Shown here: positions 1 through 64,000 of the stretch, piece by piece
Layout: each line of letters starts with the position of its first letter
How positions within the stretch are numbered: the stretch's first letter is position 1
Assembly (NCBI RefSeq): GCF_002025255.2
Contig: NZ_CP054587.1
Coordinates: 2,418,001-2,482,000 of the forward strand
Length of the DNA stretch: 64,000 nt
Direction: 5' to 3'
From: Halolamina sp. CBA1230
GTDB lineage: Archaea; Halobacteriota; Halobacteria; Halobacteriales; Haloferacaceae
Made by a program: the position numbers and the translations under genes
Notes under the pieces: generated by a model
The model's database searches: none
Told to the model about the DNA's origin: nothing
Seen by the model: the letters and a program-made list of their open reading frames with translations, nothing else

Positions 1-2
1 AC

Positions 3-1019
3 ACCCAACTCGAATACTCTGTGGAAGCCTTCGGAAACACATATAAAGTCGATTATGCACTGATTCTCGAAGGAACTCCGGTCGCATTTCTCGAAGCGAA
101 GGGCGCAGATACCTCCCTCACACACGACCACGAGGAACAGTTGTCGTCGTATATGACGAATAAGAATGTTACCTATGGTATCCTGTCGAATGGCAAGCAG
201 TATCGCTTCTTTCAGCGCCGTGTAGACGCCTCGAACGTAGACGTGCAGAAGGTCGGTGACGTAGCCCTCGAAGACCTCCCAAGCCGTCTTGCGGTCCTGA
301 AGGCCTACGAGAAGGACGCTATCGAGTCTGGCGAATCTGGGAAGATACTCGGTCGAATCAACGAACTCCGTGAGGCCCGCCAAACCCTCGAAGCGGAAAA
401 AGACGACTTGGCAGTTGAACTCTCAAACGCACTGGCAAACGAGGTTTCAGACTCTATCTCGTCGCTTGCAGAGACGCAGGCAAAAGAGATGATTGATAGG
501 CTCGTTGAGGACATTAACTCCGAAATCGACGCCGACGGCGGAGGTGCTGACGAACCGGTTGGTGGCGGTAGTGGCGGTATCAAGCCAACAGGAAATCATC
601 TCGCGGGAGCAATTCGGCGGACTGAGATTGGCGGCAACGATGACGCGAAAGTAGCGGTGTTCCCGACGAAGGAGTCGGGTCTACCGTTTCTCAAGGAGAA
701 CAACGCGTGGGGATTCGTTCGGGTTGGAAGCGAGTTCGAGTACGTTGCGATGTACGTGACCGGTGACGTGCGTCAGGTCAAATACTTTGCCACGGTCAAG
801 GACGTAGTTCCGCCCGAAGAGGCCGAATTATCTCGCCCAATCGAAGAGTATGCAGACGGCGCGAAAATCGCAGAGGACAAGATGGTAATTCGATTCGAGC
901 CGGAGAGTCTGTACGAGTTGGAAGACCCAGTACCCTACGAGACGAAATACCCACAGGGTCTCCGATATACTACGCTTGGAGCACTTCGGTCAGCACAGAC
1001 AACGGACGATATGCTCTGA
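3..1019 (+). CDS. HsdR_N/PD-(D/E)XK nuclease-domain protein, 5' partial
   Basis: The frame is open to the window edge and the residues before the GTG at 21 still fit the family, so the gene probably starts upstream. The visible N-terminal part resembles the type I restriction R-subunit N domain: VDYAL, then FLEAKG, then a Q in EEQLSSY and GILSNGKQYRFF, which together give the D...ExK...Q pattern of PD-(D/E)XK nucleases. A coiled-coil stretch (about residues 100-165) and a Gly-rich linker follow, then a C-terminal domain I do not recognise. No helicase motor is present, unlike a real HsdR (about 1000 residues). Likely a stand-alone nuclease with a defence or element-maintenance role; the function is inferred. 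Confidence 0.7.
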   Translation, partial: TQLEYSVEAFGNTYKVDYALILEGTPVAFLEAKGADTSLTHDHEEQLSSYMTNKNVTYGILSNGKQYRFFQRRVDASNVDVQKVGDVALEDLPSRLAVLKAYEKDAIESGESGKILGRINELREARQTLEAEKDDLAVELSNALANEVSDSISSLAETQAKEMIDRLVEDINSEIDADGGGADEPVGGGSGGIKPTGNHLAGAIRRTEIGGNDDAKVAVFPTKESGLPFLKENNAWGFVRVGSEFEYVAMYVTGDVRQVKYFATVKDVVPPEEAELSRPIEEYADGAKIAEDKMVIRFEPESLYELEDPVPYETKYPQGLRYTTLGALRSAQTTDDML

Positions 1020-1034
1020 CAGATTTGAGAAATC

Positions 1035-1532
1035 ATGATGGTTTCATCTTTTCTCACAAGTCTCGGGCTGGCTTGTGATATTCTCGGTGCGCTCATTCTT
1101 GCAGTTCCGGACGTACCTCTGCTTGCACAACGATTTGAGTTCGGTCGTCTGCGTCGCGCCCGTGAAAAAATGGAGGCAGAAGGAGTTCAGGCCGGAGATG
1201 CAGGATTCGATGGTCTGCTTGCTTCGCTTGAAGGGATAGAACCGATTGAACAAGCGTCAGCAGATGATATTGGAGATGATGTGGTAGAGATTGTAATAGA
1301 TAGACGTACAGGAGTAGCCGCGTCGGATATTGATTTTAATTGGGGAGAGGAATATGTCGAAGCGAGATATGAACCGGACGGGGATTATGATGAAGCCGAT
1401 TTCTATGATACTGGGGATGTATATCGGAGAATACGCGAAAGGGTGGATGGAAAGGCAACCAGAGTTCGTGTGACTGGCCTTTTCCTGCTTGCCGGTGGAT
1501 TTACGCTCCAATTCATCGCCACTCTTGTCTGA
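1035..1532 (+). CDS. Hypothetical protein with terminal membrane segments
   Basis: 165 residues starting 15 bases after the nuclease-like gene, so probably co-transcribed. There is one hydrophobic segment at each end (about 5-28 and 147-163) with an acidic soluble middle of about 110 residues. That fits a double-pass membrane protein or a membrane-tethered partner of the upstream protein. I recognise no family. Base composition is AT-rich compared with the chromosome after 2.6 kb, consistent with the integrated element. It converges on the gene at 1558-2163. Confidence 0.6.
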   Translation: MMVSSFLTSLGLACDILGALILAVPDVPLLAQRFEFGRLRRAREKMEAEGVQAGDAGFDGLLASLEGIEPIEQASADDIGDDVVEIVIDRRTGVAASDIDFNWGEEYVEARYEPDGDYDEADFYDTGDVYRRIRERVDGKATRVRVTGLFLLAGGFTLQFIATLV

Positions 1533-1557
1533 CTCATTAGCCGACAGATGATTATCT

Positions 1558-2163
1558 TTAGAATGGCGAGAACGGCAAAGTGAACATTAGTTGGAATATC
1601 CCAATCATGGCGACAAGGAGTGTAGTCATCGTTGCCAGCCTCTGCATCTCTTTCGGCCTTTCGTGTATGACTCGGTAGTGGTCCCGGTCCCAAACAGAGA
1701 AGGTGTATGCTGGCGAGTAATTGGCTCCACTTCCTGCGTGTAGTTTGCGTTGAACAGAATCTCCCTTTCCTGAGTGTCCCCCTGCGTCAAGCCCGATTAC
1801 GCCGTGTCCCTCAAAGGCCAGTAGTTCCCCACCAAACTCATATTCCCGGGACTCTCCCTGTGGAATCTCGATGTCGAGTTTTCCCTGATACACAGGCTCG
1901 GGCATACCGTCACCGATAGCAATATACCACGAAACACTGCTTCCCTCAACGAAATCGTATTCAGTGTTGTTAGTTATCTCAACCGTGAATCGAGGTCGTT
2001 CGTCGGTGAAGTAAATAGTTCGTCGTCCCCCCGAAGTCTTCCCCGGCTCGACTTCGTTTTTAGCTCTCTGAAACAGGGTAAGCTCGCTGTCTTGACGTTC
2101 GTCTATCGGGTCTACTCTCGCTTCCAAACCGTCGTGGAATATAATAGGCTGTGAGGCTGGCAT
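1558..2163 (-). CDS. Hypothetical protein with C-terminal membrane anchor
   Basis: 201 residues. The bulk is soluble and beta-rich in appearance, with a stretch FTVEITNNTEYDF typical of Ig-like or cysteine-free adhesion folds. A single C-terminal hydrophobic segment (about 178-198) ends the protein, suggesting a tail-anchored topology. A TATA-like TTTACTT lies about 25 bases upstream of the ATG on the minus strand, consistent with a leaderless transcript and supporting this start. No family recognised. It is part of the low-GC element. Confidence 0.6.
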   Translation of the reverse strand: MPASQPIIFHDGLEARVDPIDERQDSELTLFQRAKNEVEPGKTSGGRRTIYFTDERPRFTVEITNNTEYDFVEGSSVSWYIAIGDGMPEPVYQGKLDIEIPQGESREYEFGGELLAFEGHGVIGLDAGGHSGKGDSVQRKLHAGSGANYSPAYTFSVWDRDHYRVIHERPKEMQRLATMTTLLVAMIGIFQLMFTLPFSPF

Positions 2164-2326
2164 ACAGCCCTATGGGTACCCGGGGTAAGTAAAACGAATC
2201 CGCACAGTGAAACTCCATCAGAATCCATCGTCGAAAATCAAATTGAAGAGCCACCAAGGCGACCAGCAGACCACCGCCAAGAAGTGCCAGTGCCACAGCT
2301 CCGGTTACCAATAGCCGAAAGAACAC
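2060..2326 (-). CDS. Doubtful small membrane ORF
   Basis: 88 codons from a GTG. The N-terminal 30 residues are a convincing hydrophobic segment, but the last third overlaps the start of the gene at 1558-2163 by 104 bases in another frame and looks like non-coding translation. An AT-rich TTTTAATA sequence about 20 bases upstream could be a promoter. It could be a small membrane protein, a remnant of a gene truncated by the neighbour, or chance. Confidence 0.25.
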   Translation of the reverse strand: MFFRLLVTGAVALALLGGGLLVALVALQFDFRRWILMEFHCADSFYLPRVPIGLYASLTAYYIPRRFGSESRPDRRTSRQRAYPVSES

Positions 2327-2406
2327 CGGAGAAAGGACCTCTATTAAAAGGTTATCTGAAATAGGTGTCAGCGTGACTCGCGCTTAACGCTGTCCCGGTC
2401 GAGGGT

Positions 2407-2494
2407 TTATATGTAATGCCCCCATTTGGTCTGTTAGACAAGGTGAAAACGGGACGCGCCACCCAGAATTTGGCGCGTTAGCGTGCCTATGCAC
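2407..2494 (+). other. TATA-like box and two hairpins before the tRNA-Leu fragment
   Basis: TTTATAT at 2407-2413 resembles an archaeal TATA box. It is followed by a perfect 7-bp inverted repeat ACGCGCC/GGCGCGT (2454-2478) and a small hairpin GTGC-CTAT-GCAC (2483-2494). These replace the 5' half expected of a tRNA-Leu gene. They may be part of the element's recombination site or produce a short RNA fused to the tRNA fragment; there is no direct evidence for transcription. Confidence 0.35.
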
Positions 2495-2500
2495 AACGGC

Positions 2501-2552
2501 GCTTAGGACGCTATCCCGTAGGGGTCCGCCGGTTCGAATCCGGTCCCGCGCA
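2501..2552 (+). pseudogene. tRNA-Leu(UAG) 3' half, probable attachment site
   Basis: From the anticodon loop CTTAGGA (anticodon TAG, 2504-2506) through a class II variable arm, T arm (CCGG-TTCGAAT-CCGG) and acceptor CCCGCGC plus discriminator A, this is a normal tRNA-Leu 3' half. Upstream, the anticodon 5' stem pairs in only four positions, the D arm is absent and the acceptor 5' strand matches in only five bases. I therefore read it as the 3' fragment regenerated or left by integration rather than a functional tRNA. No CCA is encoded. Confidence 0.6.
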
Positions 2553-2560
2553 CTGACTGA

Positions 2561-2661
2561 GTTTTCGAGCGCAGCGAGAAAACGAAGAAGGGAGCAGGAG
2601 CTGATTCGCGGCCCAGAGAACGAACGGAGTGAGTTCTCGCGGTTCGAACCCGGTCCCGCGA
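2561..2661 (+). repeat. Hairpins plus a second copy of the tRNA-Leu 3' end
   Basis: Two hairpins, GTTTTC...GAAAAC (2561-2583, loop GAGCGCAGCGA) and GAGAAC...GTTCTC (2616-2638, loop GAACGGAGTGA), lead into a degenerate copy of the tRNA-Leu T arm and acceptor strand at 2639-2661. The same architecture follows tRNA-His and tRNA-Pro in this window. The loops share the pattern GARCGNAGYGA. The rest of the gap between 2327 and 2678 holds nothing else that I can support. Confidence 0.65.
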
Positions 2662-2678
2662 TCCTCTGCTCGCTCCCG

Positions 2679-3845
2679 TCACTCCCGCCCGAACACCCTC
2701 GACGTCCCGTCCCGAACCCGCTCGCGAACGCTTCGGTTGGTCGAGACGCCGAAATCCGTCAGCCGCATCTGGTCCGACGATACACCCTCGTCCTCGTCGG
2801 CGCCCAGCAGGCGCGGCAGCGCGGTCTGGGCGAACGTCAGCCCGACCACGAGCACGATCGGCGCGAAGAAGAGCCCGTAGAACCCCAGCACCACGGGTCC
2901 GAGCGTGTACGCGAGCATCAGGAGCCCGACGTGGGTGTTCTCGCCGCTGAGGATCGGGCGCAGGAGGATGTCCGGGATCGTGTCGACGACGACGACGGCG
3001 ACGACGAGGAAGCCGACGATGTACACCAGCAGCGACTGGTCGCCGCCGAGCGCGATCGGGAGCGCCGCGATGGCCGTCAGCGGGAGGTAGACGATCTTCA
3101 TCCCCACGACCGGGATCAGGCTCGCGATCCCCGTCAGCGTGCCCGCAAGCGCGGGGTACGGGACTTCGGCGGGGGCGGGCGCGACCGCGTTGTAGGCGGT
3201 GAAGGAAGCGATGGCGATCAGCGAGATGGCGATCACGTTCAGGAGGTTGCCAAAGAGCACCGACTCCAGCTCCGCGTCGGCCGCTTCGAGGTACTCCCGA
3301 ATGATGGCGTCCTCGTCGAACCGGAGCAGCCAGTCACGGATGCGCCGGCCGTCGAGCAGCAGGTAGTAGGTGACGATCACGACGACGAACAGGTTGAGGA
3401 AAAAGCCCGAGATCAGCGAGGTCAGCAGTTCCGCGTGGTTGCTCGCGAACCCGATGAACGGCGAGAGGTCGCCCGACTGGTACGCCTCGTACAGCCCCTG
3501 GACGGTGAACGCCGGGATCGCCTCCACGGCGCCGAGCCACTCGACGTTCGTCGCCGCCACGTCGAGCAACGAGTACTGCTCGACGAACGTCCGGGCCTCG
3601 ATCACCAGCAGCACCGTCGCGTAGCTGACGAGCAACAGCAGCGGCACCGCCAGCGAGACGAGCACCGTCACCGCGCGCACTCGCGCCGGGAGCCGGAGCC
3701 GGCGGAGGAACTTGAAGTACCGACGCGTCGAGTAGTAGAGGAACACCGACACTGTCAGCGGGGCGATGAATTGGTGTGCGAGGAAGCCGAGCACGGCCGT
3801 GACGGCCACGCCGAACAGGGCGATGATCAGCCGTCTCTCGTCCAT
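2679..3845 (-). CDS. AI-2E family transporter (PerM-like permease)
   Basis: 388 residues with about eight hydrophobic segments: a pair at the N terminus, a long soluble extracytoplasmic-type region (about 95-150), then a cluster of segments in the second half containing GTLTGIASLIPVVGMKIVYLP, typical of the AI-2E/UPF0118 family. Members in bacteria export autoinducer-2 or act as Na+/H+ antiporters; the substrate in haloarchaea is unknown. Single gene, divergent from dacZ. The C-terminal 40 residues are charged and cytoplasmic. The family call is firm; the transport role is inferred. Confidence 0.85.
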   Translation of the reverse strand: MDERRLIIALFGVAVTAVLGFLAHQFIAPLTVSVFLYYSTRRYFKFLRRLRLPARVRAVTVLVSLAVPLLLLVSYATVLLVIEARTFVEQYSLLDVAATNVEWLGAVEAIPAFTVQGLYEAYQSGDLSPFIGFASNHAELLTSLISGFFLNLFVVVIVTYYLLLDGRRIRDWLLRFDEDAIIREYLEAADAELESVLFGNLLNVIAISLIAIASFTAYNAVAPAPAEVPYPALAGTLTGIASLIPVVGMKIVYLPLTAIAALPIALGGDQSLLVYIVGFLVVAVVVVDTIPDILLRPILSGENTHVGLLMLAYTLGPVVLGFYGLFFAPIVLVVGLTFAQTALPRLLGADEDEGVSSDQMRLTDFGVSTNRSVRERVRDGTSRVFGRE

Positions 3846-3970
3846 GCGCAGCTAATCAGCGCGTTCGGTCTAAAGTCTGCTGGAGTGACACCCTTCGCGA
3901 ACGATCGTGTCAGACGCCCGTCTGACGGACCCACAAACCCTTTGATCCACGGGCGGGATTATTCCTGATA

Positions 3971-4777
3971 ATGTCGACCCCTGCCGATCTCCTCGACGAC
4001 CTGACGGCGGATCTGGACGCGGTGTTCGTGTTCTCCCCCAGTAGCGGGTTCTACGACCGCTTCGAGGAGCTGGAGGGGGATGTGGTGGTGGTCGCGCCCG
4101 AGAACGTGGTCGACGCCGAGCAGTTCGTCGAACTCCCGCTGGAGTTCGAGAACGTCCGTGACCGGATCCGGTTCGGCGTCGAGGGGGCGATGGATCGCGA
4201 CATCGTCGACGACGGCGACGAGGTGGGCTGTGTGGTAACCGTGTTCGGCGACCACGACTCCTTCGTCCGCGTGCGCGCCGACGAGTCGATGCACTCCGGC
4301 GTGTACGATCTGTTCGCCAACTCGCGTGCGGACCCGGGCGTCATCCGTGACGTGTTCGAGGTCGCCATCGAACTGGGGAAGAAAGGGCAGAAAGGCAAGC
4401 CGGTGGGGGCGCTGTTCGTCACCGGCGACGCCGGGAAGGTGATGAACAAGTCCCGGCCGCTGTCGTACAACCCCTTCGAGAAGTCCCACGTCCACGTCGG
4501 CGACCCGATCGTGAACGTGATGCTCAAGGAGTTCTCGCGGCTCGACGGCGCGTTCGTGATCTCCGATTCGGGGAAGATCGTCTCCGCGTACCGCTACCTC
4601 GAACCCGGCGCCGAGGGGGTGGATATCCCGAAGGGGCTGGGCGCCCGCCACATGGCCGGCGCCGCGATCACTCGCGCCACGAACGCGACGGCCATCGTGC
4701 TCTCGGAGTCCGACGGGATGGTGCGTGCGTTCAAGGGCGGCGAGCTGATACTGGAGATCGACCCGGAGGACTACTGA
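3971..4777 (+). CDS. dacZ: Diadenylate cyclase DacZ (c-di-AMP synthase)
   Basis: 268 residues. The C-terminal half is a DisA_N/DAC domain: DGA at 192-194 and the GARH motif at 224-227 correspond to the DGA and RHR motifs that bind ATP and metal. The N-terminal half matches the archaeal DacZ accessory region. The enzyme condenses two ATP into c-di-AMP, which in Haloferax is essential at a controlled level and linked to osmotic homeostasis. The stop codon overlaps the start of the downstream mechanosensitive channel (TGATG), so the two are translationally coupled, which fits a role in turgor control. Cytosolic. Confidence 0.93.
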   Translation: MSTPADLLDDLTADLDAVFVFSPSSGFYDRFEELEGDVVVVAPENVVDAEQFVELPLEFENVRDRIRFGVEGAMDRDIVDDGDEVGCVVTVFGDHDSFVRVRADESMHSGVYDLFANSRADPGVIRDVFEVAIELGKKGQKGKPVGALFVTGDAGKVMNKSRPLSYNPFEKSHVHVGDPIVNVMLKEFSRLDGAFVISDSGKIVSAYRYLEPGAEGVDIPKGLGARHMAGAAITRATNATAIVLSESDGMVRAFKGGELILEIDPEDY

Positions 4778-5580
4778 TGTATCCGATGGCGTTCCAGCCC
4801 GGGTTCGAGATCGGCGGGCCGCTGGGTGCGATCCCCGAGCGCGTCTGGCTCGCGCTGGGGGTGTTCGTCCTCGCGCTGGTGCTCGCGTGGCTGGTCGTCA
4901 GAGTCAACGCCGGCCTGCTCCGACGGGCCGGCCTGCCCGAGACGATCGAGGGGACGGCGTTCGAGCGGACCGTCCGCGGGATCGGCACCTCGACGGTCGC
5001 GATCCTCTCTCAGCTCTCGGGCTGGTTCATCGCCATTCTCGGCGCTATCATCGCCATCTCCATCGCGGAGCCGAGCTACGCCGATCAGTTCTGGTCGCGG
5101 ACCACCGGCTTCTTCCCCAGTTTCTTCGTCGCGCTGCTGATCCTGATCGTCGGCGTCGTCGTCGGCGACAAGGTCGGGATCCTGCTCTCCGAGCGGCTCC
5201 GCAGCGTCAAACTCCCCCAGATCGGGATCGTCCCCACCGCCGCGAAGTACAGCGTGTTCTACGTCGCGGTCGTGCTCGCGCTCGACCAGATCGGCGTCGC
5301 GACGTTCGCGCTGGTCGTGCTGCTGGCGCTGTACGTGCTCGCGCTGATCGTGTTCACGGTCGTTGCGGGGAAACAGCTGCTGACCTCCGCGGCCGCGGGG
5401 CTGTACCTGTTCCTGAACGAGCCGTACGGGATCGGCGACGAGGTGAAGATCGGCGACCAGCGCGGCATCGTCCAGGAGATCGACCTGTTCGTCACCCACA
5501 TCGAGTCCGACGGCGAGGAGTACGTCGTCCCGAACGACCGTGTGTTCGAGGGCGGGATCGTGATCGTCCACGACGACTGA
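4777..5580 (+). CDS. MscS-family mechanosensitive ion channel
   Basis: 267 residues. Four to five hydrophobic segments (about 22-45, 70-95, 112-135, 145-170, 172-195) lead into a pore-lining-like helix with GKQLLTSAAAGLYLF and a short MscS beta domain (GDEVKIGDQRGIVQEIDLF, then YVVPNDRVF). The C-terminal alpha/beta domain of E. coli MscS is missing and the protein stops right after the beta domain. It starts inside the dacZ stop codon. Such channels release solutes on hypo-osmotic shock; coupling to a c-di-AMP synthase suggests an osmoregulatory operon (inferred). Confidence 0.87.
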   Translation: MYPMAFQPGFEIGGPLGAIPERVWLALGVFVLALVLAWLVVRVNAGLLRRAGLPETIEGTAFERTVRGIGTSTVAILSQLSGWFIAILGAIIAISIAEPSYADQFWSRTTGFFPSFFVALLILIVGVVVGDKVGILLSERLRSVKLPQIGIVPTAAKYSVFYVAVVLALDQIGVATFALVVLLALYVLALIVFTVVAGKQLLTSAAAGLYLFLNEPYGIGDEVKIGDQRGIVQEIDLFVTHIESDGEEYVVPNDRVFEGGIVIVHDD

Positions 5581-5602
5581 GTCGGCCGTCGCCGCCGTCC
5601 GT

Positions 5603-6106
5603 TCACTCGGACCGATCCATCGGCTCCGCGGGCACGCCAGCGACCGTCTCCCCCTCGGGCACGTCCTCGACGACTAGCGAGTTCGCCGCCACCTGCGCGT
5701 CGTCGCCGATCTCGACGCCGGGGAGCACGATCGCGCCGGCGCCGATCATCGCCCGGTCGCCGACGACCACGTCGCCGAGGCGGTACTCCTCCTGCAGGAA
5801 CTCGTGACAGAGCAGTGTCGCGTCGTAGCCGACGATGGCGTCGTCGCCCAGCGTGATCCGTTCCGGCCAGAACACGTCAGGGGTAGCTTCGAGCCCCCAC
5901 GAGACGCCCGCGCCCACGTCGGCGCCGAGCCGCCGGAGCAGCCAGTTCTTGAGCCGGAGGCTCGGCGAGATCCGGATCAGCCAGACGGCGACGTAGTTCA
6001 GCGCCACCCGCAGCGGGGATTTCGCGCTGGGCCAGTGCCGGAGGGAGTTCCGCGGGCCGGGCGTGGGGTGGCGCGCCAGCCGATCGAACCGCGTGTCGTC
6101 GCTCAT
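5603..6106 (-). CDS. Hexapeptide-repeat (left-handed beta-helix) acyltransferase
   Basis: The ATG at 6106 gives 167 residues. A basic, hydrophobic N-terminal third (about residues 40-65) precedes hexapeptide repeats such as ITLGDDAIVGYDATLL and VVVGDRAMIGAGAIVLPGVEIGDDAQVAANSLVVEDVP, the hallmark of trimeric acetyl/acyltransferases of the maltose O-acetyltransferase type. The acceptor is unknown; sugars or lipid precursors are usual. An in-frame ATG nine codons earlier exists but would add poorly conserved residues. Convergent with the dacZ-mscS operon. Confidence 0.8.
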   Translation of the reverse strand: MSDDTRFDRLARHPTPGPRNSLRHWPSAKSPLRVALNYVAVWLIRISPSLRLKNWLLRRLGADVGAGVSWGLEATPDVFWPERITLGDDAIVGYDATLLCHEFLQEEYRLGDVVVGDRAMIGAGAIVLPGVEIGDDAQVAANSLVVEDVPEGETVAGVPAEPMDRSE

Positions 6107-6232
6107 GCCCCGGGGTTGGACTGGGGCGGACAAAACGACACGGGGCGCGCTCGGGGGTTGTCGTTGCTCGGATCGCTAACGCGACCGCTACTCGGTGTGA
6201 TAAACGCAGAAAGTCCGCAGCGAAGAACCGAC

Positions 6233-6427
6233 TTACAGACGGGTCAGGTTCGTCGCGCGGGGGCCCTTGTCGGCCTGTTCGATGTCAAACTCAACTTCCT
6301 GGCCTTCCTCGAGGTCCGGGCCGCCCACGTCTTCCATGTGGAAGAAGACGTCTTCGTCCGCGTCCTCAGTCTCGATGAAACCGTAACCGCCCGTGTCGTT
6401 GAAGAAATCAACCGTTCCAGTCGCCAT
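6233..6427 (-). CDS. cspA: Cold-shock domain protein CspA
   Basis: 64 residues, a single cold-shock domain. GTVDFFNDTGGYGFIETED covers RNP1 and DVFFHMED covers RNP2; aromatic residues for stacking on single-stranded nucleic acid are all present. It is an RNA chaperone. A close paralog sits at 15387-15581, and both genes have the sequence TTGCA directly before the ATG. It is divergent from the RHH gene at 6533. Confidence 0.95.
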   Translation of the reverse strand: MATGTVDFFNDTGGYGFIETEDADEDVFFHMEDVGGPDLEEGQEVEFDIEQADKGPRATNLTRL

Positions 6428-6532
6428 TGCAACCCAACAGAGAGCGGCCACCCGGATAACCCTTTCGAGAGAGCGACTCCCACCCGGCTCCCACAAACGC
6501 TTAAGTTCGGCCGCTCGCAACCGCCGGGCAAC

Positions 6533-6919
6533 ATGGGGACCAAGAGCAAGACGATCTCCTTCCGCGTCGACGAGGACGCGTTCGAGACGCTTCGCGAGAT
6601 CGCGGAGGAACGGGAGCTCTCGCTGTCGGCGGTGTTCCGGGACTACGTCGACACGCTCATCGCCCACGACGGGCAGGTCGATCTCGTCCCTGCCGACGAG
6701 CGCGGCGAGGACGGCGAGGGGTTCCCGCCGACCGTGGAGGTGCCGAAGAGCTTCATTCGCGAGCACGAACGCCTAGAGCTCGAGGCCGACCACCTGCGCG
6801 AGCAGCTGGAGGAGCACAAACGCTACATCGACTACCTGCGCGAGCAGGCCGACGAGGAGGAAGAAGTCGTCAAGCTCGAAGAGCTCGACGGCGACGAGAA
6901 CACGTACCAGATCGGTTAG
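6533..6919 (+). CDS. Ribbon-helix-helix regulator with C-terminal coiled coil
   Basis: 128 residues. The N-terminal 45 (SKTISFRVDEDAFETLREIAEE...LSAVFRDYV) have the beta-strand plus two-helix pattern of CopG/Arc-type RHH DNA-binding proteins. Residues about 78-112 form a strongly charged coiled coil that could add an oligomerisation module. The ATG at 6533 is chosen over far-upstream starts because the RHH domain begins there and the preceding bases belong to the divergent cspA promoter region. The target is unknown. Its stop codon overlaps that of the convergent gene at 6916. Confidence 0.75.
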   Translation: MGTKSKTISFRVDEDAFETLREIAEERELSLSAVFRDYVDTLIAHDGQVDLVPADERGEDGEGFPPTVEVPKSFIREHERLELEADHLREQLEEHKRYIDYLREQADEEEEVVKLEELDGDENTYQIG

Positions 6920-7371
6920 CCCGAGAGCTCCTGTTTGGCCTCGCGGGCGCGGCGCGCGGCCTCCTGGTCCCCTTCGACTTCTGCGAGCGACTCGACGGCT
7001 TCCAGCCGCCGGATCGCGCTGTCGAGGAAGGAGAGCACGTCCCCCGAGTACGCGTACAGCATGTACTCGGCGGACATCGTGTCGACGATTGCGTCGGGGC
7101 CGAGCCCCTGCGCGCGGAGTTCGAGCAGGTACTGGATGAACTTCTCCTCGGGGTGGCCGCAGTAGGGGTTGTTGTCGCAGTCGCAGTCGAGGAAGTCCTC
7201 CGCGAAGTCGAGCACCTTCTCGCGGGTCGCCTCGTCGAGCTTCTCCATCCCGTCACCGGTGAACAGCAGGTCCAGCGTCGCCCCCTTGAACGCGCCCTTG
7301 GGGATCGAGCGCTCCAGCTGGGAGGCGATCTGCCGGTGGTTCTTGACGTAGATCTTGTCGGTGATGGCCAC
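6916..7371 (-). CDS. Conserved haloarchaeal protein with a CDC...CGH motif
   Basis: 151 residues, mostly helical, acidic. A cysteine/histidine cluster CDCDNNPYCGH (residues 63-73) looks like a metal site. I recall near-identical proteins across haloarchaea (possibly the DUF5814 group), always of unknown function, but cannot confirm the family name. No membrane segments or signal. It lies between the RHH gene (overlapping convergent ends) and tRNA-His (divergent). Confidence 0.75.
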   Translation of the reverse strand: MAITDKIYVKNHRQIASQLERSIPKGAFKGATLDLLFTGDGMEKLDEATREKVLDFAEDFLDCDCDNNPYCGHPEEKFIQYLLELRAQGLGPDAIVDTMSAEYMLYAYSGDVLSFLDSAIRRLEAVESLAEVEGDQEAARRAREAKQELSG

Positions 7372-7484
7372 TACCGGCGGCTACGGCGTTGGTCGCAAAA
7401 AGCCCCTCGCTCCCCTGCGGAAGCGTGGCACGGCCCCGGGGATGTCGTAACGTATTTCCCTGAAACCGCGGTAGAGACGGGTGT

Positions 7485-7556
7485 GTCCGGGCTGGGGTAG
7501 TGGTATCCTTCAGCCTTGTGGGGGCTGAGACGCGGGTTCAATTCCCGCGCCCGGAC
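7485..7556 (+). tRNA. tRNA-His(GUG)
   Basis: Complete cloverleaf: G-1 at 7485 faces C73 at 7556. The acceptor TCCGGGC pairs with GCCCGGA, the D stem is GGGT/ATCC, the anticodon stem CAGCC/GGCTG carries loop TTGTGGG (anticodon GTG at 7518-7520), and the T stem is GCGGG/CCCGC with loop TTCAATT. The G-1:C73 pair is the histidine identity element and is genome-encoded here. CCA is not encoded. Confidence 0.95.
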
Positions 7557-7593
7557 CTCGTTGTCTCCGAGCAACTACGCGAGGAGACACGAG
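7557..7593 (+). repeat. Hairpin directly after tRNA-His
   Basis: CTCGTTGTCTCC and GGAGACACGAG pair with one bulged T. The arm starts immediately after the discriminator base, as it does behind tRNA-Pro. It may assist 3' trailer processing or termination, or be an end of the repeat element that follows. Confidence 0.6.
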
Positions 7594-7604
7594 TCCATCG
7601 GTAA

Positions 7605-7732
7605 GGGATTGAACCCTGCCAGTCGCGCGCAGCGAACGAGGCGGGACCGAAGGTCCCGCTGGCAGCCGGGCGCAGCCCGGCGACGAAGTGAGCGAGCACG
7701 TCTGGCTCCGGTTCAATTCCCGCGCCCGGACC
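7605..7732 (+). repeat. tRNA-His 3'-end mimic unit 1
   Basis: The unit begins with an inverted T-arm (GGGATTGAACC, 7605-7615) and ends with a 23-nt exact copy of the tRNA-His T-arm/acceptor end (7710-7732). Between them lie 7611-7640 and 7687-7714, identical to contiguous sequence in the unit behind tRNA-Pro. They are separated here by a 46-nt block (7641-7686) made of two perfect hairpins (GCGGGACC-GAA-GGTCCCGC and CCGGGC-GCA-GCCCGG) plus six bases. No ORF of substance. Confidence 0.75.
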
Positions 7733-7736
7733 TTCT

Positions 7737-7845
7737 GGCTGTGAACGAACGTGAACAGCCGAAGGTCCGTCGAAGGGAATCGAATCAGGGAGTGGAGCGA
7801 GCGAAGCGAGCGGAACGACCGTGGTTCAATTCCCGCACCCGGACC
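7737..7845 (+). repeat. tRNA-His 3'-end mimic unit 2
   Basis: A hairpin GGCTGT...ACAGCC (7737-7760; loop GAACGAACGTGA), flanked by near-complementary CGGACCTTC/GAAGGTCCG, is followed by a degenerate inverted T-arm (GGGAATCGAATC, 7775-7786). Next comes a GAGCGAGCGAAGCGAGC stretch, then a second 23-nt copy of the tRNA-His 3' end at 7823-7845 with a single G-to-A change. Confidence 0.7.
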
Positions 7846-7952
7846 TTTTCCTGCGAACGAAGTGAGCAGTGAAAAGTCTGCCAAGCGGGGATTGAAGCAG
7901 GGAACGAAGTGAGCGACGCGAACGGAGTGACCGTGGTTCAATTCCCGCGCCC
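7845..7952 (+). repeat. tRNA-His 3'-end mimic unit 3 (truncated)
   Basis: A hairpin CTTTTC-CTGC/GCAG-T-GAAAAG (7845-7876) with loop GAACGAAGTGA is followed by an inverted T-arm-like GGGGATTGAAGC (7887-7898) and two more GAACGNAGTGA blocks. A third T-arm copy (7935-7952) then matches 18 nt of tRNA-His before diverging in the acceptor strand. It is the most decayed unit of the array. Confidence 0.65.
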
Positions 7953-7969
7953 CCGTTCGTTGGCAGTGA

Positions 7970-8416
7970 GCGAGCCTGCATAGTCGACGGATTCTGGGTG
8001 GGTGACACCTCGGACAGCCACCGCGAACAGCAACAGCATCTCGAAGCATGACCACTTGTAACCGCGACGCGCCGGGCACGAGGCCCGGCGCTGGAAAGGG
8101 GTCCCCACCCCTCCCCCCGCGGCCGGCGACCGTTGCCGGCCGCGAGGCGTCCACCGCCACCGCACCGCGGTCGCTGTCGGCGCGAAGCACGAGTCCCTCT
8201 GTGGACGAGTCAGCGCGAGGGATGAGCGACCGGAGGGAGCGAATCGGCTGGGGAGGCCTGTGGGCTGTGCGGAGCCGTGCGGTCGCAAGTGGCCAACGAT
8301 CAAGGTGCTGTTGCTGTCGCGGCTGCTGTTCCAGATTTCCTGACCGACCCACCGTCAACAGTCCACGAACGGCCACCACAAAAAGCCCGCAAAACCCGAA
8401 AACACCGATACGCCGA
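7970..8416. repeat. GC-rich palindromic non-coding region
   Basis: No credible gene. It contains perfect hairpins CGCCGGGC-ACGAG-GCCCGGCG (8070-8090) and CGCGGCCGGC/GCCGGCCGCG (8118-8144) and the distant pair CGGTCGCT/AGCGACCG around 8168-8234. After these comes the sequence GAGCGAATCGGCTGGGGAGG, which I recall as common in haloarchaeal intergenic repeats. Translated frames are Arg/Pro/Ser-rich noise. It could encode a structured RNA, but no known RNA family (RNase P, 7S) was recognised. Positions 8311-8416 show nothing of note. Confidence 0.45.
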
Positions 8417-9601
8417 CTACCGCCCGAACGGCGACACGCTCGGCCCCATCGACTCGCTCGGCGCGCTCCCGCTCTGCTGGATGATGTCGAACGCGGTCAT
8501 CAGGTCGGTCCGGGAGATGATCCCACAGAGCTCGCCGTCGGCGTCGACGACCGGCAGGCGCCCGATGCCCTCCTGCTGCATCGTCTGGAGCGCGTTCATC
8601 GCGTCGGTCTCGGGCGTCGCCGTGTAGATGTCGGTCGCCATCACGTCGTCCACCCGCATCGCGTCGCGTTCGACCTCGTCGACGGACTGGGCGTCGCCGA
8701 GCGTCACCATCCCCACGAGGTCGCCGTTCTCGACGACCGGGTAGCCGGTGTGGCGCTCGTGGAACATCCGGCTCATCAGGTCCGCGACGCTGTCGTCCGG
8801 CGAGACGGTGTGGAGGTCCGCCTCACCCGTCATCACGTCGCCGACGGTGACGCCCTGGAACGCCGCCTTGAGCACGGTCTGCTGGGCCTCGCCCGCCGCG
8901 CCGATGTAGATGAAGAAGGCGAGCGCGAGCAGGAGCAGGTTCGGGCCGCTGAACAGCGCGAGCAGCCCCAGCAGCACCGCAAACCCCTTCCCCACCTCCG
9001 CGGCGATCTGTGTCGCACGGGCGTGGGTCCGCGTCCGGGCGAGCAGCGCCCGCAGCACGCGCCCGCCGTCCATCGGGAACCCGGGGAGCATGTTGAACGC
9101 CGCGAGCACGACGTTCGCGAGCATCAGGTAGCCGAGCAGGAACGTCGCGATCGGCTGCCCGCCGCCGGCGACGAGCGTGAACCCGGCGTACCCCAGCACG
9201 CCGAGGGTGACACTGACGATCGGCCCCGCGACGGCGACCTGGAACTCGATCTTCCAGTCCTCGGGCATCTCGGTGAACTGAGCGACGCCGCCCAGCAGCC
9301 AGAGCGTGATCGAGTCGATCTCGTAGCCGTGGTACATCGCGACCACCGAGTGGCCCAGTTCGTGGAGCAACACGCAGGCGAACAAGCCGACCGCCGCCGC
9401 GGCGCCCAGCACGAACGGGGTGTACCCCTGGGTCAGCACGGCGGGGTCGATCCCGGCGCCGAACGTGGGGTTGAACACCTGCTCGACCAGCGTCGTCACG
9501 TCGGTGCCGATCAGGTAGGCGAACACCGGCAGGATCAGCAGGAACGTGGCGTCGAGCTTGATCGGGATGCCGAAGATACTCCCCAGGCGGATTCCTCGCA
9601 T
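8417..9601 (-). CDS. Site-2 protease (M50) with two CBS domains
   Basis: 394 residues. An integral-membrane metalloprotease: HELGH at 80-84 supplies the zinc histidines and glutamate, and NMLPGFPMDGG at 170-180 supplies the third (Asp) ligand. About six hydrophobic segments span residues 15-230. Two CBS domains (about 245-300 and 310-365) follow and probably sense adenine nucleotides. Such rhomboid/S2P-type enzymes cut within membranes; the archaeal substrates are unknown. Single gene. Confidence 0.92.
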   Translation of the reverse strand: MRGIRLGSIFGIPIKLDATFLLILPVFAYLIGTDVTTLVEQVFNPTFGAGIDPAVLTQGYTPFVLGAAAAVGLFACVLLHELGHSVVAMYHGYEIDSITLWLLGGVAQFTEMPEDWKIEFQVAVAGPIVSVTLGVLGYAGFTLVAGGGQPIATFLLGYLMLANVVLAAFNMLPGFPMDGGRVLRALLARTRTHARATQIAAEVGKGFAVLLGLLALFSGPNLLLLALAFFIYIGAAGEAQQTVLKAAFQGVTVGDVMTGEADLHTVSPDDSVADLMSRMFHERHTGYPVVENGDLVGMVTLGDAQSVDEVERDAMRVDDVMATDIYTATPETDAMNALQTMQQEGIGRLPVVDADGELCGIISRTDLMTAFDIIQQSGSAPSESMGPSVSPFGR

Positions 9602-9682
9602 ACGCCCCGGTTCGGGGTACGGAGGGAAAAAGGCGGGCGTCGCGGGCCGTACGGTTTAGGTCGTCGCACGCAAAGCCCGTGT

Positions 9683-10060
9683 ATGAGCGACAGCGATCCC
9701 GTGGTGAAACGCAGCGGCGAGATCGAGTACGAACCGGTCGGTGCCGCCGAGGGGATGCGCAAGGGCGTCCTGCTCGACGAGCACGACGGCGCCCCCAACT
9801 TCGCGATCCGTCGGTTCGAACTCGACCCCGGCGCCGAGGTCCCCGAACACACGAACGCGGTCGAACACGAACAGTACGTGCTCGCGGGGGAGTACACGGT
9901 CGGGATAGCGGGCGAGGAGTACACCGTCTCGGCGGGCGACTCGCTGCTGATCCCCGCCGGCGTGGTCCACTGGTACCGGAACGAGGGCGATCAGCCAGGA
10001 GCGTTCCTCTGTGCGGTTCCTAACGGCGACGACACGATCGAACTGGTCGAGGAGGAGTAG
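9683..10060 (+). CDS. Cupin-domain protein
   Basis: 125 residues, one cupin barrel. Motif 1 is PEHTNAVEHEQYVLAGEYTVGI (His, His, Glu metal ligands) and motif 2 is AGDSLLIPAGVVHWYRN. Small single-domain cupins bind a divalent metal and act as isomerases, dioxygenases or sensors; the substrate cannot be deduced. It stands alone after a short AT-containing upstream region, ATG at 9683. Confidence 0.88.
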   Translation: MSDSDPVVKRSGEIEYEPVGAAEGMRKGVLLDEHDGAPNFAIRRFELDPGAEVPEHTNAVEHEQYVLAGEYTVGIAGEEYTVSAGDSLLIPAGVVHWYRNEGDQPGAFLCAVPNGDDTIELVEEE

Positions 10061-10128
10061 TTTCAGTTACTTTTCCGGCTGACAGCGTGCCGGTCAGTCT
10101 CCTGCCCTGCCCGGCCGACCGTCGCCGG

Positions 10129-10332
10129 TCAGTCTCCTGCCACGGCGGCGTCGACGCCCCGGCTACCGACCGGCCGGCGCGTGATCGTCGTCGTACAGTC
10201 CGGACAGGAGAGCGCGAGCCGGTCGCCCAGCTCCGTCGCCGTCTCGGACTCGTCCCAATCGCCGTCCGGCGGGCTCTCGTGGCCGCAGACCGAACAGAAC
10301 AGGATCGCCTTCGTTCGCGTGGAGGAGTTCAT
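10129..10332 (-). CDS. Small haloarchaeal zinc-ribbon protein
   Basis: 67 residues from the ATG at 10332. Two CxxC pairs, FCSVCGHES and LSCPDCTTTI, form a zinc ribbon with an acidic linker between them. It ends with a short flexible tail. Proteins of this type are widespread in haloarchaea and uncharacterised; they may bind nucleic acid or partner proteins. The longer in-frame extension upstream to 10431 has no family support. Confidence 0.75.
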   Translation of the reverse strand: MNSSTRTKAILFCSVCGHESPPDGDWDESETATELGDRLALSCPDCTTTITRRPVGSRGVDAAVAGD

Positions 10333-10463
10333 TACCGGGGGTAGCCGCCCGAGGGTCCTAAAGCCTCTGTGAGGCTGTGTTGCACCCGCATGCGTTGGAT
10401 TCCCGTGGGACGCGCTCGCGCCGCACCGCATGGCTGAAGTACCCCTTTCGCCTACGGGTAGCC

Positions 10464-12518
10464 GTGTCTCAGCAGGTCGCCCGCGTCGACACCCTGTTCC
10501 TCCACGAGTCCGGCGACGACTACCGCGTCGTCGTCCTCCGTGACGGCTCCCGGGTGTTCCGCGGCACGCTCGAACTCAAGGAGACCGACGCCGGCCCCCG
10601 CCCCCGTCGGTTCCTGCAGTCCGACGACGACGGCGGCGAGCCGATGCGCCCCGAGGAGTTCGTCGAACTCGCCCGCCGCGCCGAGCGCATCCGCATCTCC
10701 GAGCAGACCTCCCCCGAGGGCCGCGAACGCCTGCAGGCGATGCTCGACGGCTACCAGCTGGAGGCGCTCGTGGTTCGGACCTGCCGCTACTGCGCCAACG
10801 CCGGCCGCTACTCCCCGATCACCGAGGAGAACGCTATTTCCGCGGATCAGGACTACATCTGCCAGGACTGCGCCGTCGAGGAGCTCGAACGCGAACTCGC
10901 CTACAAGGGGCAGTTCACCGGCGCCGCCCAGGAGCGACTGGAGGAGCTCCTGCTCGACGTGGGCGATCTCGACCGCATCACCGACCTCCTGCAGGGCGAC
11001 CTCGACCCCGACCTCACGAAGTTCGACACCATCTCCGCGACCACCGACGAGGTCGACCCGTTCCAGACCAGCGACCTCGACCTCCACCCGAAACTGCAGT
11101 CGATGGTCGAGGACCGCTTCGACACGCTGCTGCCGGTCCAGAGCCTCGCCGTCGAGAACGGGCTGTTCGAGGAGGAGGACCAGCTCGTCGTCTCCGCAAC
11201 GGCGACGGGGAAGACTCTCGTCGGCGAGCTCGCGGGGATCGACCGCGCGCTGAAGGGCGACGGGAAACTCCTCTTTCTCGTCCCGCTGGTCGCGCTCGCG
11301 AACCAGAAACACGAGGACTTCGAGGAGCGCTACGGCGACGTCCTCGACGTGACGCTGCGCGTCGGCGGCTCCCGGGTGACGGATTCGGGGGCGCAGTTCG
11401 ACCCGAACGCCGACGTGATCGTCGGCACCTACGAGGGGATCGACCACGGGCTCCGCACGGGGAAGGACATGGGCGACATCGGCACCGTCGTCATCGACGA
11501 GGTCCACAGCCTGAAGGAGGGCGAACGCGGCCACCGCCTCGACGGGATGATCTCCCGGCTCAAACACTACTGCGAGCAGCGCGCGACGGACCGCTCGGGC
11601 TACGACGGCGCACAGTACGTGTATCTCTCCGCGACCGTCGGCAACCCCGAGTGGCTGGCCGAACAGCTGCGCGCGACGCTGATCGAGTTCGAGGAGCGGC
11701 CCGTCCCCATCGAGCGCCACGTCACGTTCGCCGACGGCCGGGAGAAGCTCCGGATCGAGGACCGCCTCGTGAGACGGGAGTTCGACAGCAAATCCTCGAA
11801 GGGGTACCGCGGGCAGACGATCATCTTCACCAACTCCCGCCGGCGCTGTCACGAGATCTCCCGGAAGCTGGAGTACGACTCCGCCCCCTACCACGCCGGC
11901 CTCGACTACGGCCGGCGCAAGCAGGTCGAGCGCCAGTTCGGCGATCAGGATCTCGCCGCGGTGGTCACCACCGCCGCGCTCGCCGCTGGGGTGGACTTCC
12001 CCGCCTCGCAGGTGGTGTTCGACTCGCTCGCGATGGGGATCGAGTGGCTCTCCGTCCAGGAGTTCTCCCAGATGCTCGGCCGTGCGGGCCGCCCTGACTA
12101 CCACGACCAGGGGAAAGTGTACCTGCTCGTGGAGCCGGACTGTTCCTACCACGGCTCGATGGAGGCCACAGAGGACGAGATCGCGTTCAAACTGCTGAAA
12201 GGCGAGATGGAGGACGTCTCGACGGTGTACGACGAGGCCGCCGCCGCCGAGGAGACGCTGGCGAACGTCGCCGTCGCCGGGAAGCTGGCGAAGCGGCTCA
12301 ACGACCGCATGATCGGCGACGTGCCCACCAAACACGCGATCGGCAAGCTGCTGGAGTGGGAGTTCATCGACGGGTTCGAGGCGACGCCGCTGGGCCGGGC
12401 GGTCACGAGCCACTTCCTCTCGCCCGACGACGCGTTCCTCATCCTCGAAGGGATCCGCGAGGGGAACAGCCCCTACGAGCAGGTGGCGGCGCTCGAACTG
12501 GCGGATCAGGAGCTGTAG
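10464..12518 (+). CDS. DEAD/DEAH-box superfamily 2 helicase with N-terminal zinc domain
   Basis: 684 residues from the GTG at 10464, where conserved-looking sequence (SQQVARVDTLFLHE) begins. A zinc site is formed by C107xxC110 and C133xxC136. The SF2 motor follows: Walker A SATATGKT (244-251), DEVH (345-348), SATVGN, then the second RecA domain with QMLGRAGRPDY, as in Hel308/Ski2-like helicases. The N-terminal zinc domain is typical of a haloarchaeal helicase group. Role in nucleic-acid unwinding during repair or RNA turnover is inferred. Confidence 0.88.
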   Translation: MSQQVARVDTLFLHESGDDYRVVVLRDGSRVFRGTLELKETDAGPRPRRFLQSDDDGGEPMRPEEFVELARRAERIRISEQTSPEGRERLQAMLDGYQLEALVVRTCRYCANAGRYSPITEENAISADQDYICQDCAVEELERELAYKGQFTGAAQERLEELLLDVGDLDRITDLLQGDLDPDLTKFDTISATTDEVDPFQTSDLDLHPKLQSMVEDRFDTLLPVQSLAVENGLFEEEDQLVVSATATGKTLVGELAGIDRALKGDGKLLFLVPLVALANQKHEDFEERYGDVLDVTLRVGGSRVTDSGAQFDPNADVIVGTYEGIDHGLRTGKDMGDIGTVVIDEVHSLKEGERGHRLDGMISRLKHYCEQRATDRSGYDGAQYVYLSATVGNPEWLAEQLRATLIEFEERPVPIERHVTFADGREKLRIEDRLVRREFDSKSSKGYRGQTIIFTNSRRRCHEISRKLEYDSAPYHAGLDYGRRKQVERQFGDQDLAAVVTTAALAAGVDFPASQVVFDSLAMGIEWLSVQEFSQMLGRAGRPDYHDQGKVYLLVEPDCSYHGSMEATEDEIAFKLLKGEMEDVSTVYDEAAAAEETLANVAVAGKLAKRLNDRMIGDVPTKHAIGKLLEWEFIDGFEATPLGRAVTSHFLSPDDAFLILEGIREGNSPYEQVAALELADQEL

Positions 12519-12558
12519 GCCCAGACACCCTTTTCGTCTCCCCCCGCGTTCGGTGTGT

Positions 12559-12786
12559 ATGGCTGACGCCATCGACAGCGACGCCGCCGACGCTGACGAG
12601 CCGACCGCGGCGTTCATCGGGCTCGGACTGGCGCTCGGTGCCGGCCTCGGGGTCACGCTCGGCGCCGTGATCGGCTCGATCACCGGCGACCTCGGTTTCT
12701 GGATCGCGCTCGGGCCGTCGATCGGCGCCGGGATCGGTCTGCTCGCCGGGCTCCTGCTCGCGTCGACGGGCTGGCGGGGCGACTGA
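12559..12786 (+). CDS. Glycine-zipper mini membrane protein
   Basis: 75 residues from the ATG at 12559. An acidic start is followed by two hydrophobic helices rich in small residues (FIGLGLALGAGLGVTLGAVIG, then IALGPSIGAGIGLLAGLLLA) with GxxxG spacing, so a helical hairpin that could oligomerise in the membrane. The next gene encodes a similar protein. Function unknown. Confidence 0.7.
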   Translation: MADAIDSDAADADEPTAAFIGLGLALGAGLGVTLGAVIGSITGDLGFWIALGPSIGAGIGLLAGLLLASTGWRGD

Positions 12787-12820
12787 ACGCTTTTTCCCTG
12801 CCGCGGGTCACCACCCGGGT

Positions 12821-13039
12821 ATGAGTACGGACGAACAGACTGACGGCAGCGTCGACGCCGACGAGGAGGACGACGGCGTGATGGACGAGGGGGAAGCGAT
12901 GGGGTTGGGGATGGGTGTCGGCATCGCCCTCGGCGCGGCGCTGGGGACGGCGATGGACAACTTAGCGATGGGCATGGGGATCGGGATCGCGCTCGGTGCC
13001 GCGTTCGGCGCCGCGTTCGCGGCGCGGGACGACGACTGA
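12821..13039 (+). CDS. Acidic glycine-zipper mini protein
   Basis: 72 residues. A 25-residue acidic head precedes two Gly/Ala/Met-rich hydrophobic helices (GLGMGVGIALGAALG and GMGIGIALGAAFGAAF), which look like internal duplication and resemble the protein encoded 35 bases upstream. Probably a membrane-associated oligomer. TTTTT-containing sequence lies about 30 bases upstream, a likely promoter. Function unknown. Confidence 0.7.
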   Translation: MSTDEQTDGSVDADEEDDGVMDEGEAMGLGMGVGIALGAALGTAMDNLAMGMGIGIALGAAFGAAFAARDDD

Positions 13040-13078
13040 ACCCGCAGCCTTTTGCCGTCGCCCGGACACCGAGAGCCC

Positions 13079-14956
13079 GTGGTAGCGATCACGCCAGGGG
13101 TCGTCGTCGTCGCCCTGATCGTGCTGGCGGCGCTGGTGCTGTTCGCGACGGAGCCGGTACCCGTCGACATCACCGCGCTCGGGGTGATGGTGACGCTGAT
13201 GCTCGTCGAGCCCGTCAGCGGGATGCTCGCCGACGCCGGCGTCCTCGCCGCCCCGGTGACGATGATTACGCCCCAGCAGGGGCTCTCCGGCTTCGCCAGT
13301 TCGGCGACGATCACCGTGCTCGCGATGTTCATCCTCAGCGAGGGGGTCCGCCGGACGGGGATCGTCCAGACGCTCGGCGAGTTTCTCGCCCGGGTTACCG
13401 GCGACAGCGAGACCAAACAGCTCGGCGCGGTCGTCGGCATCGTCTCGCCGATCTCGGGCTTCATCAACAACACCGCCGCGGTCGCGATCCTGCTCCCGAT
13501 GGTGACCGACGTGGCCAACCGCGGGAACACGTCGCCCTCGAAGCTGCTGCTCCCCCTGTCGTACGCCTCGATGTTCGGCGGGATGCTCACGCTGATCGGC
13601 ACGTCGACGAACGTGCTCGCGAGCGACGTGGCCGCGCGGCTGGCTACCGCGCCGGAGTACGCGAACACCGACCTCCACGAGCTCGGGATGTTCGAGTTCA
13701 CGGGGCTGGGCGTCGTGGTGATGCTGGTCGGCATGGCCTACCTGCTGACCGTCGGCCGGTGGCTCACCCCCGCCCGTATCGAGCCCAGTGACGACCTGAC
13801 GAAGGAGTTCGGCGTCGGCGACTACCTCACCGAGGTGACCGTCCGTGACGACTCGCCGCTGGTCGGTCGGAAGGTCCGGAACGCGCTGGCCGAGGGCGAT
13901 CTCGACGTCGACCTGCTCCAGCTCATCCGGGGCGAGGAGGTGTTCCTCGAACCGCTCGGCCCCAAACAGATCCAGGCCGGCGACACGTTCACGCTCCGGA
14001 CCGACCGCGACACGCTGCTCTCCCTGCTCGACCTCGAAGGGCTGGATCTGGTTGACGCCCCCGTCGACGAGGCCGAACTCGAACAGGCCGAGGCGGGCCA
14101 GAACCTCGTCGAGGTGGTCGTCGCGCCCGGCTCGCCGCTCGTGGGGGAGTCGCTGACCTCCATCTCGTTCCGGCAGCGCTACAACGCGACCGTGCTCGCG
14201 CTCCGCCGGGGTCGCGAGCTGGTCCGCCGGCGCATGGACAAGGTGCCGCTGAAAGTCGGCGACACGCTGCTTATCCAGGCGACGACCGAGACCGTCGAGC
14301 GCCTCGATTCCGGCCGGGAGTTCATCCTGATCGGCGAGGTCGACCACCACGACTACCGGGAGGAGAAGACCGGCCTCGCGATCGGCATCGTCGCCGCCGT
14401 CGTCGCGCTCGCGGGGCTGGGCGTGCTCCCCATCGTCGTCTCGGCGCTGGCGGGGTCGCTCGCGATGGTCGTCACCGGCTGTCTCGACCCCGGCGAGATC
14501 TACGAGGCGGTGCAGTGGGACGTGATCCTCCTGCTCGCGGGCGTGATCCCGCTGGGGATCGCGCTCGAACGCACCGGCGCCGCCTCGCTGCTCGCTGAGG
14601 CGGTCGTCGCCTCCTCGGCGATGCTTCCGGTGATCGGCGTGCTCGCGGTGTTCTACCTGCTCACCGCGCTGTTGACCAACGTGATCAGCAACAACGCCAG
14701 CGTCGTGCTGATGATCCCCGTCGCCGTCGAGACCGCCCAGGCCGTCGACGCCAGCGCGACCGCGTTCCTGTTCGCGGTGATGTTCGCGGCCAGCACCGCG
14801 TTCATGACGCCGGTAGGCTACCAGACGAACCTGTTCGTCTACGGCCCCGGCGGCTATCGGTTCACCGACTACGTCCGGGTGGGTGGCCCGCTCCAGCTGT
14901 TGCTGATGGGCGTGACGACGGTCGGGATCGCGGTGATGTTCGACATCCCGATCTAA
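13079..14956 (+). CDS. SLC13-family permease with two RCK_C/TrkA-C domains
   Basis: About 625 residues from a GTG at 13079 (an in-frame start at 13052 adds nine residues). The order is N-terminal membrane half (SGFINNTAAVAILLP, the NNTA signature of the DASS/ArsB superfamily, and TLIGTSTNV), two cytosolic TrkA-C domains (about 235-430), then a second membrane half with NVISNNASVVLMIPVA and TPVGYQTNLFVY. Related proteins carry sulfate, dicarboxylates or other anions with sodium; the TrkA-C domains suggest ligand control. Substrate unknown. Confidence 0.88.
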   Translation: MVAITPGVVVVALIVLAALVLFATEPVPVDITALGVMVTLMLVEPVSGMLADAGVLAAPVTMITPQQGLSGFASSATITVLAMFILSEGVRRTGIVQTLGEFLARVTGDSETKQLGAVVGIVSPISGFINNTAAVAILLPMVTDVANRGNTSPSKLLLPLSYASMFGGMLTLIGTSTNVLASDVAARLATAPEYANTDLHELGMFEFTGLGVVVMLVGMAYLLTVGRWLTPARIEPSDDLTKEFGVGDYLTEVTVRDDSPLVGRKVRNALAEGDLDVDLLQLIRGEEVFLEPLGPKQIQAGDTFTLRTDRDTLLSLLDLEGLDLVDAPVDEAELEQAEAGQNLVEVVVAPGSPLVGESLTSISFRQRYNATVLALRRGRELVRRRMDKVPLKVGDTLLIQATTETVERLDSGREFILIGEVDHHDYREEKTGLAIGIVAAVVALAGLGVLPIVVSALAGSLAMVVTGCLDPGEIYEAVQWDVILLLAGVIPLGIALERTGAASLLAEAVVASSAMLPVIGVLAVFYLLTALLTNVISNNASVVLMIPVAVETAQAVDASATAFLFAVMFAASTAFMTPVGYQTNLFVYGPGGYRFTDYVRVGGPLQLLLMGVTTVGIAVMFDIPI

Positions 14957-14995
14957 CGAAACGCTTTACCGCGAGAGTCGCGGACGTGCGGGTAC

Positions 14996-15068
14996 GGGAC
15001 CGTGGGTTAGCCTGGTATACTTCGGGCCTTGGGTGCCCGTGACCTCGGTTCGAATCCGAGCGGTCCCA
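14996..15068 (+). tRNA. tRNA-Pro(UGG)
   Basis: Complete cloverleaf of 73 nt: acceptor GGGACCG/CGGTCCC, anticodon stem CGGGC/GCCCG with loop CTTGGGT (anticodon TGG at 15030-15032), T arm CTCGG-TTCGAAT-CCGAG, and discriminator A. CCA is not encoded. It is followed by a hairpin and one 3'-end mimic. Confidence 0.95.
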
Positions 15069-15121
15069 TTCTGGCGACGCAACGACGAGGAGCGATAGCG
15101 ACGAGTCCGCGTCGCCAGAAT
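15068..15121 (+). repeat. Perfect 13-bp hairpin abutting tRNA-Pro
   Basis: ATTCTGGCGACGC (15068-15080) and its exact reverse complement (15109-15121) enclose a 28-nt loop. The first arm starts on the discriminator base of the tRNA, so the stem would form right at the RNase Z cleavage point of the precursor. Confidence 0.75.
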
Positions 15122-15128
15122 GGACTAT

Positions 15129-15209
15129 GGATTCGAACCCTGCCAGTCGCGCGCAGCGAACGAGAGTGAGCGAGCACGTCTGGCTCCGGTTCGAATCCGG
15201 GCGGTCCCA
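15129..15209 (+). repeat. tRNA-Pro 3'-end mimic unit
   Basis: A perfect 11-bp inverted repeat, GGATTCGAACC (15129-15139) and GGTTCGAATCC (15188-15198), flanks an inner sequence. The unit ends with a copy of the tRNA-Pro acceptor end up to 15209 (one mismatch in the T stem). Inner positions 15135-15192 are a 58-nt block that also occurs, split by a 46-nt insert, behind tRNA-His. From 15210 to 15386 nothing else can be supported. Confidence 0.75.
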
Positions 15210-15386
15210 TCCTTTTGTGACGAGCACCGAGAAGAGCGAGACGTGTCTCCGCCGGGGTGGGGGATTCGTCCCTCTCGGCAGTCCAATATTCTGCAGCGTA
15301 TCGACGCCGAACGACGCCGTCGCTCAGTGGTACGTAGCTTCGGGAAAAGCGCTGTATTCAGTCGCGGTCAGGCGACGGAAGACAGA

Positions 15387-15581
15387 TCAGTTGCGGACGA
15401 GGTTCGTCGCGCGGGGGCCCTTGTCGGCCTGTTCGATGTCGAACTCCACTTCCTGTCCCTCCTCGAGGTCGGCGCCGCCGATGTCTTCCATGTGGAAGAA
15501 CACGTCGTCGTCCGCGTCCTCTGTCGAGATGAAACCGTAGCCGCCTGTGTCGTTGAAGAAATCAACTGAACCGTTTGCCAT
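15387..15581 (-). CDS. cspA: Cold-shock domain protein CspA (second copy)
   Basis: 64 residues, about 80 percent identical by eye to the protein at 6233-6427, with the same RNP1 (GSVDFFNDTGGYGFIS) and RNP2 (DVFFHMED). It differs mainly at positions 3, 19, 25, 34, 37 and the last two residues. The sequence TTGCA again directly precedes the ATG, hinting at shared leader features. RNA chaperone role by family. Confidence 0.95.
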   Translation of the reverse strand: MANGSVDFFNDTGGYGFISTEDADDDVFFHMEDIGGADLEEGQEVEFDIEQADKGPRATNLVRN

Positions 15582-15640
15582 TGCAAACAAACGTACACCC
15601 CAACCCGGGAAAACCCTTGCGAGGGTCGTGGTACCACGAC

Positions 15641-16330
15641 CTACCGCTCGGCCAGCATCCGCACCGCGATCTGGAGGACGTGGACGAACACCCCGGCGAC
15701 GGCCACGTACAGCCCCACCGACTGCATCGCCGGCCGGCCGCGGCCCTCCCGAACCTCCCACATCTCGTACCCCAGTCGGAGCAGGAAGCCGGCGAAGATC
15801 AGCGCGAACGCGACGATCCCGACGATCCCGACCGAGACGAACGTCGCGATCAGGATCGCCACCAGCCCCGCGCCGAAGGCGTACGTCGCCCAGCGACCGT
15901 AGTGGTCGAACTGCGTGTCCGAGCGCAGGTAGACGTACGTGCCGATCAGCGCCGTCATGGCGACGACGACGGCGCCGGTGATCGCCAGCGCCGTGATTCG
16001 CACGCCCTCCGAGAGGAAGGAGAGCACGCCGCCGCCGAAGGCGCCGAAGGCGAGTTCGAGCACGACCACGCCCGCCATCGCCAGCCCCATCGAGTCGTTC
16101 TCGAAGCCGCGCTCGGCGACCATCTGGCCGCCGGTGATCAGCGCGCCGTACACCAGCGCGCCGACGATGGGGACCGAGAACAGTAGGCGGTTCAGCTGCG
16201 CCAGCGGTGTCGCCGCCGCGGCGTACATCACGAGCACGTTCAGGAGCATCAGCCCCGTTGCGCCGCCGACGACGCCCCACTCGCGGGTGGAGAGCAGGAA
16301 CCCTCGTTCAGTGGTGGTCTCGTAGCTCAT
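15641..16330 (-). CDS. Bax inhibitor-1-like membrane protein
   Basis: 229 residues from the ATG at 16330, with seven evenly spaced hydrophobic helices and short loops. The overall layout, the FSVPIVGALVYG segment and the final helices (YVAVAGVFVHVLQIAVRML) resemble the BI-1/YccA family of calcium-leak channels. The conserved C-terminal aspartate pair of BI-1 is not obvious, so the assignment is moderate. It could also be a lineage-specific polytopic protein. Single gene, divergent from RPA. Confidence 0.6.
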   Translation of the reverse strand: MSYETTTERGFLLSTREWGVVGGATGLMLLNVLVMYAAAATPLAQLNRLLFSVPIVGALVYGALITGGQMVAERGFENDSMGLAMAGVVVLELAFGAFGGGVLSFLSEGVRITALAITGAVVVAMTALIGTYVYLRSDTQFDHYGRWATYAFGAGLVAILIATFVSVGIVGIVAFALIFAGFLLRLGYEMWEVREGRGRPAMQSVGLYVAVAGVFVHVLQIAVRMLAER

Positions 16331-16530
16331 CGCCGGCACGTAACGCCAGCGCGCCGAAAAGCGTTGTCGCCGCCGCTCGACCCGCGTTCACGCCGCCCCG
16401 AACCTCTTGTCGGAGGGCGCGCCACCCCGCGTATGGGCACCACGAACCGATCCACGAAACCGCATGCAAGCGGCCCGTTCCCACCCCAACGACAACGCTT
16501 AACCGTCGGCTGTGCTACCCACCGCTACGA

Positions 16531-17946
16531 ATGAGTGCCATCGACGACGTCCACGAGGAGCTCGACGCGGACGTCTCCGCCGAGGAGTTCGAGGAGATGG
16601 TGGCGGAGAAAGTCGAGGAGATGGGTGGCCTCGCGGACGACGAGACGGCGGCGATGCTCGTCGCCCACGAGCTGGAGGACGAGGGCGGCGAGGTCGAGAG
16701 CGTCGCGGACATCGAACCCGGCATGGACGACGTGAAGTTCGTCGCGAAGCTGATCTCCATCGGCGAGAAACGCACGTTCGAGCGCGACGGCGACCAGCCC
16801 GACGGCCAGGTCGTCAACACCGAGGTCGCCGACGAATCGGGGCGGATCCGGCTCTCGCTGTGGGACGAGATGGCCGAATCCGCGCTCGAGGAACTGGCGG
16901 AGGGCGACGTGCTCCGCATCGCAGGCCGACCCAAGGAGGGGTACAACGGCGTCGAGGTCTCCGCCGACAAGGCCGAGATCGAACCCGACGTCGATATCGA
17001 CGTCTCCGTGAGCGACAGCTACGACGTCGAGGAGCTCTCGATGGGGCTCTCCGACGTCACTCTCGTCGGCAAACTGCTCGACGTGGACGACGACTACCGC
17101 ACGTTCGACCGCGACGACGGCACCGAGGGCCGCGTCGCCAACGTCGCCATCGGCGACGAGACGGGTCGCATCCGCGTCACGCTCTGGGACGAGGCCACGG
17201 ACCTGCTCGAGGAACTCGAGGCCGGCGAGGTCGTCGAGGTCGTCGACGGCTACGTCCGCGAGCGCGACGGCGACCTCGAACTCCACGTCGGCTCCCGGGG
17301 GACCATCGAGGCAGTCGACGAGGACGTCGAGTACGCCCCCGAAACGACGGATATCGACGACGTGGAGATGGGCGACACCGTCGACATCGCCGGCGCCGTG
17401 ATCGAGACCGACGACAAGCGCACGTTCGACCGCGACGACGGCTCGCAGGGCCAGGTCCGGAACGTCCGCGTCCGCGACGACACGGGCGACATCCGGGTCG
17501 CGCTCTGGGGCGAGAAAGCCGACCGCGATGTCACGCTCGCCGACCGCGTCGCCTTTACCGACGTGGAGATCCAGGACGGCTGGCAGGACGAGCTCGAAGC
17601 CTCCGCGGGCTGGCAGTCCACCGTCTCGATCCTCGACGGCGAGGCCGACGTGGAGGGCGCCGACGACCGCGACGAGAAGGCGCCCCCCTCGGCCGAGCAG
17701 GGCGGGCTCTCGGCGTTCGGCGAGGATGGTGATGGGGCGGACGAACTCCGCGAGGAGGAGACGACGGCCGACGGTGAGGAGGTAGAGTTCACCGGCACGG
17801 TCGTCCAGTCCGGCAGCCCCGTCGTGGTCGACAACGGCGAGGAGACCCGCAGCGTCGAGACGGGCGAGAGCGTCCAGCTCGGCGAGGAGGTGACGGTCCG
17901 CGGCGTCGAACACGACGGCCGCATCGACGCCGACGAACTGCTCTAA
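16531..17946 (+). CDS. rpa: Replication protein A, multi-OB-fold ssDNA-binding protein
   Basis: 471 residues, strongly acidic. An N-terminal helical region (1-55) is followed by three similar OB folds, each with a variant of KLxxxxxxRTFxRDDGxxGxVxNVxxxDExGRIRxxLWDE (starting near 72, 170 and 285), and a degenerate fourth OB-like segment at the C terminus. No zinc finger. This is the single-subunit RPA of haloarchaea (Rpa2 type) that coats ssDNA in replication and repair. ATG at 16531 follows a CTTAA box about 30 bases upstream. Confidence 0.9.
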   Translation: MSAIDDVHEELDADVSAEEFEEMVAEKVEEMGGLADDETAAMLVAHELEDEGGEVESVADIEPGMDDVKFVAKLISIGEKRTFERDGDQPDGQVVNTEVADESGRIRLSLWDEMAESALEELAEGDVLRIAGRPKEGYNGVEVSADKAEIEPDVDIDVSVSDSYDVEELSMGLSDVTLVGKLLDVDDDYRTFDRDDGTEGRVANVAIGDETGRIRVTLWDEATDLLEELEAGEVVEVVDGYVRERDGDLELHVGSRGTIEAVDEDVEYAPETTDIDDVEMGDTVDIAGAVIETDDKRTFDRDDGSQGQVRNVRVRDDTGDIRVALWGEKADRDVTLADRVAFTDVEIQDGWQDELEASAGWQSTVSILDGEADVEGADDRDEKAPPSAEQGGLSAFGEDGDGADELREEETTADGEEVEFTGTVVQSGSPVVVDNGEETRSVETGESVQLGEEVTVRGVEHDGRIDADELL

Positions 17947-17962
17947 AGCCGCCGCGGCCGCG

Positions 17963-17990
17963 CCGGGCCTGTACCGCCGTTCCGGCCCGG
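17963..17990 (+). terminator. GC hairpin after RPA
   Basis: CCGGGCC and GGCCCGG form a perfect 7-bp stem with a 14-nt loop 17 bases after the RPA stop. Archaeal termination usually relies on T-runs, and there is none here, so the role is uncertain. Confidence 0.3.
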
Positions 17991-18030
17991 AAGGACACAC
18001 TTAGGTTCCGCCCGATACACTCGCCGACCG

Positions 18031-19941
18031 ATGGACCGCTCCTCGCTTCCCGATGCCCTCCACCGGACCGACGACACGGTGTTGGCCGTGCTCGTCGTCG
18101 TCGCCGCGGGGCTGGTCGCCCGCCTCCTCTTCCTCGGCCAGCGCGTCGCCCACTTCGACGAGGGCCGTGTCGCCTACTGGGCGCTCCACTACCTCGAGAC
18201 GGGCGAGATCAGCTACCAGTACATCGTCCACGGGCCGCTCGCGCAGTACGCCGACGCGTGGGTGTTCGCCGCCCTCGGCCCGAACGACTTCTCGATGCGG
18301 CTGTTCGTCGCCCTCGTCGGCGCGCTCCTCCCGCTGACGGCGCTGCTGTTCCGCAGTCGCCTGCGCGACACGGAGACGGTCGTCGTCGCCGTGCTGCTCG
18401 CGTTCAACCCGATCCTGCTGTACTACTCGCGGTTCTACCGCAGTTCGCTGCTGGTCGCCGCGTTCATGTTCGCCGCCTTCGGCTTCGGCCTCCGGGCGCT
18501 GGACGACGCCCGGCCGCGCCTGCTCTACCCCGCGTTCGCGTTCGGCGCACTCGGCTTCGCGGCCAAGGAGAACGCGCTCGTCTATCTGATGTGCTGGGTC
18601 GGCGCCGGCGCGCTCCTGCTCGACTTCTCGCTGATGAACCCGCGGAACTACGACTCGGGGGTCGACGCCGTCGTCGCCCGGGTCGCGCCGTACTTCGACG
18701 CGCTGCGCGACCCGGAGCGATCGACAGACGCCACGCTCTGGACCGTCCTGACGGCGCTCACGCTGCTCGTCCTGGCCTACGCGACGCTGTCGGGGTGGCC
18801 GCTGACCGCGATCGTGGCGGCGCTGGTGCTGCTGGTCTCGGTGACGATGCTCGTCGACGTGGTCCGATCGGACCGGGCCGCACTGCGGTGGGGTGGCGCG
18901 CTGCTGGGGAGCGTCGGCCTCTTCTTCCTGCTCTCGCTGTTCTTCTACGCACCCCGGACCGTCGGTGCCGGCGTCGGGCTCTGGGACGCCGTGTTCAACC
19001 CCTTCCGGTTCCCCGACCTGCTCGACGCGACGTGGGGCGACATCCGGCCGGGGCTGGAGTACTGGTTCGGCGGGAGCGTCGAACCCAAATGCGGCGAGGA
19101 GACGGTGATCGGCGGCTACATCTGCTTCCTTCAGGACACGATCGAGGTGCTGGCGAACTACGCGATCGTCGTCGTCCCGTTCGCGGCGCTTGGGTTCGTG
19201 ATCGCGCGCTACGCCGGCGACCGGCCGCGCTCGATGGTGATGTTCGCGGGCTACTGGGGGTTCGTCAGCATCCTCGGCTACCCGCTCGCGACGGACATCC
19301 AGGCCGGCTGGATCATGGTGAACGCGGTCGTGCCACTGACGATCCCCGCCGCCGTCGCGCTGGGACTGGTGATCCGCTGGGGCTGGCAGTCCCTCGCCAC
19401 GGAGGATCGCGTGGGCACCGTCCTGACCGTGGCGCTGCTCCTGCTGGTCTCCGGAGCGATGATCGGCCCGGCCGTCTCGGCGTCGTACGTCCAGCCCACG
19501 GCGGACGACAACGAACTCGTGCAGTACGCCCAGCCCCAGCAGGAGTTCCGCGGGACGTTCGACGACATCGGCGCTATCGCGCCCACACACGAGGGGACCG
19601 ACATGGTGGTCTACGGCGACGAACTGGTCGTCGAACCCGGCACCGGCGGCGGGATGGCGCCGGCGTGTCTCAACCTCGGGCACGCGCTCCCCTTGCACTG
19701 GTACATCGCGGCCGACGACGTGACTACCGACTGTGCGTACAACGAGACCGCGCTCCAGTCGGAGATCGAGGAGGACAGCCCGGCGGTCGTGATCGCCCAC
19801 GTCAACCGCGACGGGACGGTCGAGGAAGCACTGGCCGGTGAGGGCGAGTACGAACGCCGCGAGCACCACCTCCGAACGATCGGCCGGGAAGTGGTGGTGT
19901 TCATCGACGAGGACGCCCTCGCCGAGGCCGAGAACGCATGA
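18031..19941 (+). CDS. agl23: Flippase activity-associated protein Agl23
   Basis: 636 residues with about 12 hydrophobic helices. The first extracytoplasmic loop contains HFDEGRVAYWALHYLETG, an Asp-Glu motif as in GT39/GT-C-fold membrane proteins. A C-terminal soluble domain (about 490-636) contains cysteines. It matches the TIGR03663/Agl23 family, linked in haloarchaea to lipid-linked oligosaccharide flipping for S-layer N-glycosylation. It overlaps the next gene by four bases (ATGA), indicating a two-gene operon. Confidence 0.85.
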   Translation: MDRSSLPDALHRTDDTVLAVLVVVAAGLVARLLFLGQRVAHFDEGRVAYWALHYLETGEISYQYIVHGPLAQYADAWVFAALGPNDFSMRLFVALVGALLPLTALLFRSRLRDTETVVVAVLLAFNPILLYYSRFYRSSLLVAAFMFAAFGFGLRALDDARPRLLYPAFAFGALGFAAKENALVYLMCWVGAGALLLDFSLMNPRNYDSGVDAVVARVAPYFDALRDPERSTDATLWTVLTALTLLVLAYATLSGWPLTAIVAALVLLVSVTMLVDVVRSDRAALRWGGALLGSVGLFFLLSLFFYAPRTVGAGVGLWDAVFNPFRFPDLLDATWGDIRPGLEYWFGGSVEPKCGEETVIGGYICFLQDTIEVLANYAIVVVPFAALGFVIARYAGDRPRSMVMFAGYWGFVSILGYPLATDIQAGWIMVNAVVPLTIPAAVALGLVIRWGWQSLATEDRVGTVLTVALLLLVSGAMIGPAVSASYVQPTADDNELVQYAQPQQEFRGTFDDIGAIAPTHEGTDMVVYGDELVVEPGTGGGMAPACLNLGHALPLHWYIAADDVTTDCAYNETALQSEIEEDSPAVVIAHVNRDGTVEEALAGEGEYERREHHLRTIGREVVVFIDEDALAEAENA

Positions 19942-20546
19942 CCCGCCTCCTCGCCGGCGCGGCGGCGCACAACGCCGGGCAGTACGGCGTCGCCCGAACG
20001 ATCTGGGCGGGCGAAGCGCCCGTCTCGCCTGACGGGAACGATGCGGACGACCGACTGCTCGAAGGGCTCGCCGCCTTCGGGACCGCGATCGTCGAGAGCC
20101 GTCGCGGGGCCTGGGACGCGGCGCTCGACGCAGCGACCGAGGCCGAACTCGCGTTCGAGGCGACCGACCAGGATCGCATCGATCTCGCGCCGATCGAGCG
20201 CTGGCTGGCGGCGTTCGGGACCGATCCCGAGACGGCGGAGCGCTCGCCGCCGCCCACGATCGCCGTCGACGGGGATCGTCCGATGCCGGGGGAGCTCCCC
20301 CTGGCCGCGGCGGCCGTCGTCGCCGGCGCCGTCGCGGCGACCCGGGGCGACGACCCCGACGTGGTCGCGGACGCGCTCCGGTTCGCCCGGGGGAACGAGC
20401 ATCCCGAGACCACGCGGTACGCCACGTTCCTCCGGGACTACGCGGCCGCCGAGTCGGGCGAACGCGGGATCGTGTTCGAGCGGCTCTCGGGAGTGGTCGC
20501 CCGCCAGCGACGCAAGGAGGACGACGTAGAGGGGCTGTTCAAGTAG
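19938..20546 (+). CDS. DUF309-like haloarchaeal protein
   Basis: 202 residues, all-helical in appearance. LLAGAAAHNAGQYGVARTIWAGE and DRLLEGLAAFGTAIVESRRGAWDAAL follow the pattern of DUF309 (a helical bundle whose usual motif is HxxWE), but the typical His and Glu are lost in the first repeat. It is translationally coupled to agl23. Function unknown. Confidence 0.65.
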   Translation: MTRLLAGAAAHNAGQYGVARTIWAGEAPVSPDGNDADDRLLEGLAAFGTAIVESRRGAWDAALDAATEAELAFEATDQDRIDLAPIERWLAAFGTDPETAERSPPPTIAVDGDRPMPGELPLAAAAVVAGAVAATRGDDPDVVADALRFARGNEHPETTRYATFLRDYAAAESGERGIVFERLSGVVARQRRKEDDVEGLFK

Positions 20547-20558
20547 CGGGAACGGCGC

Positions 20559-21356
20559 TCAGTCGACGACCTCGACAGCGTCGCCGATCTCGAGCTGCTG
20601 CCCGCGATCGGCCTCCGGCACGCGCGTGATCAGCATCAGCGTGTAGAAGTGGTCGAACGCGTCCGCGTCGGCCCACTCCGGGAACGTCGCCTCGCGCTTC
20701 TCGACGAACCGCCGCCGGAACTCGGGGGTCGGCTCCCCCGTGTCGGGGTCGCGCTCGGGCACGACACAGCGAGCACAGGGGGTGGCACCCTCGAACCGGA
20801 CGCCGCCGACCGTGAACGCGGGGGCGTCGTCGCCGACGAAGCGGTCCTCCCAGAACGCCGGCACGCCCGAGATCTCGAGGTTCGCACGGAGGCGTCGTCG
20901 CGCGCTCTCGACGGTCAGGTCGTCGAACCACGAGGCGACGGCTTCGAGCGTCGCCGTGCTGACGACCGAGGGGCCCATGTTCCGCCGGTCGACGAACCCC
21001 AGCGACGCGTTCCGGCGGAGCGTGAGGTCGTGGTCGAAGAACGCCGAGAACCAGGCCGCGGCGTCGTCGCGCTCGCTGTCGAGGTCGAACTGCCGGCGCT
21101 CGCCGTCACCCTCGACGGTCAGCGTCGCCGTCGCGGGGTCGTACGCGGTGTCGAGTTCGTGGAAACGGTCGCTGTGTTTCGCGTTGAACACGCCGTTGTC
21201 GTGCGGATCGCCGTCGATGTCCTCCGTCCTGCTCTCGAACAGCGCGAACTCTCGATCGCCCGCGAGCACCCCGCCGTCGAGGATCTCGTTCGTCTCGACT
21301 GCGGTGGCGTCGAGCCCTTTGACGGGGTAGATCCGGATACGTTCGAGTCGGGGCAT
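20559..21356 (-). CDS. MOSC-domain protein with MOSC_N
   Basis: 265 residues. The N-terminal beta-barrel (RIRIYPVKGLDATAVETNEI...) is MOSC_N. The C-terminal MOSC core contains PCARCVVPERDPDTGE, whose first cysteine is the expected sulfur/molybdenum-cofactor ligand, plus RRRLRANLEISG. Relatives (mARC, YcbX) are Moco-dependent reductases of N-hydroxylated compounds. Haloarchaeal partners are unknown. Single gene, divergent from the peroxiredoxin. Confidence 0.87.
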   Translation of the reverse strand: MPRLERIRIYPVKGLDATAVETNEILDGGVLAGDREFALFESRTEDIDGDPHDNGVFNAKHSDRFHELDTAYDPATATLTVEGDGERRQFDLDSERDDAAAWFSAFFDHDLTLRRNASLGFVDRRNMGPSVVSTATLEAVASWFDDLTVESARRRLRANLEISGVPAFWEDRFVGDDAPAFTVGGVRFEGATPCARCVVPERDPDTGEPTPEFRRRFVEKREATFPEWADADAFDHFYTLMLITRVPEADRGQQLEIGDAVEVVD

Positions 21357-21446
21357 AGGCGGATCTCGGCGGCCGGGGACATAGGCGTTCGTTCCCGATC
21401 ACGTTCGTGTTCGCGTTTAACTGTCACCAGCCCGTACTGTCGGTCG

Positions 21447-21920
21447 ATGGTTTCCACCGGAGACGCCGCACCCGTGTTCACGGCGACGAGAGGGACGAGC
21501 GACCACGAGCCGTTCGAGCTCGACGCCCACCTCGGCGACGGGCCGATCGTACTCGCGTTCTTCCCGGGAGCGTTCACGCCGCCCTGTACGAACGAGATGG
21601 TCGCGCTCCAGGAGCGCCTCGACGCGTTCGAGTCGGCGGGCGCGTCGGTGTTCGGCGTCAGTGCCGACTCGCCGTTCTCCCAGGGGGCGTTCCGCGAGGA
21701 GCACGGCATCGAGTTCGACCTCGTGAGCGATATGGCCGGGGAGGTCATCCGGGAGTACGGCCTCGAGATGGACATCCCAGACCTCGGCCTCTACGGCATC
21801 GCGAACCGCGCGGTGTTCGTACTCGACGACGAGGGGACGGTGACGTACTCGTGGGTTGCCGACGACCCGACGAACGAACCGCCGTACGACGACGTGATTG
21901 CGGCGGTCGAGGAGGTGTAA
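21447..21920 (+). CDS. Peroxiredoxin (1-Cys, AhpC/TSA type)
   Basis: 157 residues, thioredoxin fold. Peroxidatic Cys47 lies in PGAFTPPCTNE, the PxxxTxxC active-site motif. No second cysteine exists, so it must be resolved by an external thiol (thioredoxin or gamma-glutamylcysteine, the haloarchaeal low-molecular-weight thiol). It reduces H2O2 and organic hydroperoxides in the cytosol. ATG at 21447. Confidence 0.9.
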   Translation: MVSTGDAAPVFTATRGTSDHEPFELDAHLGDGPIVLAFFPGAFTPPCTNEMVALQERLDAFESAGASVFGVSADSPFSQGAFREEHGIEFDLVSDMAGEVIREYGLEMDIPDLGLYGIANRAVFVLDDEGTVTYSWVADDPTNEPPYDDVIAAVEEV

Positions 21921-22025
21921 CGACTCGCCAGCACGCCCTCGGTTCGATCGAAGAGCTCTCCCCCGGGTTCGAGTGCCGGGTGGATGGAAACCGATTAGTA
22001 TCGTTACATAGATAGATTCGGTACA

Positions 22026-22571
22026 GTGACCTTTTCGTCCTCGCGGGGAGTCTCGTCGGTCATCGCGACGATCCTGCTGGTCGCCGTCGTCGTGATACTC
22101 GCTTCGACGGTTTCGGTGTTCGTCTTCGGGGTGGCCGACGACGTGGACGAGGCTGCCCCAACCGTCGCCCAATCGAGCGGCGAACTCGTCGTTCAGGACG
22201 GGGACGACGGTGGTATCGTCCGACTCACACACGCGGCAGGGGACCCCCTCACCGTCTCGAACTTGGAAATCGCCGTTGACGCGCAGGAGGCCTGTGGGAA
22301 AACCGGCCGGTTAGTGAACCTCCCGGCGAGCGGTGGCGATCCGAACCCGACGAGCGAGTACGTTCGCGGTGACGACGTCTTCGACAACTCGTACAACTCC
22401 GTCGGCGGCCCGATCGGCGAGGCCGGTGGAGAGTGGGAAGTCGGAGAGACCGTGACGTTCCGGTTGGCCAAAAGCGAATGTCCGCTGGAGAGCGCTGACA
22501 CGATAACGGTTCACGTCGTGCACACGCCGACGGACTCGATCGTGATCGAAAAGACGCTGAGCGCGACGTAA
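22026..22571 (+). CDS. Type IV pilin-like protein (haloarchaeal PilA family)
   Basis: 181 residues from a GTG. Short basic leader SSSRG, then the class III signal-peptide helix VSSVIATILLVAVVVILASTVSVFVFG; prepilin peptidase would cut after Arg-Gly. The rest is a secreted beta-rich domain with two cysteines (about 87 and 155) that may form a disulfide. It is likely a minor pilin for adhesion. It stands alone, without the assembly ATPase. Confidence 0.82.
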   Translation: MTFSSSRGVSSVIATILLVAVVVILASTVSVFVFGVADDVDEAAPTVAQSSGELVVQDGDDGGIVRLTHAAGDPLTVSNLEIAVDAQEACGKTGRLVNLPASGGDPNPTSEYVRGDDVFDNSYNSVGGPIGEAGGEWEVGETVTFRLAKSECPLESADTITVHVVHTPTDSIVIEKTLSAT

Positions 22572-22588
22572 CGAGTTCGGCCGAGGCG

Positions 22589-23380
22589 TTACTCGCCAGC
22601 GTCGCCTCTCGGCTCGCCCGCGAACGTGTACTCCGCGGAGTTGTCCTGCGGGTCGTAGCCGAGCACGTCCTTCGCGCGGTCGAGGGAGTAGTACTTCCGG
22701 TCGTTGTCGGAGATGCCGTAGACGATCTCGTAGTCGTACTCTGCCTCCAGACACCGCTTGAACAGGTGGGCGCAGTCGCGGTGGGAGAGCCACATCGCCT
22801 GCCCGCGCTCGTACTCCCGCGGGGGATGGCCCTCGGTGAGGTTGCCGATCCGGACACAGACCACGTCGAGGTCGGCGTGGTCGTGGTAGTAGCGCCCCAG
22901 CGTCTCGCCGCTGGCCTTCGAGACGCCGTAGAGGTTCGACGGGCGCGGGAGTTCGGTGCCGTCGAGGCGGTACTCGTCGTCCTCGCGGTACATCTCCGGC
23001 GTGCGCTCGTCGGTCTCGTAGGCGCCGACGGCGTGGTTGGAGGAGGCGAACGCGACCTTCTCGACGCCGGCGTCGACGGCCGCCGAGAACACGGTCTGAG
23101 CGCCGTCGATGTTGTTCGCGAGCACCGAGTCCCACGGCGCGTTGGGGCGGGGGTCGCCGGCGAGGTGGATCACCGCGCCACAGTCGGCGACGGCGTCGGC
23201 GACCGCGTCCTCGTCGGTCACGTCCGCGACGATCGACGCCGACTCGGGCACGCCGTGGCGGCGATCCTCGGGGATGGGCTCCCGGTCGAGCAGCCGCCAG
23301 TCGTACTCGTCGGCGAGCCGTGAGAGGATCGCCTGCCCCACGCGGCCGCCGGCACCCGTCAGCAGCACCGGGTCGTCCAT
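22589..23380 (-). CDS. azf: NAD-dependent glucose-6-phosphate dehydrogenase Azf
   Basis: 263 residues, extended short-chain dehydrogenase fold. NAD-binding GAGGRVGQ (9-16), catalytic Tyr151-x3-Lys155 (YGVSK), and FASSNHAVGAYETDERTPEMY all match the archaeal zwischenferment of Haloferax volcanii closely. It oxidises glucose-6-phosphate to 6-phosphogluconolactone with NAD+, starting the haloarchaeal oxidative pentose phosphate pathway. Convergent with the pilin gene. Confidence 0.93.
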   Translation of the reverse strand: MDDPVLLTGAGGRVGQAILSRLADEYDWRLLDREPIPEDRRHGVPESASIVADVTDEDAVADAVADCGAVIHLAGDPRPNAPWDSVLANNIDGAQTVFSAAVDAGVEKVAFASSNHAVGAYETDERTPEMYREDDEYRLDGTELPRPSNLYGVSKASGETLGRYYHDHADLDVVCVRIGNLTEGHPPREYERGQAMWLSHRDCAHLFKRCLEAEYDYEIVYGISDNDRKYYSLDRAKDVLGYDPQDNSAEYTFAGEPRGDAGE

Positions 23381-23434
23381 TCGCGTGGATATGTGGATAG
23401 CGGGGGTAAATACGGTGCGGTCCTGCTGCCGGAC

Positions 23435-23608
23435 TCAGTCGTCGTCGGCCGCTTCGAGTTCGTCGAGTCGCTCCTCGATCCGGCCGAGTCGGTCGTCGTA
23501 CTCGGCGGTTTCCGACGCGACTGCGTTCTCCACCGCGTGCATCACCCAGAGGTAGCCGGTGACGACGGCGGCGAAGCCGACGAGGAGGAGCCCCCAGAGT
23601 TCGACCAT
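23435..23608 (-). CDS. Small single-pass membrane protein with coiled coil
   Basis: 57 residues from the ATG at 23608. One N-terminal transmembrane helix (LWGLLLVGFAAVVTGYLWVM) is followed by a charged heptad-like tail (YDDRLGRIEERLDELEAADDD). Probably oligomerises and tethers a partner to the membrane. No family recognised; divergent from mptD. Confidence 0.6.
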   Translation of the reverse strand: MVELWGLLLVGFAAVVTGYLWVMHAVENAVASETAEYDDRLGRIEERLDELEAADDD

Positions 23609-23680
23609 AGCGGTCGCTCGTGGCCCGGAACCAAAAGCGCTCCCGACACCGCTTTCCACCGGCCCGCCCCACGTCAACGC

Positions 23681-24031
23681 ATGTCCGACGCGCCCACCGA
23701 CGCCCAGCAGGCCTGCTTCGAGGCCGGCATCAAGTTCGGCTCGCTCTACCACCAGTTCGCCGGCACGCCCGTCTCGCCGGAGAGCACCCGCAGCCTCGAG
23801 ACCGCGATCGCGGAGGCGATCGAGAACCAGCCCCACTGCGAGTCCGTCTCGGTCGACATCCTCGACGACCGCGTCGCCGCCGCGATCGACCACGACGAGG
23901 GGTACGCCGAGCTCACGGGCAGCCTGATGGAGGTGGAGATGCGGATCGACTACGAGGGCACGGAGGTCCGGACGCGGATGGCGATGGAGGACGGCTACCC
24001 GCGGATGCGGATCGTCGGGATCGAGGACTGA
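23681..24031 (+). CDS. mptD: Dihydroneopterin aldolase MptD (archaeal type)
   Basis: 116 residues, the usual length for archaeal MptD. CFEAGIKFGSLYHQFAGTPV is the family signature containing the catalytic region, and the acidic C-terminal strand MRIDYEGTEVRTRM completes the fold. The enzyme cleaves dihydroneopterin to glycolaldehyde and 6-hydroxymethyl-dihydropterin for folate/methanopterin synthesis. Single gene, ATG at 23681. Confidence 0.9.
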   Translation: MSDAPTDAQQACFEAGIKFGSLYHQFAGTPVSPESTRSLETAIAEAIENQPHCESVSVDILDDRVAAAIDHDEGYAELTGSLMEVEMRIDYEGTEVRTRMAMEDGYPRMRIVGIED

Positions 24032-24120
24032 CGAGGCGGAGTGAAACTGGTCGACTGTCCCCGCCACAACCCACGTCAGAACCCGTATCGCACCCGGTTT
24101 CAGTTACACTCCGTGGCGAC

Positions 24121-24128
24121 CTTTTTAC
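24121..24128 (+). promoter_or_regulatory. TATA box for the gene at 24153
   Basis: CTTTTTAC lies about 27 bases before the ATG, the canonical spacing for a leaderless haloarchaeal transcript. Confidence 0.6.
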
Positions 24129-24152
24129 CGGGCGGCCGTGCAATCTGTGCCC

Positions 24153-24560
24153 ATGAGTCAGACCACGTTCGACGAGGACGACCTGTTCGGCGAGGCGGCC
24201 GAGGAGATGCGCGGCGAGGTCGAGAGCCACCTCGCGGACGCCCGCGAGGCGCTGCCGGCCGCCGACTCAGTGTGGGAGGTCGACGCCGACAACGCGCTGG
24301 GCGTGCTCAACGGGCTCAAATCCGCGCTCGACACTGGCGACGCCGCCGACCACCTCCGACAGGCGAAAAAGCAGTACGTGATGGGCGAGCGCGCCGACGC
24401 GTTCGAGGACGCCGACGATCTGGAGGCGGAGATCGAGGAGCTGGAGGAGCTGCTCGAGGGGATCGAGGACGCCCACGAGGACGCCAGCGAGCTCGCGGGC
24501 GCGCTGCCGGAACTGCGCTCCGCGCTGCAGGACGCTGCGGACGAGGAAGACGACGAGTAG
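24153..24560 (+). CDS. Haloarchaeal DUF5790 family protein
   Basis: 135 residues, acidic and predominantly helical. FDEDDLFGEAAEEMRGEVESHLADAREALP and ALGVLNGLKSAL match my recollection of DUF5790. The helical region about 60-125 is coiled-coil-like (DLEAEIEELEELLEGIEDAHEDA). It may form a helical dimer; function unknown. A strong TATA box sits 27 bases upstream. Convergent, end to end, with the creatininase-like gene (stop codons adjacent). Confidence 0.8.
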   Translation: MSQTTFDEDDLFGEAAEEMRGEVESHLADAREALPAADSVWEVDADNALGVLNGLKSALDTGDAADHLRQAKKQYVMGERADAFEDADDLEAEIEELEELLEGIEDAHEDASELAGALPELRSALQDAADEEDDE

Positions 24561-25292
24561 CTACGACCGCTCCCGAACCGCCGCGAGCAGGTCGACCAGC
24601 GCCGCCGTCGCCAGCTCTTTCAGCTCGGCTCCGCGCTCGGCGTCACCCTCTCCCGGGTCGCCGACCACGCCGTTCTCCGTGAACTCGTCGCTGTCGACCG
24701 CGAGGTTCACCCCCGATACCCAGTCACCCCAGCGTTCGCTCCCACCCTCGCGGGCCTCGCCGACGCGGTCCTCGCGGACGAGCTCGGGGTGTTCGTGCCG
24801 GAGGAACGCGGTCTCTAGCGGGCCGGCGTGACCCATGTCGCTGCTGTGCTCGTCGACCGCCTCGAACCAGGTGAACGGTGCGACGCGGGCCACCTCGTCC
24901 CGGGTGAGGCGCGCCGTGACCTCCCGGAGCGCGTCGACGTTCCCGCCGTGGCCGTTGACCAGCACGACCGCGTCCGGACCGTCGCCGGCGGCGAGGCTCT
25001 CGACGGTCTCGCGGACGTACGCGCGGAACGTGTCCGGTGACACCCAGAGCGTGCCGTCGAACGCACGGTGTTCCTCGCTGATCCCGACCGGCACCGTGGG
25101 TGCGACGAGCACCGGGTCGCCCGACTCTCGCTCGTAGGCGTCGGCGCCGGCGTCAGCGACGGCCTCGGCGGTGAACGCGTCGGTCCCCAGCGGCGCGTGC
25201 GGGCCGTGGCCCTCCGTCGATCCGACAGGGAGGACGGCGATGTCGGCGTCGGCGTCGCGAACGTCGGTCCACGTGGCGTCGGCGAGGCGCAT
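24561..25292 (-). CDS. Creatininase-family hydrolase (ArfB-like)
   Basis: 243 residues from the ATG at 25292. Metal-binding motifs of the family are present: LPVGSTEGHGPHAPLGTDAF (Glu, His, Asp ligands) and VLVNGHGGN. In archaea members include ArfB, the formamide hydrolase in F420 and riboflavin synthesis. Others act on creatinine or on mycofactocin. ArfB is a reasonable guess for a haloarchaeon, but substrate residues cannot be judged here. Confidence 0.82.
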   Translation of the reverse strand: MRLADATWTDVRDADADIAVLPVGSTEGHGPHAPLGTDAFTAEAVADAGADAYERESGDPVLVAPTVPVGISEEHRAFDGTLWVSPDTFRAYVRETVESLAAGDGPDAVVLVNGHGGNVDALREVTARLTRDEVARVAPFTWFEAVDEHSSDMGHAGPLETAFLRHEHPELVREDRVGEAREGGSERWGDWVSGVNLAVDSDEFTENGVVGDPGEGDAERGAELKELATAALVDLLAAVRERS

Positions 25293-25333
25293 ACCCGTTT
25301 CTGGGGTGGGTGGCGCTTGTAGGCTGTGGTCGG

Positions 25334-25903
25334 TTAGAACGCGTTGAAGATCGCGACGCCGCCGAGGGTCACTAACAGCCGCCCGACGCTCCCGATGAAC
25401 GTCGCCAGCGCGAACCGGTAGTAGTCCTCCTCGAGCACCGAGAACGCGTATATCGAGAGCGTGTCCGGGAACGTCGGCACACAGAGCGCGAGCGCCAGCC
25501 CGCCGTAGCCGTACTTCTGGGCGAGCACGACCACCTTCTTCTCGGACCACTCCACCACGTCGAACCGCGACCGCCGCAGCGCGCGGGTCACGGGGCCGGA
25601 CTCCTTAGCCTCCTGGCCGATGTGGAACGCGAACACCGAGCCGGCGGCTTTGCCGATCCCGGAGACGAGGATGATGAGCGCCAACTGGACCGTCTCGCCG
25701 ACCCCCAGGTCGAGCGGCGCGAACAGGACGATCTCGCTCACACCCGGGAGCGCGAACGCGATCAGGAACGAGTAGACGAAAATGGCGAGGAGGCCGACCC
25801 AGCCAGTCGCCGTCTCGACCAGCTGGGCGAACGGTCCCGCACCGGTTGCGCCGTGCTGGAGGAGCGCCGTAACGAACGGGTCGAGACCGGGGACCGGCAG
25901 CAC
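25334..25903 (-). CDS. VTT/SNARE-associated (YqaA-like) membrane protein
   Basis: 189 residues with four to five hydrophobic helices. VYSFLIAFALPGVSEIVLFAPL, the central GKAAGSVFAFHIGQEA and CVPTFPDTLSIYAF follow the DedA/VTT pattern (re-entrant loops with Gly/Pro) in the short YqaA form. Family members scramble or flip lipids; the role here is unknown. Downstream in the same direction as DUF502. Confidence 0.82.
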   Translation of the reverse strand: MLPVPGLDPFVTALLQHGATGAGPFAQLVETATGWVGLLAIFVYSFLIAFALPGVSEIVLFAPLDLGVGETVQLALIILVSGIGKAAGSVFAFHIGQEAKESGPVTRALRRSRFDVVEWSEKKVVVLAQKYGYGGLALALCVPTFPDTLSIYAFSVLEEDYYRFALATFIGSVGRLLVTLGGVAIFNAF

Positions 25904-25945
25904 GGTTGCTCATCCTCCCCGGGACGACCTAAGTCTTCAGGTTTG

Positions 25946-26596
25946 TCACTGCTCCTCGTCGTCGCCGGCGAGGGCGTCGGTCACGGGGATCTCCGTCTCG
26001 TTCGACTCGCCGAACCCCGCCGAGAGCACGCGCGTCAGTGCTTCTTCGACGCTCTCGTCGGTCTCCTCGTAGTCGTCCGGCTCGACCTCGACGACGAACC
26101 CCGTGGTGATGTTCGGCGCCGTCGGCATGAACAGCACGTCCCGACCGTCCGCGGTTTTCTGTCCCGTCTTGAACGCGGTCATCCGCATCCCGTTCCAGGG
26201 CTCCAGCTTCACGGGTTTCTGGAGTTCGCTCGCGCCCGAGACGGCGGTCTCGACCGCCAGCTTCGAGGCGTTGTACAGCACGCGAACGCCGGGAACACGG
26301 TTCACGATGTCGTCGAACAGCCCCTCGGCGATCCGGCCCATCTGGGTGCGCATCAGGTAGCCGGCCGCGAGCGTCACGGAGAGGAACAGCCCAAGCGTCA
26401 GCCCCAGTTCCAGCGCCATCGCCGCCGCCTCGACGGTGATCGGCGACGGCACCAGCCCGGGCGGGATGCGGTCGGGCGGGACGTTCAACGGCAGGCCGAG
26501 CAGGTGGCCGATCAGCCAATCCAGCACGAACAGCAACACCAGCACGGGGAGGACGACGATCAGGCCGCTGGCGAAATCACGCTTCCACCGAGTCAT
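25946..26596 (-). CDS. DUF502 membrane protein
   Basis: 216 residues. Two N-terminal transmembrane helices (about 10-30 and 60-82) are followed by VPGVRVLYNASKLAVETAV and VLFMPTAPNITTGFVVEVEPDDY, the DUF502 signatures. A charged C-terminal tail of about 40 residues is probably cytosolic. Function unknown in all domains. Single gene upstream of the VTT gene, 42 bases apart. Confidence 0.88.
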   Translation of the reverse strand: MTRWKRDFASGLIVVLPVLVLLFVLDWLIGHLLGLPLNVPPDRIPPGLVPSPITVEAAAMALELGLTLGLFLSVTLAAGYLMRTQMGRIAEGLFDDIVNRVPGVRVLYNASKLAVETAVSGASELQKPVKLEPWNGMRMTAFKTGQKTADGRDVLFMPTAPNITTGFVVEVEPDDYEETDESVEEALTRVLSAGFGESNETEIPVTDALAGDDEEQ

Positions 26597-26678
26597 TCGT
26601 CCGAACGTGCCGGCCCGAGAAGTAAAGCCGTACCGCTCCGTCCGCTCCCCGCCACGATCGCGGTTCGCGGTTACCCGT

Positions 26679-27518
26679 TCACCCGCTCACGATTGCCCGC
26701 AGCGCGAACAGCGCGTTCTCCTTGCGCTCGCGCAGGCGGCGCCAGAAGTACGAGAGCCACTTCTCGCCGTACGGCGCGTACTGCCACACCTCCTCGCCCT
26801 CGGCGGCGAGCTCGCGCTGTGCGTCCCCGCGGACCCCCATCAGCATCTGCACCTCGAACTCCCGACCGTACTCCTCGCGCAGCTCCTTGGCGTAGTCGAT
26901 CATCTCCGGGTCGTGGCTGCCGACCGCGATCCCGCCGTCGTACTCCGCGAACAGCGTCTCCAGGTCCTCGCGGTAGCGCTCGTTCACCTTCGACTTCTCC
27001 TTGTACGCGATCGACTCCGGCTCGTCGTAGGCCCCCTTCACCAGCCGGATCTTCCCGGGCACGTCCGCCAGCCGTTCGAGATCGTCGCTCGTGCGCCGGA
27101 GGTTCGACTGGACACACTGGCCGACGCCGCCGTCGAACTCACGGGCGAACTCCTCGAAGGCGTCGAGGGTGACGTCGGTGGTGTCGGCGTCCTCCATGTC
27201 ACACCAGACGAACACGCCGGCGTCCTGTGCGGCCTCGACGACCGATCGGTAGTTCGACTCGAACACGTCGTCGCCGATGTCGATGCCCAGCTGTGAGGGT
27301 TTGACCGAGATGCAGGCGTCGACGTCGCTGTCGGCGATATCGCGCACCAGCGCCCGGTAGGCTCTCGTGTCCGCGGCCGCGTTCTCGGGCTCCTCGTAAT
27401 GCTCGCCGAGGAGGTTCAGAATGACGCGCACGCCGTCGTCGTTCATCCGCGCGGCGTGATCGAGCGCGGCCGCCGGGCTCTCGCCCGCGACGAAGTTGCT
27501 GGCGATCGGAGGTATCAC
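26679..27518 (-). CDS. Proline dehydrogenase (ProDH/PutA family)
   Basis: 279 residues, FAD-binding TIM barrel. VWCDMEDADTTDVTL, LVKGAYDEPESIAYKEKSKVNERY and the C-terminal YFWRRLRER (arginines binding the proline carboxylate) are characteristic of monofunctional proline dehydrogenases. It oxidises proline to pyrroline-5-carboxylate, feeding electrons to the quinone pool. It lies downstream of pcc1 with a 24-base gap and may be read from the same transcript. Confidence 0.92.
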   Translation of the reverse strand: MIPPIASNFVAGESPAAALDHAARMNDDGVRVILNLLGEHYEEPENAAADTRAYRALVRDIADSDVDACISVKPSQLGIDIGDDVFESNYRSVVEAAQDAGVFVWCDMEDADTTDVTLDAFEEFAREFDGGVGQCVQSNLRRTSDDLERLADVPGKIRLVKGAYDEPESIAYKEKSKVNERYREDLETLFAEYDGGIAVGSHDPEMIDYAKELREEYGREFEVQMLMGVRGDAQRELAAEGEEVWQYAPYGEKWLSYFWRRLRERKENALFALRAIVSG

Positions 27519-27542
27519 ACCCGTACGGTTCCCGGGGGGAGC

Positions 27543-27800
27543 CTAAAACCGTTGGGCTCCGACCGCAGTCACCCGTTCCGCGACCGTCAACAGCCGGCTC
27601 CAGCTGGTCGTCCCGGCCCGGAGCGCGGTCAGATCCGTGGCTTCGACGGTCACCTCGACGGTGTCCGCCTCCCGGGCGACGCGCGCGCTGGCTCGATCGT
27701 CGTCGACGCCGCCGACTTCGGGGTCGAGACTGGCGAAGACGCGTCTGGCGCGGTCGGTGGAGCCGTACGAGACAGAGAGGGTCGCGGTGTGTGCCGTCAC
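27543..27800 (-). CDS. pcc1: KEOPS complex subunit Pcc1
   Basis: 85 residues from a GTG that overlaps the rpoP stop (GTGA). The alpha/beta pattern and length are those of Pcc1, the dimerising platform of KEOPS, which makes the universal t6A37 modification on ANN-decoding tRNAs. Clustering eL43-rpoP-pcc1 is conserved in archaea and supports the call for this weakly conserved protein. Confidence 0.85.
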
Positions 27801-27931
27801 TTCACGTTGACTTCCTTCACGTCGCCGCCGCGCTCCTTCAGCAGGACGCGGTGGCCACAGTAGGGACAGCGCACGCCGCCGTACTCGTCGAGTTCGACGT
27901 CGCGCTTACAGCGGGAGCACTTGTAGCTCAT
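27797..27931 (-). CDS. rpoP: RNA polymerase subunit P (Rpo12)
   Basis: 44 residues: [29 protein letters not shown]. All four zinc cysteines (5, 8, 22, 25) are present. The subunit bridges Rpo3 and Rpo2 during polymerase assembly. It was too short for a normal length cut-off but is unmistakable. It starts 3 bases after the eL43 stop and overlaps pcc1 by four bases, so the three are one operon. Confidence 0.97.
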
Positions 27932-27934
27932 TCG

Positions 27935-28204
27935 TTACTCGCTGTCTTCGGAGAGTGCTGCGCGGATGGAGCGCTTCGCCGAGCGTCCGCCGGGAGTCTC
28001 CGGACGGTACGCGCCGCCGGTGAACGTCTCGCCAGTCTCCTCGTTCTTCCAGATGCCGGTGCCGATACGCTTCACGGAGTCGCCGTCGACGGTGGCGTTC
28101 TCCATCGCGTCCTCGATCTCCGAGACGCGTCGCCGGGAGACCCGCCCATAGCGCGCGCCGAAGCGACCGGCGCTGCCGGCGGATCGGGACTTGTTCTCAG
28201 CCAT
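27935..28204 (-). CDS. rpl37ae: Ribosomal protein eL43 (L37Ae), zinc-finger-less
   Basis: 89 residues from the ATG at 28204. The N-terminal RNA-binding part ([20 protein letters not shown]) and the C-terminal [12 protein letters not shown]...RSIRAAL are intact. The usual CxxC-x14-CxxC zinc ribbon is replaced by [25 protein letters not shown]... without any cysteine, in a segment a few residues shorter. Fold integrity must rest on other contacts. First gene of the eL43-rpoP-pcc1 cluster. Confidence 0.95.
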
Positions 28205-28260
28205 AGTGCACGGGAGTAGCTCCAGTACGCACAAAAACCCTGCGAGTCGCGCCGTCCGCG

Positions 28261-29013
28261 TCAGTCGTCCTGATACCCCGCCTCGACCAGCGCCTCGTTG
28301 AGCGCGTCGCGCACGCGCTCGCCGGTCTCGCGGTCCATCGCCGTCGTCACGACGCGGTTCTCCTGGACGCTGGAGCCGTCACGGATCAGCAGGCGGACGT
28401 TGCCGCTCTCGCCGGCGCGGGTCGCCTTCGCCCGGACGCCGCCGCGGCTCCCGCCACCGCCGGCCTCGATCGGGCCCGGGATCAGCTTCTTCACGTTCGG
28501 GTGGGAGGCGACGGTGTTCACCACGTCGCGACCGTCGCGGCCGCCGATGAGGGTGGAGTGGGAGCCGCCGAGCTTCTCCGCCGGCGGCGTCTCGACCACC
28601 TCCAGCGACCGCTCGCCGCGCTGGCTCCGCACCCGCTCGACGGGGTCGTCGTCCGGCACGCGGTAGAACCGGTGGTGGAGCTGGGCGCGACACTCCCGCA
28701 GCGGTTCACGCGCGCCGGCAGCGTACACCTCCTCGGGGCGCTTGCGCCGGATCTCGTCGGCGACTTTCCCGGCGAAGTTGCGGAGTTCGACCACTCGCGC
28801 CTCGGGGTCCTCCTCGGGGACGGTCGTGATCGTCGTCTCGCCGACGACCTCCGGCGCCTCCTCGTCGGCGTGCTCGGGCGGATCGCGGAGGAACGTGAGC
28901 GTCGCGCGTTCGCGGTCGAACTCGACGACGACAGCGTCGCAGTTGGCGGTGTCACAGGCCAGACAGTAGTCGCCCGGCCGGTCGAGTTCGGTGCCACACC
29001 GCCGACAGTCCAT
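28261..29013 (-). CDS. DUF2103 family protein with N-terminal zinc ribbon
   Basis: 250 residues. [20 protein letters not shown] forms a zinc ribbon, and [40 protein letters not shown] is the DUF2103 core, a basic region with possible nucleic-acid contact. Residues 205-250 form another alpha/beta segment. Function unknown; the location just upstream of eL43 and rpoP suggests a link to RNA or ribosomes. The IS6 element starts 53 bases upstream of its ATG. Confidence 0.87.
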
Positions 29014-29065
29014 GGTGGAGGGAGACGGTTAGCCCGGAAAAGCGGAGCGTTTGCGCCCGGTGGCG

Positions 29066-29754
29066 GTGTTCAGATAAGGATGAAGAGTGAGGCGGAACGA
29101 TTTTCAGCTGGTCTATGGCAGAAACCGCCCGCCTCATCGGAGGTAGCGACTGCTTCGAGTTAGATTTTCTGGAGCGGGAGGCGACACCCGAGTCCGCGAT
29201 GAAGCTGGGTATCCGGCTCCATCTAGCTGGACTATCACTTTCGGATACCATCTCGGTTCTCGATAGGTTGGGTGTCGAACGGTGTCGCACGACCGTTCAC
29301 AACTGGGTGCAGAAGGCCGATCTACAGCCCCTCGACGATGCGAACCCGGATCACGTCGCGGTTGACGAAACCGTGATCCAACTCAACAACGAGCAGTTCT
29401 GGCTGTACGCTGCTGTCGATCCCGACTCAAACCGAATGTTACACGTCAAGCTCTCTCCGACGAGAAACCAAGCGGTTACCGAGATGTTCCTCGCCGAACT
29501 CCGTGACAAACATCTCGTTGATGACGCACTCTTTCTCGTCGATTCTGCAGCTTGGTTGAAAACTGCACTCCATCGACACGGCCTCGATTACAGATACGAG
29601 AAACACGGTAATCGGAACAGTGTCGAACGTGTCTTCCGAGAACTAAAACGCCGAACCAACCAGTTCTCAAACTGTTTCAGTCACGCCGAAGCAGACACCG
29701 TCGAAAATTGGCTTCAAGCGTTCGCCTTCGCATGGAACCAGCTTATCTGAACAC
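29066..29754. mobile_element. IS6-family insertion sequence (complete)
   Basis: 689 bp bounded by perfect 13-bp inverted repeats GTGTTCAGATAAG (29066-29078) and CTTATCTGAACAC (29742-29754). It contains a single transposase gene whose stop codon lies inside the right repeat. Length, one-gene design and transposase type fit haloarchaeal IS6 elements. Expected 8-bp target duplication is not visible: the left flank is CGGTGGCG, the right flank TACCGCGC. The lower G+C and AT-rich ends stand out from the neighbourhood. Confidence 0.9.
29115..29750 (+). CDS. IS6-family transposase
   Basis: 211 residues. An N-terminal helix-turn-helix-like region (LAGLSLSDTISVLDRLGVERCRTTVHNWV) is followed by a DDE catalytic domain: Asp in VAVDETVIQL, Asp in FLVDSAAW and Glu in NRNSVERVFRELKRRTNQF. 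That is the usual IS6/IS240 arrangement and full length, so it is probably active. Codon usage and G+C differ from neighbours. Confidence 0.93.
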   Translation: MAETARLIGGSDCFELDFLEREATPESAMKLGIRLHLAGLSLSDTISVLDRLGVERCRTTVHNWVQKADLQPLDDANPDHVAVDETVIQLNNEQFWLYAAVDPDSNRMLHVKLSPTRNQAVTEMFLAELRDKHLVDDALFLVDSAAWLKTALHRHGLDYRYEKHGNRNSVERVFRELKRRTNQFSNCFSHAEADTVENWLQAFAFAWNQLI

Positions 29755-29807
29755 TACCGCGCCCGGTCGGGGCAACGTTCAACAGCCTCCTCGCTGAACG
29801 AACCCCC

Positions 29808-31241
29808 GTGTCCCGCCGTGCCCTCCCCGCGCTCGTGGTTCTGCTCGCCCTCTCGGCAACCCTCACGCTCGCCGCGCCAGCGCTCGCTGCCCCGCCGCCC
29901 GAGCCGGTCTGTACGAACTGCGAGCCTGCCTACGAGCGAGCAACGGACCGCGCCGGCGTCGACGCGACCGTCAGCCGGAGCGCGGCGGTCGTCTCGCTCG
30001 GCGAGGACGGGAACGCGACGTGGCGCGTTGGCCTCGTCCTCGACGGCCCCGACGCCGAGGAACTGGCGCGGAACGACAGTCTGCACCGGCGGATCGCGAC
30101 CGAAGCGGTCGGCGAGGAGTTCGTCGGAGCCGGCCCCGGACGCGGGCTGAACCGGTCCGGTGGGAGCGGCGGTCCGCGGTTCCCCGACGCCGAACACGTC
30201 CGCTACTATCGGTTCCGCGATTCCGAGTTCGCTCGCGGTACGGTCGGTGGAGCGGTCGTCGTCACGAAGTTCCGGGCGGACCTCCAGGGGGAGAACTACG
30301 CTGGACTCGGCGTCGACAGGCTGTCGGTCCACTCCTTCCTCGACGTGACACACGCGCCGCCGGGTGTCGACACCGTGGACGGCCTCGGGGGGAGTGGGTT
30401 CACGCTCACCGAGCGCCAGCCCGGGCTGGCGACGTTCGACCCCGTCACCGGCGTCGCCGGCCACGCGAGCTACGTTCCGAGCCTCCTCGGTCTCGCCGCC
30501 GTGTTGCTGCCAGTCGTCGTCGAGAACGCCGCCATCGTCGTCCTCCCGGCGCTGGCCGTCCACGCAGTCGTAACTGGCGGGCTGTTCGCGCTCCTCGCCG
30601 GGAGCTTCCCCGATCCGGACGACCGCTGGCGACGTGGGGTTGCCGGCCTCCTCGGCGCGACTGCAGGGCTTTTCACCCTCCAGCCGCTGCTCGCCGGTTC
30701 GCTGGGCGCTCCGGCCCTCGGCAGCGCCGAACCGCTACTTCTCGGCCCTGCTGCCGCGTTCGCTGTCGTCGCAGTCGGGCTCGTTCGGCCGTCGCTGGTC
30801 GGCGACGGGTCGCCGAGGCGGCTCGCGGCTCGCGCCCTCGGCGCCGGCGCCGTCGCGGGCGTCGTCGTCGGCACCGTCGCGCCGGGAACGACGGGGTGGA
30901 CGTTCGCCCTCTGGGCGTTCGACCCAACCCCGCCCGGAGCGACCGCGTGGGACGGCCTCGGGTTCACGCTGATGGTCGCCGGGCCGACGCTGGCGCTGCT
31001 CCCCGCCGGCGCCGCGCTCGCGGTGGGGCGCACCCGCGCGGCGCTGGCCGTCGCCCTCGCGGGCGCTGCGCTCGGGTGGGTCGCGTCGCCGGTGCTGTAC
31101 TTCGCACAGACGGGGCTGGTCGTCCCCGGGTTCCTGCTCGGCCTCCCGGCGGTCAGTGCGGTGCTGGTCCTCGGTGCGCCGTTGCTACTTGCGGGCTGGG
31201 TGCTCGGCGAGCAACGGGCGTCGACGCCGGCCGATGCCTGA
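29808..31241 (+). CDS. Membrane protein with secreted N-terminal domain
   Basis: 477 residues from a GTG. A signal peptide (ALPALVVLLALSATLTLAAPALA) leads to an extracytoplasmic domain (about 30-215) with two close cysteines (CTNC), then eight or so transmembrane helices (220-470). I know no family; similar two-part proteins are common in haloarchaea. The IS6 copy ends 54 bases upstream, inside what would be its promoter region. Convergent, 6 bases from truD. Confidence 0.7.
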   Translation: MSRRALPALVVLLALSATLTLAAPALAAPPPEPVCTNCEPAYERATDRAGVDATVSRSAAVVSLGEDGNATWRVGLVLDGPDAEELARNDSLHRRIATEAVGEEFVGAGPGRGLNRSGGSGGPRFPDAEHVRYYRFRDSEFARGTVGGAVVVTKFRADLQGENYAGLGVDRLSVHSFLDVTHAPPGVDTVDGLGGSGFTLTERQPGLATFDPVTGVAGHASYVPSLLGLAAVLLPVVVENAAIVVLPALAVHAVVTGGLFALLAGSFPDPDDRWRRGVAGLLGATAGLFTLQPLLAGSLGAPALGSAEPLLLGPAAAFAVVAVGLVRPSLVGDGSPRRLAARALGAGAVAGVVVGTVAPGTTGWTFALWAFDPTPPGATAWDGLGFTLMVAGPTLALLPAGAALAVGRTRAALAVALAGAALGWVASPVLYFAQTGLVVPGFLLGLPAVSAVLVLGAPLLLAGWVLGEQRASTPADA

Positions 31242-31247
31242 TCGCCT

Positions 31248-32603
31248 CTACAGCTCCATCGGGTCGCTTTTCAGGTACTCCCGGAGCACCGCCGTCGCGT
31301 AGCTCCCGGAGGGGAGCGCGAACGTGAACGTCAGCGGGTCGTGCTCCACGGTCATCGCCGTGTCGACAAGTATCGCGCGCCGGGTGCCGGTCGACTCGAA
31401 GTTCCCGGGCAGGTCGAACATCCCCGGCTCCAGCCCGAGATCGTCGAACACCTCCCGTTCGATCTCGCCCGGCTCCCCCTCGGCGAACTCGGTCTCGGTC
31501 CCGATCAGCGGCGCGGTCACGAACGCTCGCCCGCGCTCGCAGTGCCGGGTGAGCACGTCGACGCGCTCCGCGGTCGCGCGCTGGAGCCGATCCGTATCGG
31601 GCTTCCGGACGGCGTCGACGTCGTTGTCGGTGAAGCAGCAGACGTCGCCCGCCACGGGCTCGTGGAACGGGAGTTCCCGACCGAGCCGTTCGCTCAGGAT
31701 GCGGTTGAACGCGTACGACTGCGCGGCGTTGACGAACAGCCGCTGGAGGTTCGACGGGACGGCTTCGAGCGCGTGGCGCCAGTTCTCGGGCTCACCGTCG
31801 GCGTCCCCGGCGCCACGTTCCTGCAGCCGGTGGAGCATCGACCGCTCGTACCCCAGCTTTCGGGGCATCCGATCGAGGCAGGCTCCCCAGTCGGGGTCGT
31901 CGCTCGCCGCCTGTTCGTCGACGAACTGGCGTGCGTCCCGAGTGTCGTCGGGTTCGGTCTCGAACGCGTTGCCGACGTACGCGAGGACGGCGTCGCGCCA
32001 CTCCCGGCGGACGATCGCTAGTCCGACCTGGTGGGTGACGGGCCGCCGACTGCCGAAGCGCTGGTGGCCGAAGACGTTGGGGACACCGATCCGGTCGCCC
32101 TCCGCGTCGCCCGCGAACGCCCGGAGCTGGCCGGTGATCTCGTCGGCGTTTTCGGGGTTCTCCGGCTCACGGACGACGATCTCGAACGCGTTTCCGGCGA
32201 GGTCGCCGTAGGAGAGGTGTCGGCCTGCACGCCCCACGACCTCGATCTCGACGTCACGGATCTCCGGGAGATCGCCGGGATCGGCGTCGTACACCGAGAA
32301 CAGCTGGGTCGTGACGGCGTGTTTGTCCTTCGTGCCCGCCCAGTCGACACGTTCGCGGGAGATCCCCATCGCGTCGGAGAGCCGGCTCGCGAAGTCGTTG
32401 GTGTCCCATCCCGTCAGCGTCGCGCGGAGCACGAGATACGGGTAGTCGCCGGCGCCGCTCTCGACGGGCTCGGTATCGAACGCTTCCAACTCCCGAACGC
32501 GGAACGCGTCGGGCCGCTCCCGGAGGCGGCCGCCGACGCCGTCGGCGTCGCTGACGTACCACTGGATGCCGACGGTCCGCTCGCGGGGGTGGGCTTCACG
32601 CAT
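31248..32603 (-). CDS. truD: tRNA pseudouridine(13) synthase TruD
   Basis: 451 residues from the ATG at 32603. The catalytic motif GTKDKHA (90-96) carries Asp93. [19 protein letters not shown], further TRUD-domain motifs and the TGTRRA segment near the C terminus are present. The enzyme makes pseudouridine 13 in tRNA (and related sites in archaea). The 90-base ORF extension upstream lacks conserved character. Transcribed in the same direction as pth2, 91 bases apart. Confidence 0.93.
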
Positions 32604-32694
32604 CGCCCGGGAGTACCCCGGCTCGGTGGTTAACGCTGTCCGTCCCGGCTGGGCGTGGGAGTTCGGCCAGCGAACTGGGCATCGCGCGGCCAAC

Positions 32695-33033
32695 TCAGAA
32701 CAGCGAGAGATCGCCGGTCACGCGGTCGACGATCTCGTCCTCGCCGGGGCCGATCGCGACCGTCGTCGCCGTCCCGGGCTCGAGCTGGGTGTGCCCGGCG
32801 TCGCGGACGACCGCGTTCGGGAGCCCCTCCCGTTCGGCTCGGTGGGCCAGCTCGAACAGCTGATCCTCGCCGCTGCCCTTCAGGACGACCTTCTTCTGCC
32901 CATCGCCCTTCCACGCCTTGCGGGTACGTTCGTCGGCGTCCTCGTACGCCGAGAGCGAGGCGTGGGCTACCTGTGCGGCCAGCTTCCCGGTCCCCATCCC
33001 GATGTCGGTCCGGGCGACGATCGCCTGCTTCAT
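32695..33033 (-). CDS. pth2: Peptidyl-tRNA hydrolase, archaeal type Pth2
   Basis: 112 residues: [26 protein letters not shown] (active-site Lys and Asp region), then [19 protein letters not shown], the Pth2 signature with catalytic Asp and Thr/Gln. It recycles peptidyl-tRNA dropped from ribosomes. It lies upstream of truD, both tRNA-related, so an RNA-maintenance pair is plausible. Confidence 0.95.
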
Positions 33034-33169
33034 ACCCGACCCTCCCACGGCGCGGATGAAAGCGCTTCGGGAGTTCGCCAGCGTCGCCACTGGCCGTCGC
33101 CGTTGCGACTGGACTGCCCGGCCAGCCCTCGGAACGGCGCACGAGTTGGCGAACAGGCAGGCCAACGGC

Positions 33170-33210
33170 CCCCGGAGCGGTGCGCTGCGCTCCCGCTCGT
33201 CGCTCCGGGG
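33170..33210. repeat. Palindrome in the pth2-dcd divergent gap
   Basis: CCCCGGAGCG (33170-33179) and CGCTCCGGGG (33201-33210) form a perfect 10-bp stem. The loop, read on the minus strand, resembles the GAGCGNAGCG loops found behind the tRNAs. The gap 33034-33304 has no gene; GCGTTTAGG near 33271-33279 may be the dcd TATA box. Confidence 0.45.
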
Positions 33211-33304
33211 CAGTTCTCAGAGCACGAGAGGTCTGGTCGCGCTCTCCCTTTTCAACTCTCGGCGGACCGGGGCGTTTAGGCCCCCGCGGCTCTCCCTCTC
33301 CGGT

Positions 33305-33895
33305 ATGATCCTCTCGGACCGCGACATCCTGCGCCGGATGGAGGAGGGCGACCTCGTCGTCGACCCGATCGACGATCTCGACACCCAGCTCCAGCCGGCC
33401 AGCCTCGACCTCCGACTCGGCGAGGAGTTCCTGGAGTTCCAGCGCACGAACATCTCCTGTATCCACCCCAACCGCGAGGCGGAGGTCGGCGACTACGTCC
33501 GCGAGACCACCGTCCCCGAGGGCGAGGAGTTCATCCTCCATCCCGGCGACTTCGTGCTCGGCACGACCAAGGAGCGCGTGGACATCCCGGACGACCTGAT
33601 CGCCACCGTCCAGGGGCGCTCCTCGCTGGGTCGGCTCGCGATCGTGATCCACGCTACTGCGGGCATCGTCGACCCCGGTTACAAGGGACAGATCACGCTC
33701 GAACTCTCGAACCTCGGTACTGCGCCGGTCGCGCTCTCCCCGGGGATGCGGGTCTCACAGCTCATCTTCACCGAACTCTCCTCGGCGGCGGACCGCCCGT
33801 ACGGTGTCGACCGCGACTCGAAGTACCAGAACCAAGAGGGCCCACAGGCGTCCCGCATCGGCGTCGATCCGGAGTTCTCCGGGGAGGGAGAATGA
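33305..33895 (+). CDS. dcd: dCTP deaminase (possibly bifunctional with dUTPase)
   Basis: 196 residues, trimeric dUTPase-like fold. [34 protein letters not shown] holds the conserved Arg-Ser-Ser, catalytic Glu and substrate loops. It deaminates dCTP to dUTP; some archaeal versions also split pyrophosphate to give dUMP. It overlaps the next gene by ATGA, so the two are coupled. Confidence 0.93.
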
Positions 33896-34803
33896 AGTTC
33901 GTCGAGGAGGTCGTCGTCGACGCCTTTCTCCCGACGTACCGATCGATGCTCGCGGAGCGACTCCGGGAGCGCGGGCTGACCCAGGCGGATGTCGCCGACC
34001 TGCTGGGTGTGAGCCAGTCGGCCGTCTCGAAGTACGCCCACGGCGAGGTGGACGTCCACCCCGACGTGGAGGGGGACGAACGAGTGCAGGCGCTCGCGGA
34101 CCGCGTCGCCGAAGGGCTGGCCGACGGCACCCTCAGCCGTGTCGGCGCGCTGGTCGAGACGGAGGTGCTGATCCGCGAACTGGAGGACGGCGACCTGCTC
34201 GCGCGCCTCCACGAGGAGGCCGTCCCCGAACTCGCCGACGTCGACGCGACGTTCGCGGTCCACGACGCCGACTCCGCGCTGCGGACGAGCGAGCAGGTGC
34301 TCGCCTCCGTCCGGCGGGGCCTCAGGGTACTCACGAACGCCTCCGGCTTCGCGGGGCTGATCCCCAACGTCGGGACGAACATCGTCGAGACACTGCCGGA
34401 TTCGACCGGTATCGAGGACGTGGCCGCGGTGCCGGGCCGGATCGTCGACGTGAAAGGCGCCGCGACGGTGCCGGGCGACCCGGAGTTCGGGGTCAGCGAA
34501 CACGTCGCCGGCGTCCTCCTCGCGACCCGCGCCGGCGGCGCCGGGGCCAACGCCGCGGTCAACCTCGCCTACGACGACGAGATCCTCGCGGCCTTCTCGG
34601 AGGCGGGCTACGCGGCCGTCGAGTTCGACCCCGGGGCGGGCGAGGACGCCGTGGAGGCTGCAGTCGCGGACGCGGATCTCGACGCCGACGAGCCGTTCGT
34701 GCTCTACCAGACCGGCGCCCACGGCGTCGAGGCGATCACCTACGTTCTCGGTCCCGACGCGCCGACGGTCGCACGGGCGGTCGTCGAGACGCTGCTACGG
34801 TAG
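33892..34803 (+). CDS. thiR: HTH-ThiN regulator ThiR
   Basis: 303 residues. An Xre-like helix-turn-helix ([30 protein letters not shown], 22-51) is fused to a C-terminal ThiN domain (about 130-303; [42 protein letters not shown]). In archaea this fusion without ThiD is a thiamine-phosphate-sensing repressor of thiamine genes rather than the synthase. Coupling to dcd is unusual for thiamine control and may only reflect gene order. Confidence 0.87.
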
Positions 34804-34817
34804 CGCGGCGACAGTTT

Positions 34818-35933
34818 TCAGCCGATCCCGAACAGCGGCGCGGCGAGCGCGGCGAGCCACGCCACGACGCCGACGGCGACGAGCCGCCGGTCGCGACGCG
34901 CGCCGCCGAACGCGACGACCCCCAGCGTGGCTGCCAGCGCGATGCGGTGGTGGAGGATCCGAGCGGGAACCGGATCGACGCCGACCAGCGCGAGTTCGAA
35001 CAGGGTCCCCAGTGCCAGCCCGCCGAACGCGAGCAACGCGGTGCGGAGCGCGGGCCGGTTGCGTCCAAGGACGACCGCGGCTGCGGGCGGCCCGGCGACG
35101 AGCACGGGGTAGCCCACCGCGACGTACAGCTTCGGGTTCACGCCCGGCGCCACCGCTTCGGCGGCCAGCCCCCACGCACGGACGCCGAGCACTATCCCGA
35201 GAATCGCGGCCGGGAGCAGGAGGTCGCGACGCGCCAGCCGTCGGCTCGTCAGCGGGACGGCGGCGCCGAGCAGCGTCACCGCCGCGAACTCGACGGCGAG
35301 CCACGAGCCGTCGCTGCCGCCGCCGGGGTGGCCGTGGGTCCGTCGCTCGACGCCGTCGACGAACGGTTCGTCGCCGAGGTCGCGCTCGACGAACGCCGCG
35401 CCCGGGCCGACGCCGGTGACGGTGTGTCTGAGGCGGAACCAGTCCCAGTACTCGGTGTGGGCCTGGAGCGCGGTCCAGTTGCCCGACGCGCTGGGGTAGG
35501 CACGGATATGCGTGCGGTCGCCGAAGTACTCCCCGACCGCCAGCTGGTAGGCGGGGTCGATCCAGCGGCCGTTCCCCTCGCGGTCGGTGCTGACGTAGGA
35601 GTAGCGAACCGAGCCGTGGGCCGGCCGCCACGGCGACACGTCGACGCTCGCGTTCTCACCCACGGTCGTCCAGTTGGCTTCCGAGCGGTCGGCGAACGCC
35701 CGCCGGACTCGCTCCGGCTCGCCGTGGACGACGACGTTGAGTGCGAGCGTCCGCCCGTCGGCCGACTGTTGCCGGCTGGTGTACGGCCAGACGTAGCTCT
35801 CGGTGCCGTCGGGCGAGACCAGCTGCTCGGACGCCGGGGGCGCTCGCTCGGCCGTCGGCGACTCCATAACCGTCGCACCGGCTAGCCCGGCGGCGACGAC
35901 GAGGGTCGCCAACAGGACGCGACGCGACTGCAT
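34818..35933 (-). CDS. Secreted-domain polytopic membrane protein
   Basis: 371 residues from the ATG at 35933. A signal-anchor (RRVLLATLVVAAGLAGATVM) precedes an extracytoplasmic domain (about 30-215) with several NWT glycosylation sites, then five or six transmembrane helices to the end. An AGTATTG box about 27 bases upstream favours this start over the two ATGs seven and nine codons earlier. No family recognised; the design resembles the protein at 29808. Confidence 0.65.
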   Translation of the reverse strand: MQSRRVLLATLVVAAGLAGATVMESPTAERAPPASEQLVSPDGTESYVWPYTSRQQSADGRTLALNVVVHGEPERVRRAFADRSEANWTTVGENASVDVSPWRPAHGSVRYSYVSTDREGNGRWIDPAYQLAVGEYFGDRTHIRAYPSASGNWTALQAHTEYWDWFRLRHTVTGVGPGAAFVERDLGDEPFVDGVERRTHGHPGGGSDGSWLAVEFAAVTLLGAAVPLTSRRLARRDLLLPAAILGIVLGVRAWGLAAEAVAPGVNPKLYVAVGYPVLVAGPPAAAVVLGRNRPALRTALLAFGGLALGTLFELALVGVDPVPARILHHRIALAATLGVVAFGGARRDRRLVAVGVVAWLAALAAPLFGIG

Positions 35934-36025
35934 ACTGGTCCGTTTCGCGTCCATCGACAATACTGTTCGCCCGGCGGGGGTCCGGTGACACGCTCCTTAT
36001 CCGCCCTGGCGCCGAACGATAAGGT

Positions 36026-37027
36026 ATGAACATGCTCGTCGACGGCGAGTGGCGAAAGGGCGCCTACGACGCCACGAACGAGGAGGGCGAGTTCGACCGG
36101 AGCGAGAGCGAGTTCCGGAACTGGCTCGACGGGAGCGTCGCCGCCGCGGGCGAGGAGCCGAAATCCACCACGTTCACGCCGGAGTCCGGCCGCTACCACC
36201 TCTACATCTGTCGGGCCTGCCCGTGGGCCCACCGCGCGGCGATGACTCGACAGCTCCGGGGGCTGGAAGACGAGATCTCCCTCTCGCTGGTCCAGCCAGA
36301 GCGCTACGACGAGGGGTGGGAGTTCTCCGAGGAGGAGCCCGACCCGCTGCACGGCTACGACTACCTCCGCGAGGTGTACACTCACGCCGACGCCGAGTTC
36401 ACGGGTCGCGTGACGGTGCCCGTCCTCTGGGACAAGCAGGAGGAGACCATCGTCAACAACGAGTCGAGCGAGATCATGCGGATGCTCGACACCGCGTTCG
36501 ACGGCAACGAGTTCTCGCTGTACCCCGAGGAGCTGCGCGGCGAGATCGACGAGATCGTCGACGCCATCTACGAGCCGATCAACAACGGCGTCTATCGCGC
36601 CGGGTTCGCCGGCAATCAGGACGCCTACGAGAACGCCGTCGACGACCTGTTCGACGCGCTCGACCACTGGGAGGCGGTGCTCGCCGACCAGCGCTACCTC
36701 GCGGGCGACGGCGAACGGCTGACGCTCGCGGACGTGGCGATGTTCGCGACGCTGGTCCGGTTCGATCACGTGTACCACACCCATTTCAAATGCAACCGGC
36801 GGGCGATCCACGAGTACCCGAACCTCTGGGGGTACACGAAGGACCTCTACCAGACGCCCGGGATCGAGGAGACAGTCAACATGGACCACATCACGCGGCA
36901 CTACTACGTCAGCCACGGCGACCTCAACCCCAAGCGGATCGTCGCGGTCGGGCCGGAGATCGACTTCACCGACCCCCACAGCCGGGACGAGCTCCCCGGC
37001 GGCCCGCCCGCGGCGCTGACCGAGTAG
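36026..37027 (+). CDS. Glutathionyl-hydroquinone reductase-like transferase (Xi-class GST)
   Basis: 333 residues. The thioredoxin-like N domain has the catalytic CRACPWAHR (Cys65, with Cys62 three before). The helical C domain has NNGVYRAGFAGNQDAYENAV and DVAMFATLVRFDHVYHTHFKCNRR, the GHR/Xi signatures. It reduces glutathionyl-quinones in bacteria; haloarchaea use gamma-glutamylcysteine instead, so that is the likely cosubstrate (inferred). Confidence 0.92.
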   Translation: MNMLVDGEWRKGAYDATNEEGEFDRSESEFRNWLDGSVAAAGEEPKSTTFTPESGRYHLYICRACPWAHRAAMTRQLRGLEDEISLSLVQPERYDEGWEFSEEEPDPLHGYDYLREVYTHADAEFTGRVTVPVLWDKQEETIVNNESSEIMRMLDTAFDGNEFSLYPEELRGEIDEIVDAIYEPINNGVYRAGFAGNQDAYENAVDDLFDALDHWEAVLADQRYLAGDGERLTLADVAMFATLVRFDHVYHTHFKCNRRAIHEYPNLWGYTKDLYQTPGIEETVNMDHITRHYYVSHGDLNPKRIVAVGPEIDFTDPHSRDELPGGPPAALTE

Positions 37028-37066
37028 ACCGCCAGTTCCTTCCCCCGTCCGGTCGGAGCCGCCCCC

Positions 37067-37810
37067 ATGGTCCTCGGTCTCTCCGGCAGCCAGCTGTTCG
37101 GCGCCGCGATGCTCGTCGTCGGCGCCGTCGTCCTCCTCGTTAGCGCGCGGTACGTCTGGCGTGCGAGCGGCGTGGTCCGCGCCGAGACGGTCGACTCGCT
37201 CAGCGGCACGGGGTCGGGATCGCTCGTCCGCCTCTCCGGGACGGCCGAGCCGGCGGACGAGGACGCGCTCGACGCGCCGTTCACCGGCCGCGAGTCGCTG
37301 GTGCTGCGCTACGCTATCGAGGAACGGCGGCTCAGTCCGGTGTTGCTGCCGTGGTTCGTGACGATCCACGAGCGGGCGGGCTCGGTGCCGTTCAGGCTGC
37401 GCACCCCCGAGTCGGTCGTCGACGTCGTCGAACCCACGCGGACCGTCACGCTCGCGACGGACCGCGTCGCCACTGTCGGGCCCGACGAGACGGCACCAGA
37501 GCGGATCGAACGCTTCGAGCGAACCACTGACGCGCTCCCCTCGACGACGGGGTGGCACGCGCGACCTCCGGGGCTCGGTGCGGTGATGGATATCCTCTCG
37601 CTCGGCGCACGAAGATATACCGAGCAGCGCGCGTCGCCCGGCGACGACGTGACCGTCGTCGGCCGCGTGACCGACGGCGGCGTCGACCCGCTGGTGGTCT
37701 CGGACCGCTCGCCCGCGGGGACGCTGCGTCGGATGGCGGGCACCTCGCTCGTCGGCGTCGCGATCGGCGTGTTCGTCGTCGCGTTCGGCGCCGTGCTGCT
37801 CGCGATCTGA
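37067..37810 (+). CDS. GIDE-like membrane protein
   Basis: 247 residues with one transmembrane helix near each end (about 8-28 and 222-245). The middle (LVRLSGTAEPADEDALDAPFTGRESLVLRYAIEERR...VTVVGRVTDG) resembles the GIDE/MULAN beta domain found between two membrane helices in mitochondrial E3 ligases and archaeal relatives. No RING is present. Function unknown. Confidence 0.65.
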   Translation: MVLGLSGSQLFGAAMLVVGAVVLLVSARYVWRASGVVRAETVDSLSGTGSGSLVRLSGTAEPADEDALDAPFTGRESLVLRYAIEERRLSPVLLPWFVTIHERAGSVPFRLRTPESVVDVVEPTRTVTLATDRVATVGPDETAPERIERFERTTDALPSTTGWHARPPGLGAVMDILSLGARRYTEQRASPGDDVTVVGRVTDGGVDPLVVSDRSPAGTLRRMAGTSLVGVAIGVFVVAFGAVLLAI

Positions 37811-37856
37811 TCGCCGCGAGGGGAACAGCCTTGGGCCCGCGCGCCCACGTCGGCGT

Positions 37857-39011
37857 ATGCCCACACCCACGGAGCGCGTTCGCGCCTGCGACCGCTCGCG
37901 GATCCGCGTGATGTTCGACCTCGCACAGGCCGCCGACCGCGACCTCGTCAGACTCGAGGTCGGGGAGCCGGATTTCGACACGCCGGCCCACATCGTCGAC
38001 GCCGCCTGCGAGGCCGCTCGCGCGGGCGAGACCCACTACACCTCCAACGCCGGCCTGCCGGAACTCCGGGAAGCCATCTCGGCCACGCTCGACCGCGAGT
38101 ACGACGTGACCTACGACCCCGAGCAGTTCGTCGTCACCAACGGCGGGATGGAGGCGCTCCACCTCGGGGTGCTCTCGGTCGTCGAGGCCGGCGAGGAGCT
38201 GCTGATCCCCTCGCCCTCGTGGCCGAACTACTGGACGCAGGCCCGACTGGCCGACGCCACGCCGGTCGAGATCCCGATGCCCGAGGAGACGGGGTACGCC
38301 CTCGACGCGGAGCGCGTGATCGAGCGGATGGGCGAGGAGACGGGTGCGGTGGTGCTCTGCTCGCCCGCCAACCCCACCGGACAGGTGTACGACCCCGACG
38401 AGATGCGCGCGGTCGTCGACGCCGCCGCAGAGCACGACGCCTACGTGATCGCCGACGAGGTGTACCTCGGCCTCACCTACGACCGCGACCCGGTCGGCCT
38501 CGCCGCGCTCACGGACCACCCCGAGCACGTCCTCACGGTCGGCTCCTGCTCGAAGACGTACGCGATGACGGGCTGGCGGGTCGGCTGGCTCGGCGGGCCG
38601 GGGGACGTGATCGACGAGGTGACGAAGATCCACGAGAGCACGACCGCCTGCGCGGGCTCGGTGGCTCAGCACGCCGCCATCGCCGCACTGACCGGGCCAC
38701 AGGAGCCCGTGGAAGCGATGTACGACGCGTTCGCCGAGCGCCGCGAGTACGTCGCCGCCCGGATCGAGTCGATGGAGGGCGTCTCGGCGCCGACGCCCGA
38801 CGGCGCGTTCTACGCGTTCCTCGACGTGGACCTGCCGGGCAGCAGCCTCGATATCGCCAAACGGCTGCTCCGGGAGCGCGACGTGGTGCTCGCGCCCGGC
38901 GACGGGTTCGGCGAGGCCGGGCAGGGGAAGCTCCGGCTCTCGTTCGCGAACTCGATGGCGAAGCTGGAGCAGGGGCTCGACGGGATCGAGGCGGCGGTTC
39001 GGGAGAACTGA
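37857..39011 (+). CDS. Aspartate-type aminotransferase, fold type I
   Basis: 384 residues, PLP enzyme. The Schiff-base Lys is 233 in GSCSKTYAMTGWRVGW. Other family motifs: THYTSNAGLPELREAI, CSPANPTGQ (Asn binding PLP), IADEVY, and an Arg near 360 in KLRLSFANS for the substrate carboxylate. Probably class I/II aspartate or branched aminotransferase; the exact amino donor is undetermined. Upstream genes are unrelated. Confidence 0.9.
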   Translation: MPTPTERVRACDRSRIRVMFDLAQAADRDLVRLEVGEPDFDTPAHIVDAACEAARAGETHYTSNAGLPELREAISATLDREYDVTYDPEQFVVTNGGMEALHLGVLSVVEAGEELLIPSPSWPNYWTQARLADATPVEIPMPEETGYALDAERVIERMGEETGAVVLCSPANPTGQVYDPDEMRAVVDAAAEHDAYVIADEVYLGLTYDRDPVGLAALTDHPEHVLTVGSCSKTYAMTGWRVGWLGGPGDVIDEVTKIHESTTACAGSVAQHAAIAALTGPQEPVEAMYDAFAERREYVAARIESMEGVSAPTPDGAFYAFLDVDLPGSSLDIAKRLLRERDVVLAPGDGFGEAGQGKLRLSFANSMAKLEQGLDGIEAAVREN

Positions 39012-39057
39012 CGGTCGACTGCCGTCGTGGCGTGCGGTGGCACGAAAGCGGTGCAGG

Positions 39058-39076
39058 GCGGGACCGACGGTCCCGC
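39058..39076. repeat. GCGGGACC hairpin
   Basis: GCGGGACC-GAC-GGTCCCGC. The same arms with a GAA loop occur in the tRNA-His mimic unit (7641-7659). Located between two convergent genes, it might serve as a terminator; the gap 39012-39147 holds nothing else that can be supported. Confidence 0.5.
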
Positions 39077-39147
39077 GGGCGACCGGGCCGGCGGCGATGC
39101 TCCACGACGCCACGCGCTCTCCGGCAAGAAACGCCGAATCGGCCGAC

Positions 39148-40668
39148 CTACAGCCCGTACAGGTCGGTGAACTTCTCCTCCACGTAGTCGAGGAAGTAGT
39201 CGGCCGTCAGCGGCTCGCCGGTGGCTTCCTCGATCAGGTCGTCGGACGTGTACGCCCGCCCGTGGCTGTGGACGTTCTCGTTCATCCACTCGAGCATCGG
39301 CTCGAACTCCCCGTTGCGGATCTTCCCGTCCACGTCCGAGATGTCGTCCCGCATCGCCGCGTCGAGCTGGGCCGCGAGCACGCTGCCGATCGTGTACCCC
39401 TGGAACGCCGCGAAGCCGGAGGACCAGTGGATGTCCTGCAGACAGCCCTCGCCGACGCCGTCGGGCGTAACGCCGAGGTACTCCTCCATCTTCCGGTTCC
39501 AGAGGTCGGGGATCTCGTCGACGTCGATCTCGCCGGCGACGAACGCGCTGTCGATTTCACACCGGAGGATGATGTGGAGGTGGTAGGTGAGTTCGTCCGC
39601 TTCCACCCGGATGCGGTTGTTCGGGTAGATGCGGTTGACCGCCTCGTACGCCTCCTGTACCGTCAGATCGTCGACGCCGTCCAGATGCTCCTTGACCGTC
39701 GGGAGGAAGTACTCCCAGAACGACTTCGTGCGGCCGACGTGGTTCTCCCAGAAGCGGCTCTGGGACTCGTGGACGCCCGAGGAGAGCGACTGGCCCAGCG
39801 GCGTGCCGTACTCCGACTCGGGCAGTCCGAGCATGTAGCTTGCGTGGCCGTACTCGTGAATGGTCGCCGTCAGCGCGTCCATCGGGCTCCCGGGCTTGTA
39901 GCGCGTCGTCACGCGGGCGTCGAACTGATTGCCCGACGTGAACGGGTGGGCCGAGATATCCATTCGACCGTGGTCGCGATCGTACCCCAGCGCGTCCAGC
40001 GCGGCCTCCGAGAGCGCCTCCTGGGCTTCCTCGGGGTACTCGCCGCCCTCGTAGGGGGAGGCGAGCTCGTCGCCGTGCGCCTCGATCTCCTCGATCAGCG
40101 GCACCAGCTCCGCCTTCAGTCGGTCGAATATCTCGTTCGTCCGCTCGCGGGAGATGTACGGCAGGCCGTCCTCGTACAGCACCTCGTAGGGGGGCTGATC
40201 CGGGCTGATGTGCTCGGCGCGGTCGATGGAGAGGTCGCGCAGTTTCTCGAGTCGCGGCGCGAACAGCTCGAAGTCGTCCTCGGCCTTCGCTTCCTGCCAG
40301 ATCTGCTGGTTCTCGCTCTGGACTTCCGAGAGCTCCTCGACCAGGTCACCCGGCACGTCGGCGGTCCGGTCGTAGTTGCGCCGGATCTCCCGGACGTTCG
40401 CCTGCTGGCGCCAGTCGAGCTCGTCGGCGGCCTCCTCGGCGCCGGCGAGCGCTTCCTCGAACTCGTCGGCGGTCATCAGGTCGTGCGTGACCGAGGAGAG
40501 CGCCGAGAGCTGCTTCGCGCGGGCGGGGGCGCCGCCCTCGGGCATGGTGACCTGCTGGTCCCAGCCCAGTACGCCGCTGGCGTCGCCGAGGTAGGAGATG
40601 CGTCGGTTCTGCTCGATGAGGTCGCGGTACGGTTCGGGCGCGTCCTCGGAGGGGTCCTCGATTGACAC
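39148..40668 (-). CDS. M32-family carboxypeptidase
   Basis: 506 residues, close to the Taq carboxypeptidase 1 length. HPFTSG (241-246), DARVTTRY (250-257) and the zinc motif HEYGHASY (271-278), followed by GLPESEYGTPLGQSLSSGVHESQSRFWEN (third ligand Glu in HESQSRFWEN), are all diagnostic. It removes C-terminal residues of peptides. Cytosolic, no signal. Convergent with the aminotransferase. Confidence 0.95.
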   Translation of the reverse strand: MSIEDPSEDAPEPYRDLIEQNRRISYLGDASGVLGWDQQVTMPEGGAPARAKQLSALSSVTHDLMTADEFEEALAGAEEAADELDWRQQANVREIRRNYDRTADVPGDLVEELSEVQSENQQIWQEAKAEDDFELFAPRLEKLRDLSIDRAEHISPDQPPYEVLYEDGLPYISRERTNEIFDRLKAELVPLIEEIEAHGDELASPYEGGEYPEEAQEALSEAALDALGYDRDHGRMDISAHPFTSGNQFDARVTTRYKPGSPMDALTATIHEYGHASYMLGLPESEYGTPLGQSLSSGVHESQSRFWENHVGRTKSFWEYFLPTVKEHLDGVDDLTVQEAYEAVNRIYPNNRIRVEADELTYHLHIILRCEIDSAFVAGEIDVDEIPDLWNRKMEEYLGVTPDGVGEGCLQDIHWSSGFAAFQGYTIGSVLAAQLDAAMRDDISDVDGKIRNGEFEPMLEWMNENVHSHGRAYTSDDLIEEATGEPLTADYFLDYVEEKFTDLYGL

Positions 40669-40722
40669 AGCCCTGCATAGCGCTCGGAGCGTATCAAACC
40701 CCGGGAGGCGGCAGTTCTGCCG

Positions 40723-41436
40723 CTACTCCGCCTCGTCGGCGGCGTCGAGATCGTCCTCCTCGAACGCCTCCTCGTAGCGCTCCATCGCCTGCTCGAACCC
40801 CTCGCTCGCCAGCCGGTACGTCTCCCGGAGCTCCTGGATCGGCGTCTCGGTGGCGTCGACGCGCAGGTCGTTGTAGTACGGGTCGTCGCCTTCCTCGGTG
40901 CTGCGCACCTTCAGCGCGGCGCTCTGGACGTGGAGTTCCTCCCGCTTGTCCCCACCCTCGGCGTAGCCCGCACCGAGCGCGTCGATCAGCCGCTGGGCGA
41001 GTGGGGCGTCCCGGTCCGACTCCGCGTACGTCTCGGCGACGTTCTCGATCACGGCCTCGCCGGTGAGGAGGTTCCCGGCGACGGTGTAGTTCTCCCCCTC
41101 GCGGTGCCCGTACCAGCCGTGACACTCCTCGCCGGAGAACGTGAACTTCCCGTCGGCATCCACGCCGTGGAGCTGGCGGTTCTCGGCGCCGTCGTCGGCG
41201 TTCAAAAGCGACTGGAGCGCGTCCTCGACGGCCAGCCCGTCGTCGACGTACTCGATCCCGCGCTCCCCGAGTTCGACGTTCACCAGGCTCTGTGTCGCCA
41301 CCGCGCCGTTCTCGGAGACGAACGGGCAGAGCGTCCCGACGGCGGGGAGCCGGGTGGTGACGGCGACGCCGAACCGGCGCTGGTCGTCCCCCTCCTCGTC
41401 CTCGTACGTCTCGCGGACGCAGATGCTGAAGGTCAC
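40723..41436 (-). CDS. DUF1028 family (Ntn-hydrolase-like) protein
   Basis: 237 residues from a GTG at 41436; the first residues MTFSICVRE match the N terminus of the family. Motifs VAVTTRLPAVGTLCPF, GAVATQSLVN, GKFTFSGEECHGWYGHREGENYTVAGNLLTG are typical of DUF1028, which is proposed to have an Ntn-hydrolase fold and to act on peptides. It is preceded on the divergent side by sepF. Function not established. Confidence 0.9.
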   Translation of the reverse strand: MTFSICVRETYEDEEGDDQRRFGVAVTTRLPAVGTLCPFVSENGAVATQSLVNVELGERGIEYVDDGLAVEDALQSLLNADDGAENRQLHGVDADGKFTFSGEECHGWYGHREGENYTVAGNLLTGEAVIENVAETYAESDRDAPLAQRLIDALGAGYAEGGDKREELHVQSAALKVRSTEEGDDPYYNDLRVDATETPIQELRETYRLASEGFEQAMERYEEAFEEDDLDAADEAE

Positions 41437-41555
41437 GCGCGTCGCTCGGGCCGGAGCGGGGAAAAGTCGTGCTCTCCCGGCGAAGCCGGGGGATTCGCCG
41501 TCGGTCGCGAGCGGACGGCGCAAGAACTAATGCCGCAGCCCCGGTTTTTCGGCCC

Positions 41556-41912
41556 ATGGGAATCATGAGTAAGATCCTCGGCGGCGGGGGCAACCGTAGC
41601 ACCGAGGACTACGTCACGCTCGACCTGGAGGAGGATTTCGAGAGCCCCAGCGCCGCGGGGAGCATGAGCGTCCACTTCGCGGAGATCGGCGGCCAGCAGG
41701 ACGTGATCGAGATCAAAGACGCCGTGTACGACGGCGACATGGTGATCGCGGATATCACCCGCCACTCCACCACCGACACCGCCAGCGACCGCATCATCGA
41801 GGAGCTCCGGCAGGTCGCCAACGAGGTCGACGGCGACATCGTCCAGAAGGGCGACGACCAGATCGTCGTCACCCCCACCGGCGTCGGGATCGCCCGCGAG
41901 AAGCTGAGCTAA
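41556..41912 (+). CDS. sepF: Cell-division protein SepF (archaeal)
   Basis: 118 residues. N-terminal amphipathic MGIMSKILGGGG could bind the membrane, then a linker and the SepF fold (DVIEIKDAVYDGDMVIADITRHS...IIEELRQVANEVDGDIVQKGDDQIVVTPTGVGI). In haloarchaea SepF anchors the FtsZ ring to the membrane. Single gene, TTTTT-containing promoter just upstream. Confidence 0.92.
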   Translation: MGIMSKILGGGGNRSTEDYVTLDLEEDFESPSAAGSMSVHFAEIGGQQDVIEIKDAVYDGDMVIADITRHSTTDTASDRIIEELRQVANEVDGDIVQKGDDQIVVTPTGVGIAREKLS

Positions 41913-42018
41913 CGCCGGTATCGTTTTTCGTCGCCGCCGAACTCGAACCCGCAGCCGCCGGGTCGCTATCGCGGCCCGAACCGTCACCTACCTGTTCCCC
42001 CCGAGTGAACGGCGAGCC

Positions 42019-43443
42019 ATGACCGACGACTCGGCCGCGAACGTCCGGGTCCGGGGGATCTACGCCACCGCGCTCACCCGGGCGCTGCTCGACGCCGGCC
42101 ACCGTGTCGTACAGGCCTCGCCGCCGATCCGGCGCCGCTTCGACGCCGACCTCCCCGCCGCCGACCACGACGCCGCGATCGAGACGGGGCCGGACCGACA
42201 GGGCGTCACCGTCGCCGGCGACCCCGACGCCGTCGACTCGGTCCGCTCACTGCTCGCGGACACCGGGATCGACACGCTCGCGTGGACCGACCCGGCCCCC
42301 GTCGGCGCGGTGTTCGACGGGCGCGTGACCGAGACGCTCGGTAGCGGCGCGGTCGTCTCACTGGGCGAGGCGGAGGGGTTCCTACCGTTCGGCGCCGTCG
42401 ACGACCGCGTCGACGAGGGTGACACGGTCCGCGTACAGGTGACCGAGGCCGCGGCGCCGTGGGACGACGACCGCGCGGCGCTCGACACCGGCCTGCGGGT
42501 CGAGGCGGGGCTGGCGACGCTCGTCCGCGGGCGCGACGGCGTCCGTGTCGCCGGGCGCGACGACGCTGCGGGCCGCGAACTCGCGGGCATCACCGACCTG
42601 CTCGACAGCGAACCACCGGAGGGCTGGGGGCTTGAGTGGGCACGTGACGCCCGCGACGCCGAGATGGGGACGCTGGGCGACGCGCTCGAGCGCGCGAGCG
42701 AACGCGCGACGGAACTGGAGCGGGCCGTCGACGACGCCGGCGACCCCGAGCCAGTCCGGGAGGTCGCCAGCCCCGCCGCTGGCGCGTGGATCTGGTTCGG
42801 CCGCGAGTCCCGGTTCGCGCTGGACGAGGTCAGGCGGGAGGTGACGGCGACGATGCCCGGCCACCACCGGACGAAGGCCGGCACCGAAGCCGCCAGCGCG
42901 GGCGTCGACTTCGCGGAGACGCTGTGTGGCGGCGACCTCGGCGGCGAGTTCCCGTTCAGCGTCGTCGCCGACCAGTTCGGCCCGAACGAGGGCGACCGCG
43001 TCCGGATCGACCACGGGAAGCCGTCGGGACGACGGATCGTGCTCGGAACGGGCGAGGTGGTCGAACGCGACGACGACGGCACGCTCGCGGTCGAGCGGTC
43101 GATGAGCGGCGGCGGCGTGTACGACGCGCTCGGCACTCGCCGGGAGCCCGGTGACACCGCGCTCACGAAGTTCCGGGAGGGGCGCTGGTGGTACCCGACC
43201 ATCTACCGGAGCAGCGACGGCGAGCAGAAGGGGACGTACGTCAACGTCTGCACGCCGGTCGAACTGTTCCCCGACGCCGTCTGCTACGTCGACCTCCACG
43301 TCGACGTGATCAAGTACCCCGACGGCACCGTCGAACGCGTCGACGACGATGAACTCGACGCGGCGGTCGAGGCGGGTGAGGTGCCCCCGGAACTGGCCGA
43401 GAAGGCGCGGAACGTCGCCGCGAGCATCGAGCGCGCGATCTAG
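42019..43443 (+). CDS. FAU-1 family RNA-binding ribonuclease (RNase E/G-like + DUF402)
   Basis: 474 residues. The N-terminal half has an S1-like domain (VGAVFDGRVTETLGSGAVVSLGEAEGFLPF) as in RNase E/G. The C-terminal half is DUF402 (YVNVCTPVELFPDAVCYVDLHVDVIKYPDGTVERVDDDEL). FAU-1 from Pyrococcus binds AU-rich RNA and processes 5S rRNA precursors. An RNA-processing role is likely here. Its stop overlaps that of the convergent lipoprotein gene. Confidence 0.88.
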   Translation: MTDDSAANVRVRGIYATALTRALLDAGHRVVQASPPIRRRFDADLPAADHDAAIETGPDRQGVTVAGDPDAVDSVRSLLADTGIDTLAWTDPAPVGAVFDGRVTETLGSGAVVSLGEAEGFLPFGAVDDRVDEGDTVRVQVTEAAAPWDDDRAALDTGLRVEAGLATLVRGRDGVRVAGRDDAAGRELAGITDLLDSEPPEGWGLEWARDARDAEMGTLGDALERASERATELERAVDDAGDPEPVREVASPAAGAWIWFGRESRFALDEVRREVTATMPGHHRTKAGTEAASAGVDFAETLCGGDLGGEFPFSVVADQFGPNEGDRVRIDHGKPSGRRIVLGTGEVVERDDDGTLAVERSMSGGGVYDALGTRREPGDTALTKFREGRWWYPTIYRSSDGEQKGTYVNVCTPVELFPDAVCYVDLHVDVIKYPDGTVERVDDDELDAAVEAGEVPPELAEKARNVAASIERAI

Positions 43444-43970
43444 TCGGCCGTATCCGTACAGTTCGTCGACTGGTGGACGAGCCCCTCGGCGTCGACGGAT
43501 AGCTCGAACGCCGCTTCCTCGCTCCCCCCGCAGGTTCCGGAGCCGATGCTCCACATCGGCAGTTCGTCCTCGGGGGCCGCGACCGCGGTGACGACCGTGC
43601 TGCCGTACGGCACCGGCTCGAACTGGATCCCGGTGCCCGAGCCGTCCGTCGAGCGGAACTCCCGGCGCTGCGCGTCACCCAGCGGCGTGAACGTCACTGC
43701 CTGTTCCCACGCCTGGGCTGGGATGTCGTCGACGGTCCCGGCGTCGGGGAACGTCTCCGTCTCGTCGTCGGCGTAGGTGAGTTCGACCCCGCCGAACCCC
43801 TCGGCCATCACGGCGGCGGTGAACACGAGCGTCCGGCCGCTCTCGTTGCGGAAATCCACCGTCACGCGCTGGGGTCCCGGCGTCTCGGTATCCTCTGCGG
43901 GCGCGGTACAGCCCGCGACCGAGACGGCGAGCGAGAGCCCCGCGACTACGAGGAACTGTCGTCGGTCCAT
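43440..43970 (-). CDS. Tat lipoprotein of unknown function
   Basis: 176 residues. MDRRQFLVVAGLSLAVSVAGCTA has twin arginines and a lipobox ending at Cys21, so Tat export and lipid attachment are predicted. The mature part begins with a Thr/Pro-rich linker and a beta-sandwich-like domain containing two cysteines near the end. No family recognised. Confidence 0.75.
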   Translation of the reverse strand: MDRRQFLVVAGLSLAVSVAGCTAPAEDTETPGPQRVTVDFRNESGRTLVFTAAVMAEGFGGVELTYADDETETFPDAGTVDDIPAQAWEQAVTFTPLGDAQRREFRSTDGSGTGIQFEPVPYGSTVVTAVAAPEDELPMWSIGSGTCGGSEEAAFELSVDAEGLVHQSTNCTDTAD

Positions 43971-44033
43971 ACTGGCGTGTCCCTCGGGTCGGTGATCAAA
44001 CCACCTCGAGGCGTGGTAGCCGCCGGCAGCCGC

Positions 44034-44360
44034 TCAGAAGTGGTTGGGGTGTTCGGTGCCGTGCTGGAGTTCGCCGCCGCGGCCGCCCTCGACGGTCGCG
44101 TCGCCCTGCTCGCCGGTCGAGGGAACCAGCACGTGGACCTCGTCGACCTCGTCGAACGCCACGATCATGTCGCGTTTGATGTTCTGTGCGGTGAGGTCGC
44201 TGATCCCGCAGCCGGCACAGGACCCCCCGAGCTCGACGGTGACGGTGCCGGTCTCCGGGTCCGCCTCCCGGACGACGCTCCGCCCGCCGTGCATCTGGAT
44301 GATGGGCATCTGCCCGGTCATCCAGTCCTCGACGCGCTGTTTCAGACTCTCCTCGCTCAT
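44034..44360 (-). CDS. NifU-like Fe-S scaffold protein
   Basis: 108 residues. The NifU C-terminal domain has [20 protein letters not shown] with Cys48 and Cys51 binding a shared cluster. A short extra C-terminal tail ([13 protein letters not shown]) has His residues. It would deliver Fe-S clusters to apoproteins in the cytosol. Confidence 0.9.
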
Positions 44361-44456
44361 TGCTCGCGTTTGGGGGCGCGGACACTGGTAGCTTGCGGTT
44401 TCCCTGCAGCCCGCGCTCCGCGAAAAAACTGTGTCACGATCGTTCCCGTCGTCGCC

Positions 44457-45878
44457 TCAACGGCGGTTCCGACTGTGCCACCACGCGAGCGACCCCAGCC
44501 CGACACCTGCGAGCGCCGTCAGCGCGCCGAACCCCGGCGCGCCGACGTTCGACTCCCCCTCGGCCGGCGTCCCGGCGCCCGTCCGCGTCGGCGTCGCGGT
44601 CACGAGGTCGTCGTACCCCCAGAGCGTCCGCCCGTCGGCGTCGGGGAACACGTACAGCGCCGCGGGCGACTCCGCGGTCGCCCGCGAGGGGGCGACGAAC
44701 GTGGAGCCGGGGACGGCGACTCGGGCGGTCCAGAACTCCGCGTGGGGGAGATCCGCCCACCACGTCAGCTCCCGCGGCGCCGAGGGATCACTCACGTCGT
44801 GACGCTTCACGCCGCCACGGTACCACGAGCTGTACAGGATCCCGTCCCGGAACTCGAAGTTGTGCGCGGTGGTCCAGACCCCGTCCTGCGTCGCGTCGGG
44901 TGAGGGCGGCGGCTCGATCGTCGAGCGGTGAGTCGGCTCTGCGGGCGTAGAGATATCGTACAGGTCGATCCCGCCCGGGCCGCCCTCGGGGCGCTCCTCG
45001 GTCGCCCACGCCTCGCGGCCGACCGCGAGCAGGTCGCCGGCCTCGTCGACGGCGGCGTAGTGGGAGTTCCCCGGGAGCGTGTCGTACCCGTCCGTACCGG
45101 ACTCGTACTCGTCGGCGACCGTCTCGGGTCCCCGGCCGACGTGGGCGATCGCCGTCGGCGCAGCCGGATCGCTCACGTCGACCAGCCACGTGCCTGCGTC
45201 CCAGTGGGCGAGGTAGGCAACGCCGTCCTGTACGAACACGTCGTGCACCGTGCGCGGGAGCGGGGGGAGCTCCGCCCAGCGCCCGTCGTGTTCGACCAGC
45301 GACCAGGTGCCGACACGGCTCGGCTCGTCGACGCCGTCGACGATGGCGAGTTCGCGGTCGGCGCCGTCGTTCGCGGTGAGGTACGCCCGGCTCCCGTCGA
45401 GGAAGGCGTTGTGGATCGGGTAGTCGGTCTCGTAGAACGTCCGCCGCTCGGGCGATTCGGGATCGGAGATATCGACGAACAGCGCGCCCGAGAGCTCGCT
45501 CATCCCGGGGTTGGCGGGGCCGACGACCAGCAGCGTCTCCCCCGAGAGCTTCACGTCGTAGATCCCGTCGAGCGGGCCCCCCTCGCGGTCGGCCATGAGG
45601 TCGCGGCGCTCGGCGAGCACGCGAGGCTCGTCGGGGTCGGAGATATCGACGACAGCGTACCCCGTCGTCGCGGCGACGTAGGCGGTCGTGCCGTCGTCGG
45701 AGACGACCGCCTCCGTGGCGCCCTCGAGTTCGACCCGAGCCAGCGGGCCGTACCCCGTGTCGGTCCGGGTCGGCGGCGTCCCGTCGGGGTCGTTCTCGGG
45801 CGGCGTCGGGTGGCCGGCGACGCGGCCGGGGAGGAGGGCGGCACCGCCGAGCAGCGACAGCGCCTCGCGCCTGCGCAT
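44457..45878 (-). CDS. LVIVD-repeat surface protein with PGF-CTERM signal
   Basis: 473 residues from the ATG at 45878. Tat-like start MRRREALSLLGGAALLPG, then seven-bladed propeller repeats of the LVIVD type (AYVAATTGYAVVDISDPDEPRVL, YDVKLSGETLLVVG, AYLAHWDAGTWLVDVSDPAAP). A linker leads to the C-terminal GAPGFGALTALAGVGLGSLAWW plus SRNRR, a PGF-CTERM sorting motif for archaeosortase A. Predicted to be exported, then lipid-attached at the surface. Confidence 0.85.
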   Translation of the reverse strand: MRRREALSLLGGAALLPGRVAGHPTPPENDPDGTPPTRTDTGYGPLARVELEGATEAVVSDDGTTAYVAATTGYAVVDISDPDEPRVLAERRDLMADREGGPLDGIYDVKLSGETLLVVGPANPGMSELSGALFVDISDPESPERRTFYETDYPIHNAFLDGSRAYLTANDGADRELAIVDGVDEPSRVGTWSLVEHDGRWAELPPLPRTVHDVFVQDGVAYLAHWDAGTWLVDVSDPAAPTAIAHVGRGPETVADEYESGTDGYDTLPGNSHYAAVDEAGDLLAVGREAWATEERPEGGPGGIDLYDISTPAEPTHRSTIEPPPSPDATQDGVWTTAHNFEFRDGILYSSWYRGGVKRHDVSDPSAPRELTWWADLPHAEFWTARVAVPGSTFVAPSRATAESPAALYVFPDADGRTLWGYDDLVTATPTRTGAGTPAEGESNVGAPGFGALTALAGVGLGSLAWWHSRNRR

Positions 45879-45976
45879 GGCTCCGGGAACGCGACGTGCA
45901 CGCATAAGGAGCGGGGTCGCGGACCGGACGACCGAACGGGCGAAACGCGCTTGGGGGCGGCGACCGACGTGCGGGT

Positions 45977-46714
45977 ATGACGGACGCTGATCTCGACGGA
46001 CGGGTCGCGCTGGTGACCGGGAGCGCCTCGGGGCTGGGTCGCGGGCTGGCGCTCGCGATGGCCGACGCCGGCGCCGACGTGGCGGTCCACTACCACAGCA
46101 GCGACGACGAGGCGGCGACGACGGCGGCCGACGCGCGGGCGTTCGGCGCCGACGCGACGACCGTCCAGGGCGACGTGACCGACCCCGAGAGCGTCGACGC
46201 GCTGTTCGACGAGGTGGAGGAGGAGTTGGGGACCGTCGACGTGCTGGTGAACAACGTCGGCGACTTCGCCCCGAACCACTGGGAAGAGATCGACCTCGAG
46301 GCGTGGAACCGCGTGCTGGCGACCAACCTGAACGGGACGATGCTCTGCTCGCGGCGGGCGCTGCCCGCGATGCGCGAGGGGGAGTGGGGCCGGATCGTCA
46401 ACGTCGGCTACGCGAGCAGCGAGAAAGCGATGGTGGGGGCGACGAACTTCCCGTACTTCGTCGCGAAGACGGGCGTGTTGATGTTCACGCGGATGCTCGC
46501 GGCCGACACACAGGACGACGGGATCACCGTCAACGCGGTGTCACCGTACGTGCTCGAGACCAGCGACGAGTTCCCCGACGAGGCGCCCCGTGGCCGCTGG
46601 GCGACGATCGAGGACGTGGTGAACGCGGCGCTGTTTTTCTGCCGGTCGGAGAGCGACTACGTCTCGGGTGAGAACGTCGAGATCGACGGCGGCTGGCTCC
46701 CGGAAGAGATCTAG
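45977..46714 (+). CDS. Short-chain dehydrogenase/reductase
   Basis: 245 residues, classical SDR. Cofactor-binding TGSASGLGRG (14-23), NNVG instead of NNAG (92-95), Ser147 and the catalytic Tyr160-x3-Lys164 (YFVAK). The C-terminal DYVSGENVEIDGGW is typical of FabG-like enzymes. Substrate unknown (3-oxoacyl or sugar/alcohol). Stop codon overlaps that of the convergent gene. Confidence 0.9.
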   Translation: MTDADLDGRVALVTGSASGLGRGLALAMADAGADVAVHYHSSDDEAATTAADARAFGADATTVQGDVTDPESVDALFDEVEEELGTVDVLVNNVGDFAPNHWEEIDLEAWNRVLATNLNGTMLCSRRALPAMREGEWGRIVNVGYASSEKAMVGATNFPYFVAKTGVLMFTRMLAADTQDDGITVNAVSPYVLETSDEFPDEAPRGRWATIEDVVNAALFFCRSESDYVSGENVEIDGGWLPEEI

Positions 46715-47091
46715 TAGTCGGGGGCCTCGTCCTCGACTTCCCGTTTGAGCGAGTCCCGCCGGGATTTGGCGTCCCGGCCGGTGGCTTCGAGCAGGAACTC
46801 GTTTTTGCTGTCGACGGCCTCGCCCGCGGCCTCCAGTTCGTCGGGGCCGAGCTCGGTCGGGTCCCGCTCCTCGAACTCCACGCCGAGCCAGTCCTTCTTG
46901 CCCGAGTACTCCACCGCGCCGGCGACGATGCGCTCGAACACGGGGTTGTCGGGCTCCTCGACCACGTAGAGGTCGCTCCCCTTGTACTCCTCCGTGGCGG
47001 TGATCTCGCCGAAGTACTCCTCCACAGTCGCCTCCATGTCCGGGATGCGCTCCTCGAGCGTCTCGCCGCGGCGCATCTTGTACTCCTTCAT
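46711..47091 (-). CDS. DUF5611 family protein
   Basis: 126 residues, highly charged. The N-terminal MKEYKMRRGETLEERIPDM...VEEYFGEIT is, as I recall, the haloarchaeal DUF5611 signature. An alpha/beta domain of about 100 residues is followed by a basic/acidic tail. No metal or membrane features. Function unknown. Confidence 0.8.
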   Translation of the reverse strand: MKEYKMRRGETLEERIPDMEATVEEYFGEITATEEYKGSDLYVVEEPDNPVFERIVAGAVEYSGKKDWLGVEFEERDPTELGPDELEAAGEAVDSKNEFLLEATGRDAKSRRDSLKREVEDEAPDY

Positions 47092-47133
47092 GCCCAGCCG
47101 TTTGCGAGCGGTCGGTTTACTTGTTGTGGGTCG

Positions 47134-48345
47134 CTACTCCGCCTTCTGCTGCTCGGTGATGTAGCCGACTCGACACTCCGGACAGATGTCGCCGGCCCGC
47201 ATCGAAGAGTTCCCAACGTCGCGAGTCAGCCCGCACTCGGGGCAGTAGTACTCGAGTTCGGCGTCGCGGCTCGACCGTTCGAGGTCGACGTTGGCGGTCG
47301 GCCCCGCCGACGCGTCGCTCGGCTCGCCGGATTCGGTGCGGTCGCCGTTCGCGCGATCGGCGTCGGTCGACCCCGTCTCCTCCGGCGACGAGAAGTCGCC
47401 GATGTCGATGCCGTCGGGCGCCGTCGCGTCGTGCTCCTCGTCCTCGCCGGGCCCCTCGGGCCAGGGCATGTGCCCCTCGTCGGTCTCCTCGAGCCCGGTC
47501 GGCTCGTCGGGTTCGGGCGCGGACGACGGCTCGCTCGACGGCTGCTCGGGGCCGGCGTCCATGATCTCGGCGTCCTCGGACTCAACCGCCGAGGTGGTGG
47601 AGGACTGCTGGGGGTCGTCGGCGTCGGGTTCCGAGGGCTCGGGGGACGGTTCCGAGAACGAGTCGTCGGCGTCGATGATCTCGGCGTCGTTCTCGTCGCT
47701 CTCGGACGCCGAGGGCTCGCCGCCGCTCAGTTCGTCGTCGGGTACCTCCTCGGGGGTGGCCTCTTCCTCCCACTGCCGGCGCCCCTCCTCGGGCGGGGAC
47801 GCCTCGTCGTCGTCGAGGATCACGCCGTCGTCGCTCTCGGGGTCGGGGCTCTCCTCGTCCTCGGCGGCTGCCGAGCGCTGGCCGGGGTGGACGGGGACGT
47901 CCTCGTCCTCCTCGGGGGGCTGTTCCAGCATGTCGTCGTCCCTCTCGGCCTGTTCGATGATGTCGGCGACGCCGCGATCGACGGGGTCCTCGTCGGGCTC
48001 GACCGCGGACGACTCTTCCGGCCCCTGCTCAGTCCCCGAACTCGGCGCGTCGGTGTCGGCGCCCGCATCCGGTTGGGTCGGGGTGTCGGCGCTCCCCCAC
48101 CCCCCGCCAGTGTCGGCTCCGGTGCTGGCTGTCGACTCCGTCCCGGACCCCCCCTCGGCAGCCGACTCCCGGAGCTGATCGATCGACGTGATCTCCTTGT
48201 TCTCGCTGACCACCTGCTTCTCGCCGCAGCGCTCGCAGGTCTTGACTTCCCGGACGGTAACGACGACCTCGTTCCCCTCCTCGTTTCGTTCGCGCTCGGT
48301 CTCCGGCTCGCCGAAGTCGTGTCCGAGCAGACACCTGAGTCCCAT
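47134..48345 (-). CDS. Two zinc ribbons joined by a long acidic linker (DUF7093-like)
   Basis: 403 residues. The N-terminal 60 contain CERCGEKQ and a basic/acidic start (MGLRCLLGHDFGEPETERERNEEGNEVVVTV). Residues about 65-360 are low-complexity Asp/Glu/Ser/Pro, unlikely to fold. The C terminus has YCPECGLTRDVGNSSMRAGDICPECRVGYI, a second ribbon. The haloarchaeal family is uncharacterised; the layout suggests a bridging or nucleic-acid-associated adaptor. Confidence 0.75.
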   Translation of the reverse strand: MGLRCLLGHDFGEPETERERNEEGNEVVVTVREVKTCERCGEKQVVSENKEITSIDQLRESAAEGGSGTESTASTGADTGGGWGSADTPTQPDAGADTDAPSSGTEQGPEESSAVEPDEDPVDRGVADIIEQAERDDDMLEQPPEEDEDVPVHPGQRSAAAEDEESPDPESDDGVILDDDEASPPEEGRRQWEEEATPEEVPDDELSGGEPSASESDENDAEIIDADDSFSEPSPEPSEPDADDPQQSSTTSAVESEDAEIMDAGPEQPSSEPSSAPEPDEPTGLEETDEGHMPWPEGPGEDEEHDATAPDGIDIGDFSSPEETGSTDADRANGDRTESGEPSDASAGPTANVDLERSSRDAELEYYCPECGLTRDVGNSSMRAGDICPECRVGYITEQQKAE

Positions 48346-48424
48346 TACCCGTGTTAGACGGGCGGAAGGCTAAAAATACCCCGCCACCTGCCGGTGGCGC
48401 GGGCGGCCGGGTTCGCGGACGCTT

Positions 48425-48484
48425 TCGCCGGTAGAAGTAAGCCGCTCGCACCCTGCCCGTCGCCGGTAGAAGTAAGCCGCTCGC
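48425..48484 (+). repeat. Tandem 25-bp direct repeat upstream of the HTH gene
   Basis: Two exact 25-bp copies at 48425-48449 and 48460-48484 (period 35) share GGTAGAAGTAAGCCGCTCGC. AGTAA in the second copy lies roughly 30 bases before the ATG at 48501 and may be its TATA element, so the promoter seems duplicated. Confidence 0.7.
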
Positions 48485-48500
48485 TCCCCCACGGGCGGGT

Positions 48501-48800
48501 ATGGCCGTCAGTCCGGAGCATCGCGACAGGGACGAAGTGGAGCTTGAGGTGCTCGCTGCGCTGGCCGACCGCGCCGAGGAGGGGATGAGCGTGCTCGAAC
48601 TGCGCGCGGCGGTCGACGCCGACATCGACCGGCTCGAACCCGCGCTCGGCGACCTCAAGGACGCGGGGCTGATCGAGGTGGAGAGCGACGGCGACGGGGT
48701 GGTGCTCTACCCCGCCGAGGGCGTCGTCGCCGACCCCGAGGAGCTCGACGACGAGGAACCGGGCGTGCTGGACGTCATCCGGGACCGGTTCGGGCTCTGA
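48501..48800 (+). CDS. Small winged-helix-like protein (DUF6432-like)
   Basis: 99 residues. VELEVLAALADRAEEGMSVLELRAAVDADIDRLEPALGDLKDAGLIEVESDGDGVVLYPAEG has the spacing of an ArsR/MarR-like winged helix. Haloarchaeal homologues are uncharacterised. Could be a DNA-binding regulator. A duplicated promoter-like repeat lies just upstream. Confidence 0.72.
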   Translation: MAVSPEHRDRDEVELEVLAALADRAEEGMSVLELRAAVDADIDRLEPALGDLKDAGLIEVESDGDGVVLYPAEGVVADPEELDDEEPGVLDVIRDRFGL

Positions 48801-48848
48801 GTTCCCGAACCGGCGGAGTTTTTCCCGCCGGCACCGAACGACCGGGCA

Positions 48849-49886
48849 ATGACGCTAGTCGGCGGGAGCCACGCCGATCACGGCGCGGCGTTCGGCGAGC
48901 GCGGCGGCCGCGAGGTGGTCGAGGAGTACGGGCGCCCCGAGCGCGCGGTCCGGGCGGTCCGGAACGCCGTCGGCGTGATCGAGATGGGGTACGGCGCCGT
49001 CGTCGTGACCGGCGACGATCGCCGCGCCGTCGTCGGCGATACCGTCACCAACGACGTTCCAGCGGCCGACGGCGAGGGCTGCTACGCGCTGGTGCTCGAC
49101 GACGGGGCGGTCGAAACCGAACTGTTCGTCTACGACGCCGGCGAGCGCCTGCTGCTGTTCACGCCGCCGGGTTGTGCCGACCTGTTGGTCCGCCGCCTGC
49201 GCGAGGACGGTCGGGCCGTCGACGTCCGCGAGGCGACGACGGAGTTCGGCGTGTTCGGCGTCCACGGGCCGATGGCGACCGAGAAGATCGCCTCCGTGCT
49301 GCACAACGCTGGCGCGCCGACGGGTGCGTACTCGTTCGTCCGGGGGTCGATGGGCGACGCCGGCGTCTCCGTCGTCGCCGGCGACGCGTCGGGCGGCGAG
49401 GAGAGCTACGAGGTGATCTGTGCCGCCGCCGACGCCGACGAGGTGTGGATGACGCTGCTCTCGCGGGGCAACGGCGCCGCCCCCTTCGGCTACGAGACGT
49501 ACGAGACGCTCACCCTCGAGGCCGGAACGCCGCTGTTCGACCCCGAGATCCGTGGAGAACAGCCTGCATCGCTCGGACTCGGCGACGTCGCTGGGGTCGA
49601 GGCGGCTACCGAGAACGGGCCGACCCACCGACTCGTCGGTCTCCGGGTCGACGCCGACGAAGCGCCCGAGAGCGGGGCCGACGTACTCGGTGCGGACGGC
49701 TCGGTCGGCCACGTAACCCGAGCGCGGTGGAGCCCGTCGCTGTCGGCCCCGATCGCGTTCGCGCGGGTCGAGCGAGACGCGTCGGTCCGTGCCGTCCGGG
49801 CCGAGCAGGGGGAGGCGCCGGCGAGCCGATCCGCGCTCCCGTTCGTCGACGGGAGCGATCGGTCCCGGCGCATCCCGTCGTACTGA
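48849..49886 (+). CDS. GcvT/YgfZ-like folate-binding protein
   Basis: 345 residues. The N-terminal beta-rich part (VIEMGYGAVVVTGDDRRAVVGDTVTNDVP) and central FGVFGVHGPMATEKIASVL plus the C-terminal barrel (HRLVGLRVDADEAPESGADV...GHVTRARWSPSLSAPIAFARV) match the GcvT family of aminomethyltransferases and YgfZ-type Fe-S maintenance proteins. True glycine-cleavage T protein is usually longer and clustered with gcvH/P, which are not seen here, so a YgfZ-like role is also possible. Confidence 0.82.
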   Translation: MTLVGGSHADHGAAFGERGGREVVEEYGRPERAVRAVRNAVGVIEMGYGAVVVTGDDRRAVVGDTVTNDVPAADGEGCYALVLDDGAVETELFVYDAGERLLLFTPPGCADLLVRRLREDGRAVDVREATTEFGVFGVHGPMATEKIASVLHNAGAPTGAYSFVRGSMGDAGVSVVAGDASGGEESYEVICAAADADEVWMTLLSRGNGAAPFGYETYETLTLEAGTPLFDPEIRGEQPASLGLGDVAGVEAATENGPTHRLVGLRVDADEAPESGADVLGADGSVGHVTRARWSPSLSAPIAFARVERDASVRAVRAEQGEAPASRSALPFVDGSDRSRRIPSY

Positions 49887-49909
49887 ACGGTGCTGCTGCT
49901 GGGGAGCCC

Positions 49910-50998
49910 TTAGGGCAGGTAGCTCCGCAGGTGCTCCCGGGAGAGCAGCGTCGTGGGACGGTCCATGTGGACGCCGATCTCGCCCGACGTGAGGCGGAGT
50001 CCCAGCTGCTGGACCGGCTCCGGGAGCGAGTACGCCCGGCGCAGCCAGTGGCCGAGCCGGATTTCCGTCGCGAGTTCGTCGCGCCACGCCGTCTCGTAGG
50101 CCGACAGCGTCGCCGGATCGTCCGGGTCGATCTGTCGAACCGCGTTATCCGCGGACCGCATCCCGTAGAGGATGCCGCCGCCGGTGAACGGCTTCGTCTG
50201 TGCGGCGGCGTCGCCGACCAGGAACACGCGATGAGACGCGACCGAATCGGGTGGTCCGATCGGGATGGCGCCCGAACAGAAGCGGCCGATCTCGGCGCCG
50301 TAGTCGTCGACGAGCCGGTCGAACCGCTCGCGGGCGTCCTCGTCGGAATCCGGTCGGACCCCGAGCCCGTACTCGACGCCGGCCTCGCCCCGGGGGATGC
50401 GCCACGCGAAGAAGCTCGGTACCGTCAGGTGAACGTCGACGAAGTCGCTGTGGTCCGGCTCCGGATCGAACCCCAGCACGCCGTGGAGTTTCTCGTCGGG
50501 TTCTGGCAGGCCGACCGCGCGGCGGACCCGGGAGACGGGGCCGTCACAGCCGGCGACCATCCGCGCCTCGACGGTGAACGTGTCCCCGTCGTCGGGCGAA
50601 ACCGTCAGTTCGACGCTGTCGATCCCCTCGTCGACCCCTGTGACGGTGTGGCCGTCGTGAATCTCCGCGCCGGCGTCGCGGGCGGTCTCCGCGAGGATGC
50701 GGTCGAGCTCCTCGCGGTCGATCACGTTCGAGACGGGTTCGTCCTTGTAGAAGGGGTAGGCGTCACTCTCGGGACCGCCGACGTGGAAGTCGGCGCCGTA
50801 CACCTCGTTCTGGAGCAGTTCCTCGCGCGCGCCGTCGGGGGTGTACTCCCAGATGTCTCTGGAGACGTGCCCCGAACAGGCCAGGGGCGTGCCGATCTCC
50901 CCCTGCTCGAAGGCGATCACGTCGTAGCCCGCCTCGGCCGCGCGGCGGGCGACACGTGCGCCGGCGGGGCCGACGCCGACGACGGCGAAGTCGTACAT
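49910..50998 (-). CDS. Geranylgeranyl reductase-family flavoprotein
   Basis: 362 residues from the ATG at 50998. FAD dinucleotide motif DFAVVGVGPAGARVARRAAEAG, then ACSGHVS (family cysteine), AGCDGPVSRVRR (GD-type motif) and VGDAAAQTKPFTGGGILYGMR. This group reduces the geranylgeranyl double bonds of archaeal lipids or of menaquinone/chlorophyll side chains. The lipid substrate is inferred. Confidence 0.9.
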   Translation of the reverse strand: MYDFAVVGVGPAGARVARRAAEAGYDVIAFEQGEIGTPLACSGHVSRDIWEYTPDGAREELLQNEVYGADFHVGGPESDAYPFYKDEPVSNVIDREELDRILAETARDAGAEIHDGHTVTGVDEGIDSVELTVSPDDGDTFTVEARMVAGCDGPVSRVRRAVGLPEPDEKLHGVLGFDPEPDHSDFVDVHLTVPSFFAWRIPRGEAGVEYGLGVRPDSDEDARERFDRLVDDYGAEIGRFCSGAIPIGPPDSVASHRVFLVGDAAAQTKPFTGGGILYGMRSADNAVRQIDPDDPATLSAYETAWRDELATEIRLGHWLRRAYSLPEPVQQLGLRLTSGEIGVHMDRPTTLLSREHLRSYLP

Positions 50999-51172
50999 AC
51001 CCCCGACTATCCGGGCTCGGACCATATGTCCCGTGGTTGGGGCTGACAGCCGACGCGCTTCCCTATCGCGGGCCGGTGCGTCGGGCTCCCGCCCTGTGCG
51101 ACCCGCGTCGATCGCGACTACATCGAGGGGGCTGGCCGCCCGATCGTACTTGAGTGTCGGGCCGAGCGATCG

Positions 51173-52156
51173 TTAGTCGACGATCGTGAGCCCGCGACAC
51201 GTCTGGTCGCCGACGCGGTCGGGCAGGGACACCGGGAGTTCGTCCCACGAGTCGCCGCCGTCGTCGGTGCGGTAGAGCCCGTGGTTGTTCGCCGCCCAGA
51301 CCACGCCGGCGCCGCGTTCGAGCACCGCGCGGTACACGCCCTCCCCGGTCGGGATTCCGCGGTCGTCGAGGCGTTCCCAGTCGTCGCCTTCACGGCGGTA
51401 GAGGTACGACTCGCCGATCCGGTGGGCCTCGCGCGCGCTCCGCGCGGCGGAGAGCAGGACCCGCGGGGTCGACCCGTCGGGCAGTTCGACCGCGACGCTC
51501 CAGCAGTAGGTGTGTTCGAGACCGGACTGCGGGTGCTGCCACGACTCGCCGGCGTCGGTCGTCTCGGCGTACCCGTCGCCGGCGGCGACCCACGCGCGGC
51601 CCGGCGCGTCGGGATGCGTGTCGATCGTGTGGGTGTCGATCCGGGCGCTCGGAACGCGGTCGGTCCAGTCGACGCCGTCCTCGCCGAGTCGTGCGCGGAG
51701 GAGTGCGCCGGCCTCGACGGCGACGTGCAGCAGGGCTGTGTCGCCCGGATCGGGTTCGATCCAGCGGATGTGGTGGGTGTCGGGGCGTGGCGGGAACGAC
51801 CATTCGTCCGACGACGGGAGGTCGGTGAGTCCCGGGAGCCCTTCGAACGTCTCCCCGCCGTCCGTACTCCGGTAGAGGCGGCTGGGTTCCGTGCCGGCGT
51901 AGACTGTTTCGGGATCCTCGGGGTCGACTGCGAGCGAGGTGACCGCGTCCTGCTCGATCCCGTCGGCGCGGCGCCACGACTCCCCGTCGTCGGTCGATCG
52001 CTGGAGGCCGTGTTCGAACGTGCCGACGAGGACGGCGCCCTCCGTGACGGCGACACACTCGGTCTGGGAGTCGAACGGCTGCTCGCGGATCAGCGTCTCG
52101 CTGTCCGTGTCGACGACGAACAGGGCGTCCTCGTAGACGGCGTAGGCGATGGACAT
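51173..52156 (-). CDS. Asp-box/BNR beta-propeller protein
   Basis: 327 residues. At least four Asp boxes of form S-x-D-x-G-x-x-W (STDDGESW, STDGGETF, TTDAGESW, TDDGGDSW) mark propeller blades like those in sortilin/sialidase and photosystem-assembly Ycf48 proteins. No signal peptide, so probably cytosolic. No catalytic residues recognised. The start ATG at 52156 is the first in frame. Confidence 0.82.
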   Translation of the reverse strand: MSIAYAVYEDALFVVDTDSETLIREQPFDSQTECVAVTEGAVLVGTFEHGLQRSTDDGESWRRADGIEQDAVTSLAVDPEDPETVYAGTEPSRLYRSTDGGETFEGLPGLTDLPSSDEWSFPPRPDTHHIRWIEPDPGDTALLHVAVEAGALLRARLGEDGVDWTDRVPSARIDTHTIDTHPDAPGRAWVAAGDGYAETTDAGESWQHPQSGLEHTYCWSVAVELPDGSTPRVLLSAARSAREAHRIGESYLYRREGDDWERLDDRGIPTGEGVYRAVLERGAGVVWAANNHGLYRTDDGGDSWDELPVSLPDRVGDQTCRGLTIVD

Positions 52157-52212
52157 ACCCGGAGAGAGGGGAGGGAGCGTCGAAAAGGTAGCGCCGGCGA
52201 CTAGTCAGGTCG

Positions 52213-55200
52213 TTAGTCGTCGTTCGCGGCGGTGGCGGCCTCCTCGGCCGCAGCGTCGTCGGCGGACTCCTTCGCGGGCTTCCGCCGGTCCGCGCGTGGC
52301 CCCTCCATCTCGACTTTCGGGAGGTAGTCACGGAGGTAGCGACCGGTGTGGGACTCGTCGACCTGCGCGACTTCTTCCGGCGTGCCGCTGGCGACGACCT
52401 CGCCGCCGCCCTCGCCGCCCTCGGGACCCAGATCGACCACATTATCGGCGTTTTTCACGAGGTCGAGTTCGTGCTCGACGACGACGACGGTGTTGCCGTT
52501 GTCGGTCAGGCGCTGGAGCACCTCGATCAGCTTGCGCTCGTCCTCCTTGTGGAGCCCCGTGGTCGGCTCGTCGAGCAGGTACAGCGTGTCGCCGGTCTGC
52601 TTCTTGCCCAGTTCCTCCGCGAGCTTCACGCGCTGGGCTTCGCCGCCCGAGAGCGTCGTGGAGGGCTGGCCGAGCTTCATGTAGCCCAGGCCGACGTCCT
52701 TCAGGAGCTTGAGCCGGCGGCGGAGCTGGGAGTTGGCCTCGAAGAAGTCGTACGCTTCCTCGACGTCCATGTCGAGTACGTCGGCGATGGTCTTCCCCTT
52801 GAACTCCACGTCGAGCGTCTCGTCGTTGTAGCGCGCGCCGCCACACTCCTCGCAGGGGACGTGGACGTCCGAGAGGAAGTTCATCTCGATCTTGACGGTG
52901 CCCTGCCCGCCACACTCCTCACAGCGGCCGCCCTTGACGTTGAACGAGAAGCGGCCCTTGTCGTAGCCGCGCTGCTGGGCCAGTTTCGTCTGGGCGAACG
53001 CCTCGCGGATGTGATCGAACACGCCGGTGTACGTCGCGGGGTTCGATCGCGGGGTGCGACCGATCGGCGACTGGTCGATGAGTCGCACCGTCTCGATGTT
53101 CTCCGTGCCATCGATAGCGTCGTGCTCGCCGGGGTCGACGCTGGTGTTGTCGTTCATGTTCCGGGCCAGCCCCTTGTACAGCACGTCGTGCATCAACGTG
53201 GACTTGCCCGACCCTGAGACGCCCGTGATGGCGGTGAACTGCCCGATCGGGAGGTCGACGTCGACGTCCTTGAGGTTGTGCTGGCGCGCGCCGACGACCG
53301 TGAGCGCCTCGTCGCTCTCCCGGCGCTCGTCGGGGATGGGCACCTCCTTCCGGCCGGCGAGGTAGTCGCCGGTGATCGACTCCTCGGTGTCCACGATGTC
53401 GTCGAAGTCGCCCTGGGCGACGATCTCGCCGCCGCGTTTGCCCGGGCCAGGGCCCATGTCGATCACGTGGTCGGCGCGGCGCATCGTCTCCTCGTCGTGC
53501 TCGACCACGATCAGCGTGTTGCCGAGGTCTCTGAGTCCTTCGAGCGTGTTCAGCAGGCGGTCGTTGTCGCGCTGGTGGAGGCCGATCGAGGGCTCGTCGA
53601 GCACGTACAGCACGCCGACGAGGCCGGAGCCGACCTGTGTGGCCAGCCGGATGCGCTGGCTCTCGCCGCCCGAGAGCGTGGAGGCCTCGCGGTCGAGTGT
53701 GAGGTAGTCGAGCCCGACCTCCTCCATGAAGCCGAGCCGGGCGCGGATCTCCTTCAGGATCTCCTCGGCGATCGTGCGGTCGCGCTCGGAGAGGTTCGCC
53801 TCCATCCCCTCGAAATGTTCGCGGGCGTCGGCGATGCTGAGCTGATTGACCTCGGTGATGTCGGTGCCGTCGACGAGCACGGAGCGCGATTGGGGTTTGA
53901 GCCGCGTGCCGTCACAGGCCGGGCAGGTGGTGACGGCCATGTACTCCTCGATATGCTCGCGGGTGGAGTCGCTGTCCGTCTCGACGTGGCGGCGTTCGAG
54001 GTTGGGGATGACGCCCTCGAAGCGCTTCTCCTTCCGTCGAGTGCCGTTCTTGGTCTGTCGTTCGAACACCACCTCGTCGTCGGTGCCGTAGAGGAACTGG
54101 CGCTGCTGGTCGTCGGTGAGTTCGGCGAACGGCGTCGTCACGTCGACGCCGAAGTGGTCGGCGACGCTGTCGATCCGCGTGCGGTAGTACGAGCGGTTGT
54201 AGCTCCAGGCCTCGAACACGTCCTTGAGCGGCTTGTCGGGGTCGACCACCACGAGATCCTCGTCGACCTCCTTCGTCTCGCCGATCCCCTCACACTCCGG
54301 GCAAGCGCCGTGGGGAGAGTTGAACGAAAAGGAGCGCGTCTCGATCTCGGAGAAGTCGATCCCGCAGTGCGTGCAGGCGAGCTCTTCCGAGAACTCGACG
54401 ACGAGTCGGTCGTCTCCGTCGGCGTTGTCGCCCTCGGCGTCGGCGAGGTCGCCGGTGCTCCGGGAGACGTTGCCGCCGAACGACTCGGGCAGGTCCTCGG
54501 GCGGCGACGGGAGAATGGTCTTCAGCACGCCGCCGCCCTCCTCGAGCGCGGTCTCGACGGAGTCGGTGATCCGGGAGCGGTCCTCCTCCTGGACCTTCAC
54601 GCGGTCGACCACCACGTCGATCGTGTGGTCGTAGTTCTCGTCGAGGTCCGGGTCGTCGGTGGTGAGGTCGTAGCGCTCGCCGTCGACCTCGACGCGGGCG
54701 TACCCCTCGGAGACGAGCTCCTCGAACAGGTCCTCGAAAGCGCCTTTCTGGTCGCGCACGACGGGGGCAGCGATCTTCGCACGGGTCCCTTCGGGCAGTT
54801 CGAACAGTCGGCGCACCATCTGCTGGGCGCTCTGGGTGCCGACCTCGCGCCCGCACTCCGGACAGTGGGGCGTGCCGACGCGGGCGTACAGCAGGCGCAG
54901 GTAGTCGTGCAGTTCCGTGACCGTGCCGACGGTCGATCGGGGGTTGTTCGCCGCGTTCTTCTGGTCGATGGAGATGGCCGGCGAGAGCCCCTCGACGGAG
55001 TCGACCTGCGGCTTGTCCATCTGGCCCAGGAAGTTCCGGGCGTACGCCGACAGGCTCTCGATGTAGCGGCGCTGCCCCTCGGCGTAGACGGTGTCGAACG
55101 CCAACGAGGACTTCCCCGACCCCGAGAGCCCGGTGACGACGCTGAACTCCTCCCGTGGGATCTCCACGTCGAGGTCGGCGAGGTTGTTCTCTTCGGCCCC

Positions 55201-55227
55201 GCGGACCTCGATGAAGTCCTTACTCAT
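52213..55227 (-). CDS. uvrA: Excinuclease ABC subunit UvrA
   Basis: 1004 residues from the ATG at 55227. Two ABC ATPase halves: Walker [10 protein letters not shown] and GVSGSGKST, signature [11 protein letters not shown] and [11 protein letters not shown], plus three zinc modules (CPECGRE region, CTHCG...CPECEG, and [14 protein letters not shown]...CEECGG). It recognises lesions with UvrB. An acidic C-terminal tail is typical of haloarchaeal proteins. uvrB and uvrC are not in the window. Confidence 0.97.
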
Positions 55228-55318
55228 TCGGCGCCAGCTACGACGTGAGCAGGGTTGAACCCGTCGGTCGCGGGGGATAACCGCACACGCCAAAAACGGT
55301 TCTCGACGGCCCGACGGG

Positions 55319-55522
55319 TCAGCGCCGGATGGTGATCGTGTGGACCGTGACTTTCCCACAGCTGGGACAGGCGTGCTCGTAGCGGACCTCCGCGCCGTCG
55401 GTCTCGCTGGCCCACTTGCCGTCGGCGTCGTCGTAGCCACACGCCGGACAGACCGTCTCGACGTGGTCGTAGCGGTCCCGGAGCGTGTCGAGGGGGTTCA
55501 TCCCGCGGCTGTTCGTGGCCAT
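55319..55522 (-). CDS. HVO_0649-type zinc finger protein
   Basis: 67 residues from the ATG at 55522. Two CxxC pairs (CPACGYDD...CPSCGKVTVH) form a zinc ribbon with a beta-strand rich C terminus. This matches a family of haloarchaeal small zinc proteins reported as involved in growth or swarming; the specific role is unknown. Between it and the PIN-ATPase, 55523-55675, nothing else can be supported. Confidence 0.82.
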   Translation of the reverse strand: MATNSRGMNPLDTLRDRYDHVETVCPACGYDDADGKWASETDGAEVRYEHACPSCGKVTVHTITIRR

Positions 55523-55675
55523 AGGGTGGATGTTGGACGGCGATCGACTAAGCTCTTGTGCATAGTTCACACGGATCATACCCTGGGTCGACAGGAGGAT
55601 CGTTGTCCTCGCTTGTGTCCGAAACCGGCCGACTGGGGACGAACGACTCGGCAGTTCGGAAAACGTGGTCGCCGA

Positions 55676-57535
55676 TCAGGCGGGGACGACCGTGATCTGC
55701 TGTTTGCGGTCGATCGCGTCCTCGAGTTCCTCCGCGATCGCGGAGCCCCGGGACACCTGCACGTCGCCGCCGCGGCCGACCGTCGCGGTGAACAGGTAGT
55801 CGCCGCCGGCGCGGACCTCGACGGTCTCGCCGACGTGTTCGTCGAGCCGGAGCACGACGTGACGGGCGGTGATCTCGGGCTCGACCACCTCGCCCTGCGG
55901 GGAGCCGACCGACTCGCCGCCGTTGGCGGTCGCGGGCTCGGGGTTCTCGTCGTGGGTGCGCACGTCGATGTCGATGCCGAGGCGGTCCTCGATCTCGCTG
56001 ATCCGGCCGCCACCTTTCCCGATCACGTAGGAGATGTCGTCCTCCTCGACGTAGACGACTGCGCGGTCCTGCCCCTGCAGTTCGACCTCGACGTGGCCGC
56101 GGGCGACCGACTGGATCTCGCGTTCGATCTCCTGTTTGGCGATGCGGTTCACGCCGCTGTCCTCCCCCTCGTCGTCGAGCGGGACGGTGACGACCTGGCG
56201 GTTGAACGTGTAGATCTCGTACTTCGGCTCGCCCGTCTCTGTGTCCGAGACCATGATCACCGGGCGCGCGAGGTCCTCGGCGGTGAGCCCGGCGGGCACC
56301 TTCACCTCGGTCTCCACGTCGTAGACGGTGTGGATCCCCCCGGCCTCGATGTAGACGACGGTGTCGACGACCTGCGGGATCATCCCGAGTTCGACGCGGC
56401 CGACGAGCCGTTGGAGCGCGTCGATCGCCCGGGTCGCGTGGACGACGCCGATCATGCCGACGCCCGCGAGCCGCATGTCCGCGAACGTCTCGAAGTCGCT
56501 GGACTTGCGGACCTCGTCGTAGACGGTGTAGTCCGGCCGGACCATCAGCAGCGAGTCGGCGGTGTTCTCCATCGAGCCGCCCAGCTCGGTGTACTGGGTG
56601 ATCTCGGGGCCGACCTGGAGGTCGCGGGGTTTCTCCATCGTCTTGACCGCGAAGTCGTTGTCGTTGAGGTACTCCGCGACCGCCTGGGCGAACGTGGACT
56701 TCCCGGCGCCGGGCGCGCCCGAGATCAGCACGCCGCGCTGGTGCTCGGTGAACCGCTGTTTGAGTTCGTCGGCCATCGCGTAGTCGTCGATGGTGGTCTT
56801 CGCGACCGGCCGGACGGCCGTGATCTCGATGGCGTCCGCGAAGGGCGGCCGGGCGACCGCGATCCGGTAGTCGCGGTACTGGACGATATCCATCCCCTCC
56901 TCGCTGAGTTCGATGAACCCCTCCGAGGAGGCGCGGGCGGTCTCGATCACCTCGGTCGCCCACTCCTCCATCTGCTCGTCGCTGGTGGGCTCGTCGGCGA
57001 TGCGTTCGTACGTCATCTCGCCGATGGTCCCCCGCTTGGCCTTCGGCCGGGTGTCCGAGCGGAGGTGGAGGCTCATCGTGTCCTCGGTGAAGAACTGCTC
57101 GATGGCCAGCCCCTCGCTCTCGGGCTCGGCGGACTCGGTGTCGACGACGGGTTCGACGTAGTCCACGTCGAGCCCCTTCGCGCGGGCGACCTCCGCCTGC
57201 ACGCCGTCGCTGGTGAGCAGCGTCGCGGCCTGCTGGGCGGCGATATCGCGGATCAGCGCGTCGATGTCACCTTCGCCGGCGCCCTCGGTCTCGGCGGCGT
57301 TGGGTCGACGGCCGACGTACTCGATCTCGATCTCCCCCTCGTCGGCGTAGTCGGCGAGGCGCTGAAGCTCCTCCAGCCCCTTCCAGCCGGGATCGTACCC
57401 CGCGTTGGCCTGGGCTTCGAGCTCGCCGACGACGGCTTCGGGGACGTAGACGGTGACACCCTCGTAGCGCCCGTCGGCGACGCGTTCGGAGACGCGGCCG
57501 TCGACGACGACGCTGGTGTCGGGAACGACGTTCAC
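55676..57535 (-). CDS. PIN-domain/PilT-like ATPase with KH domain (PINc/VapC family ATPase)
   Basis: 619 residues from a GTG. The PIN domain (1-125) has acidic residues (D6, E38, D90, D110) for nuclease activity. A VirB11/PilT-type ATPase follows: Walker A GAPGAGKST at 273-281, then VRPDYTVYDEVR and the conserved HATRAIDALQRL. A KH-like domain near the C terminus contains VIGKGGGRISEIEDRLG. Known in many euryarchaea as an RNase-ATPase of unclear biology, possibly RNA quality control. A TATA box is at 57568-57575. Confidence 0.9.
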   Translation of the reverse strand: MNVVPDTSVVVDGRVSERVADGRYEGVTVYVPEAVVGELEAQANAGYDPGWKGLEELQRLADYADEGEIEIEYVGRRPNAAETEGAGEGDIDALIRDIAAQQAATLLTSDGVQAEVARAKGLDVDYVEPVVDTESAEPESEGLAIEQFFTEDTMSLHLRSDTRPKAKRGTIGEMTYERIADEPTSDEQMEEWATEVIETARASSEGFIELSEEGMDIVQYRDYRIAVARPPFADAIEITAVRPVAKTTIDDYAMADELKQRFTEHQRGVLISGAPGAGKSTFAQAVAEYLNDNDFAVKTMEKPRDLQVGPEITQYTELGGSMENTADSLLMVRPDYTVYDEVRKSSDFETFADMRLAGVGMIGVVHATRAIDALQRLVGRVELGMIPQVVDTVVYIEAGGIHTVYDVETEVKVPAGLTAEDLARPVIMVSDTETGEPKYEIYTFNRQVVTVPLDDEGEDSGVNRIAKQEIEREIQSVARGHVEVELQGQDRAVVYVEEDDISYVIGKGGGRISEIEDRLGIDIDVRTHDENPEPATANGGESVGSPQGEVVEPEITARHVVLRLDEHVGETVEVRAGGDYLFTATVGRGGDVQVSRGSAIAEELEDAIDRKQQITVVPA

Positions 57536-57567
57536 GGGCGAAGTAGGCGGTGGAGGCTCAAAAGGGT

Positions 57568-57575
57568 GTATATAC
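57568..57575 (-). promoter_or_regulatory. TATA box of the PIN-ATPase gene
   Basis: GTATATAC at 57568-57575, about 35-40 bases before the GTG, inside the near-palindrome GGGTGTATATACCCC. Confidence 0.6.
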
Positions 57576-57595
57576 CCCACGTCGGGGTGTTTCCG

Positions 57596-57623
57596 GCCGG
57601 GCGGCCAACACCGGCCGCCCGGC
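57596..57623. repeat. Perfect 11-bp GC palindrome
   Basis: GCCGGGCGGCC and GGCCGCCCGGC flank a 6-nt loop. The surrounding gap 57536-57893 between the PIN-ATPase promoter and the halolysin gene contains no gene that I can support; translated frames are Arg-rich noise. Confidence 0.6.
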
Positions 57624-57893
57624 GGCTCCGAACGACTCCCACACAGCGTCGCCACTCCGTACGAGGCGTCGCTCGCTCCGTCAGTCGGTCTCCGATGCGC
57701 CAGCCGTCCGCTACGACGGTGGTTCCCGTCGGAACCCGCCTCAACGGGGTTCACTCCCATGTTAGAGAGTGTCACACAAATATCTGGCGGCGGCCCGGGG
57801 GACGTAGCCACTGCCCAACCAGGAGCGGAGGGAGAACGAACCACCCGTCAGAGCCTCGATGTTCGACGAGTGACGGGGGAGCGGACGCCTGCG

Positions 57894-59348
57894 CTACTTG
57901 CTGTTGCCGTTCCCGCCGACGGCGTCGACCACTGCCGGCAGGTCGAGGTGGCCGGCGCCGTGGTACGTCCCGCCCTCGTCGGGCATCGATGCCGTCTCCT
58001 GGATCACCGACTCGACCTCCTCGACGGTGGCGTCGGGGTTCAGCGAGCGCACGAGTGCGGCCGCGCCGGTCACCTGCGGCGCCGCCATCGAGGTGCCGGC
58101 CTTCCAGCCGTAGGAGGCGGTCTGCTCGCCGTCGGGGCCGGCGACGTTGATCGTGGAGTAGACGAGATCGTTGTACGCGTCCTCGTTACCCGCGTTGATC
58201 GCCTCGAGGTCGTAGTTCCCGCCGCCCGCGCTCACGTCGACGGCGTCGCCGTAGTTGGTGTACGGCGCGGGGTCGGTCGTCGGCTCCTCCAGGCGGTTGC
58301 CGGTGAGCCACTTCGCCTCGTTGTCGCTGTGCTTGCCGCCCCAGCCGTAGCCGATCGGGCCGGTCGCGCTCACGCCGAACACGCCGTCTGCCTCCGTCGG
58401 GAGCACGAGCGTGTTCTCGGCGTCCATATCCAGTCCGGCGTTGCCCGCGGAGTTGACGACCACCGTCCCCTGCGAACGGACGTCGTTCGCGACCTGGCTG
58501 ATCATCTGCTCCAGCGCGATCAGGCTGGGGTACTCGACGGTGTCCGAGACCGTGTAGCCGACGCTGTAGTTGATGGCGTCACAGCCGACCGACGCGGCGT
58601 ACTCCCAGCCGGCGAGCCCGTCGCCCGCGTACCCCTGCAGCCCGGAGAACATCCGCACCGCGACGATCTCGGTGTCCGGCGCCGTCCCGAGCACGCCGCC
58701 GTCGGGGCCGTCGTTGTCGTTCGTGGCCGCGATAGTGCCCGCGACGTGGGTACCGTGGTTGCCCGCGCCGTTGGGTCGGAAGTCGTACGGGTCGCCGGTG
58801 ATGTTGATCGAGAGCTCCTCGTTGACGACGTCCTCCAGGTCGGGGTGGTCGTCCCACACGCCGGAGTCGACGACCGCGACCCGGGTGCCCTCGCCCGTCG
58901 TCGTGTCGTGGACGAACTTCCCGCCGCCGGGCTTGTCGGTGAGTTCGCCGGCGACCTCCTGCTCGCGTTTGTCCCACTGGAACTCCGTGTTGCTCGGCGG
59001 CCCGTCGTGGTTGTGGCTCGCGGCGTTGCCCGACGCCTCCCGACCGTCGGCCTCGACGACCGCGCCGGTGTCGTCGTCGCTCAGGTCGATCTCGACGTCC
59101 GGCGCCGTCGCCGTCGGCCCACCGACGCGGGACTGGTCGCCGCGGGCGACCAGCACGTCCGCCGACGAGAGGTCGTGGACGATCTCCACGTCGTCGGGGA
59201 TCTCGCTCCGCTCGACCTTCCGGAGGTTGATCAGGAACCGCCCGGTCTCGCCGTCGCCGGTCGCGACGGCGCTGCCCGTCGCCAGCGCCGACCCACCGAT
59301 CACGCCCGCTGTGCCCTTGAGGAACGTTCGCCTGGTACTGTCTCGCAT
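57894..59348 (-). CDS. Halolysin-type subtilisin, Tat-exported
   Basis: 484 residues from the ATG at 59348. Twin-arginine signal RRTFLKGTAGVIGG, a pro-region, then a subtilisin domain with catalytic Asp161 (VAVVDSG), His201 (GNHGTHVAGT) and Ser420 (GTSMAAPQ); Asn303 (SAGN) forms the oxyanion hole. It lacks the C-terminal extension of longer halolysins. An extracellular protease secreted in folded form. TATA-like CTTTTTTAC is 25-31 bases upstream. Confidence 0.94.
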   Translation of the reverse strand: MRDSTRRTFLKGTAGVIGGSALATGSAVATGDGETGRFLINLRKVERSEIPDDVEIVHDLSSADVLVARGDQSRVGGPTATAPDVEIDLSDDDTGAVVEADGREASGNAASHNHDGPPSNTEFQWDKREQEVAGELTDKPGGGKFVHDTTTGEGTRVAVVDSGVWDDHPDLEDVVNEELSINITGDPYDFRPNGAGNHGTHVAGTIAATNDNDGPDGGVLGTAPDTEIVAVRMFSGLQGYAGDGLAGWEYAASVGCDAINYSVGYTVSDTVEYPSLIALEQMISQVANDVRSQGTVVVNSAGNAGLDMDAENTLVLPTEADGVFGVSATGPIGYGWGGKHSDNEAKWLTGNRLEEPTTDPAPYTNYGDAVDVSAGGGNYDLEAINAGNEDAYNDLVYSTINVAGPDGEQTASYGWKAGTSMAAPQVTGAAALVRSLNPDATVEEVESVIQETASMPDEGGTYHGAGHLDLPAVVDAVGGNGNSK

Positions 59349-59371
59349 CCACACGCAATGAACGAACTGCT

Positions 59372-59380
59372 GTAAAAAAG
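59372..59380 (-). promoter_or_regulatory. TATA box of the protease gene
   Basis: GTAAAAAAG on the plus strand, read CTTTTTTAC on the coding strand, about 25-31 bases before the ATG at 59348. Confidence 0.55.
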
Positions 59381-59485
59381 GTTATGCAAGCTGCCGATAA
59401 ATGTAACTCACTAAACTGTAGGAATAGCGAACAGTTCGGCGGGCGCTATCGAGCTGAGGGGTTCGAGGCGTCCGAAAAGGGCGGA

Positions 59486-59773
59486 TCAGTCGATGTGGCC
59501 TTCGCGGCGCAGCTGCTCGGCGTCCTGTTCGTCGTAGCGCCACTCGATGTTCCCCTTCTCGTCCTGCCAGTCCCAGGGTTCGATGATCACCACGTCGTCC
59601 TCGTTGATCCACGTGCGGTACTTCATCCGACCCGGGATGCGTCCGAGTCGCGTCTCGCCGTCCGCACACCGTACCCGGACGTGGTTGCCACCGAGGTGCT
59701 CGGTGACGACGCCGAACAGCTGGTCGTCGTCAGGCATCCGGAGGTTCTTCCGGCCTGATGAATCGTCGCTCAT
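59486..59773 (-). CDS. eif1A: Translation initiation factor eIF1A
   Basis: 95 residues. The OB fold ([50 protein letters not shown]) is diagnostic. It binds the ribosomal A site during initiation. ATG at 59773; the longer reading frame upstream has no conserved content. Confidence 0.96.
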
Positions 59774-59929
59774 ACCGTTACTACGCGACACCCACGGATA
59801 AGCCGTGGGATACGGCCGCGAGCCGCTCTCACACACCCCCGAGGGCGTCGCCGGGAGAGACAGCGTTAACCGCTCGCTCCGAGAAGCGGGGCGTATGAAC
59901 GGGACGCACGACGCAGGCGGTGTTCGACG

Positions 59930-61108
59930 ATGCGTGTAGTCGCGAAGTTCGGCGGCACCTCGCTGGGATCCGGCGACCGGATCGACCGCGCCGCCGACTC
60001 CGTCGCGGACGCGGTCGCCGAAGGCCACGAGATCGCGGTCGTCGCCAGCGCGATGGGCTCACAGACCGACGACCTGCTCGACGAGATCGCGTTCGACGCC
60101 AGCGACGAGGACCGCGCGGAGATCGTCTCGATGGGCGAACGCACCTCGGTGCGGATGCTGAAAGCCGCGCTCGCCGCCCGCGGCGTCGACGCGGTGTTCC
60201 TCGAACCCGGCGACGAGAACTGGCCGGTCGTCACCAACGAGCGTGGGGAGATCGACGCCGAGGAGACCCAGCGCCGCGTCGACGCGCTCGCGGGGACGCT
60301 GGACGACACCGTCCCCGTCATCACGGGCTTCCTCGCGGAGGACCCCCAGGGGAACGTGACCACGCTCGGCCGCGGTGGCTCCGACACCACCGCGATGATG
60401 CTCGGGAACTATCTCGACGCCGACGAGGTGGTGATCGTCACCGACGTGGAGGGCGTGATGACCGGCGACCCACGCGTTGTCGAGGGCGCGCGCAACGTCG
60501 GCTCCATCACCGTCGACGAGCTCCGGAACCTCTCCTTCCGCGGCGCCGAGGTCGTCGCTCCCTCCGCGCTCGTCTACAAGGACGAGGAGCTCGGCGTCCG
60601 GGTGGTCCACTACCAGCACGGCGACCTGCTCGCCGGCGGCACGAGCGTCGAGGGGAGCTTCGAGCACCTGATCGACATGGAGGAGGCACGGCTCGCCTGT
60701 CTCACCGTCGCCGGCCGCGCGATCCGGAACCGGCCGGGGATCCTCGCGGAGGTGTCTCAGAAACTCGGCGACGCGGGAATCAACATCGACGCCGTCGCCA
60801 GCGGGATGGACTCGCTGACGTACTACGTCGAGAGCGACGTCGCCGAGGCGGCCGAGGCAACGCTCCACGACGCGGTCGTCGAGGACGATTCGCTCTCCTC
60901 GGTCACCGTCGAGGACGACATCGCCGTGATCCGCGTCACGGGCGGCGAACTCCCGAACCAGCCGGGCGTGATCCGCTCGCTGGTCGACCCACTCGCGGAC
61001 GCGGGGATCAACGTCCACGACCTGATCACCTCCGCGACCTCCGTCGCCATCTTCGTCGCGTGGGAGGACCGCGAGGAGACGCTGGACATCGTCCACGAGC
61101 AGTTCTAA
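59930..61108 (+). CDS. Aspartate kinase
   Basis: 392 residues. KFGGTSLGS (6-14) and the amino-acid-kinase core ([34 protein letters not shown]) are followed by two ACT domains (about 270-390), which usually bind lysine or threonine for feedback. It phosphorylates aspartate, the first step to Lys, Met and Thr. Monofunctional. Confidence 0.95.
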
Positions 61109-61147
61109 AAGGGACAGCTGGCGGGTGGGTTTGGGGCTCGAGAGCGG

Positions 61148-61465
61148 TCAGGAGCCCCGCCACTTGTGACCGCACTCGACGCAGGTGAACACCCGAACCT
61201 CGTAGGAGCCGCCGGGCTTCGGCCGTGTTTCGTAGTAGGCCCGGTCGCCGTCGCAGCCCTCGGCCGGACAGGGCTTCGCCATCGTCTCGTTGGCGTTTTC
61301 GGTCCCGTCGACGACGGGTGGTTCCCCGTCGTCCTGCTGTTCGTCCTCGGTCGTCATCGCCGCTTCCGCTCCCGAGTCCCGCGGCTCCTCGTTCCCACAG
61401 GATTGACACACCCACGTGTCGCCCTCCGTCCGCATCATCGAACTACACTCGTCGCAGAACTTCAT
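61148..61465 (-). CDS. Transcription factor S paralog lacking the acidic tip
   Basis: 105 residues. N-terminal ribbon C4/C7/C20/C23 and C-terminal ribbon C66/C71/C95/C98 match TFS/RPB9-like proteins. In cleavage-competent TFS the C-ribbon hairpin carries Asp-Glu (as in ..SADE..), but here residues 81-86 are RPKPGG. Cleavage stimulation is therefore doubtful; it may act as an inhibitor or assembly subunit. Linker (30-60) is acidic. Confidence 0.88.
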   Translation of the reverse strand: MKFCDECSSMMRTEGDTWVCQSCGNEEPRDSGAEAAMTTEDEQQDDGEPPVVDGTENANETMAKPCPAEGCDGDRAYYETRPKPGGSYEVRVFTCVECGHKWRGS

Positions 61466-61554
61466 ACGTAGCAGGACACGGGTGCCGGGTTTAGGTGTTA
61501 ACTTCCGGCCAAACGTGGATTTCGACGGCGCCGAAGAACCGACTCCGCGGCCGC

Positions 61555-62001
61555 CTACGGCACCGGCGGCTCCTCGGCGTCCAGCGCCGCCGCCCGCAGC
61601 TGCCGTTCCTCGTCGGTCTCGACTGCGAGGTCAGGCACGGGCTGGACCGACTCCTCGTCGTCGATGGCGACGAACGTGAGGTGTGAGGAGGCGGTCTCGC
61701 GCTCGACGCCCTCGCTGGGTCGCTCGGCGGTCACGTCGACGCGGACCTGCATGCTCGTCTCGCCCGTGTCGTACACGTAGGCGGTCAGCACGGCGATGTC
61801 GCCGAGGTCGATCGGCGCGTGGAAGTCGACGCGCTCGATGCTGGCGGTGACGACCTGCGAGCGCGCAAAGCGCCGGGCCGCGACCACGCCGCCGAGGTCC
61901 ATGCGGTGGAGCACCCAGCCACCCAGCGCCCGCCCGAGGTTGTTAGTCGCGTCGGGCATCACCACCTCGCTGGTCTCGGTGTAGGAGTCGATGAGTCTCA
62001 C
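61555..62001 (-). CDS. Acyl-CoA thioesterase, hotdog fold
   Basis: 148 residues from a GTG that overlaps the nrdB stop (GTGA). TSEVVMPDATNNLGRALGGWVLHRMDLGGVVAARRFARSQVVTASIERVDFHAPIDLGDI is the YciA/BACH hotdog motif, with Asp in the substrate-binding MPDATN. It hydrolyses acyl-CoA. Coupling to ribonucleotide reductase is unexpected. Confidence 0.88.
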   Translation of the reverse strand: MRLIDSYTETSEVVMPDATNNLGRALGGWVLHRMDLGGVVAARRFARSQVVTASIERVDFHAPIDLGDIAVLTAYVYDTGETSMQVRVDVTAERPSEGVERETASSHLTFVAIDDEESVQPVPDLAVETDEERQLRAAALDAEEPPVP

Positions 62002-62993
62002 CACTCCAGCGACCCCCCGGATCGGTACTCCGTCACCTGCGTCTCGAAGAAGTTCTTCTCGCGGTTGAGGTCGGCGGCCTCCGAGAGCCACGGGAACGGG
62101 TTCTCGGTGCCGTACGCCTCGTCCATCCCGAGCTGGGTCAGCCGGCGGTCCGCGACGTACTCGACGTACTCAGCGAACTGTTCCGGCCCCATGCCGAGGA
62201 TTTCTTCCGGGCAGGCCTCGCGGGCGTACTGCTGTTCGAGGTCGACGGCGTCGAGGATGAGCTCGCGGATCTCATCCTCGAACTCGTCGGTCCAGGCATC
62301 GGTCTCGGCCCGGATCGCGTTGATCAGTTCGATGCCGAAGCCGAGATGCAGCGACTCGTCGCGCATGATGTACTCGAACTGCTCGCCGATGCCCTCCATC
62401 TTCCCCTGTCGCTTGAGGCCGAGCATCATCGCGAACCCGGCGTAGAAGAAGATCCCCTCCATGATCACGTAGAAGCCGATCAAGTCACGGAGGAACGCCC
62501 GCACGTCGTCCTCGTCGTCGATGGTGAACTCGGGGTCGTCGACGACCCTGGTGAGGTCGACGACGAACTCGTCTTTGGCCTCGATCGCGGGGATACGGTC
62601 GTACATCCCGTAGAGGTACTCGGGGTCGAACCCCAGCGAGTCACAGCAGTAGATGAACGTGTCCGTGTGGATCGCCTCCTCGTACGCCTGCCGCAGGAGG
62701 TACTGCCGGCACTCCGGCGCCGTGACGTGGTCGTACACCGCGAGCACGATGTTGTTCGCGGTCAGCGACTCCGCCGTCGAGAAGAAGCCGAGGTTCCACT
62801 CGACCAGCTGTCGCTCGGCGTCGGTGAGCTCGTCGCCGTTCCACTGCTTCACGTCGTTGCCCATCGGGATCTCCTGGGGGACCCAGTTGTTGTCGACGCC
62901 GGCCTCGTAGTACTCGCGGGCCCACTCGTAGTCGACGGGGAGGATCTTGTTCGGGTCGTGCGTGTCGCCGTCGGTGAGGTAGCTGATCGGCAT
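61998..62993 (-). CDS. nrdB: Ribonucleotide reductase R2 subunit (NrdB), class Ic-like
   Basis: 331 residues. Metal ligands by alignment: Glu75, Glu106, His109, Glu179, Glu213, His216. The radical-Tyr position (three past His109) is Phe113, and Glu rather than Asp is the first ligand, as in the Mn/Fe R2c subclass of Chlamydia. The subunit supplies the oxidant for NrdA. Its ATG overlaps the nrdA stop by one base (TAATG), and the thioesterase follows by GTGA. Confidence 0.93.
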   Translation of the reverse strand: MPISYLTDGDTHDPNKILPVDYEWAREYYEAGVDNNWVPQEIPMGNDVKQWNGDELTDAERQLVEWNLGFFSTAESLTANNIVLAVYDHVTAPECRQYLLRQAYEEAIHTDTFIYCCDSLGFDPEYLYGMYDRIPAIEAKDEFVVDLTRVVDDPEFTIDDEDDVRAFLRDLIGFYVIMEGIFFYAGFAMMLGLKRQGKMEGIGEQFEYIMRDESLHLGFGIELINAIRAETDAWTDEFEDEIRELILDAVDLEQQYAREACPEEILGMGPEQFAEYVEYVADRRLTQLGMDEAYGTENPFPWLSEAADLNREKNFFETQVTEYRSGGSLEW

Positions 62994-64000
62994 TACTGAC
63001 AGGCCTCGCAGGTGGGGTCCTCGACGCTCGGGAGCTCCGAGTCGTCGCTCGCGTCGCAGGCGTCGCCGCCGTCGGCTCCATCGGACGGCGGCGACGTCCG
63101 GCCGCCGTCGGCGGCCGCCTCGCCCTGTTCGTCAGTCGCGTCGTCGCCCGCATCGCCGTCCGCGTCCCGGCGCTGTGTCCGCCCGTACTCGTCCATGTCC
63201 AGCGTCGACTTCTCGAACTGGCTGGCGCCGAGCGTGCGCAGGTAGTACGTCGTCTTCAGCCCGAGCTCCCACGCGCGCTGGTACACGTCGTCGAGCAGCG
63301 TGCCGTCCGTGGAGGGGAAGAACACGTTGTGGCTCTGGGACTGGTCGACCCAGATCGCCCGCCGGGCGGTGAGTTCCAGCTGGTGGCGCGGGTCGATCTC
63401 GAAGGCGCCGCGGTGGCGCTCCCGCAGCGCGGGCGGGATCGACTCGATCTCCTGGATCGCGCCGTCGTGGTACTTGATCCGGTCCAGCATCTCGTCGGTC
63501 CAGAGCCCCAAGTCGTCCAGTTCCTCGACCAGATGCTCGTTGACGACGGTGAACTCGCCGCTCATGTTCGACTTCACGTAGAGGTTCGAGTACCGCGGCT
63601 CGATCGAGGGTGTGGTGCCCGCGATGGTGGAGATGGTCGCCGTCGGCGCGACCGCGGTGGTGTTGGAGTTGCGCATCCCGTGTTCGGCGACGTGGTCGCG
63701 CACTTCGCCCCAGTCGAGGCGCTCCTCGGGGTCCACGTCGACGGGCTCGCCGCGCTCCTCCTCCAGCAGTTCGACGGTGTCCTGCGGGAGCAGCCCGCGA
63801 TCCCACTTCGACCCCTCGTAGGAGTCGTACGTGCCGCGCTCCTTCGCCAGCCGCGACGAATTGAGGATCGCGTGGTAGGCGACCTGTTCCATCGTCCGGT
63901 CGGCCACCTCCAGCGCCTCGTCGCTGGCCATCCCGACGCCGCGTTCGGTCAGCATCTCGTGGAACCCCATCACGCCGAGGCCCACGGGGCGGTGCCGGGT
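62993..64000 (-). CDS. nrdA: Ribonucleotide reductase large subunit NrdA, C-terminal part
   Basis: The gene enters from beyond the window; translation stays open to 64000. The visible 335 or so residues include PVGLGVMGFHEML, RNSNTTAVAPTATISTIAGTTPSIEP (substrate-loop region), and WVDQSQSHNVFFP, then DVYQRAWELGLKTTYYLRTLGA. The final CEACQ supplies the C-terminal redox cysteines, after an acidic, Gly/Asp-rich insert of about 50 residues. It reduces ribonucleotides with NrdB. Confidence 0.95.
   Translation of the reverse strand, partial: TRHRPVGLGVMGFHEMLTERGVGMASDEALEVADRTMEQVAYHAILNSSRLAKERGTYDSYEGSKWDRGLLPQDTVELLEEERGEPVDVDPEERLDWGEVRDHVAEHGMRNSNTTAVAPTATISTIAGTTPSIEPRYSNLYVKSNMSGEFTVVNEHLVEELDDLGLWTDEMLDRIKYHDGAIQEIESIPPALRERHRGAFEIDPRHQLELTARRAIWVDQSQSHNVFFPSTDGTLLDDVYQRAWELGLKTTYYLRTLGASQFEKSTLDMDEYGRTQRRDADGDAGDDATDEQGEAAADGGRTSPPSDGADGGDACDASDDSELPSVEDPTCEACQ

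Follow-up and report, generated by a model that had tools for sequence, protein, structure and literature searches.

In Halolamina sp. CBA1230, the tRNA-His gene and a large share of the other tRNA genes are followed by gene-less units of about 85–180 bp, which are very probably insertions by which the original tRNA 3′ end was displaced. We regard these units as non-autonomous elements inserted at the T-loop by a recombinase acting in trans, with a folded hairpin serving for attachment, and place the probability of this reading at roughly 0.6. The window analysed here is the whole 64,000-nt stretch of DNA from the 3.47 Mb genome referred to below as G000, and it contains three units behind tRNA-His, one behind tRNA-Pro, and a decayed unit that has been separated from its tRNA (Table 1). 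Every unit has the same order of parts, with a trailer hairpin followed by an inverted T-arm (I), a core hairpin, and a displaced direct copy of the tRNA 3′ end (D). The original prediction described three copies of the tRNA-His 3′ end, one exact, one with a single change, and one truncated, each preceded by an inverted T-arm-like segment, and both the copies and the inverted segments are found as described, with the last 24 nt of the tRNA repeated at 7710-7733 (100% identity), 7823-7846 (96%), and 7935-7958 (75%, the match being lost after 7952). The trailer hairpin ahead of each inverted arm was absent from that description, and is also part of the unit. Sequences of the type GARCGNAGYGA, likewise predicted in the array, are present at four sites (7799, 7855, 7902, and 7920), out of six on the plus strand of the window and one on the minus strand, with the remaining two plus-strand sites located in the displaced unit (2567 and 2622).

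Table 1. Positions of tRNA genes, units, and integrated elements in the window (numbered from its first nucleotide), together with the tRNA-Val element of genome G212 (numbered within locus L247).
Feature	Whole span	Strand	Trailer hairpin	Inverted T-arm (I)	Core	Displaced copy (D)	Remark
Right attachment repeat of ~14-kb element at tRNA-Leu(TAG)	2498-2552	+					tRNA itself outside the window
Decayed tRNA-Leu(TAG) unit	2553-2662	+					integrated element lies between it and its tRNA
tRNA-His (GTG)	7486-7557	+					host gene; target is its 3′ end
Unit 1 at tRNA-His	7558-7732	+	7558-7604	7605-7616	7617-7709 (hairpin)	D1, 7710-7732	D1 exact over 23 nt
Unit 2 at tRNA-His	7733-7845	+	7733-7774	7775-7786	7787-7822	D2, 7823-7845	D2 with one change
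Unit 3 at tRNA-His	7846-7952	+	7846-7886	7887-7898	7899-7934	D3, 7935-7952	oldest unit; D3 truncated
tRNA-Pro (TGG)	14996-15068	+					host gene; 3′ end unlike that of all three genus-mates
Unit at tRNA-Pro	15069-15209	+	15069-15128	15129-15139	15140-15187	15188-15209	same arrangement as the tRNA-His units
tRNA-Val element, G212	L247 4184-14607						10.4 kb; tyrosine integrase and 1276-aa Eco57I-like restriction-modification (methylase) protein

Chance repetition was rejected as a source of these copies, with 19 of the 42 tRNA genes in G000 having a copy of their own 3′ end (no more than 4 mismatches of 22) within 600 nt downstream, compared with 0/42 upstream and 0/576 for the ends of clearly different tRNAs at the same loci. 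In three genus-mates, copies follow 15/43, 7/41, and 8/42 tRNA genes. An 84-nt query around a 58-nt core sequence singled out in the original prediction gave 10 matches in G000, eight of them in tRNA trailers (L001-L008), one in the trailer of tRNA-Ser(gga), and one in tRNA-Pro itself; copies therefore exist elsewhere in the genome, and lie at tRNA genes rather than at random sites. The strict I-core-D pattern is present in 240 of the 293 genomes searched from the order, and the reversed control pattern does not appear among the matches listed. In a sample of 294 genomes of the phylum it is present in 48, all of which belong to the order (represented by 53 genomes), and the 241 genomes from outside the order gave no match. 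A stricter pattern applied to a species-level genome collection returned at least 80 stretches, with 79 of the 80 listed bearing names that we take to be those of halophilic archaea (Halorubrum, Natrinema, and Haloferax are among the genera), and one named only ‘Euryarchaeota archaeon’.

The location of the units is equally consistent. A same-strand tRNA lies directly upstream at 28 of 30 loci, the remaining two being situated behind tRNA-integrated elements, and 15 of 15 further loci adjoin a tRNA. In the set of named units, 74 of 81 have a same-strand tRNA within 1.5 kb, at a median distance of 47 nt from the end of the tRNA to I; five of the seven without a tRNA are no more than 170 nt from a sequence end, and two, as judged by eye, follow a displaced tRNA tail. 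A scan of a viral collection yielded 11 stretches, one of which (L083) looks haloarchaeal on inspection and has a unit behind tRNA-Glu. A viral origin was dismissed, with the remaining stretches consisting of tRNA genes, palindromes that resemble tRNA but do not look halophilic, or isolated matches of the kind expected by chance. The viral contigs L085, L086, L087, L088, L090, and L091 contain near-perfect palindromes of a tRNA-like 3′ end around a short loop, with arms that extend into the acceptor part; these contigs do not look haloarchaeal, and their palindromes are possibly a bacterial counterpart of the units.

Comparison of orthologous tRNA loci reveals clean pairs of filled and empty sites among the genus-mates at tRNA-Leu(caa), tRNA-Gly(ccc), and tRNA-Val(gac). 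Of the three tRNA-His units in the window, genome G132 has the third alone, which follows the tRNA immediately. The units of G210 begin in the same way as units 1 and 2, so that the first unit behind the tRNA is present in this genus-mate also; G555 has a decayed unit 3, and several family members have no unit at all. Among 172 orthologue pairs, 58 match at a score of at least 0.35, and in 26 of the 172 the start of the trailer in one genome corresponds to the sequence behind D in the other (null 107/9506); 18 of these 26 pairs, at 10 tRNA loci, score at least 0.60. The first trailer is common to both genomes in 32 of the 58 matching pairs, so that many units have simply been inherited, and reciprocal matches at tRNA-Val(tac), tRNA-Arg(gcg), and tRNA-Phe are contrary to a strict newest-first order. 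At the tRNA-His of G033 (L109), two exact 101-nt units lie in tandem, and their inverted arm matches the tRNA-His variant of other genera (TTCGAT) and not the local TTCAAT, which suggests transfer between species.

Units and larger integrated elements occur side by side at some tRNAs. Positions 1-2552 of the window are the inside of a ~14-kb element at tRNA-Leu(TAG) (G000:C1:2406443-2420552, L248), which has an integrase-like ORF of 364 aa (276-1370 of L248) immediately behind the tRNA and a long attachment repeat that extends back toward the anticodon arm. In genus-mate G210, a unit with the same start as the decayed unit beyond this element lies directly behind tRNA-Leu(TAG), and in G020 a unit separates tRNA-Leu(tag) from the integrated element that touches the tRNA in G000, indicating that this unit arrived later than the element. 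At tRNA-Asp of G000 (L050), an insert of ~0.8 kb with a small ORF lies between the tRNA and three exact end copies, the first of which includes anticodon-arm sequence, and is thus an ordinary attachment remnant ahead of the units. With large elements present at the same tRNAs (L246, L247, and L248) and leaving 3′-end copies of the same nature, the units could be viewed as scars of ordinary tRNA-integrating elements whose middle part was deleted. This is very unlikely, as deletions would not yield hundreds of units that are alike in size and hairpin plan and also carry an inverted arm, the inspected end of a large element (L247) has no inverted arm, and in the Leu and Asp elements the copies are longer, extending toward the anticodon arm.

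The copied block corresponds to nt 53-73 of the tRNA (21 nt), and has sharp limits across 51 copies. At the 5′ limit, identity to the tRNA is 1.00 at nt 53 and 0.76 at nt 52, falling to the random level of 0.18-0.25 at nt 49-51, and at the 3′ limit it is 0.88 at nt 73 and then 0.65, 0.61, and 0.41, with these last values inflated by T-rich trailers. A direct repeat of the tRNA 3′ end flanks the insert, and the tRNA itself stays intact. Counted over the 51 copies with GTTC, with 12 copies without GTTC set aside, a single extra T-loop base is found in 15 D copies, at several different tRNAs, and one base fewer in none, a bias that plain decay would not predict.

Three of 43 imperfect D copies are closer to the tRNA of a sister species than to the local tRNA, two of them clearly so. 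G000 has a tRNA end unlike that of all three genus-mates at both tRNA-Pro and tRNA-Thr(tgt), with D identical to the genus-mates’ version, which points to D as the old end and to a present tRNA end that most simply came with the unit. The displaced copy is thus ancestral at both of the loci (2/2) with a derived tRNA end and a clear ancestral state, although in an argument that rests on two loci a later mutation of the tRNA could mimic an ancestral D. The inverted arm at tRNA-Thr(tgt) matches the present, derived tRNA end and not D, and in 15 units with differences between tRNA and D in nt 54-64, I agrees with the tRNA at nine sites and with D at one, a preference explained in part by decay of D.

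These observations bear on the possibility of a different kind of enzyme, whether a Cas1/casposase-like enzyme or an HUH (IS200/IS605-like) transposase, with the 3′ end as the duplicated target, or reverse transcription of RNA cut at tRNA 3′ ends, with a constant 21-nt copied block beside the tRNA, mostly newest-first growth, and sense-strand hairpins all compatible with such an origin. We consider it improbable. In target duplication both copies are alike at insertion, and an arm that follows the derived end, as in the one clear case of tRNA-Thr(tgt), is not predicted; moreover, IS605-type elements and PATEs are without target duplication, as far as Table 4 of the relevant paper indicates (PMC3119063).

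Statistics on the inverted arm were obtained from selected units, comprising 106 with an inverted arm of no more than 4 mismatches from among 229 tRNAs, of which 67 are in register and 56 were used for pair counts. The arm shows 2.2 mismatches of 12 against its own tRNA, compared with 3.9 for foreign ends sought in that stretch and 5.2 for a complement-only control, with a foreign end better than the own end in 14 of 916 tests and tied in 99. The inverted and direct arms covary, and across 146 genomes 260 of 273 units retain the pair at nt 57, as do 74 of the 81 named units. The arm wobble test is conflicting, with G.T exceeding A.C (31 vs 15) in one set, and C.A exceeding T.G (9 vs 4) among the 13 exceptions at nt 57 in the 146 genomes, and does not favour the sense strand. 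Pairing with I clearly above control is limited to nt 53-65 of the tRNA, as measured on 39 copies whose inverted arm was good, the acceptor half of I being scarcely better than a swapped control.

The cores follow a different pattern from the arms. Nearest-neighbour cores share an amino acid in 8 of 67 cases (5.7 expected), and strict tRNA-specific lineages were ruled out on this independence of core and amino acid. An identical 39-nt core is found at the tRNA-Leu of G132 and at a tRNA-Arg of another genome, and in a short core class changes on both sides are seen at three stem pairs (20 distinct sequences). Cores common to different tRNAs imply that the arms are rewritten or exchanged, perhaps by template switching inside the hairpin. 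Arms that always match the local tRNA despite shared cores, together with the perfect tandem units at the G033 tRNA-His and the reciprocal unit orders, might instead reflect local DNA amplification, in which the inverted and direct copies would be made by fold-back or template-switch synthesis at the 3′ end of the tRNA and then multiplied through slippage. Such amplification is quite unlikely to account for the units, however, as it offers no source for the cores and trailer hairpins that units have in common, gives no reason for an ancestral distal copy, and predicts fresh perfect arms including the acceptor part, which are not seen even in the exact tandem pair.

The hairpins of the units fold better on the tRNA-sense strand. 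The I-core-D hairpin is more stable on this strand in 69 of 87 cases (mean z of -4.6 vs -3.5) and the trailer segment in 66 of 87, with the RNA fold of 7763-7846, in unit 2, giving z values of -4.1 for sense and -1.8 for antisense. The tip motif GA-R-C-GNA-G-Y-GA occurs in trailers 56 times in sense and 9 times in antisense, with R and Y forming a Watson-Crick pair in 55 of the 56 sense copies, and presumably could form tandem G.A pairs and a GNA triloop. Membership of a known RNA family was set aside, as at the Rfam gathering score the only matches in the window are its two tRNAs, with none in L077 or L081, and a scan for sigma-70-type promoters and terminators, using models not made for archaea, found none.

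Structure on the sense strand, compensatory changes in arms and core, a copied block that stops exactly at the mature tRNA 3′ end, and T-rich unit starts would all suit host RNA elements, that is, 3′-trailer RNAs kept by selection for tRNA 3′ processing, termination, or regulation. We nevertheless regard this as unlikely. The fast turnover within a single genus, evident from the differing numbers of tRNA genes with copies in G000 and its three genus-mates, is at odds with it, clean empty sites and exact tandem copies are unexpected of a conserved function, and neither the extra T-loop base of so many copies nor the displaced ancestral end is accounted for.

Insertion of the units is well supported, and their stacking behind a tRNA is seen directly, whilst we infer both the enzyme and what the fold does. 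In the proposed mechanism, a unit would enter the tRNA gene at the T-loop (nt 53-60), and its carried copy (about nt 57-73) would replace the tRNA 3′ end and push the old end downstream, with the result that the tRNA would stay intact and repeated insertions would stack behind it. Some integrases cross over in the T-loop of tRNA genes, and would be expected to displace the old end and to leave a boundary at the T-loop, which is the pattern in the units. As the units have no genes, the enzyme must act in trans, and would most likely be a T-loop-targeting tyrosine integrase of resident integrative elements; for a tyrosine recombinase as the insertion enzyme we would give slightly less than even odds. 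Integrase genes are found only in the neighbouring large elements, the units being too short to encode one. The tRNA-Val element of G212 (L247) is a candidate source of the enzyme, with an integrase of 354 aa that matches PF02899 (phage integrase SAM-like domain) above cut-off and PF00589 below cut-off (E 1e-4). The displaced tRNA end of this element starts at nt 53, as in the units, and has the same extra T-loop base as the tRNA-Val(gac) unit of G000. It counts against the proposal that integrases are unlikely to accept a duplex circle of ~100 bp as a substrate.

The inverted arm would pair with the unit’s own 3′-end copy in a single strand to form a hairpin, or a dumbbell if circular, and this hairpin would contain a double-stranded T-arm site, with the G.A/GNA tips of the sense hairpins perhaps presenting the fold. 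An inverted arm would be useless for an ordinary double-stranded site, and would make sense with a folded single strand as the substrate, a possibility to which we give clearly less than even odds. The earlier idea of a mini-element targeting the 3′ ends of tRNAs gains support from the filled and empty sites, the end displacement, the block limits, and the location at tRNAs throughout the order. Gene conversion, by which such an element was suggested to be remade, is not needed for the direct copies, but is possible for the inverted arm, since cores are common to different tRNAs and arms fit the local tRNA.

The units resemble the tyrosine-integrase elements of tRNA genes (archaeal SNJ2, pNOB8, and SSV types) in their insertion in a tRNA gene, in the restoration of the gene by a carried 3′ end, in the old 3′ end left as a direct repeat, and in repeated insertion at one tRNA. 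In contrast to those elements, which measure kilobases, the units are gene-less and short, combine an inverted T-arm copy with a conserved hairpin plan, and can be found at as many as 19 of 42 tRNA genes in one genome. The recombination site of integron attC arrays, like the single-strand attP of filamentous phages, consists of a folded strand bearing inverted arms, and attC arrays also grow at a fixed place and conserve structure more than sequence. The units are comparable in all of this, with the fold as their putative recombination site. Unlike attC, the units have no cassette genes and target the tRNA T-loop; a two-box attC plan is unsupported, as the acceptor box does not pair above control. 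CRISPR arrays likewise alternate a repeat, for which the tRNA end stands here, with spacers, and growth is mostly beside a fixed leader, a position taken here by the tRNA. The spacers of the units, in contrast, are related and structured, follow a common hairpin plan, and include the repeat in inverted form. Casposons have a casposase gene and a target duplication of 14-15 bp, compared, in length only, with the 21-nt copy of the units. Hairpins near the ends on one strand are shared with PATE and IS200-IS605 elements, the trailer and core of the units being more stable in sense, whereas the 21-nt copy with sharp limits, present in every unit by definition of the dataset, sets the units apart.

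In the portions available of the Haloquadratum mobile-element paper (PMC3119063), haloarchaeal MITEs, PATEs, and SMRs are transposase-free repeats classed by terminal inverted repeats or near-end palindromes, and these units do not feature among them. The units are similarly short, palindromic, and without a transposase, and would likewise be mobilised in trans, but their inverted arms are the local tRNA’s own sequence and their site is always a tRNA 3′ end; a full-length relative with both arms was not met in a non-exhaustive look. The available parts of an archaeal integrase review (PMC8371274) describe 3′-end copies from large elements, and those of a tRNA-fragment paper (PMC9897764) describe partial tRNAs, rather than these units, and no description of the units was found in the accessible literature outside subscription papers and preprints.

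The units probably represent a kind of non-autonomous, site-specific insert, seemingly undescribed in this form in the print sources available to us. The pattern is common in the order and absent from the sampled relatives, yet lies in trailers without an annotated gene or RNA family. A bolder reading, to which we give less than even odds, is that they form a haloarchaea-wide class of mobile elements without genes, each bringing along a complement to its target. The inverted arm would pair with the tRNA end on the same single strand, this fold would be the attachment site, and adaptation to a new tRNA would take place through changes in the two arms, with the hairpin core kept. If the interpretation of the units as inserts is right, much of the DNA behind haloarchaeal tRNA genes would be a record of insertions, readable roughly in order, with the tRNA 3′ end repeatedly replaced by incoming DNA, and caution would be needed when calling tRNA fragments or provirus boundaries from tRNA 3′-end repeats in haloarchaeal genomes. 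Additionally, a non-coding element of ~100 nt would show how little site-specific integration needs.

Follow-up and report, generated by a model that had tools for sequence, protein, structure and literature searches.

Repeats with an RtT-like architecture, probably structured tRNA trailers, behind tRNA genes of haloarchaea

The unit behind tRNA-Pro and the array behind tRNA-His

The window, a stretch of 64,000 nucleotides, is part of the main contig of a 3.47-Mb haloarchaeal genome. It contains a tRNA-Pro gene that is directly followed by a repeat unit of 141 nt, inside which there are no genes. The unit opens with a hairpin (hairpin A); next come an inverted copy of the tRNA tail (I) and a core hairpin, and 21 nt that repeat the tRNA 3' end in direct orientation (D2) complete it. 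A tRNA-His gene in the same window is followed by three such units in tandem. The positions of the features in the window are:

14996..15068, + strand: tRNA-Pro(tgg), found by ARAGORN and as Rfam tRNA
15048-15068, + strand: D1, the last 21 nt of tRNA-Pro, from GTTC to the discriminator
15069-15209, + strand: Pro unit, 141 nt, directly 3' of tRNA-Pro
15069..15120, + strand: hairpin A (TTCTGGCGACGC ... GCGTCGCCAGAA), from the tRNA 3' end onward
15121..15139, + strand: I, the tRNA 3' end in inverted orientation, partly degenerate (TGGACTATGGATTCGAACC)
15140..15188, + strand: core hairpin (CTGCCAGTCGC ... GTCTGGCTCCG) of family a; its stem II covaries across haloarchaea
15189..15209, + strand: D2, the tRNA 3' end repeated in direct orientation (GTTC to discriminator) with one mismatch
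15129..15198, + strand: I-core-D2 hairpin, 86.4 bits with covariance model R1 (the sequence is itself in the R1 training set)
7486..7557, + strand: tRNA-His(gtg), found by ARAGORN
7557..7731, + strand: His unit 1, core of the same family as in the Pro unit, extra tandem hairpins in the core loop, D2 identical at 20/20 positions
7732..7844, + strand: His unit 2, core of family b, D2 identical at 19/20 positions
7845..7956, + strand: His unit 3, core of family b, D2 identical at 16/20 positions

The arms of hairpin A (15066-15080 and 15109-15123) form 15 bp with 100% complementarity, 3 bp of which lie within tRNA-Pro; the perfect hairpin abutting the tRNA, for which an earlier note on this DNA had claimed 13 bp, is thus present and slightly longer. 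D2 matched the tail of tRNA-Pro at 93% across 27 nt. The fold of the whole Pro unit had an energy of -79 kcal/mol (z = -7.0 against shuffles). The ends of the core are weakly inverted (AGTCG/CGTCT), and its borders have no empty sites to define them. In tRNA-Pro itself (15044-15068) the T-stem carries a double change, CTCGG/CCGAG versus CCCGG/CCGGG in six congeners; the sequence of the congeners is kept in D2.

The Pro unit and His unit 1 have two inner segments in common, GAACCCTGCCAGTCGCGCGCAGCGAACGAG (30 nt, 15135-15164) and AGTGAGCGAGCACGTCTGGCTCCGGTTC (28 nt, 15165-15192), just as the earlier note had reported. An insert in the core loop, at 7640-7690 of the window and in the first unit behind tRNA-Leu(taa), consists of two tandem perfect hairpins (GCGGGACCGAAGGTCCCGC TGGCA GCCGGGCGCAGCCCGGC). 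Similar tandem hairpin pairs recur in other arrays, as if hairpin loops receive hairpins.

Occurrence in the genome and across Halobacteriales

For the extent within the genome, 42 tRNA loci were read downstream. The plan D1-A-I-core-D2 was found behind Pro, His, Gly, Val, Leu, Lys, Arg, Ser, Thr, Met, Phe and Tyr tRNAs, including some intron-bearing tRNAs, and double or triple arrays were present at His, Val, Leu, Lys, Arg and Phe tRNAs. By a strict test, 19 of the 43 tRNA genes of this genome had the unit plan. Among 102 unselected tRNA loci of this genome and two congeners, a copy of the tRNA's own tail was located at most 320 nt downstream in 46 (19/43 in this genome), while tails of foreign tRNAs matched in 0.3% and an own-tail copy upstream was seen only once. 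Units thus follow roughly 40-50% of the tRNA genes sampled. What the earlier note had taken for a pair of units at tRNA-His and tRNA-Pro is instead a genome-wide and order-wide family, and its observation of host-specific ends on a shared core was correct and applies to the units in general.

A covariance model, R1, was built on the I-core-D2 hairpin. R1 gave 29 matches in this genome, 27 of them within tRNA-linked arrays, and pointed to a unit behind tRNA-Pro(cgg), a tRNA missing from the Rfam tRNA search list. The two remaining matches had no intact tRNA in front. On contig C1, at ~1016725-1016790, D1, I and D2 for the tail GTTCGACTCTCGTCCCA are present with no ARAGORN tRNA in front, and this unit is possibly an array that lost its tRNA. 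No Rfam family was found to match the haloarchaeal units or the dispersed hairpin elements described below.

The survey pattern GGAWTYGAA-N(42-70)-GTTCRAWTCC was present in 109 of 146 Halobacteriales genomes and 47 of 56 genera, with 0 matches of a reversed control pattern; a phylum-wide draw outside Halobacteriales gave nothing credible. R1 had matches in 42 of 44 good-quality Halobacteriales genomes, with up to 38 per genome. Haloarcula, Halorubrum, Halorussus, Halobium and Natrialba are among the carriers identified by name. Nearly every D2 in the 29 loci inspected first, which covered many isoacceptors, was a close copy of the tRNA immediately upstream. Matches of the short pattern in a virus collection were mostly due to chance, and R1 confirmed one contig only, IMGVR_UViG_2597490240_000003, where a hairpin (positions 1103-1163 of the fetched locus) matches on both strands (32.8 bits).

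Folding, customization and history of the units

In 24 aligned hairpins, 95% of the pairs in the structure were standard pairs. Double-change cells amounted to 39, compared to 14.2 +/- 2.3 in shuffled hairpins and at most 8 in slid controls, and the covariation score was 0.249, compared to at most 0.079 in slid controls. For 58 distinct hairpins, stem II paired in 0.755 of cells, and in 0.534 +/- 0.021 when halves were swapped. The orientation of the units relative to the tRNA is fixed: among 134 units, the hairpin-loop motif occurred 141 times in the direction of the tRNA and 10 times in the opposite one, and the sense RNA folded better (lower MFE) than the antisense (p = 9e-5). Covariation and strand bias thus show that selection acts on the sense strand in its folded form. 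Judged from these sequence comparisons, this molecule is most likely a transcribed structured RNA; single-stranded DNA could in principle also give rise to a strand bias.

The same data bear on a reading in which the units are functionless, quasi-palindromic by-products that replication slippage and template switching leave at strongly transcribed tRNA genes and that gene conversion through the T-loop then spreads. Template switching combined with T-loop microhomology would be expected to yield inverted copies, arrays and shared cores. The fixed orientation, the strong compensatory change in stem II, the seemingly better preservation of D2 than of the remainder of the unit and the near-universal presence in good genomes all speak against it, and we regard this origin as quite improbable.

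The inverted TTCGAAT, on which the earlier note had relied, is by itself weak evidence that I is customized to its host tRNA because TTCGAA is palindromic, and an ungapped comparison of whole I also indicated weak customization. In a gapped test, the host-specific flank of I did fit its own tRNA better than other tRNAs (p = 5e-9), with a modest effect. D2 lacks CCA and was therefore copied from DNA or a precursor, not from mature tRNA.

Taken together, the Pro unit is probably a copy of a haloarchaea-wide, tRNA-linked family of structured, RtT-type repeats that would act as a co-transcribed, structured tRNA trailer. The tRNA transcript would read through a weak U-tract into the unit and tRNase Z would cut after D1, so that the freed A-B RNA, or else the unprocessed precursor, may represent the structured trailer. 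I could serve to shield the spare tail (D2), which might otherwise rival the genuine tail in pairing with the 5' half of the tRNA. In the predicted fold of tRNA and unit together, the acceptor strand of D2 was able to pair with the 5' strand of the tRNA, which makes such tail competition physically plausible. Selection for pairing, or template switches that correct the palindrome, may keep the inverted copy in agreement with the tail.

The history of the units was followed by comparison of orthologous loci, for which congener loci were taken in bulk from 3 genomes. Many units were common to orthologous loci of congeners. Hairpin A was often retained where the core family had changed between congeners, as at tRNA-Ser(gga), and at tRNA-Ser(tga) the unit was lost and remnants were left. 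The order of units across congeners was A-B, A, B and B-A' at tRNA-Val(tac), and X-Y, Y-X' and Y-X-Y' at tRNA-Phe, a pattern that recombination between repeats, with deletion of units from longer arrays, would produce. Read from these comparisons, arrays would lengthen and shorten through recombination between the repeated tails, and cores would be swapped via GTTCRAATCC, a near-universal T-loop sequence present at both borders of the core. Such an exchange would by itself produce a shared core with host-specific outer ends, with no need for a dedicated capture event.

At the orthologous tRNA-Pro of one congener, a short palindromic unit was followed by a remnant of the Pro hairpin A; the Pro block is therefore old at this locus. 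No clean empty sites were found at the congener loci, where loci without a unit usually keep remnants, and a scan of the genus around one tRNA-Glu yielded no clean pair of occupied and unoccupied sites, since the genes with and without a unit are apparently different paralogues. Within arrays, the tail copy nearest to the tRNA matched it better in 15 of 16 informative cases (p = 2.6e-4).

These observations have to be weighed with the modular nature of the core. Identical cores were found at different tRNAs and in different families, and a 38-nt core of one genus recurred at 92-100% identity in intergenic nested-hairpin elements away from tRNAs. Dispersed elements of this type, roughly 200 nt in length (AAAGGGGCCGCCCGCTCGC ... 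GGCGAGCGGGCGGGGGCTTT), contain the core module in six genomes. In Haloquadratum, small mobile repeats that insert into palindromes have been described (PMC3119063); together with the dispersed elements, this indicates that modules of such type move. The tRNA-linked scaffold is older than the core modules within it.

The entire unit could be considered a non-autonomous mobile element (SMR- or MITE-like) that targets tRNA 3' ends, duplicates ~21 bp (D1/D2) and acquires the inverted copy through template switching. Besides the shared cores, the dispersed elements and the Haloquadratum repeats, the polarity of the arrays, with the tRNA-proximal copy as the youngest, is in line with this reading. 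Most units are orthologous and old, however, a full-length version with a transposase was not seen, losses leave remnants, a clean empty site was not found, and the small mobile repeats of Haloquadratum insert without target duplication (PMC3119063), unlike D1/D2. We therefore consider a mobile element of this kind rather unlikely. The earlier note had proposed a mobile cassette combined with sequence capture from its target: the modular composition is supported by the shared and dispersed cores and by orthologous units that have the same hairpin A and other cores, whereas a recent insertion is not. Mostly old vertical arrays, core swaps, unit loss, polar decay and the lack of clean empty sites weaken the idea of a recently mobile cassette, and the situation in relatives largely, though not wholly, corresponds to the old, vertically inherited spacer without empty sites that the note had named as grounds for refuting its proposal.

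Two arrays in this genome were interrupted by inserted DNA. At tRNA-Asp (contig C1, ~2542900-2544400), an insert of ~850 bp separates the tRNA from two intact units and ends in a duplication of integrase type, ~42 nt that span the tRNA from its anticodon arm to its 3' end. At tRNA-Thr(cgt) (contig C1:90500-93600), the array is seemingly split by ~2.2 kb of other DNA, and the unit preserved on the far side has a degenerate tail copy and a hairpin A that is almost identical. Interrupted arrays, and direct repeats of the tRNA 3' end, which are typical of attachment sites, would fit remnant attachment sites from viruses or plasmids that had integrated at tRNA 3' ends. The tRNA-Asp locus largely refutes this origin: its duplication starts in the anticodon arm and lacks I and a core, and the two intact units beyond it show that the units predate that integration. 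As no integrase was tied to the units either, we consider an attachment-site origin highly improbable.

Comparison with RtT and other known systems

The design was previously known from the RtT repeats of E. coli (RtT RNA or tyrT 178-bp repeats; RF00391, rttR). Behind E. coli tyrV lie three repeats; the last 19 nt of each reproduce the tRNA-Tyr tail perfectly and have an inverted partner upstream. Customized tail copies also occur behind proK and lysV and within the argQZYV spacers. Rfam scores the tyr, proK and lysV copies as RtT. In the RF00391 consensus the closing stem is formed by the inverted and the direct tail, and it also contains GAGCGAAGCGAG, a loop motif common in archaeal cores. 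RtT repeats and haloarchaeal units therefore resemble each other in their location directly behind tRNA genes, in their tandem copies, in the direct copy of the upstream tRNA 3' end that closes each unit (18-19 nt in RtT) and in the closing stem of inverted and direct tail. RtT is customized for Tyr, Pro, Lys and, by sequence, Arg. In contrast to RtT, the haloarchaeal units are found behind the large share of tRNA genes given above, have a separate hairpin A, start at the T-loop and lack CCA.

RF00391 had no match above the gathering cut-off in 40 haloarchaeal genomes (the E. coli control was positive), and R1 recovered none of the E. coli RtT units; the link is therefore architectural. Five weak RF00391 matches in haloarchaea were discarded, as their loci had no ARAGORN tRNA. 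On this sequence basis the haloarchaeal units would form an RtT-like archaeal family outside the RtT sequence family, related to RtT by homology or by convergence. In the literature searched, mostly without subscription journals, an earlier description of such units in haloarchaea was not found. A possible but doubtful wider interpretation is a tRNA-templated, self-customizing system, in which an activity in haloarchaea adds hairpin units at tRNA 3' ends with the tail copied both directly and inverted, creating polarized arrays, and in which the same logic arose independently in enterobacterial RtT.

A reading of the units as substrates of the splicing endonuclease (bulge-helix-bulge) was considered and set aside. 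A circular-RNA survey of Haloferax lists only introns, rRNA precursors and one 5' UTR (PMC7714728).

The preferred reading, a structured tRNA trailer, can also be placed next to other repeats. The SMRs and PATEs of Haloquadratum walsbyi are likewise short palindromic haloarchaeal repeats, and SMR-A elements insert into palindromes as the haloarchaeal core lies inside one; SMRs have no target duplication and target IS605-type elements (PMC3119063), whereas the units are tied to tRNA 3' ends and flanked by the ~21-nt direct repeats D1 and D2. Attachment-site duplications likewise place a direct repeat of the tRNA 3' end behind the gene, but the one at tRNA-Asp has no inverted copy and no core hairpin, involves a longer segment and has integrated DNA in between. 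REP/BIME sequences are also short, repeated extragenic palindromes, yet REPs are not customized to a neighboring tRNA; E. coli RttR RNA has been listed as REP-containing (PMC12306157). For RtT, an old and poorly understood feature of E. coli, the haloarchaeal units supply a very extensive counterpart in archaea. That so many tRNA genes are followed by one suggests a general role, or a general mechanism that operates at tRNA 3' ends. The processing of haloarchaeal tRNA trailers, the competition between spare and real tail, and the way in which a repeat stays matched to each host tRNA in both orientations now become testable.
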